Positions 1-21,149 of a stretch of DNA of 21,149 nt are shown in pieces; positions within the stretch are counted from its first letter, which is position 1, and the number at the start of each line of letters is the position of its first letter. A model generated the notes under the pieces. It was given only the letters and a program-made list of their open reading frames with translations. It was not told where the DNA came from and did not search any database. Both the position numbers and the translations under genes were made by a program. This DNA is from Nitrospinota bacterium (GTDB lineage: Bacteria > Nitrospinota > Nitrospinia > JACRGO01): contig JACRGO010000085.1 in the NCBI GenBank assembly GCA_016212295.1, positions 1 through 21,149 on the forward strand, written 5' to 3'.

Positions 1-156
1 CCAAAGGTGTCTCCAATGTCGCGCAAAAGATGAGGCAACTACACCGTAGCGCCAGGTTGGTCTTCGATTACCTGCGCATGACAAAAAACTCCTGCACCCT
101 TAATGGCGTGTGAGATATGGTAGAACAAATTTACCGTGCAGATATGGGCCTAGGTT
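1..156. other. Left edge, no recognised gene
   Basis: One frame on the + strand is open from the window edge (position 3) to a stop ending at 110, about 35 codons. It could be the tail of a gene that starts outside the window. The predicted residues match no family I recognise, and an open frame this short can arise by chance. Nothing else is supported here. Confidence 0.2.
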
Positions 157-185
157 TTGACTTTTTTTCAGGAAACCGTTAAACT
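157..185 (+). promoter_or_regulatory. Sigma70-type promoter of the tRNA gene
   Basis: TTGACT at 157-162 and TAAACT at 180-185 are separated by exactly 17 bp, which fits a housekeeping -35/-10 pair. The tRNA begins about 65 bp downstream, leaving a leader with a small hairpin (arms 200-206 and 212-218). Seen by eye only, with no transcript data. Confidence 0.45.
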
Positions 186-250
186 GATTTCTTCAAGCAA
201 GCGGAAAAAACTTCCGCTGAATGGTTTGTCCCCCTCAACAAAACCGTTGT

Positions 251-325
251 TCCGGTGTGGCGCAATGGCAGCGCAATCGGCTGTTAACCGATTTGTTGTA
301 GGTTCGAATCCTACCACCGGAGCCA
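251..325 (+). tRNA. tRNA-Asn (anticodon GTT)
   Basis: A full cloverleaf can be folded. The acceptor stem TCCGGTG (251-257) pairs with CACCGGA (315-321), followed by discriminator G at 322 and an encoded CCA at 323-325. The anticodon stem ATCGG/CCGAT encloses the loop CTGTTAA, with anticodon GTT at 283-285, reading Asn codons AAC/AAU. The T-arm GGTTCGAATCC is canonical. A promoter-like pair lies upstream and an intrinsic terminator 40 bp downstream, so it is probably a single-gene transcript. An open frame on the opposite strand across this gene is a well-known artefact of tRNA antisense sequence. Confidence 0.97.
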
Positions 326-364
326 AAAAAAACAACCCGTCTAACCAGGCGGTTATAATTCATT

Positions 365-406
365 GCAAGACCCCTGTGGAGCATGCTTCCAGGGGTCTTG
401 CCTTTT
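365..406 (+). terminator. Rho-independent terminator after tRNA-Asn
   Basis: A perfect 12-bp stem, GCAAGACCCCTG (365-376) with CAGGGGTCTTGC (390-401), has a 13-nt loop and is followed by CTTTT. It lies 40 bp downstream of the tRNA CCA end, the right place to end that transcript. Confidence 0.8.
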
Positions 407-772
407 CCGCTGAAATTTCTGCCGAAGAAGTGCTTCGCTGAGTGAGGGCGGGCATCTCGTGAAGCCGGCTGCATTTCATCCTTACGCTGACGCAGAAGTT
501 TCCCAAGCGCGTGATCCTTATATACGACGGCATATTGCGTTCCTGCATTATGAAGTGGGATAATCATCATGCTAACGCAAGGTTTTGCGTGGGTGTAAAT
601 AGCGCGCAATGGTTCCAGGTAAGCCTGACGGCGCATGCCGCCCTTTCCGGCATGGAAAATCCCGGGAAAACTTTGGCAACGGTTACAAAATTTTACTGAG
701 TTTACAAGGCGGCTGCCGCCGCGTTAAAAAAGTGACCCTTCGATAAACTCATGGTGGCAAGTAAAGGGCATC
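407..772. other. Gene-free stretch between tRNA-Asn and waaA
   Basis: No coding region is supported. Open frames here are short, overlap each other, and lack ribosome binding sites and recognisable protein features. A GC-rich hairpin (arms 708-713 and 715-720) sits 50 bp before the waaA start. I see no convincing promoter for waaA. Confidence 0.4.
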
Positions 773-2152
773 ATGCAGAGCCAGTTGAACCCGACCCTTC
801 TTATTTATAACATCCTGCTTGCTTTATTATTCCCTCTGTCGCTGCCGGTTATCTTTTTTTACGGGCTTCAAAAAAAAAAGAATATCCTGGAGGGACTTTC
901 CCAAAGACTTCGGCCCTTCTCTAAAGTAAAGCCGCCCATAGGCTCCGGGAAAAAACGTTTTTGGATACACGCGGCCTCAGTGGGAGAGGTGAAGGTCGCC
1001 AGGACCCTTGCCGCTGGACTCCACAGCCGCTTCCCCCATTCCGAAATATTCCTTTCCACCTTTACCATTACCGGACTCCGCGAGGCTGAAAAAATTTCCG
1101 GCGTCTCGGAAGTTTCACTCCTCCCGCTGGACTTTTCCCTATTCATACGGCCGGCCCTGAAAAGGATCCGGCCCGACTTTTTTTTCCCCATCGAATCCGA
1201 ATTCTGGCCTAACCTTTTTTTTGAATTGAAAAAAGCCGGGACGCCGGTGATTTTGATGAACGGCCGCGTCTCCGAAAGGTCATTTAAACGATACCTGAAA
1301 TTCCGCTTCTTATTAAAAAATGTCCTTCTCCAATTGGACCTCGCCTGCATGAGGACCCGCGCGGACGCTGACAGGATCATAGCCTTAGGTGTCCCGCAAG
1401 ACAGGGTAAGGGTCGTTGGCAACATGAAATACGACGGGGTCCTGTCCGAATGGAAGAAGGAGGACCCTGGGCCGCTCAGGGAAATTTTCAAGCCGCGTAC
1501 AGGTGAGAAGATAGTTGTTTTTGGAAACACAAGGGAAGGGGAAGAGGCGCTTTTGGTCCCGGCCATTAAAAAATTTCTCGAAGCAGGGACCGCCTCTGTC
1601 ATCATCGCCCCCAGGCACGTGGAGAGGACCAGGGAGATCGCGAGGCTGCTGGGCCAAGCCGGGATTTCCACCGCGTTATGGTCTGAGTTGGCGGCTGGAA
1701 AGGAAAGAAAAACAGAGGATGTGGCGTTGCTCGACCAAATGGGAAGGCTTTTCCCGCTTTACGGCATCTGCGCCGCGGCATTCATAGGAGGGAGCCTGCT
1801 TCCCTTCGGGGGCCAGAACGTTTTAGAGCCAGCGGCCTTCGGAATACCGGTCCTCTTCGGCAGGCACATGGGCAACTTCCAGGAGGAGGCCATGATTTTA
1901 AAGGAAAGCGGAGGAGGGATTGAGGTAGGGTCACATGAGGAGATCCACTTCTCCATCATGAAACTTCTCGAAAACCCGGAGAAGGCAGCCAAGGCAGGCA
2001 GGGCGGCGGCGGACGCCGTGGCAAGGCAAGGCGGGGCGCTTGAAAAATGTTTGGATGAACTTAGCGCCCTTTGGGTGGACAAAAAGAATCAGGGGTCAGG
2101 AGCCAGGAGCCAGGAGTCAGAATATGAAAAAAATTCCTTGCTGGCTCCATAA
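773..2152 (+). CDS. waaA: 3-deoxy-D-manno-octulosonic acid (Kdo) transferase
   Basis: Transfers Kdo from CMP-Kdo to the lipid A precursor at the inner face of the cytoplasmic membrane, an early step of lipopolysaccharide synthesis. The 459-residue protein has an N-terminal membrane anchor (about residues 10-30) and then a GT-B glycosyltransferase of family GT30. Seen directly: the AASVGEV motif with the putative catalytic base Glu72, IESEFWPN, LMNGRVSERS, GNMKYDG, APRHVERT in the CMP-binding half, and GGSLLPFGGQNVLEPA near the end. Length is slightly above the usual 420-430 residues. The excess is a C-terminal tail from about residue 438 (SGARSQES and following), encoded by a dispersed intergenic repeat (about 2088-2120), so the original stop has probably been lost. 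The gene stands alone here. The ATG at 773 fits the family N-terminus, preceded by a weak AAAGGG. Confidence 0.93.
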   Translation: MQSQLNPTLLIYNILLALLFPLSLPVIFFYGLQKKKNILEGLSQRLRPFSKVKPPIGSGKKRFWIHAASVGEVKVARTLAAGLHSRFPHSEIFLSTFTITGLREAEKISGVSEVSLLPLDFSLFIRPALKRIRPDFFFPIESEFWPNLFFELKKAGTPVILMNGRVSERSFKRYLKFRFLLKNVLLQLDLACMRTRADADRIIALGVPQDRVRVVGNMKYDGVLSEWKKEDPGPLREIFKPRTGEKIVVFGNTREGEEALLVPAIKKFLEAGTASVIIAPRHVERTREIARLLGQAGISTALWSELAAGKERKTEDVALLDQMGRLFPLYGICAAAFIGGSLLPFGGQNVLEPAAFGIPVLFGRHMGNFQEEAMILKESGGGIEVGSHEEIHFSIMKLLENPEKAAKAGRAAADAVARQGGALEKCLDELSALWVDKKNQGSGARSQESEYEKNSLLAP

Positions 2153-2278
2153 TCCCGTCAGGGCTATGGAGCCATACTGTGTCAGCTTAGGGCATTGGGG
2201 CTCCACAGGGCTTCGCCGTTGCAAAAAGAATTAACCCCCCAATGCTTGACGTTCTTCTTTGCGTGAGGCGAATCTTTC

Positions 2279-2305
2279 TTGCGGCGGACGGGAAGTTGGT
2301 ATAGA
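2279..2305 (+). promoter_or_regulatory. Possible promoter of the first His/Cys-rich gene
   Basis: TATAGA at 2300-2305 makes a good -10 box. TTGCGG at 2279-2284 is the nearest -35-like hexamer, with a short 15-bp spacer. The same -35 hexamer occurs before the outer-membrane gene at 3119. Weak on its own. The rest of 2153-2363 shows nothing else I can support. Confidence 0.3.
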
Positions 2306-2363
2306 ATGTAAAACTTCGTAAAAGATATTTGAAATTATAAATCCAAAATAAGATTTTACTGGA

Positions 2364-2843
2364 ATGTTTAAATTTAAAAAAATCATTATCCTGCTAGCGC
2401 TTGGCGCCTTGGGTTGCCTGATGCCGGTCCCGGCCCTGGCGGCCAATGGCCACAACCACGGGCATAACCACGGGACGGCCATTGACCATTCCGCGCATTC
2501 CAAGCAGAATGCCGGCAAGCCTCACTGTCCGGAGCGCCAGGACCAGAAAAAATGCCTGCACAACGGCATCTGCTACATGGGAGGCCTTTGCGCGATGTTA
2601 ATGCGCGGCTGCGAGCACGGCGCCGGAAACCCCGGCCAGACCTGCTCCATAGCCAATGATTGCGGAAAGAGTTCCGGCGGCCAGGGGAATTCCCAGTCCA
2701 TTTCCAAGGATTTTATCCATAGTGCCATGTTTTCCCAGGATATCTCTTTTGCCTGTTACCTCCTTCGTCCCCCGAAGGAGTTCAGCCTCGCCGGTTTTAC
2801 CGGTGAGCCGGAAGACCCTCCCAGGGTCTTCCCCCTCCTTTAA
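2364..2843 (+). CDS. Secreted His/Cys-rich protein, putative metal-binding (paralogue 1)
   Basis: Not a family I can name. The 159-residue protein starts with a clear Sec signal peptide (about residues 1-26, cut after PALA). A His-rich segment follows (NGHNHGHNHGTAIDHSAH), then a Cys-rich core with at least six Cys between about residues 55 and 100 (KKCLHNGICYMGGLC, GCEHG, TCSIANDCG). A C-terminal tail contains AGFTGEPEDPP. The gene at 7644-8135 has the same order: signal peptide, His-rich stretch, Cys core with CSI-DCG, and C-terminal AGFT-PP, so the two are paralogues. The His and Cys content suggests periplasmic binding of copper, nickel or zinc (inference). It opens a run of envelope genes that includes a copper-storage protein. 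No good Shine-Dalgarno precedes the ATG. Confidence 0.75.
   Translation: MFKFKKIIILLALGALGCLMPVPALAANGHNHGHNHGTAIDHSAHSKQNAGKPHCPERQDQKKCLHNGICYMGGLCAMLMRGCEHGAGNPGQTCSIANDCGKSSGGQGNSQSISKDFIHSAMFSQDISFACYLLRPPKEFSLAGFTGEPEDPPRVFPLL
2761..2831 (+). other. Three consecutive hairpins in the gene 3' end
   Basis: Three stem-loops follow one another inside the last 80 bp of the coding region: TCCTTCG/CGAAGGA (2761-2779), CCGGT/ACCGG (2791-2803) and GAAGACCCT/AGGGTCTTC (2811-2831, 9 bp, 3-nt loop). The last is followed by CCCCTCCTTT, so it could act as a terminator whose stem is also coding sequence. Confidence 0.45.
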
Positions 2844-2994
2844 TATTCGCTGATTCCAAGCAAAAAAATTTTATTTTGCCTGTGACCCGGAAGGGCACTG
2901 CTTCCGCTCGCCCTGAATTTTCAGGTCCGGGAGTAATCCGCCCCTGTGTTGTCCACGCTGGCTTGTCCCATGCCTGGGCCGGCCGCCATTGCCG

Positions 2995-3023
2995 TTGCGG
3001 GTTGGCATGGAAGGCTCTATAAA
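2995..3023 (+). promoter_or_regulatory. Likely promoter of the first outer-membrane gene
   Basis: TTGCGG (2995-3000), a 17-bp spacer and TATAAA (3018-3023) form a plausible sigma70 promoter about 95 bp before the start at 3119. The whole 2844-3118 gap is hairpin-rich: 2888-2906 (CGGAAG/CTTCCG), 2912-2925 (CCTGA/TCAGG), 3032-3043 (GCCGC/GCGGC) and 3081-3100. A structured leader is therefore possible, but I recognise no known riboswitch. Confidence 0.4.
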
Positions 3024-3070
3024 TGGTCCCAGCCGCAAGCGGCGGGGTATTTGTTGAACATTTTTTTACA

Positions 3071-3100
3071 TCCCCCTTGGTCCCCCTTTGTTAAGGGGGA
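3071..3100 (+). repeat. Palindromic intergenic repeat (TCCCCCTT...AAGGGGGA)
   Basis: The perfect 8-bp stem TCCCCCTT (3081-3088)/AAGGGGGA (3093-3100) has the loop TGTT and is preceded by a partial direct copy (TCCCCCTTGG at 3071). Hairpins of this CCCCCTT/AAGGGGG type are common dispersed intergenic repeats in several phyla (general knowledge). It sits just 5' of the ribosome binding site of the next gene. Confidence 0.6.
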
Positions 3101-3118
3101 ATAAAATAAGGAGAAACC

Positions 3119-4093
3119 ATGAAGAAAACAATATCGTCCGCGTTATATGCGATTGGATTTTTTATGTCATTAACCGGCGTGGGTTTTGCCTGCGACTTCT
3201 GTCTTTTGTCGCAAGGCGTCTCGCCGCTGGAAACCTTCAGAGGATCAGGCATCCGGATAAACGAGAGATATACCCGTTTAAACAGCGTTTATAAGGGCAC
3301 GGATGAAGTAACTAATCCCGGCGCGAAAGAGGAATACTGGACAACTGAGTTCACGGGCTTTTACAGCGTGACTGAAGACATAATGCTCCTTGCGGTGCTG
3401 CCTTTAAAAAACACCAGGCAAAACGCGCATCTCCACGTGCATGAGGATGGAGACTTGGAGGCGCACAGCGATATGAAGGGAGGAGTAACAGGATTGGGCG
3501 ATGTGGCTGCGCTGGGACGGTATACATTTTTTAAGAACCATACCCTTGACGCTACCACGATTTTAGCGGGCGTCTTTGGGGTAAAATTCCCCACTGGCGG
3601 AACCGGCGGCAAAACGGACGATGGCGCGGAGTACCTTGACAGCCACTTGCAGACCGGCACCGGGTCCACGGATTTTCTTCTCGGCCTCTCATCAAGCTAC
3701 GCCCTGGCGAGATTTTCCCTGTCCGCCAACATACTTGCGGCGCTGACCACTGAAGGCGAGGCTGGAGACACAAGACACCGTTTCGGGAACAGCATTAACT
3801 ATGACGTAACGGCCATGTATCGAGTCCACCCCTTCGAGCTTGCTCCGACAATTTCGCAGGTCTTTCTGGCTTTTGGCTTAAACGGCGAGACAAGGCAAAG
3901 GGAAAAGGAAAATGGCGTGGCCTTGGCCGATTCCGGCGGTTCCACTATATATCTCTCGCCGGCTATAAGGCTTGCCCTGCCTCCGCGCTGGATAGCGGAA
4001 ATCCAGTACCAGCACCCCATATACCACAATCTTTACGGCGTACAAATGGGGGAGGATTATCGCTTAGTGGGAGGAGTGACGTATCTTTTTTAG
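3119..4093 (+). CDS. Outer-membrane beta-barrel protein with N-terminal CxxC (barrel 1)
   Basis: A predicted outer-membrane barrel or porin-like transporter of 324 residues. It has a Sec signal peptide (about 1-24, ending VGFA). The mature protein would start with the motif CDFC, unusual for a barrel and a possible metal or thiol-exchange site. The rest alternates polar and hydrophobic residues as in beta-strands, with Gly-rich turns (GVTGLGDVAALGRY, GVKFPTGGTGG), and ends in aromatic Phe (VTYLF), the usual signal for the BAM assembly machinery. The His-rich loop NAHLHVHEDGDLEAHSD lies near residue 105. AAGGAG at 3108-3113 is well spaced from the ATG. A thioredoxin gene follows, and the same barrel-thioredoxin order is repeated at 4899-6697. 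The substrate is unknown. The layout recalls the MetA-pathway/transporter-type barrels seen near metal genes. Confidence 0.75.
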   Translation: MKKTISSALYAIGFFMSLTGVGFACDFCLLSQGVSPLETFRGSGIRINERYTRLNSVYKGTDEVTNPGAKEEYWTTEFTGFYSVTEDIMLLAVLPLKNTRQNAHLHVHEDGDLEAHSDMKGGVTGLGDVAALGRYTFFKNHTLDATTILAGVFGVKFPTGGTGGKTDDGAEYLDSHLQTGTGSTDFLLGLSSSYALARFSLSANILAALTTEGEAGDTRHRFGNSINYDVTAMYRVHPFELAPTISQVFLAFGLNGETRQREKENGVALADSGGSTIYLSPAIRLALPPRWIAEIQYQHPIYHNLYGVQMGEDYRLVGGVTYLF

Positions 4094-4111
4094 CAAGGTT
4101 TTTTCCAGTTC

Positions 4112-4250
4112 CAGTTTAAATAAAGTGACTAAAGTTTAGAGTGAGCTAAAGTTGCGGTCGAAAAGCAATTTTTTATTTTTTAACTTTAGTTAACTTTAGG
4201 CACTTTAAATTTGATTGCCGCGAAGACGCCAAGGTTCGCTAAGTTTTAAA
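4112..4250. repeat. Long imperfect palindromic element, left copy
   Basis: About 105 bp (4112-4218) consisting of repeated AAAGTGACTAAAGTT/AACTTTAGGCACTTT words facing each other around an AT-rich centre, so the element can fold on itself. Its reverse complement is present at 7503-7611 with few differences. A second repeat word (GAAGACGCCAAGGTTCGCTAAG, about 4222-4245) is also mirrored near 7404-7440. It has no coding potential and fills the whole gap between barrel 1 and thioredoxin 1. Probably a MITE-like or other dispersed palindromic element. Confidence 0.7.
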
Positions 4251-4251
4251 T

Positions 4252-4830
4252 ATGAATCATAATGCCAAATTACCAATGCCAAAAATCTTAGCCGCTATCG
4301 CAACCGTGGCCTTATTGTCCGTTTTCCCGGCATCCGCGTCTCACGGCATGGATAAGGCGCTGCTCTCCAAGGCCGGGCTGCAGGAAATGCGGCAAAAAGC
4401 CCCTGATTTCAGTCTGAAAATGGACGGCCGGACAATCAGCCTTGCGGATTGCGCCGGCAAGGTGGCCATACTCCATTTCTGGGCCACATGGTGCAAGCCG
4501 TGCATGGAAGAGTTCCCTCTCTTCGAAAAAATGCTTCAGGGGCTTAAGGATAAGGACGCGGTGTTTCTGCCGGTTTCCATAGACGCAAAAGCGACCCAGG
4601 AAGAAATAGACGCCTTCGCGAAAAGGCTTGGCGCCAGCTTTCCCGTATATTTGGCGCGGCCAGGCAATATAACGGACAGGTACTGGACATGGGGCGTGCC
4701 CGTGACCTATTTCATTGACAAAAAGGGGTGGATCGTGGGAAGGGCAATGGGTCCAGGGGACTGGGCCGGACCCGAAATTTTAAACCTTATAGAAGGTCTT
4801 TTGAAGGAATCGAAAACACTTGAACATTGA
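4252..4830 (+). CDS. TlpA/ResA-like periplasmic thioredoxin (copy 1)
   Basis: A thiol-disulphide oxidoreductase of the TlpA/ResA/CcmG type, which reduces cysteines in exported proteins (apocytochromes, or copper sites such as Sco and CoxB in known systems). The 192-residue protein has a signal peptide or anchor (about residues 10-30), then a redoxin domain (APDFSLKMDG) with active site WCKPC (Cys81, Cys84) and the cis-Pro loop VPVTYFID (Pro150). An extra Cys67 lies before the active site. Met9 (4276) is an alternative start and would give a tighter signal peptide. Neither start has a clear Shine-Dalgarno. It lies between the two barrel genes and is a paralogue of the gene at 6176. The substrate is not shown by the sequence. 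Reduction of the Cys-rich neighbours is an inference. Confidence 0.85.
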   Translation: MNHNAKLPMPKILAAIATVALLSVFPASASHGMDKALLSKAGLQEMRQKAPDFSLKMDGRTISLADCAGKVAILHFWATWCKPCMEEFPLFEKMLQGLKDKDAVFLPVSIDAKATQEEIDAFAKRLGASFPVYLARPGNITDRYWTWGVPVTYFIDKKGWIVGRAMGPGDWAGPEILNLIEGLLKESKTLEH

Positions 4831-4851
4831 AGGATGTCATGAATCATATGT

Positions 4852-4896
4852 TATGCGTCATGAGCGCATGACACACCACGCATGACACATGACACA
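4852..4896. repeat. Dispersed GCGTCATG/CATGAC repeat
   Basis: This contains a 27-nt word at 4864-4890 that recurs at 19310-19336 with two differences, both times preceded by TGCGTCATG. The words CATGACAC and GCATGACA are repeated in tandem. It fills the gap before the barrel 2 start and leaves that gene without an obvious ribosome binding site. Confidence 0.6.
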
Positions 4897-4898
4897 TT

Positions 4899-5918
4899 AT
4901 GAAACGATACATACCTTTGATAATTTTTTGGCTGGCGCTCGTTCATTCTTCAACTGCCTGGGCCTTTGGCGAGTGCGGACTTTCCTGCTGCATCGGCGGC
5001 GCCGTTAATTCCGGCGGCGCCCTAGCGGAAAATCTTGGCCTGTCCTTTCAGTATGAATACATGCACATGGAGTCCATACTGGATGGCGGGCGGGAGATCA
5101 GCCCAACTGGCGCCCTGAACCAAAATTGGAAGAGAGGCGGGTATTACACCGTGCCGGACAACATGATCATGGAAAAGTACACCCTCACGGCCGCATACCC
5201 GGCAACGGAGAGGCTGCAATTCCTTGGGATACTTCCATACGTTAAAAACAATATGGACATGCTTATGAAAAGCAGCACGGGCACGGTGATGAGGCACAGG
5301 ATGGACACAGTGGACGGCCTTGGGGACATAAGCCTTTTGGGGTTGTACACGGCGTACACGGACGCCCCAATAAGGCCGAGCCGGAGGCTGACCCTTGGCC
5401 TGGGGCTGAAGACGCCCACCGGGAAAAACGACGAAAGGACCTCAACCGGCGCAATGGTGCATGCCATGATGCAGCCTGGTTCCGGCTCCTGGGACCCCCT
5501 TTTCCTGGCCAACTATATGCGCGCCTTTTACCCGCTTATCCTCCAGGCCAATCTTTTGTATCACCTGTCAAACAAGGGCGACGAGGGGTACGAGTACGGG
5601 GACCAGTTATCTTACGACCTCATAGCGCGGCTTCAGGCGCATAACTATATAAACCTTGGGTTGGAGATCAACGGCATCCACGCATGGCGGGACAAGGACC
5701 ATGACGGGAAATATTCCCATCCCCTCTCGTCCATGATGGATAACCCGGACTACACTGGCTTGAACTCCATCTTCCTGTCACCGCACTTTCAAATAAAGAT
5801 ACCCAATACAGGAGGCAGCGTTCAGGTAAAGTACCAGACCCCGGTTTTTCAGGAAGTAAACGGCCTTCAGCAGGTTGTGGATTGGAGGATATTGATGTCC
5901 ACCTCATGGGCGTTTTAA
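4899..5918 (+). CDS. Outer-membrane beta-barrel protein with N-terminal Cys cluster (barrel 2)
   Basis: A predicted outer-membrane barrel of 339 residues. The signal peptide spans about 1-22 (ending STAWA). The mature N-terminus is FGECGLSCCIGG, with three Cys close together, comparable to CDFC in barrel 1. Barrel features: amphipathic strand pattern, motif GLGDISLLGLYTAYTD matching GLGDVAALGRYTFF in barrel 1, GLGLKTPTGKND matching FGVKFPTGG, and the C-terminal aromatic Phe (STSWAF). The two barrels are therefore distant paralogues. Met-rich stretches (MIME, MDMLMKSS, MVHAMMQPG, SSMMDN) could bind soft metals such as Cu(I) (inference). An EF-hand-like DKDHDGKYSH lies near residue 265. The second thioredoxin gene follows. 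No Shine-Dalgarno is visible because a dispersed repeat reaches the start codon. Confidence 0.75.
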   Translation: MKRYIPLIIFWLALVHSSTAWAFGECGLSCCIGGAVNSGGALAENLGLSFQYEYMHMESILDGGREISPTGALNQNWKRGGYYTVPDNMIMEKYTLTAAYPATERLQFLGILPYVKNNMDMLMKSSTGTVMRHRMDTVDGLGDISLLGLYTAYTDAPIRPSRRLTLGLGLKTPTGKNDERTSTGAMVHAMMQPGSGSWDPLFLANYMRAFYPLILQANLLYHLSNKGDEGYEYGDQLSYDLIARLQAHNYINLGLEINGIHAWRDKDHDGKYSHPLSSMMDNPDYTGLNSIFLSPHFQIKIPNTGGSVQVKYQTPVFQEVNGLQQVVDWRILMSTSWAF

Positions 5919-6160
5919 TGAATTCGATTTATGATTTATGATTTGAGATTTGGGATTTAATTCTACTCAGACAGATAAATGGTAACAGGTTAGTTTTTCC
6001 AAAAACCGTGCATTTTGTCATGCTGAACTTGTTTCAGCATCTAATAATAACAATGCGTTATGAGACCCTGAAACAAGTTCAGTTGTTTTGGATATTCAGT
6101 AATTGTAATTTGTAATTTATTTGTAATTTGCTATTTGTCATTTGGGATTTTGTTTTCCCT
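5919..6160. repeat. Repeat-filled intergenic region with 15-bp inverted repeat
   Basis: Two types of repeat fill this gap. ATTTGGGATTT-like words run at 5927-5960 and again at about 6100-6155. Between them lies a perfect inverted repeat, CTGAACTTGTTTCAG (6023-6037) and CTGAAACAAGTTCAG (6068-6082), with a 30-nt spacer. Each arm is itself nearly palindromic. This CTGAA..TTCAG element is a commonly seen dispersed repeat in many bacterial genomes (general knowledge). No gene is supported here. Confidence 0.65.
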
Positions 6161-6175
6161 GATTCAAAAATATTA

Positions 6176-6697
6176 ATGTCAAAAACATTGCGCGCATTAA
6201 TTTTATTTATCATTGCCGTGGCAGCGCCGACGCTTGTGGAAGGAGGGCCTATTCCTTCCCTGGAGCTGACCCCTCCGGGAGAAGCTGCGGTCGCGCCGGA
6301 CATAGCTCTTAATGACTTGAACGGTAACCCGGCGAGCCTGAGCGGCTACAGGGGAAAGGTGGTCCTGCTCCATTTCTGGGCCTCGTGGTGCCTACCATGC
6401 AGGGACGAGTTCCCCAAGATAAAGGCCCTCTGGCAAAGGCTTAAGGACAAGGACTTCGTGGTCCTGGCCATAGCGGAGGACAGCCATAAGGCGGCGGAGG
6501 CGTTCGCGAAAAAGGAAGATATCGGCTTTCCAGTGCTCGTGGACCAGTATGGGAGCGCCCTTCGCTCCTATGGGATCAAGGCGCTGCCTGCCTCATACCT
6601 CGTTAACAGGGAAGGGCGGCTGGAAGGGATGGCTGTGGGGGCGAGGGAGTGGGACTCCAACGCCGCTTATGATTTGATCAGCGGAATGATTAAATAG
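6176..6697 (+). CDS. TlpA/ResA-like periplasmic thioredoxin (copy 2)
   Basis: A second thiol-disulphide oxidoreductase of 173 residues, paralogous to the gene at 4252 (shared LHFWA[ST]WC.PC..EFP and LKDKD). Signal peptide at about residues 1-22, then a redoxin domain with WCLPC (Cys72, Cys75) and the cis-Pro loop ALPASYLV (Pro138). I chose the ATG at 6176. An upstream in-frame TTG at 6128 would only add residues encoded by the ATTTG repeat. As in copy 1, no Shine-Dalgarno is visible. It stands between barrel 2 and the copper-storage gene. In known systems TlpA proteins keep copper-site cysteines reduced, so a job on the Cys-rich neighbours is reasonable but unproven. Confidence 0.85.
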   Translation: MSKTLRALILFIIAVAAPTLVEGGPIPSLELTPPGEAAVAPDIALNDLNGNPASLSGYRGKVVLLHFWASWCLPCRDEFPKIKALWQRLKDKDFVVLAIAEDSHKAAEAFAKKEDIGFPVLVDQYGSALRSYGIKALPASYLVNREGRLEGMAVGAREWDSNAAYDLISGMIK

Positions 6698-6834
6698 TCA
6701 TTGGTCAATTGTCATTGATAAGGCGGAAGGAGGTGACAAATATTATTTGCGCAAGCGGCATGGACGAGAACCGAAGGCAACCCTCTCGCTGCGCGCGGGG
6801 GGAATTATTAAATTTATAAAATAGGAGACGGTTT

Positions 6835-7284
6835 ATGAAAAGAAGGGAAATGTTGCTGGCATCCGGTGGGGCGGTTTTGGCCGCGGCAACCGGACAGGCA
6901 TTCGCCGCTGAGCCTGCGCATGAACATGGGCATCAGCATATAAAGACGGCGAACAAAAATGTTGATCTCGTAAAATCCGCCAATGATTGCGTGCTGACCG
7001 CCGAGCCTTGCCTTGCTAGCTGCCTGGAGGTCCTTGGCGCGGGCGACAAGACAATGCGGGAGTGCGCGGAGTCGATCATAGAACTTTCAGCGGTCTGCGC
7101 TGCGCTCATGAAGACAGCGGCGACGGGGACCAAGCATCTTAAGCAGATGGCGATGGTCGCCAAGCAGGTTTGTCTTTCCTGCGAAGAGCAGTGCCTCAAG
7201 CACAAGGAATACCAGCAGTGCCTTGACTGCGCCAACGCTTGCAAGAAGTGCGCAGAGGTCTGCGATAAGTATATAGGAGCGTAG
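6835..7284 (+). CDS. Csp1-type four-helix-bundle copper-storage protein (Tat-exported)
   Basis: A periplasmic Cu(I)-binding protein of the four-helix-bundle Cys-rich family (Csp1; often annotated as four-helix bundle copper-binding protein). The 149 residues begin with a twin-arginine signal (KRREMLLASGG, cut after QAFA), as in exported Csp1. A short His-rich linker (EPAHEHGHQH) is followed by an all-helical Cys-rich domain. I count 13 Cys in the mature part (NDC, EPC, ASC, REC, AVC, QVC, LSC, EQC, QQC, LDC, NAC, KKC, EVC), spaced like the helix-lining Cys of the family. Methanotroph Csp1 also has 13. AGGAG at 6823-6827 sets the start. It sits among two thioredoxins, two barrels and two His/Cys-rich proteins, the strongest sign that this block handles copper. 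Confidence 0.88.
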   Translation: MKRREMLLASGGAVLAAATGQAFAAEPAHEHGHQHIKTANKNVDLVKSANDCVLTAEPCLASCLEVLGAGDKTMRECAESIIELSAVCAALMKTAATGTKHLKQMAMVAKQVCLSCEEQCLKHKEYQQCLDCANACKKCAEVCDKYIGA

Positions 7285-7326
7285 GTCTTTTTATTTTTTA
7301 ATCACCAAATGAATATATGAAGCGTC

Positions 7327-7368
7327 CTCCCTTGCCCCTTGGCCTTTCGCGGCCATGGGGCAAGGGGG
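7327..7368 (+). terminator. Stem-loop after the copper-storage gene
   Basis: A strong 16-bp stem with one mismatch: CCCTTGCCCC (7329-7338) pairs with GGGGCAAGGG (7357-7366), and TGGCC/GGCCA continue inside. It lies 45 bp after the stop codon. There is no T-run directly downstream, so it may be a transcript-stabilising or Rho-assisted hairpin and not a classical intrinsic terminator. Confidence 0.5.
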
Positions 7369-7403
7369 ATGTCGATTTATGTGGCCTCGTCGCGCAATTC
7401 ATA

Positions 7404-7611
7404 TTTTAAACTTAGTGAACCTTAGTGTCTTAGTGCCTTTGTGACATTATTTTTTTTGCCACTAAGACACGAAGACACAAGGAAGCACCGCGCGGCTCCG
7501 CCGCAACCAAATTAAAAGTGCCTAAAGTGATCTAAAGTGACTGAAATTAAAAATAAAAAATTGCTTTTCTACCACAACTTTAGCTCACTTTAAACTTTAG
7601 TCACTTCAAAC
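7404..7611. repeat. Long palindromic element, right (inverted) copy
   Basis: The stretch 7503-7611 is the reverse complement of 4112-4218 with a few changes (shared words AAAGTGCCTAAAGT, AAAAATTGCTTTTC, AACTTTAGCTCACTTTAAACTTTAGTCACTT). Just before it, CCTTAGTGTCTTAGTG (about 7422-7437) faces CACTAAGACACGAAGACACAAGG (about 7460-7482), a further inverted repeat. The composite fills nearly all of the gap between the copper-storage gene and the second His/Cys-rich gene. No gene is supported. Confidence 0.7.
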
Positions 7612-7643
7612 TTGAAATTGTGCCATTGATGCTTTTTACTAAA

Positions 7644-8135
7644 ATGAATAACCGCATCCGCAAAACAATTTTCCTGGCGTCCTTGCTTTGTTTTTTCGTC
7701 TCGTGGACCAATCCGGCAGCGGCCTCTGTCCATCACGAGCATAAAGGCCACGGGCATAACGGCCAAGCCGCGCCCCCTGGGCAAAGCCACGAAAACCATG
7801 ATCATGGCGGCCTAAACCAGGCAGGCCCCGGCCACAAGAGTTGCAAGCACCATCCCTTTTGTCCGCCGAACCATTTTTGCGAACTGAATTCCCATCAATG
7901 CCACGGCACTGGCGGCCCGGCCTCGCCATTGGCCGCATGTTCCATTTCCAGTGATTGCGGCGGGTCCAGGCCGGACGCCTCCCCAAGCCATTACAACCAT
8001 GAATTTATTTTTCCTTCCATAGTCATCAACCACTTTGCCCCACAGGACCGCTTCCTGCCCATTCACAAGGGGGCCCATCCCGCCGGATTCACGGACGGCA
8101 TTGAATATCCCCCCAAAATTACTTTTCCTTGTTAA
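7644..8135 (+). CDS. Secreted His/Cys-rich protein, putative metal-binding (paralogue 2)
   Basis: A paralogue of the protein at 2364-2843. From the ATG at 7644 it has 163 residues: signal peptide (about 1-28, ending AAAS), a His-rich region (HHEHKGHGHNG, HENHDHGG), a Cys-rich core (SCKHHPFCPPNHFCELNSHQC, then CSISSDCGGS matching CSIANDCGKS in paralogue 1), and a C-terminal stretch with AGFTDGIEYPPK matching AGFTGEPEDPPR. In-frame starts at 7620 (GTG) and 7629 (ATG) would add up to eight residues. I prefer 7644 for the basic N-terminus of the signal peptide. None has a Shine-Dalgarno, as the inverted repeat abuts the gene. A periplasmic metal-buffer role is inferred from composition and neighbours only. 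Confidence 0.75.
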   Translation: MNNRIRKTIFLASLLCFFVSWTNPAAASVHHEHKGHGHNGQAAPPGQSHENHDHGGLNQAGPGHKSCKHHPFCPPNHFCELNSHQCHGTGGPASPLAACSISSDCGGSRPDASPSHYNHEFIFPSIVINHFAPQDRFLPIHKGAHPAGFTDGIEYPPKITFPC

Positions 8136-8169
8136 TAGTAAAAGCATTTTCTTTGCCTGAAAATCATGG

Positions 8170-8185
8170 CGCTTTTTAAAAAGCG
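8170..8185. other. 16-bp perfect palindrome before the FG-GAP gene
   Basis: CGCTTTTTAAAAAGCG is fully self-complementary and lies 47 bp upstream of the start at 8217. It may be an operator or the end of the preceding transcript. I see no -10 box at a suitable distance. Confidence 0.35.
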
Positions 8186-8216
8186 TTGACTATACACCAA
8201 TCAAGGAGAAGATCAG

Positions 8217-10220
8217 ATGAAACCGCTATTAAGAGCAGGTTTGGCTTTTTCCCTCGTCCTGGCGTTGTCCGCTTCAGCCTGGACCTCAAAAAAAGCCGAG
8301 GCTTATAATCTTTCCCAGACAAAGATATCGCTTGCCGGCGGGCTTCTTTGGCAGGACGTGTGCGACGGTTCGCTGAAGTCCAAGGGAAATTGCGCCGCCG
8401 GTCCGGCATGCCACGCGGCATGGCCGACGTGCCATGACCCCGCGTTTCTGGAAATGGGCGTCAAGAAAAGCAACCTCCTCAAGGAGAAAAAAAATGGCGC
8501 TGCCAGAAAATTGTCCATCTATGTTCCGGGCCAGGAGCATACCCTGACCCTCACCGCCCCTGTGCCGGGCGCGATAAATGGGTTCCAGATGTCGGCCAGG
8601 GACGCAAGGGGAAACAGCGTTGGGACATTCACCGGGGGCGAAAACAGCCAGGTGTACGAAGCCTCAGAGGCGAAGAAGGCCGTGGAGCTTATAGAAAATA
8701 CTCACGGCGTTACGAAGGTTTCTTCGTGGACTTTCAAGTGGACCGCCCCCAAGGCCGGGACCGGCGCGGTCAAGTTTTATTACAGCATGGTTTCCGGAAA
8801 TAACAACGGGACATCAACGGACGACACCACCTACTACGGGGTCGCCTCCATGAAGGAAGGCGCCGCGCTGAATTCCCTGAAGCTCGGGATGCTGCCGGAG
8901 AGCAACGCCCTGCGGGGAAGCAATATGGACCTCACGGGCAGCAGGCTTGGGTCCTCTGGGTGCTTTGTCGACGTCAACGGAGACGGCCTTGAGGACCTGG
9001 TTGCTGGCGCAACCGGCGGAAACGGTTCCAAGGTCAAAAAAGGGGCCGCGCTGGTTTATCTCCGGAAGTCCGCCAAGCGCCTGTCCTCCGAATATTCCCT
9101 CCTCGCCGCCGGCGAGAAAAACGGGGACTCCTTCGGTTCCGCCGCCGCGAATGTAGGCGACGTGAATGGAGACGGGGAGGACGACTTCGCCGTGGCCGCG
9201 GTGAACGCCGCCGGCGAGGCGTCACTGAGCGGCGCTGTGTATGTTTACCAGGGAGGGCAAAATCCCCCGGTCCTGCTGGCAAAACTGGGCGGGAAAATGC
9301 CCCTTGACAAATTCGGCTTCTCCCTGGCCGGAGGGGACATTAATGGGGACGGGACCAATGACGTAATTGTCGGCGCTCCTTATGCCGCAAGCGGTTACTT
9401 CCAATCCGGCGCGGTCTATGTCTATTACGGCGGCAAGGCCATATCCACCTCCCCCAGCGCCGTGATCGGCGGCCCCTCGGTAAACGCCAACATCGGAAAG
9501 ACCGTGGCCTCGGGCGATATCAACGGCGACGGGCATGACGATATTTTCATAAACGCCGGGGCCAAGGTCCTTGTCTACTATGGAGCGAAAAAATTCAAGG
9601 CCAAAATCGAGAACGACGACTCGCCGGACGTGACGATAAGGAGCGATACCGGCGGCAAGAGCGGCTCCGGTTTCGGGACGTCCATAGCGTGCCTTGGGGA
9701 CGTCAACGGCGACGGGATTGATGACGTCGCCATAGGGAACCCCAACAGATCCACTCCCGCCACCTACGACAATAAAGGGAGCGTCTACATCTTTAAAGGG
9801 TCCGCCGGCCTCCCATCGGAGTTTTTCGAGGACGACTCCAATTACAGGCTTTCCAAAATCCTGGGCGACTCAGTGGGGGACAGGTTCGGCTCCTCCATAG
9901 CCCTGGCAGGGGACATTGACGGCAAAGGGACCCCTGACATTCTGGTGGGCGCGAGATGGGCGTCCGGCGGGACCGAAAGCTCCACCTTGCTCTCCGGCAA
10001 GGTCTATCTGTTCCATGGGGAAATACTTCTGGAAGACCCAAGCGCGGTCCTTACCCCGTCACGCGCCAGGAAAGGATATTCCATCACGACCGCGAGCGGC
10101 GAATACGGGAACGTGTTGTGCTGCTCCGAAGACGTCTTTTTTACAGGCGCGCCCCTTGTGGACAACAACGCCGGGATGGCATGCCATACAAGAATACAGA
10201 CCGGACAACGGGCAAACTGA
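8217..10220 (+). CDS. Secreted Reeler-like/choice-of-anchor V plus FG-GAP beta-propeller protein
   Basis: A 667-residue exported protein. Signal peptide about 1-24. Residues about 45-75 carry four Cys (Cys49, 59, 65, 72), two of them followed by His, but no CxxCH heme site. Residues about 97-210 match the Reeler-like/choice-of-anchor V pattern (YVPGQEHTLTL, GFQMSARD, SWTFKWTAPKAGTGAVKFYYS). From about 240 there are FG-GAP (integrin-alpha type) repeats with Ca-binding loops: DVNGDGLED 252, DVNGDGEDD 315, DINGDGTND 374, DINGDGHDD 434, DVNGDGIDD 495, DIDGKGTPD 566. A degenerate seventh (SEDVFFTGAP) lies near 637, as expected for a seven-bladed propeller. Probably a surface protein binding protein or carbohydrate. 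AAGGAG at 8203-8208 fixes the start. A c-type cytochrome gene follows 145 bp later, which fits a joint extracytoplasmic role. Confidence 0.85.
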   Translation: MKPLLRAGLAFSLVLALSASAWTSKKAEAYNLSQTKISLAGGLLWQDVCDGSLKSKGNCAAGPACHAAWPTCHDPAFLEMGVKKSNLLKEKKNGAARKLSIYVPGQEHTLTLTAPVPGAINGFQMSARDARGNSVGTFTGGENSQVYEASEAKKAVELIENTHGVTKVSSWTFKWTAPKAGTGAVKFYYSMVSGNNNGTSTDDTTYYGVASMKEGAALNSLKLGMLPESNALRGSNMDLTGSRLGSSGCFVDVNGDGLEDLVAGATGGNGSKVKKGAALVYLRKSAKRLSSEYSLLAAGEKNGDSFGSAAANVGDVNGDGEDDFAVAAVNAAGEASLSGAVYVYQGGQNPPVLLAKLGGKMPLDKFGFSLAGGDINGDGTNDVIVGAPYAASGYFQSGAVYVYYGGKAISTSPSAVIGGPSVNANIGKTVASGDINGDGHDDIFINAGAKVLVYYGAKKFKAKIENDDSPDVTIRSDTGGKSGSGFGTSIACLGDVNGDGIDDVAIGNPNRSTPATYDNKGSVYIFKGSAGLPSEFFEDDSNYRLSKILGDSVGDRFGSSIALAGDIDGKGTPDILVGARWASGGTESSTLLSGKVYLFHGEILLEDPSAVLTPSRARKGYSITTASGEYGNVLCCSEDVFFTGAPLVDNNAGMACHTRIQTGQRAN

Positions 10221-10305
10221 CATGGCGGAAGATATTTCAGATTTTGGATTTCAGATTTCAGATTGGAAGAATATGCGCGGCCATGCGCGCTCCGGGAAAT
10301 GGTTA

Positions 10306-10334
10306 GAAAATTTGCGCGGAAAACGCAAATTTTC
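10306..10334. terminator. Stem-loop between the FG-GAP and cytochrome genes
   Basis: GAAAATTTGCG (10306-10316) and CGCAAATTTTC (10324-10334) form a perfect 11-bp stem with a 7-nt loop. The A4/T4 ends lie in the stem, as in bidirectional intrinsic terminators. It could reduce read-through into the cytochrome gene, whose own ribosome binding site lies 18 bp downstream. The gap also holds ATTTCAGATTT repeat words (about 10237-10265). Confidence 0.5.
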
Positions 10335-10365
10335 ATACGTAATAATAATATGAAAGGAGATTTAC

Positions 10366-11334
10366 ATGCGTAGGATTTTTTCAAGGACAATCTTAGCGGT
10401 CCTGGCCATATTCATGGTCCTGTGCCGCGTTGATATAAGCTGGGGCGGCGTTTTTTCAGCCGAAAGCCAAAAATGGGCGCCGGTCCCGGCAGGGCACGTT
10501 CCGGGCAAGGACAACGGCGTGGATTCCGGCCAATCCAGGGGGAACCGCTTCCACATGCCCGGAGAGGATTGCGGCATCTGCCACAATACGACAGGCAAGG
10601 CAAGCAGATTCAATTTTTCCATAAGCGGGACAATTTACAAGGACAGGACCGGCAGGGAACCCCTGGAGGGAGCGGAAATCATCCTGAAGGACGCGCAGGG
10701 AGGCGTTATCAGCATGACCAGCAACGCCGCCGGGAATTTTTTCACCTACACTCCCATCAAATCGGACTACAACGGCTGGGACTCTCTGTCTCAAGGGGCC
10801 TTTGACGAAACCAACCCCGGCAATTGGAGATACAAGGCGTGGATTAAATATGACGGGTTTGTCACTTCAATGGCCACCATAGCTCCCGTGGGAGGGATGT
10901 CCACGGCGCGGATGGGCTGCGGCATGCACCACGGTCCGACAGGATCGCGCGGGGCTCTTCTCCCCGGCGGCTTGAGGACCTTGCCGTCCTATCCATCATC
11001 GGACCTCAGCTATAAAAACCACGTCTTGCCGATATTAAGGAACAAGTGCAAGACCTGCCACATGCCCGGCGCTGCCAATCCGAAGGCCACGTATCCAACC
11101 GGGTATACCTTTGATTATAGCGGCGGGCTCGACCTAACCGCTTATGAAAAAGACGCCTTATCTGCCAAGGGGATAGCTGACGTGGTGGACAAGGGCAGTC
11201 CCGATGCAAGCGCGCTGCTGGCCGTCCCTATCAAGGACAGCACCGGCCATGCCGGCGGGAAGTTCTGGACCGTTGACAGCGCTGACTACAAGGCGATCAG
11301 GCAGTGGATCGCGGAAGGCGCCAGGAACAACTGA
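10366..11334 (+). CDS. Di-heme c-type cytochrome with carboxypeptidase-regulatory-like domain
   Basis: An exported electron-transfer protein of 322 residues. An N-terminal signal peptide or anchor (about 1-27) precedes the first heme site CGICH (Cys69, Cys72, His73). Then comes a beta-sandwich resembling carboxypeptidase regulatory-like domains (FSISGTIYKDRTGREPLEGAEI, SNAAGNFF). A second heme site CKTCH (Cys228, Cys231, His232) lies in a C-terminal cytochrome domain ending YKAIRQWIAEGA, as is typical of multidomain cytochromes with one low-similarity CxxCH. Between them, CGMHH at 185-189 looks like a heme motif lacking its second Cys. AAAGGAG at 10353-10359 gives a firm start. Neighbour of the FG-GAP protein. 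The electron partner cannot be read from the sequence. Confidence 0.85.
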   Translation: MRRIFSRTILAVLAIFMVLCRVDISWGGVFSAESQKWAPVPAGHVPGKDNGVDSGQSRGNRFHMPGEDCGICHNTTGKASRFNFSISGTIYKDRTGREPLEGAEIILKDAQGGVISMTSNAAGNFFTYTPIKSDYNGWDSLSQGAFDETNPGNWRYKAWIKYDGFVTSMATIAPVGGMSTARMGCGMHHGPTGSRGALLPGGLRTLPSYPSSDLSYKNHVLPILRNKCKTCHMPGAANPKATYPTGYTFDYSGGLDLTAYEKDALSAKGIADVVDKGSPDASALLAVPIKDSTGHAGGKFWTVDSADYKAIRQWIAEGARNN

Positions 11335-11365
11335 CAGGCGATTTTTTAACCAGATAAAAAAAGGG

Positions 11366-11393
11366 CCCGCCGGGGGTGAAAGCCCCCGGCGGG
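11366..11393 (-). terminator. GC-rich stem-loop with T-run on the minus strand
   Basis: CCCGCCGGGGG (11366-11376) and CCCCCGGCGGG (11383-11393) form a perfect 11-bp stem with loop TGAAAG, 31 bp after the cytochrome stop. The A-run lies upstream (11356-11362), so on the minus strand the stem is followed by CCCTTTTTTT, an intrinsic terminator for antisense transcription. On the + strand it lacks a U-tract but may still end or stabilise the cytochrome mRNA. Confidence 0.6.
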
Positions 11394-11409
11394 ATCCTGG
11401 CAGAGGGTA

Positions 11410-11438
11410 TTGACCAGACCAACTCTTTGTGCTAGCAT
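11410..11438 (+). promoter_or_regulatory. Promoter of ald, possibly leaderless
   Basis: TTGACC (11410-11415), a 17-bp spacer and TAGCAT (11433-11438) form a fair sigma70 promoter. The ATG at 11445 is only 6 bp beyond the -10 box, so transcription would start at or next to the start codon. This agrees with the lack of a Shine-Dalgarno before ald. Confidence 0.5.
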
Positions 11439-11444
11439 TTCCTA

Positions 11445-12563
11445 ATGATTATCGGAATCCCAAGAGAGATCAAGCAGGACGAATACCGCGTCGCCATCGC
11501 CCCATCAGGGGTGAAGTCCCTGGCGTCAGACGGCCACAAGGTCTTGATTGAGAAGGGCGCGGGCGTCGGGAGCGGCATTGAGGACGAGGAATACCAAAGG
11601 GAAGGGGCGGAAGTCGTTGAGAAATCTGAAAAGATTTTCGCCCTTTCCGATATGGTCATGAAGGTAAAGGAACCCCTTCCCCAGGAATATCCTTTCCTTC
11701 GGGAAGGCCAAATCCTCTACACCTATTTGCACTTGGCGGCAGCGCCAGAATTGGCCGCCATGCTGCTGGAGAAAAAAATAATCGGAGTGGCCTATGAGAC
11801 CGTTCAGGAAGAGGACGGTTCCCTTCCCTTGCTGGTCCCCATGAGTGAAGTAGCCGGAAGGATGGCCATCCACGAGGGAGGGAAATACCTGGAGCGGGAA
11901 AAAGGTGGCAGGGGGATTCTTTTAGGCGGCGTCCCTGGGGTGGAGCCCGGCAAGGTGGCCATTCTCGGAGGAGGAGTCGTGGGATTCAACGCGGCGAAAA
12001 TGGCCGTTGGCGCGGGGGCGGACGTTACCCTTATTGATATAAATTTAAACAGGCTTCGCTATATTGATGACATTTTCAAGGGAAGGGTGAAGACCTTGAT
12101 GTCGAACCATCATAATATCGAGGCCGCGGTAAGGGCAGCGGACTTGGTGGTGGGGGCGGTCCTTATCCCTGGCGCCAAGGCGCCTTATCTGCTCACTCGC
12201 GGGATGTTGAAGACCATGAAGAGCGGTTCGGTGATCGTGGATGTTTGTATCGACCAGGGGGGATGCGTTGAAACTTCCAGGCCCACCTCGCATAGCGATC
12301 CGGTTTATGTTGTGGACGGTGTCATCCATTATTGCGTGGCTAATATGCCGGGGGTGGTTTCCAGGACTTCCACCTTCGCGCTCACCAACGCCACCTTTCC
12401 TTACGCGAGGAAGATCGCTGATTTGGGGATAGAAAAGGCCGTTATGAACATTAAACCCTTGGCTAGGGGAGTGAATGTGGCCCGCGGACATTTGACACAC
12501 AGGGCCGTGGCTGAATCCTTGGGGAAGGGATATTGTCCCTTGGAAAAGGCGTTTTTAACCTAA
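11445..12563 (+). CDS. ald: Alanine dehydrogenase
   Basis: A cytoplasmic NAD-dependent enzyme that interconverts L-alanine and pyruvate plus ammonia. The 372 residues match the family length. It starts with MIIGIPREIK. The substrate-binding and catalytic residues known in this family are in place: Arg15 (EYRVA), Lys75 (KVKEP) and His96 (YTYLHLAA). The NAD-binding Rossmann motif follows at about 170 (VAILGGGVVGFNAAKMAVG), and VDVCIDQGG carries the second catalytic Asp region (about 262-270). The C-terminal half includes VANMPGVVSRTSTFALTNATFPY, a family signature. It appears to be a single-gene transcript with its own promoter, ending in a hairpin shared with the convergent small gene at 12582-12758. 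Confidence 0.96.
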   Translation: MIIGIPREIKQDEYRVAIAPSGVKSLASDGHKVLIEKGAGVGSGIEDEEYQREGAEVVEKSEKIFALSDMVMKVKEPLPQEYPFLREGQILYTYLHLAAAPELAAMLLEKKIIGVAYETVQEEDGSLPLLVPMSEVAGRMAIHEGGKYLEREKGGRGILLGGVPGVEPGKVAILGGGVVGFNAAKMAVGAGADVTLIDINLNRLRYIDDIFKGRVKTLMSNHHNIEAAVRAADLVVGAVLIPGAKAPYLLTRGMLKTMKSGSVIVDVCIDQGGCVETSRPTSHSDPVYVVDGVIHYCVANMPGVVSRTSTFALTNATFPYARKIADLGIEKAVMNIKPLARGVNVARGHLTHRAVAESLGKGYCPLEKAFLT

Positions 12564-12584
12564 GTTTTTTGAGAAGTTAGGTTA
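12556..12584. terminator. Convergent hairpin spanning both stop codons
   Basis: TAACCTAA (12556-12563) and TTAGGTTA (12577-12584) form a perfect 8-bp stem. The left arm contains the ald stop codon and the right arm the stop of the small minus-strand gene. The loop holds a T6 run. The position suggests a shared terminator for the two convergent transcripts. Confidence 0.5.
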
Positions 12585-12758
12585 GAAATTTGAAAGGGAC
12601 CAGTGGTAGATCTTCATTCTTTCCCTGACGCTTTTCAATAGGCCCACCATAAATTGGGAGCCTGACACCGATCCTTCCTTATAAAGATGGCAATACAGGG
12701 ACACGCTCATGAGGAAGTTGTTGTAATTGTGCTGGAAAACCATTTTTACCGCGCTCAT
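12582..12758 (-). CDS. Small hypothetical protein, 58 residues
   Basis: Not recognised. On the minus strand a 58-codon frame starts with ATG at 12758 and ends with TAA at 12582. A strong ribosome binding site, GAGGAG, lies 7 nt before the ATG, better than that of most neighbours. The product begins MSAVKMVFQHNYNN and ends MKIYHWSLSNF. It is basic in its second half, has one Cys and several aromatic residues, and shows no signal peptide or clear membrane span. It fills an otherwise empty gap, and its stop codon lies in a hairpin shared with ald. An interrupted palindrome TTCAG-N5-CTGAA at 12807-12821 could be an operator. The short length keeps confidence moderate. Confidence 0.5.
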   Translation of the reverse strand: MSAVKMVFQHNYNNFLMSVSLYCHLYKEGSVSGSQFMVGLLKSVRERMKIYHWSLSNF

Positions 12759-12839
12759 GTCCGTTCTCCTCTTTTACTGGTCTCTTTAATTATCTTTTCG
12801 GCATTTTTCAGAATTACTGAAGGGAAAAAATCTTAATAG

Positions 12840-12985
12840 TTCAAGGGGGCAGTTGTCAGGGGGCAGCTATCAGGAAGGCCCCGGTTAGACGTCGTGCGCT
12901 GTGCGTCCATGCGTTGTGCGAAGGGCTAACGACACATGTCTCATGACGTATTCCTGTTTTCCCCTGCCCCCTGAAACCTCCCCCC
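12840..12985. repeat. Dispersed GGGGGCAG/CAGG repeat cluster
   Basis: GGGGGCAGTTGTCAG and GGGGGCAGCTATCAGG stand in tandem at 12845-12876 and face CCCCTGCCCCCTGAAACC at about 12960-12978 in the opposite orientation. Between them are GTGCG/CATGCG words (12893-12950) resembling the CATGAC repeat family at 4864 and 19310. The same CCTGA/TCAGG words recur at about 2088-2120 and 19518-19565. No gene is supported. Confidence 0.55.
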
Positions 12986-12999
12986 TCTGAACCTATACT
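12971..12999 (+). promoter_or_regulatory. Possible leaderless promoter
   Basis: CTGAAA (12971-12976), a 17-bp spacer and TATACT (12994-12999) precede the ATG at 13009 by only 9 bp. No Shine-Dalgarno fits between, so a leaderless transcript is plausible. The -35 is weak and lies in repeat sequence. Confidence 0.35.
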
Positions 13000-13008
13000 A
13001 TTTAAGTA

Positions 13009-13770
13009 ATGAAAACCAACAGAATTGCCATATTGGCCGCGCTTAAGGACGAAACGGCCGGACTTAAACAAAGGACCAGGATCACCGAAAGGTTCCTTAA
13101 AGGAAAAATCCTCGCCGGCTGTTTGTCCGGCCAGGAGGTCTTTATAGTGGAAACAGGGGTCGGGCCGGTTAAGGCCGGGAATATGACCAGATACCTCCTC
13201 GAGAATTTTATAGTTGATTGGATCATCTCCATTGGATTCGCGGGGGGCGTGAAGGAATATTTAAACGTGGGGGATCTTTTGGTCTGCGACGCGGCCTTTT
13301 GGGACAACGGAGAAACCGGGTTTAAGGAAGGGAAGGCGAGGACCTTGGCCAGAAAAGACATGGACCCGGCAAGGACGTCCGAAGCTGTTGGAAAAATCTC
13401 CAGGAGTGGAATGGGCTTCAGGAAGGGCGGGCTCCTCACGGTAAACAGGGTCATTGATTCAGCGGAGGAAAAAAAATGGCTCGGCGGGATATATCCGGCG
13501 GATGCGGTGGAGATGGAAACCTTTTCCATAGCGGAGGAAGCGGAAAAGAAAGGGGTCCCGGTGACCGCCTTCAGGGCCATATCGGATGCCTTCAATGATT
13601 CCATTGTGGACGTGGATAAATTGACCGGCGCGGATGGAGAGGTTTCCAGGTGGAAGGCAGGTCTTTACGCTGTTTCGCATCCAGGGGATATTCCAAGGCT
13701 GCTGGCCATGAGGGAGAATTCCCGAAAGGCGGCGAAGGTTTTGGCCGAGGCGGTGTTGAGGGTCCTTTGA
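13009..13770 (+). CDS. Nucleoside phosphorylase/nucleosidase family protein
   Basis: A 253-residue member of the PNP/UDP-phosphorylase fold (MTA/SAH nucleosidase, futalosine hydrolase and HpnG-type relatives), which cleave the N-glycosidic bond of nucleosides. Seen: N-terminal IAILAALKDET (Glu15 in the position of the family's active-site acid), the phosphate/ribose-binding loop VETGVGPVKAG (about 47-57), the core strand IISIGFAGG (72-80), VEMETFSIAEEA (167-178) with the ribose-binding Met-Glu, and AISDAFND (190-197) with the likely catalytic Asp193. Length fits. The substrate cannot be decided, and no hopanoid, menaquinone or methionine-salvage genes lie nearby. Position before the glycan-lipid fusion gene does not obviously explain it. 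Confidence 0.8.
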   Translation: MKTNRIAILAALKDETAGLKQRTRITERFLKGKILAGCLSGQEVFIVETGVGPVKAGNMTRYLLENFIVDWIISIGFAGGVKEYLNVGDLLVCDAAFWDNGETGFKEGKARTLARKDMDPARTSEAVGKISRSGMGFRKGGLLTVNRVIDSAEEKKWLGGIYPADAVEMETFSIAEEAEKKGVPVTAFRAISDAFNDSIVDVDKLTGADGEVSRWKAGLYAVSHPGDIPRLLAMRENSRKAAKVLAEAVLRVL

Positions 13771-13772
13771 AT

Positions 13773-13860
13773 ACATCGAACATTGAACGTCGAAATTAGC
13801 CATGAGAGGTTTTTCTGAATCCTGTATCGTGTATCCTGAATTCCACAGATACTATAAATT
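13773..13860. repeat. Dispersed ACATCGAACATTGAACGTCG repeat and CCTGAAT words
   Basis: The 24-nt word at 13773-13796 recurs in inverse orientation at 19335-19358 with one difference. Tandem TCCTGTATCGTGTATCCTGAAT words follow at about 13818-13842. TATAAA at 13853-13858 could be a -10 box for the next gene, but no good -35 is seen. Confidence 0.55.
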
Positions 13861-13905
13861 CAGACTTTGAGTTCAGGCGGAAATGCAGTAGAATTAACGG
13901 CTGAT

Positions 13906-15669
13906 ATGAAAAATTTATTTTCTTATAGCATCCGGTATTTTATACCAGGCGTTATTCTCCTTTTCCTGGCCCTGCCCCAGGTACGCGGATTTTTCGAGTA
14001 TAGCCCTTATCTTTGGTTTTACCTATTTACACTTTCCTTTTTTATTTCTTTTGTCTCAACTCCCTTTTTCCGATGGGCGTCATACAGGTTTAATGTCCTT
14101 GACGTCCCGGACCCGCGGAAGGTCCACGCCAGGCCCACGGCCTTACTAGGCGGCGCGGCGGTTTACATCTCCTTCGCCATAACCGTTATTTACAATTTTC
14201 ATTTTTCGGACCCTCTGAAGGGGATTGCCCTGGGAAGCACCCTTATCATGGTGTCGGGGCTGGCGGACGATATATGGGGCCTCTCCGCCCGCATCCGCCT
14301 CCTTGCCCAGCTTTTAGCCGTTTCCCTTGCCTGTTATTACGGAGTCAACCTTACCTTTCTCCCCAATACGGCGTGGTATTTTACATTTTTTGAAATCCTG
14401 GTGACCTTTATATGGATCATCGGGATTACAAACTCCTTGAACTTTCTCGACGGAATGGACGGCCTGGCAGCCGGGCTCACCGCCATAGCCTCTTTTTACA
14501 TAAGCCTGGTGGCTATACAATCTGAACAGGGCTTTGTTATGTTCCTTTCCGTGGCGCTGTGCGGAAGCGCCTTGGGCTTTCTTCCATTCAATTTCCGCCC
14601 TAAAAGGCCCGCCTCCATCTTCCTGGGTGACTCAGGCTCAAATTTCATGGGGTTCCTGCTCGGCAGCATTACGGTCATGACCGGGTGGGCCACCAACAAT
14701 CCTGTCAAGGCATACAGCATGCCCGCCTTGATCCTGGCCATCCTTATCTTTGACATGACCTATATCACCATTGCCAGATTTTCGTCGGGAAAGGTGGCCA
14801 ATTTCCGCGAATGGGTCTCTTACGTGGGAAAGGACCACCTGCACCACAGGCTGAATAATCTCGGCCTGAGCAACAAGCAGACCGTTTTGTTTATCTATTT
14901 TTTGGCCCTTTCATTGGGCATCAGCGCCATTGTGCTGAAAAACGGGAGGACCATTGACGGCCTGCTTTTGGTGGGGCAGGCTTTCATGATTTTCTTTATC
15001 CTCGTGATCCTGATGCGGTTGGGGGCCGAAGGCGCCGAGGACGTGCATTACAAAATACGCAGTTCCATTACATCCATCCTGGGATTCACAAAGTTGATCC
15101 AGGAAAAAGGCGCCGGCAAAATTAGCCCGGCAAGGGAAAAAGAGTTCCTGGACATAATCCAGTCAGAAGGGGAGAATATAGAAAAACTCATATCGGACCT
15201 GTCGGATATCTCCAAATTCCTGCCGCATGAGGGCCATGATGCAAAAGACGAAACCGGGAAGGCGGAGGAAGAAAAGACTATTTTGGGCAAGGTGCTGGTG
15301 GTGGATGACGATGAGCATATAAGGCGTTTGGCCGAGATGAGCATCAGGAAGAATTTTCAGGTTATTTTCGCGTCAAACGGCGTGGAGTGCCTGGAAAAAA
15401 TGAGGACCGAAAAACCGGACATTGTGTTGATGGACATTTTCATGCCCCAGATGAACGGGATGGATGCGGCGAAAAAAATTAAAAGCGACGTGGAACTGAA
15501 GGACGCCAGACTGATAATACAAACCGCCAAGAAATTAAATCCAAAGGAAATCAAGGAGGCGCTTCTCTACGCCGACCGGTTTTTACTCAAGCCCTTTTCA
15601 CCAAAGGATCTTTTGAATAACGTGATGGAGGTTTTTCATGATATGTATCCACGGAAGCGAAAATGCTGA
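13906..15669 (+). CDS. Fusion: WecA/MraY-type sugar-1-phosphate transferase + degenerate DHp + receiver domain
   Basis: A 587-residue fusion (numbering from the ATG at 13906; an upstream TTG at 13867 would add 13 residues). Residues 1 to about 372 form a multispanning polyprenyl-phosphate N-acetylhexosamine-1-phosphate transferase that would load the first sugar of O-antigen, enterobacterial common antigen or a similar glycan onto undecaprenyl phosphate. Its motifs are intact: LADDIWGL (Asp121/122), NSLNFLDGMDGLAAG (Asp182, Asp185), FLGDSGSNF (Asp242) and DHLHHRL (His311-314). Residues about 379-440 resemble a histidine-kinase dimerisation domain (IRSSITSILGF), but Tyr382 stands where the phosphorylated His is expected, with His381 beside it, and there is no ATPase domain. 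Residues about 461-577 are a complete receiver: Asp467-469, phospho-acceptor Asp510, Thr540, Lys562. The arrangement suggests phospho-signal control of glycan priming (inference). Confidence 0.88.
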   Translation: MKNLFSYSIRYFIPGVILLFLALPQVRGFFEYSPYLWFYLFTLSFFISFVSTPFFRWASYRFNVLDVPDPRKVHARPTALLGGAAVYISFAITVIYNFHFSDPLKGIALGSTLIMVSGLADDIWGLSARIRLLAQLLAVSLACYYGVNLTFLPNTAWYFTFFEILVTFIWIIGITNSLNFLDGMDGLAAGLTAIASFYISLVAIQSEQGFVMFLSVALCGSALGFLPFNFRPKRPASIFLGDSGSNFMGFLLGSITVMTGWATNNPVKAYSMPALILAILIFDMTYITIARFSSGKVANFREWVSYVGKDHLHHRLNNLGLSNKQTVLFIYFLALSLGISAIVLKNGRTIDGLLLVGQAFMIFFILVILMRLGAEGAEDVHYKIRSSITSILGFTKLIQEKGAGKISPAREKEFLDIIQSEGENIEKLISDLSDISKFLPHEGHDAKDETGKAEEEKTILGKVLVVDDDEHIRRLAEMSIRKNFQVIFASNGVECLEKMRTEKPDIVLMDIFMPQMNGMDAAKKIKSDVELKDARLIIQTAKKLNPKEIKEALLYADRFLLKPFSPKDLLNNVMEVFHDMYPRKRKC

Positions 15670-16015
15670 AGAGCATCTGTTGCAAGACAATGAAATCAAC
15701 CGGTTTGACCACATACTCAAAGGCCCCCAGTTCCTTGGCCTTGATGTAAGAGCCGATTTCATTATGGGCGGTAAGGATAATAACCGGAAGATCCGGTTTC
15801 AGGGCCTTTAACTCCACAAGAAGTTCCATCCCGTTCATCCCCGGCATCATCAAATCCACGAGGGCCAGATCGCAGGGCGACTTTTTAAACTCCGCCAACG
15901 CCAGTTCCCCGCTTTCCACCGCCGCGGCTTCATAGCCTTCCCGCTCCAGAAATTCCTGGAGCATGATTCCGCCCATGCGGTCGTCGTCAACTACAAGTAT
16001 TTTTTTCTTTTCCAT
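15587..16015 (-). CDS. Stand-alone response-regulator receiver protein
   Basis: A 142-residue single-domain receiver (CheY-like) with no output domain. The acidic pocket is Asp10-12 (ILVVDDD), the phospho-acceptor Asp54 (ALVDLMMPGMNG), Thr82 (IILTAHN) and Lys104 (YVVKPVD), all intact. The domain ends near residue 118. The last ~25 residues (from about SVDTYHEK) are read from the strand opposite the final codons of the WecA-DHp-receiver fusion, an 83-bp convergent overlap. It lies downstream of lnt on the same strand, separated by a repeat hairpin. No Shine-Dalgarno is visible at the ATG (16015). It could exchange phosphate with a kinase elsewhere. Partnership with the fusion protein is suggested only by adjacency. 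Confidence 0.88.
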   Translation of the reverse strand: MEKKKILVVDDDRMGGIMLQEFLEREGYEAAAVESGELALAEFKKSPCDLALVDLMMPGMNGMELLVELKALKPDLPVIILTAHNEIGSYIKAKELGAFEYVVKPVDFIVLQQMLFSIFASVDTYHEKPPSRYSKDPLVKRA

Positions 16016-16051
16016 TAGTGATCTAATTAAAAAAAACGTTCACGGTTATCA

Positions 16052-16096
16052 GTTCACGGTTTACGGTTTTGTGTCCTCTAACCGTAAACAGTGAAC
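16052..16096. repeat. 15-bp inverted repeat between lnt and the receiver gene
   Basis: GTTCACGGTTTACGG (16052-16066) pairs with CCGTAAACAGTGAAC (16082-16096) with one mismatch around a 15-nt loop. Partial extra copies (GTTCACGGTTATC before, GTGAACTGTAAAC after) flank it, so it is a small cluster of the same word. It may act as a bidirectional transcription barrier or be a dispersed repeat. Confidence 0.6.
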
Positions 16097-16144
16097 TGTA
16101 AACTTTTTTTAAAAGGCAAATCATTATATCACAACGCCCATGAC

Positions 16145-17722
16145 TCATGGCCCATGACTAAAAAGATTTTTATTTTTAAAGAACAGCATGGCAAAAAGGG
16201 CGATTAAAACCACGGTACAGCACAACCAGGAAAAAAGGTCTCCATGCCGCGCATAAAAAGATCCAGGACCCTTGGCCGGGAAAATCCCTCCACGCACAAC
16301 CTCCCGTGAAAAAATACCGGACGCTGACTCTATCCGGCCATTTTGGTTGATTATGGCGGAGATCCCGGTATTTGCGGCGCGGACAACCGGCATCCGCTCC
16401 TCCACAGCCCGGAAGACGGCCATGGACAGGTGCTGGTAGGGTCCGGCGCTCCTTCCGAACCAGGCGTCATTGGTGATGTTCACGAGAAATCCCGCGCCTT
16501 GCATCGCGTTCCATCTTGCCAGTTGAGGGAAGATGATTTCAAAACAGATCAGGACCCCGAAAGGTCCCTTGGGGTGCCGCATGATTTTTGGTTCCTGCCC
16601 GGCCTGAAAGTCTCCTATTCCCACCACCAATTTTTCCACGAACCACAACAGTTTTCCAAGGGGCACGTATTCGCCGAAGGGAACCAGTTTTATCTTGTCG
16701 TACCTCTCAAGGACGCTCCCTTCCCCGGAAAGAAAGTAGGCGCTGTTGGCCAGCAGGCTCTTGTCGCCGTCACGTTCAAGGGATGGACTGCCGGTCAGTA
16801 GATAGGTCCCGGTCCTTTTCGCCAGGGCCGAAACCCACTCAGCCTTTGAGGCGTCGAAATTGAAAAAAAACGGGGTGGCGGTTTCCGGCCATACCACCAA
16901 ATCTGTTTTGTCCTTTAGTGAATCAAGGGTGAGAGCCTCGTATATTTCAAAAATCTTTTTTCTTTGCGCCGGGTCCCATTTTTCCCCTTGCTCTATATTC
17001 CCTTGCACCAGGCAGACATTTAAGGCGTCGCCTCCCTCATGGAGGGAATATTGGGAAAGTTTCGCCTTGCCGTAATAAACAACTCCTATAATAAATAGTA
17101 AGGCGGCAGCCGAAAAAACGGCTAAGCCCCTTCCCCTTAAATTAAGGCCATTGACTTTCTTCTTTCCTGCTGAAAAACTAAGTATGAGAAAAAAAATGAA
17201 GGCATTAATGAAGCAGACAAAAAAAGAAACCCCATAAATGCCGGCAAGATCCGCGATTTGAATTACAGTGTAATTCTTGTACTGAGAGTATCCCAGAAAG
17301 TTCCATGGAAAGCCGGTGAGAAGAAAAGTCCTGGCATATTCCAGCAAGGCCCAGAGGAAAGGAGACAAGAGCAAGGCCGGGAAAACGCCTGCTCTTTCCC
17401 GGAAAAATGAAAAAAGGGCGGAGAACGCGGCCACATAAAGCGCCATGTAAAAAGTGAGCAAAAGAAGCGCCAGGAAACTGGCCCAAAAGGGCAAACCGCC
17501 GTAATTGGTCATGGTGTTGGTGATCCAAAAACAGCTTCCGGTAAAGTAGACCAACCCGCAGGAAAGGCCAAGGAGAAAGGAATTTTTACAGGATGGACTT
17601 TTGGCGAGGGCCCAAAACAGAGGGACCAAGGCGACCCAGGCTAAAAAATATAGTTCCCATTTGGGAAAAATAAGATTGAGCAGGAGGCCAGAGAGGAGCG
17701 CAAGCGGAAAACGCGAATTCAT
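16145..17722 (-). CDS. lnt: Apolipoprotein N-acyltransferase
   Basis: An inner-membrane enzyme that adds the third acyl chain to the N-terminal Cys of lipoproteins, using phospholipid as donor. The 525 residues comprise several N-terminal membrane spans (to about residue 215), a periplasmic nitrilase-type domain, and a last membrane span (about 497-517). The catalytic triad of the nitrilase fold is visible: Glu280 (VVWPETATP), Lys343 (ERYDKIKLVPFGEYVP) and Cys393 (VLICFEIIFP). NITNDAWFGRS and the following RAVEERMPVVRAANTG are family signatures. The end of the protein (SHGP) and its stop codon fall in a CATGACTCATGGCCCATGAC repeat, so the 3' end may have been altered by that repeat. The start at 17722 lacks a clear Shine-Dalgarno. 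It follows nuoN on the same strand, separated by a strong hairpin. Confidence 0.94.
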   Translation of the reverse strand: MNSRFPLALLSGLLLNLIFPKWELYFLAWVALVPLFWALAKSPSCKNSFLLGLSCGLVYFTGSCFWITNTMTNYGGLPFWASFLALLLLTFYMALYVAAFSALFSFFRERAGVFPALLLSPFLWALLEYARTFLLTGFPWNFLGYSQYKNYTVIQIADLAGIYGVSFFVCFINAFIFFLILSFSAGKKKVNGLNLRGRGLAVFSAAALLFIIGVVYYGKAKLSQYSLHEGGDALNVCLVQGNIEQGEKWDPAQRKKIFEIYEALTLDSLKDKTDLVVWPETATPFFFNFDASKAEWVSALAKRTGTYLLTGSPSLERDGDKSLLANSAYFLSGEGSVLERYDKIKLVPFGEYVPLGKLLWFVEKLVVGIGDFQAGQEPKIMRHPKGPFGVLICFEIIFPQLARWNAMQGAGFLVNITNDAWFGRSAGPYQHLSMAVFRAVEERMPVVRAANTGISAIINQNGRIESASGIFSREVVRGGIFPAKGPGSFYARHGDLFSWLCCTVVLIALFAMLFFKNKNLFSHGP

Positions 17723-17740
17723 GGCGGTTAGGGGCTTAGA

Positions 17741-17797
17741 AATTTAAAATATACCGCTTTTTCCGCGCGACTGCGTCTCCGCGGTATATTTTGAATT
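17741..17797 (-). terminator. Stem-loop between nuoN and lnt
   Basis: AAAATATACCGC (17746-17757) and GCGGTATATTTT (17781-17792) form a perfect 12-bp stem around a 23-nt loop, extended by AATT/AATT beyond one mismatch. On the minus strand the arm nearest lnt ends in GGTATATTTT, so it can serve as an intrinsic terminator for nuoN. This suggests that lnt is transcribed separately or at a reduced level. Confidence 0.55.
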
Positions 17798-17806
17798 TTT
17801 ATTTAA

Positions 17807-19252
17807 TCAGAAAATCGCGGATTGGCGGGCAAGCTCCATGATGGCGGCGGGGACGACTCCCAGATAGACTATCCCGATGACGGAGATCGCGAGCGCGAGA
17901 ATGGGAAGGCCCTTGAGGGCTATACCGTCGAAGCCGCGGACCGGCTCCTTCATGTACATGACGACTGTCACGCGGAGATAGTAGTAGGCGGAGACCACGC
18001 TGTTGATTACGCCTATGATCGCGAGTCCGATGTAGCCTGCGTCAACCGCGGCGGAGAAGATATAAAATTTTCCCACGAACCCGGCCAGTGGCGGAATCCC
18101 GGCCATGGAGAACATGAAGACCGACATGGCGAAGGCAATGCCCGGCATCTTGAATCCCATCCCGGCGTAATCATCGATGTTCAGGTATTCATCCCCCTTG
18201 CCGCCTAAAAGCGCCACAACGCCGAAGGCCCCGATATTCATGAAGGCGTAGGCAAGGAGGTAATACAGGACCGATGAACTTCCCATTTTGCTGCCGGTGA
18301 TCACCGCGACTAGGATGTATCCGGCGTGGGCGATGCCGGAGAAGGCCAGCATTCGCTTGATGTTGTCCTGCGCCAGCGCGGCCACGTTGCCAACGGTCAT
18401 GGTAAGGACAGCCAGGACCCACAGCAGGGCCTTCCATTCCTCCCCCATCGCGGCCAGGGGTATCCACAGGACGCGGAACAGGGCCGCTATGGCCGCGGCC
18501 TTTGGGCCAACGGCCATGAAGGCTGTCACCGTGGTCGGAGCGCCCTCGTACACGTCCGGGGTCCATTGATGGAACGGGGCCAGGGCAGCCTTGAATCCTA
18601 TTCCTATGATGACAAAGGCGGTCCCTATATAGAGCATGGGACTCAACAGCAGTCTCTCATCCTTGAGGGCCTCGGCTATCTTCTGGAAGTTGATGCTCCC
18701 TGTGACGCCGTAGATCAACGCGATTCCGTATAGCAGGAACCCGGTGGCGAAGGCCCCCAGGAGAAAATATTTCATGGCCGATTCAGCGGACCTCGGTTGC
18801 CTGCGGTTCATTCCCGCCAGGACATACAGGCATATTGAGAGGACCTCTATGCCCAGAAAGACCATGATCATGTCCGCCGCCCCCGCGACCATCATCATTC
18901 CAACTGTCCCGAAGAGCAGCAGCGCGTAATATTCTCCGAGGTGGAGATTTTCCCGGTCGAGATATTGTAGCGAAATCAGGACAACAAGCGCCGTGGAAAC
19001 GCAGAAGATGAGGTTGAAGAAGAGGCTGAACTTGTCCACCACGAAGGCGCCGTTAAAGGAATATACCGCGTGGACGGTTTCCCGTCCACAGGAAAAAACG
19101 AGCGCCGCCGCGAGACCCGCCAGGGCGATGAAGGCCAGGAACCCCTTTTTCCTGCCCATGAAGAGGTCCGCCACCAGAATGAACATCCCCATAAGAGAGA
19201 GGATGATCATGGGGGAGATGCTTCCCAGGTCTATGGCCGGCATTGGTATCAT
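17807..19252 (-). CDS. nuoN: NADH-quinone oxidoreductase subunit N
   Basis: A membrane-arm antiporter-like subunit of respiratory complex I that takes part in proton translocation. The 481 residues are almost all hydrophobic with about 14 membrane spans. Family marks: the conserved Glu in MVFLGIEVLSICLYVLAG (transmembrane helix 5), SAESAMKYFLLGAFATGFLLYG (Lys of the next helix), GFKAALAPFHQWTPDVYEGAPT, and KRMLAFSGIAHAGYILVA. Length is typical. AAGGA lies 12 nt before the ATG at 19252. nuoN normally closes a long nuo operon directly after nuoM. Here the 320 bp upstream contain only repeats, followed by an unrelated surface-protein gene, so nuoN stands apart from any other nuo gene in this window. 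Confidence 0.95.
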   Translation of the reverse strand: MIPMPAIDLGSISPMIILSLMGMFILVADLFMGRKKGFLAFIALAGLAAALVFSCGRETVHAVYSFNGAFVVDKFSLFFNLIFCVSTALVVLISLQYLDRENLHLGEYYALLLFGTVGMMMVAGAADMIMVFLGIEVLSICLYVLAGMNRRQPRSAESAMKYFLLGAFATGFLLYGIALIYGVTGSINFQKIAEALKDERLLLSPMLYIGTAFVIIGIGFKAALAPFHQWTPDVYEGAPTTVTAFMAVGPKAAAIAALFRVLWIPLAAMGEEWKALLWVLAVLTMTVGNVAALAQDNIKRMLAFSGIAHAGYILVAVITGSKMGSSSVLYYLLAYAFMNIGAFGVVALLGGKGDEYLNIDDYAGMGFKMPGIAFAMSVFMFSMAGIPPLAGFVGKFYIFSAAVDAGYIGLAIIGVINSVVSAYYYLRVTVVMYMKEPVRGFDGIALKGLPILALAISVIGIVYLGVVPAAIMELARQSAIF

Positions 19253-19572
19253 GTTTGGTTATTCCTTAATAGTTCAAAGTTTGATGCGTCATGGGTCATG
19301 GGTCCGTAGGCGCATGACGCACCACGCATGACTCATTTCGACGTTCAGTGTTCGATGTTGGACGTTCGATGTTAAGGGCGATAAGTTTATCACATTGCTC
19401 CCTGAATGAGAAATTGCTAATTGTATTGCCTTACCCTGCAACTGTCCTCTGTGTCATGCGTCATGGGTCTGCCCTTCGCCTTCTGTCTTCCGCCCTCTGC
19501 CTTTCGCCTCTTCTCCTGCCCCCTGATCCCTGAAACCTGAAACCTGATCCCTGATCCCTGACTCCCGCCTTT
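19253..19572. repeat. Repeat-filled gap upstream of nuoN
   Basis: No gene is supported. It contains several repeat words. TGCGTCATG (19285-19293) faces CATGACGCA (19313-19321). A 27-nt word at 19310-19336 is shared with 4864-4890. A 24-nt word at 19335-19358 is the inverse of 13773-13796 and is followed by a partial second copy. A GTCATGCGTCATGGGTC copy lies at about 19453-19469. Tandem CCTGATCCCTGAAACCTGA words at 19518-19565 resemble those inside the waaA 3' end and at 12845. Confidence 0.65.
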
Positions 19573-20937
19573 CTAATTCGGCGCGGCTTGCCTTATCTCC
19601 AGGATTAGCTTGCTCTTCACGCTTCGCGATTTCAGCGTGTAATCGTTATTGATGGGATCGCCCCGGAAATTAACCATGCTCCTATTCGTATCATAACTCC
19701 GTTTGGCGATATACAGCCTGTAGGTCCCTTTTCTGATAGTATCGAAGCAGAAATACCCCTCAGCGTCGGTCTCGTCCTTCAGGGTCGTCCTACCCCTGCT
19801 AAGAGTTGCCAGCGCCTTTACAACTGGATAGCCGTCAGTGTCGAGGACGCTTCCGGAAACGTCGCATTCCTCCTGGGCCGCGGAACTCTTGCTAAGGGTG
19901 GCGGTTACTTTATAATTCGAGTCCTTGTATCCCCTTACCCCGATGTGCCAAGTGACGGCGCCGGTATTGGGTTGCGAGCAGTTTTCCGGGGTCCTGCCGC
20001 CTTCAGCGGACATGCAGTCATAAATCTTTTCCGTGGGTTTATCGCCTTCCCTGATAAATAAATCCGCGTCGCCTGAGGTGATTTGGACCGCGACGTCTAT
20101 TTGCGCGTCCATGACGCTTGACGTTATTGTGTAGTATCGCCACTCGTTAGCGGCGGCATAACCGGACTTCTTTTTGCCGGAGGTAAGAGTTTCAGAGTCG
20201 CCGGTTGAAGTGGAGCCGCCATTGCCTGTATTGCCGGTTTCTCCACCGTTCCCTGTTGAGCTGGTGAGGCTGAAGCTGCCGGTATAGGTCTTGGCGTTTC
20301 CGGCGCTGTCCGTGACGGTAAGGGAATAAGAGTACGTGCCTGCTGACCAGCCGGAGGTGGAAAAGGAGTTGCTCTGGGCCGTCGAGGTCCCGCTCACGGT
20401 ATAGGATTGGCTGTGCTTGGTGGAACCGTAACTGTCCGTGACGGCAAAGGCCAGGGAACTCAGTGAAGAATTGTCGCTCCCGCTCACGGAGTAAGAGACG
20501 GTGTTTCCACTGGTGTAACTGCCGCTGATCCCGCTCACGCTTCCGGTGGGGGAGGTGGTGTCGGTGGTTGTGGTGGTCCCTCCGCCGCTATAATTTCCGT
20601 AAAGCTCGCTTATGTCGGAAGCGGTCAGGGCACGGTTGTAGATGCGGATGTCGTCGAAAATTCCATTAAATAGTGTTGAGCTTTGCCTTGCATTATCCCA
20701 CCAATGCTTGCCAATTCCAGCAGTTGACCCATAATTTGATATTGCTCCAGAAGACATTGTACTCGTTCCAAGCAATACTCCGTTATGATAACCTTTTATA
20801 GTTCCATTTACTCCATCATAAACCAATACAAAATGCTGGAATGAATTGCGCCAATCTGCTGAAAACGGCGCAACAATAAACCTTTTCATTTCATTTTGAT
20901 TAGTAACAACCATTTCAAGATTGTAGTTTTGATGCAT
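19573..20937 (-). CDS. Multidomain surface protein (LamG, Ig-like, PPC, regulatory-like), 5' end missing
   Basis: A secreted or surface multidomain protein of which 454 codons follow the first ATG. Domains in order: the C-terminal part of a LamG/concanavalin-like lectin domain (1 to about 112: FQHFVLVYDG, KGYHNGVLLG, FNGIFDDIRIYNRALTASDI); a TTTTTDTTSPTG linker; an Ig-like beta-sandwich (about 125-228); a Gly/Asn/Ser-rich linker; a PPC-type domain (about 250-345: WRYYTITSS, GDADLFIREG); and a carboxypeptidase regulatory-like domain (about 358-450). There is no signal peptide. The same frame stays open upstream of the ATG through LGYNGESFIGFGSWQ to about 21015, so the ATG at 20937 is not a true start. 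The frame stops exactly where an insertion-sequence-like end begins. The gene is therefore probably a 5'-truncated remnant. The first ~270 bp are clearly AT-richer than the rest. Confidence 0.75.
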   Translation of the reverse strand: MHQNYNLEMVVTNQNEMKRFIVAPFSADWRNSFQHFVLVYDGVNGTIKGYHNGVLLGTSTMSSGAISNYGSTAGIGKHWWDNARQSSTLFNGIFDDIRIYNRALTASDISELYGNYSGGGTTTTTDTTSPTGSVSGISGSYTSGNTVSYSVSGSDNSSLSSLAFAVTDSYGSTKHSQSYTVSGTSTAQSNSFSTSGWSAGTYSYSLTVTDSAGNAKTYTGSFSLTSSTGNGGETGNTGNGGSTSTGDSETLTSGKKKSGYAAANEWRYYTITSSVMDAQIDVAVQITSGDADLFIREGDKPTEKIYDCMSAEGGRTPENCSQPNTGAVTWHIGVRGYKDSNYKVTATLSKSSAAQEECDVSGSVLDTDGYPVVKALATLSRGRTTLKDETDAEGYFCFDTIRKGTYRLYIAKRSYDTNRSMVNFRGDPINNDYTLKSRSVKSKLILEIRQAAPN

Positions 20938-21012
20938 TATACAAGTAGTGCTTGGCGTTGTGGCTTGCCAGGAACCAAAACCAATAAATGATTCACCATT
21001 ATAGCCTAGATA

Positions 21013-21149
21013 GTGTCAACAATTTTGTGTAAATTCTCTTTCTTTTAATTGCTTAAAGAAAGGGAGGTTTGCATTCACCTTTCCAACTGGATTTGCTCTC
21101 CAAACCAGTTCCATCTTGAGGGATATAAAGGCCAGGAGTCTGTGACAAC
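21013..21149. mobile_element. Possible insertion-sequence end at the right edge
   Basis: Starting at 21013, GTGTCAACAATTTTGTGTAA resembles the terminal inverted repeats of IS256-family elements (recalled pattern, not checked). The reading frame of the surface-protein gene is open up to this point and stops within the first bases of this stretch (TGA at 21018-21016 on the minus strand). The 137 bp visible have no recognisable transposase fragment. The other end would lie outside the window. Confidence 0.35.

Follow-up and report, generated by a model that had tools for sequence, protein, structure and literature searches.

In Myxococcus xanthus, the phosphorylated receiver protein EpsW~P activates EpsZ, an initiating phosphoglycosyl transferase (mBio 2025, PMC12802240). 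EpsW~P is found close to EpsZ and, according to modelling, stimulation proceeds through the EpsZ dimer (PMC12802240). That paper also cites O'Toole et al. 2021 for receiver domains fused to small monotopic transferases (PMC12802240), and in archaea receivers are fused to cellulose-synthase-like glycosyltransferases, e.g. MTH_548 (PMC5847659). Caulobacter DivL, which has Tyr550 in place of the histidine of its DHp domain, is without kinase or phosphatase activity (PMC4211667). The window analysed here, a whole stretch of 21,149 nucleotides, encodes a protein that recalls all of these systems. Its features are as follows.

13906..15669, + strand: fusion gene, polytopic phosphoglycosyl transferase - pseudo-DHp - receiver, 587 aa (open frame, Pfam)
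13906..15015, + strand: transmembrane transferase part, residues 1-370 (hydropathy; relatives of 379-396 aa end here)
14221..14682, + strand: Glycos_transf_4 catalytic core with Asp121/122, Asp182/185 and Asp242 (Pfam, motifs)
14836..14847, + strand: HxHH motif, His311, His313 and His314 (motif reading)
15037..15225, + strand: pseudo-DHp hairpin, residues 378-440 (Pfam HisKA 384-437; model helices)
15049..15051, + strand: Tyr382, where the phospho-accepting His would stand (alignment with solved histidine kinases)
15226..15285, + strand: charged linker, residues 441-460 (low model confidence)
15286..15636, + strand: receiver domain, residues 461-577, phosphorylation residues complete (Pfam, motifs, model)
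15433..15435, + strand: Asp510, predicted phospho-acceptor (motif reading)

The gene is a single frame on the plus strand that runs from the ATG at 13906 to the stop codon at 15669 without an internal stop. In the 587-aa product, Pfam finds Glycos_transf_4 at residues 106-259 (E 3e-35), HisKA at 384-437 and Response_reg at 463-573 (E 4e-20). The PF00953 match (121.8 bits against a cut-off of 27) places the N-terminal part in the WecA/MraY superfamily, and all transferase motifs are present, namely Asp121-Asp122, Asp182/Asp185 (NFLDGMDG), Asp242 (GDSGS) and His311/313/314 (HLHHR). The DD, DxxD, GDxG and HxHH motifs are also kept in the relatives. The receiver is likewise a complete member of PF00072, with Asp467-469, Asp510, Thr540 and Lys562 all in place. 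Across the junction (residues 281-520) GC3 lies between 0.61 and 0.71, matching the adjacent genes, so a chimaeric join gets no sign of support. Thus, the preliminary description was right to report one uninterrupted frame, this domain layout with its coordinates, the full set of transferase Asp and His motifs, from which activity is predicted, and a complete receiver with Asp510 as phospho-acceptor. The E. coli-type WecA model TIGR02380 (NCBIfam, UDP-GlcNAc specific) reaches 99.8 bits against a cut-off of 326, and for this reason the sugar donor is left unnamed.

In motifs, length and membrane layout, residues 1-370 match the polytopic phosphoglycosyl transferases WecA, TagO and MraY. Standard members of this family stop after the last transmembrane helix, whereas the fusion protein goes on into a tail. 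The alignment of relatives covers the transferase part to about residue 374 and then ends, indicating that the tail was appended where the transferase naturally ends. Hydropathy analysis yields 10 helices and a probable eleventh near residues 103-121, with the two last helices coming after the HxHH loop. The WecA membrane layout puts the HxHH loop side in the cytoplasm; if the fusion protein is laid out like WecA, its C-terminus, which lies on the HxHHR-loop side, would be cytoplasmic. The start codon is without a clear ribosome-binding site, and the relatives start in the same place. One further initiating-type transferase is found in the same genome, a monotopic enzyme at C186 (the only PF02397 match of the genome).

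To follow the architecture, about 930 genomes were searched with E-value limits, 76 of them from the same class, and the results are the matches listed. Among these, the exact order transferase - pseudo-DHp - receiver is found only in the fusion protein, and thus in a single draft genome. The closest transferases among the matches listed (G013, G015, G011 and G008) are 60-64% identical, 379-396 aa long and tail-less. In another phylum, G167 encodes a 501-aa WecA-receiver protein without the hairpin (Response_reg 2e-25), and G388, a second genus of the same family, encodes a WecA-receiver fusion too, cut by the contig end. The transferase parts of these two proteins are 69% identical and their tails 34%. 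In G296, the tail of the transferase is longer and finishes with a degenerate receiver. A tree was built from the transferase parts (119 rows) by a quick method and contains several long branches. The fusion transferase groups with its four tail-less relatives (support 97), and G167 and G388 group with other tail-less rows (support 99); both placements are on strongly supported branches despite the long branches elsewhere. The label 'receiver or receiver-like tail' needs three changes on the 119-row tree. Like the fusion protein, the G167 and G388 proteins combine a polytopic transferase and a C-terminal receiver in one chain; unlike it, they have no DHp hairpin and have an origin of their own on the tree, so that their fusion appears to have arisen separately from that in the window. 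The preliminary description had counted the lack of any homologue with this architecture in related genomes as a refutation. Among the matches listed, the class indeed offers no second case of the exact order, whereas WecA-receiver fusions occur in another phylum.

These data also bear on whether the two parts were joined by misassembly, an objection that the preliminary description itself had raised. The source genome is a draft in 237 contigs. However, the join is in frame, falls exactly at the end of the transferase, shows a smooth GC3 and lies within a 21-kb contig, and G167 and G388 independently show the same kind of join, which makes an assembly artefact extremely improbable. The transferase-tail fusion is real and rare, one among several regulatory attachments.

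WecA-type transferases with other tails were encountered as well. GAF or GAF-like tails are present in G264 (L074:2034-3716:-), G931 (L151:2144-3853:-) and G121 (L152:2870-4651:+), which belong to one phylum and form one clade on the tree; this is a conserved and apparently regulated transferase, without a tie to receivers. The transferase of G171 (L069:1826-3346:-) has a GGDEF-like tail with a GGESF motif, from which it is probably not an active cyclase. In G366 (L060:2951-4591:-) the transferase is fused to a cytochrome c domain (Cytochrome_CBB3, E 2e-10), an odd combination, since the C-terminus should face the cytoplasm and c-type haem is normally attached outside. Several further candidates were rejected. 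WecA homologues of 607-612 aa in G011, G013, G001 and G095 have a membrane and nucleotide-binding tail (CapD-like by eye) with neither DHp nor receiver. The long frames of the G164 phylum (20 loci read) are all N-terminal over-reading in stop-poor DNA, with no C-terminal extension, and G412 and G414 were ruled out as fusions. Matches in G618 and G635 that reach into a receiver (L144:4008-5807:-, L145:4052-5851:-) correspond to two adjoining genes and not to a fusion; there, a full-length OmpR-like response regulator gene follows the transferase gene after about 10 bases.

The segment between transferase and receiver had been described as DHp-like. The HisKA fold is indeed present (E 5e-7, 30.1 bits against a cut-off of 26.9), but its degeneracy had been missed. 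In the alignment with solved kinases, 'DVHYKIRSSITSILGF' of the hairpin lands on 'NMSHEIRTPLNGILGF', so that in the H box the phospho-accepting His is replaced by Tyr382 and the Pro by Ser. Because Tyr382 replaces the acceptor His, we read the hairpin as a pseudo-DHp and not as a working histidine phosphotransfer domain. No HATPase_c domain is matched by Pfam anywhere in the 587 aa. The positions that contact receivers are retained, namely Arg385 (+3), Thr389 (+7) and the aromatic Phe394 (+12). These have the same offsets from Tyr382 as R553, T557 and Y562, the residues of DivL required for DivK binding, have from Tyr550 (PMC4211667). The likeness to DivL, a pseudokinase that reads a phosphorylated receiver (PMC4211667), thus comprises a DHp with Tyr for His and retained docking residues. 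DivL differs in its PAS domains and retained ATPase domain, in an output that is not a glycan-synthesis enzyme and in a receiver, DivK, that is a separate protein, whereas the fusion protein carries its own. Pfam matches neither a degenerate ATPase domain nor PAS domains of the DivL type in the fusion protein; hence, it may work like DivL but is no DivL itself.

The state of the hairpin raises two alternatives. The transferase occupies the place that the membrane sensor takes in a hybrid kinase, and His381 stands one residue ahead of Tyr382, so the tail could still take part in a phosphorelay in which the transferase senses flux and the receiver gives the output. We regard this as very improbable, since the ATPase domain is absent and the register of His381 is off by one residue relative to the acceptor position. 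The tail could also be the remnant of a hybrid histidine kinase, acquired by a recent in-frame fusion, stripped of its ATPase domain and merely tolerated, with little or no function. Occurrence in a single genome, nearest relatives without a tail, and the DHp-receiver order combined with the loss of the His fit such decay. Against it, the receiver residues and docking positions are all kept and the coding signature is uniform. Nor was a hybrid kinase with the DHp-receiver order found as a donor among the loci read in the same genome, where the best DHp match, C90, is organized as receiver-GAF-HisKA-HATPase; a single-protein search of the genome's own contigs gave just two receiver matches. Thus, a merely tolerated remnant is unlikely.

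We consider it somewhat probable that the protein is an active polyprenyl-phosphate sugar-1-phosphate transferase and that phosphorylation of the receiver at its own C-terminus sets its activity or dimer state. In the mechanism we infer, a separate histidine kinase or acetyl phosphate would phosphorylate Asp510 in trans. Two chains would bring their pseudo-DHp hairpins together in a four-helix bundle beside the membrane, on which the phosphorylated receiver would dock as DivK~P does on DivL. Docking may then shift the arrangement of the two transferase units, turning catalysis up, as with EpsW~P and EpsZ, or down, and the committed step of surface-glycan synthesis would be controlled without new transcription. 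The AlphaFold2 model of the tail, built from four sequences and covering residues 371-587 only, has a mean pLDDT of 82 and contains a helical hairpin (helices 373-400 and 408-433), a low-confidence linker and a (beta-alpha)5 receiver. Its best matches among solved structures are receivers, the top one being RR468 from the HK853 complex. Counted in favour of receiver control are the intact catalytic and receiver residues, the kept docking positions, the modelled hairpin and receiver, the recurrence of receiver fusions (G167, G388), an unfused receiver gene behind the transferase of G001 and the EpsW~P/EpsZ precedent. Counted against it are the absence of any tail from the closest transferases, the restriction of the exact architecture to one draft genome and the fact that the precedent enzymes are monotopic and of an unrelated fold, so that their dimer mechanism is not directly transferable to a polytopic enzyme.

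DHp domains and receivers can act as docking modules. Given this known use, and a receiver that sits on a flexible linker in the model, receiver and hairpin may instead tether or localise the enzyme, for example at a kinase cluster or the cell pole, or act as a phosphate sink, with catalysis unchanged. We consider this rather unlikely: the intact phosphorylation residues and the repeated attachment of receivers point to an output that depends on phosphorylation, even if that output need not be catalysis. That the DHp segment dimerises the transferase and receiver phosphorylation alters its activity, as originally proposed, remains the best guess.

Regulatory genes also adjoin unfused transferases. 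In G001, of the same genus, the first base past the transferase stop codon already opens a 156-aa CheY-like gene, and a low-molecular-weight tyrosine phosphatase gene comes next. The G001 pair was considered as a direct ancestor of the fusion and rejected as unsupported: because its transferase is not sister to that of the fusion on the tree, the pair is best read as a parallel. In three genomes of the class (G013, G015, G011), the tail-less transferase is adjoined by a PilZ-type gene (Pfam run on two of the three) and, on the other side, by a DegT-like aminotransferase gene identified by eye.

L041:170-748, - strand: PilZ-type gene, 192 aa
L042:5773-6351, - strand: PilZ-type gene, 192 aa
L043:7034-7612, + strand: PilZ-type gene, 192 aa

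The PilZ-type neighbour hints at c-di-GMP control near the same step. CheY-like and PilZ-type neighbours are different regulators beside one enzyme type.

Elsewhere in the window, a single-domain response regulator gene (15587..16015, minus strand) is convergent with the fusion gene and overlaps it by 83 bases at its 3' end; no functional partnership with the fusion protein is assumed. Positions 2364-8135 encode a series of small secreted proteins rich in His or Cys, together with two thioredoxin-like proteins (4252-4830, 6128-6697) and a pair of outer-membrane-like proteins, possibly a metal-handling cluster. The product of 6835-7284 resembles, by eye, a Cys-rich four-helix copper-binding protein, with no match in Pfam. 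The product of 8217-10220 is a secreted protein that carries a Reeler domain ahead of six FG-GAP repeats, a combination reminiscent of animals.

Compared with the described systems, the claim of a new type of regulation was overstated, given EpsW/EpsZ and the receiver-fused small monotopic transferases (PMC12802240). In EpsW/EpsZ, the transferase that initiates a surface polysaccharide is under receiver control, and phosphorylation is required (PMC12802240), which makes direct receiver control plausible and lowers the novelty. However, EpsZ is a large monotopic enzyme of unrelated fold and EpsW a separate single-domain protein, with no DHp; in place of a monotopic PF02397 enzyme and a separate receiver, the fusion protein has a PF00953 enzyme and a fused one. 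The small monotopic fusions, as cited there, likewise carry the receiver covalently on the initiating transferase, but this is a PglC-type monotopic enzyme and not a polytopic one. Fusions of the MTH_548 type also place a receiver on a glycan-making enzyme, but enzyme class and step differ (PMC5847659). In the open-access literature we came across no polytopic transferase described as carrying a receiver, and no description of a pseudo-DHp placed between the two. Hence, the polytopic enzyme class and the pseudo-DHp are new here, while receiver control of a glycan-initiating transferase is already known in principle.

A broader reading, which we put forward tentatively as possible rather than probable, sees polytopic phosphoglycosyl transferases in general as a hub of regulation. 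Signalling modules (receiver, pseudo-DHp plus receiver, GAF, GGDEF-like) would have been added to their cytoplasmic C-terminus time and again, and through these modules two-component and other signals would directly gate the committed glycan step. The fusion protein would then be the most elaborate case, a self-contained DivL/DivK-like switch in which the pseudo-DHp reads its own receiver. Undecaprenyl phosphate is common to peptidoglycan and surface glycans, and how cells allot it among glycans at the first step is a question on which this protein may bear. With a receiver attached covalently to the initiating enzyme, direct two-component control becomes testable within one protein; two-component signalling may act on the committed step itself and not only via gene expression. 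If this is true, the EpsW/EpsZ finding would extend from monotopic to unrelated polytopic enzymes, including WecA and TagO, and the fusion protein would be a rare case of a pseudo-DHp acting as an intramolecular reader of a receiver.
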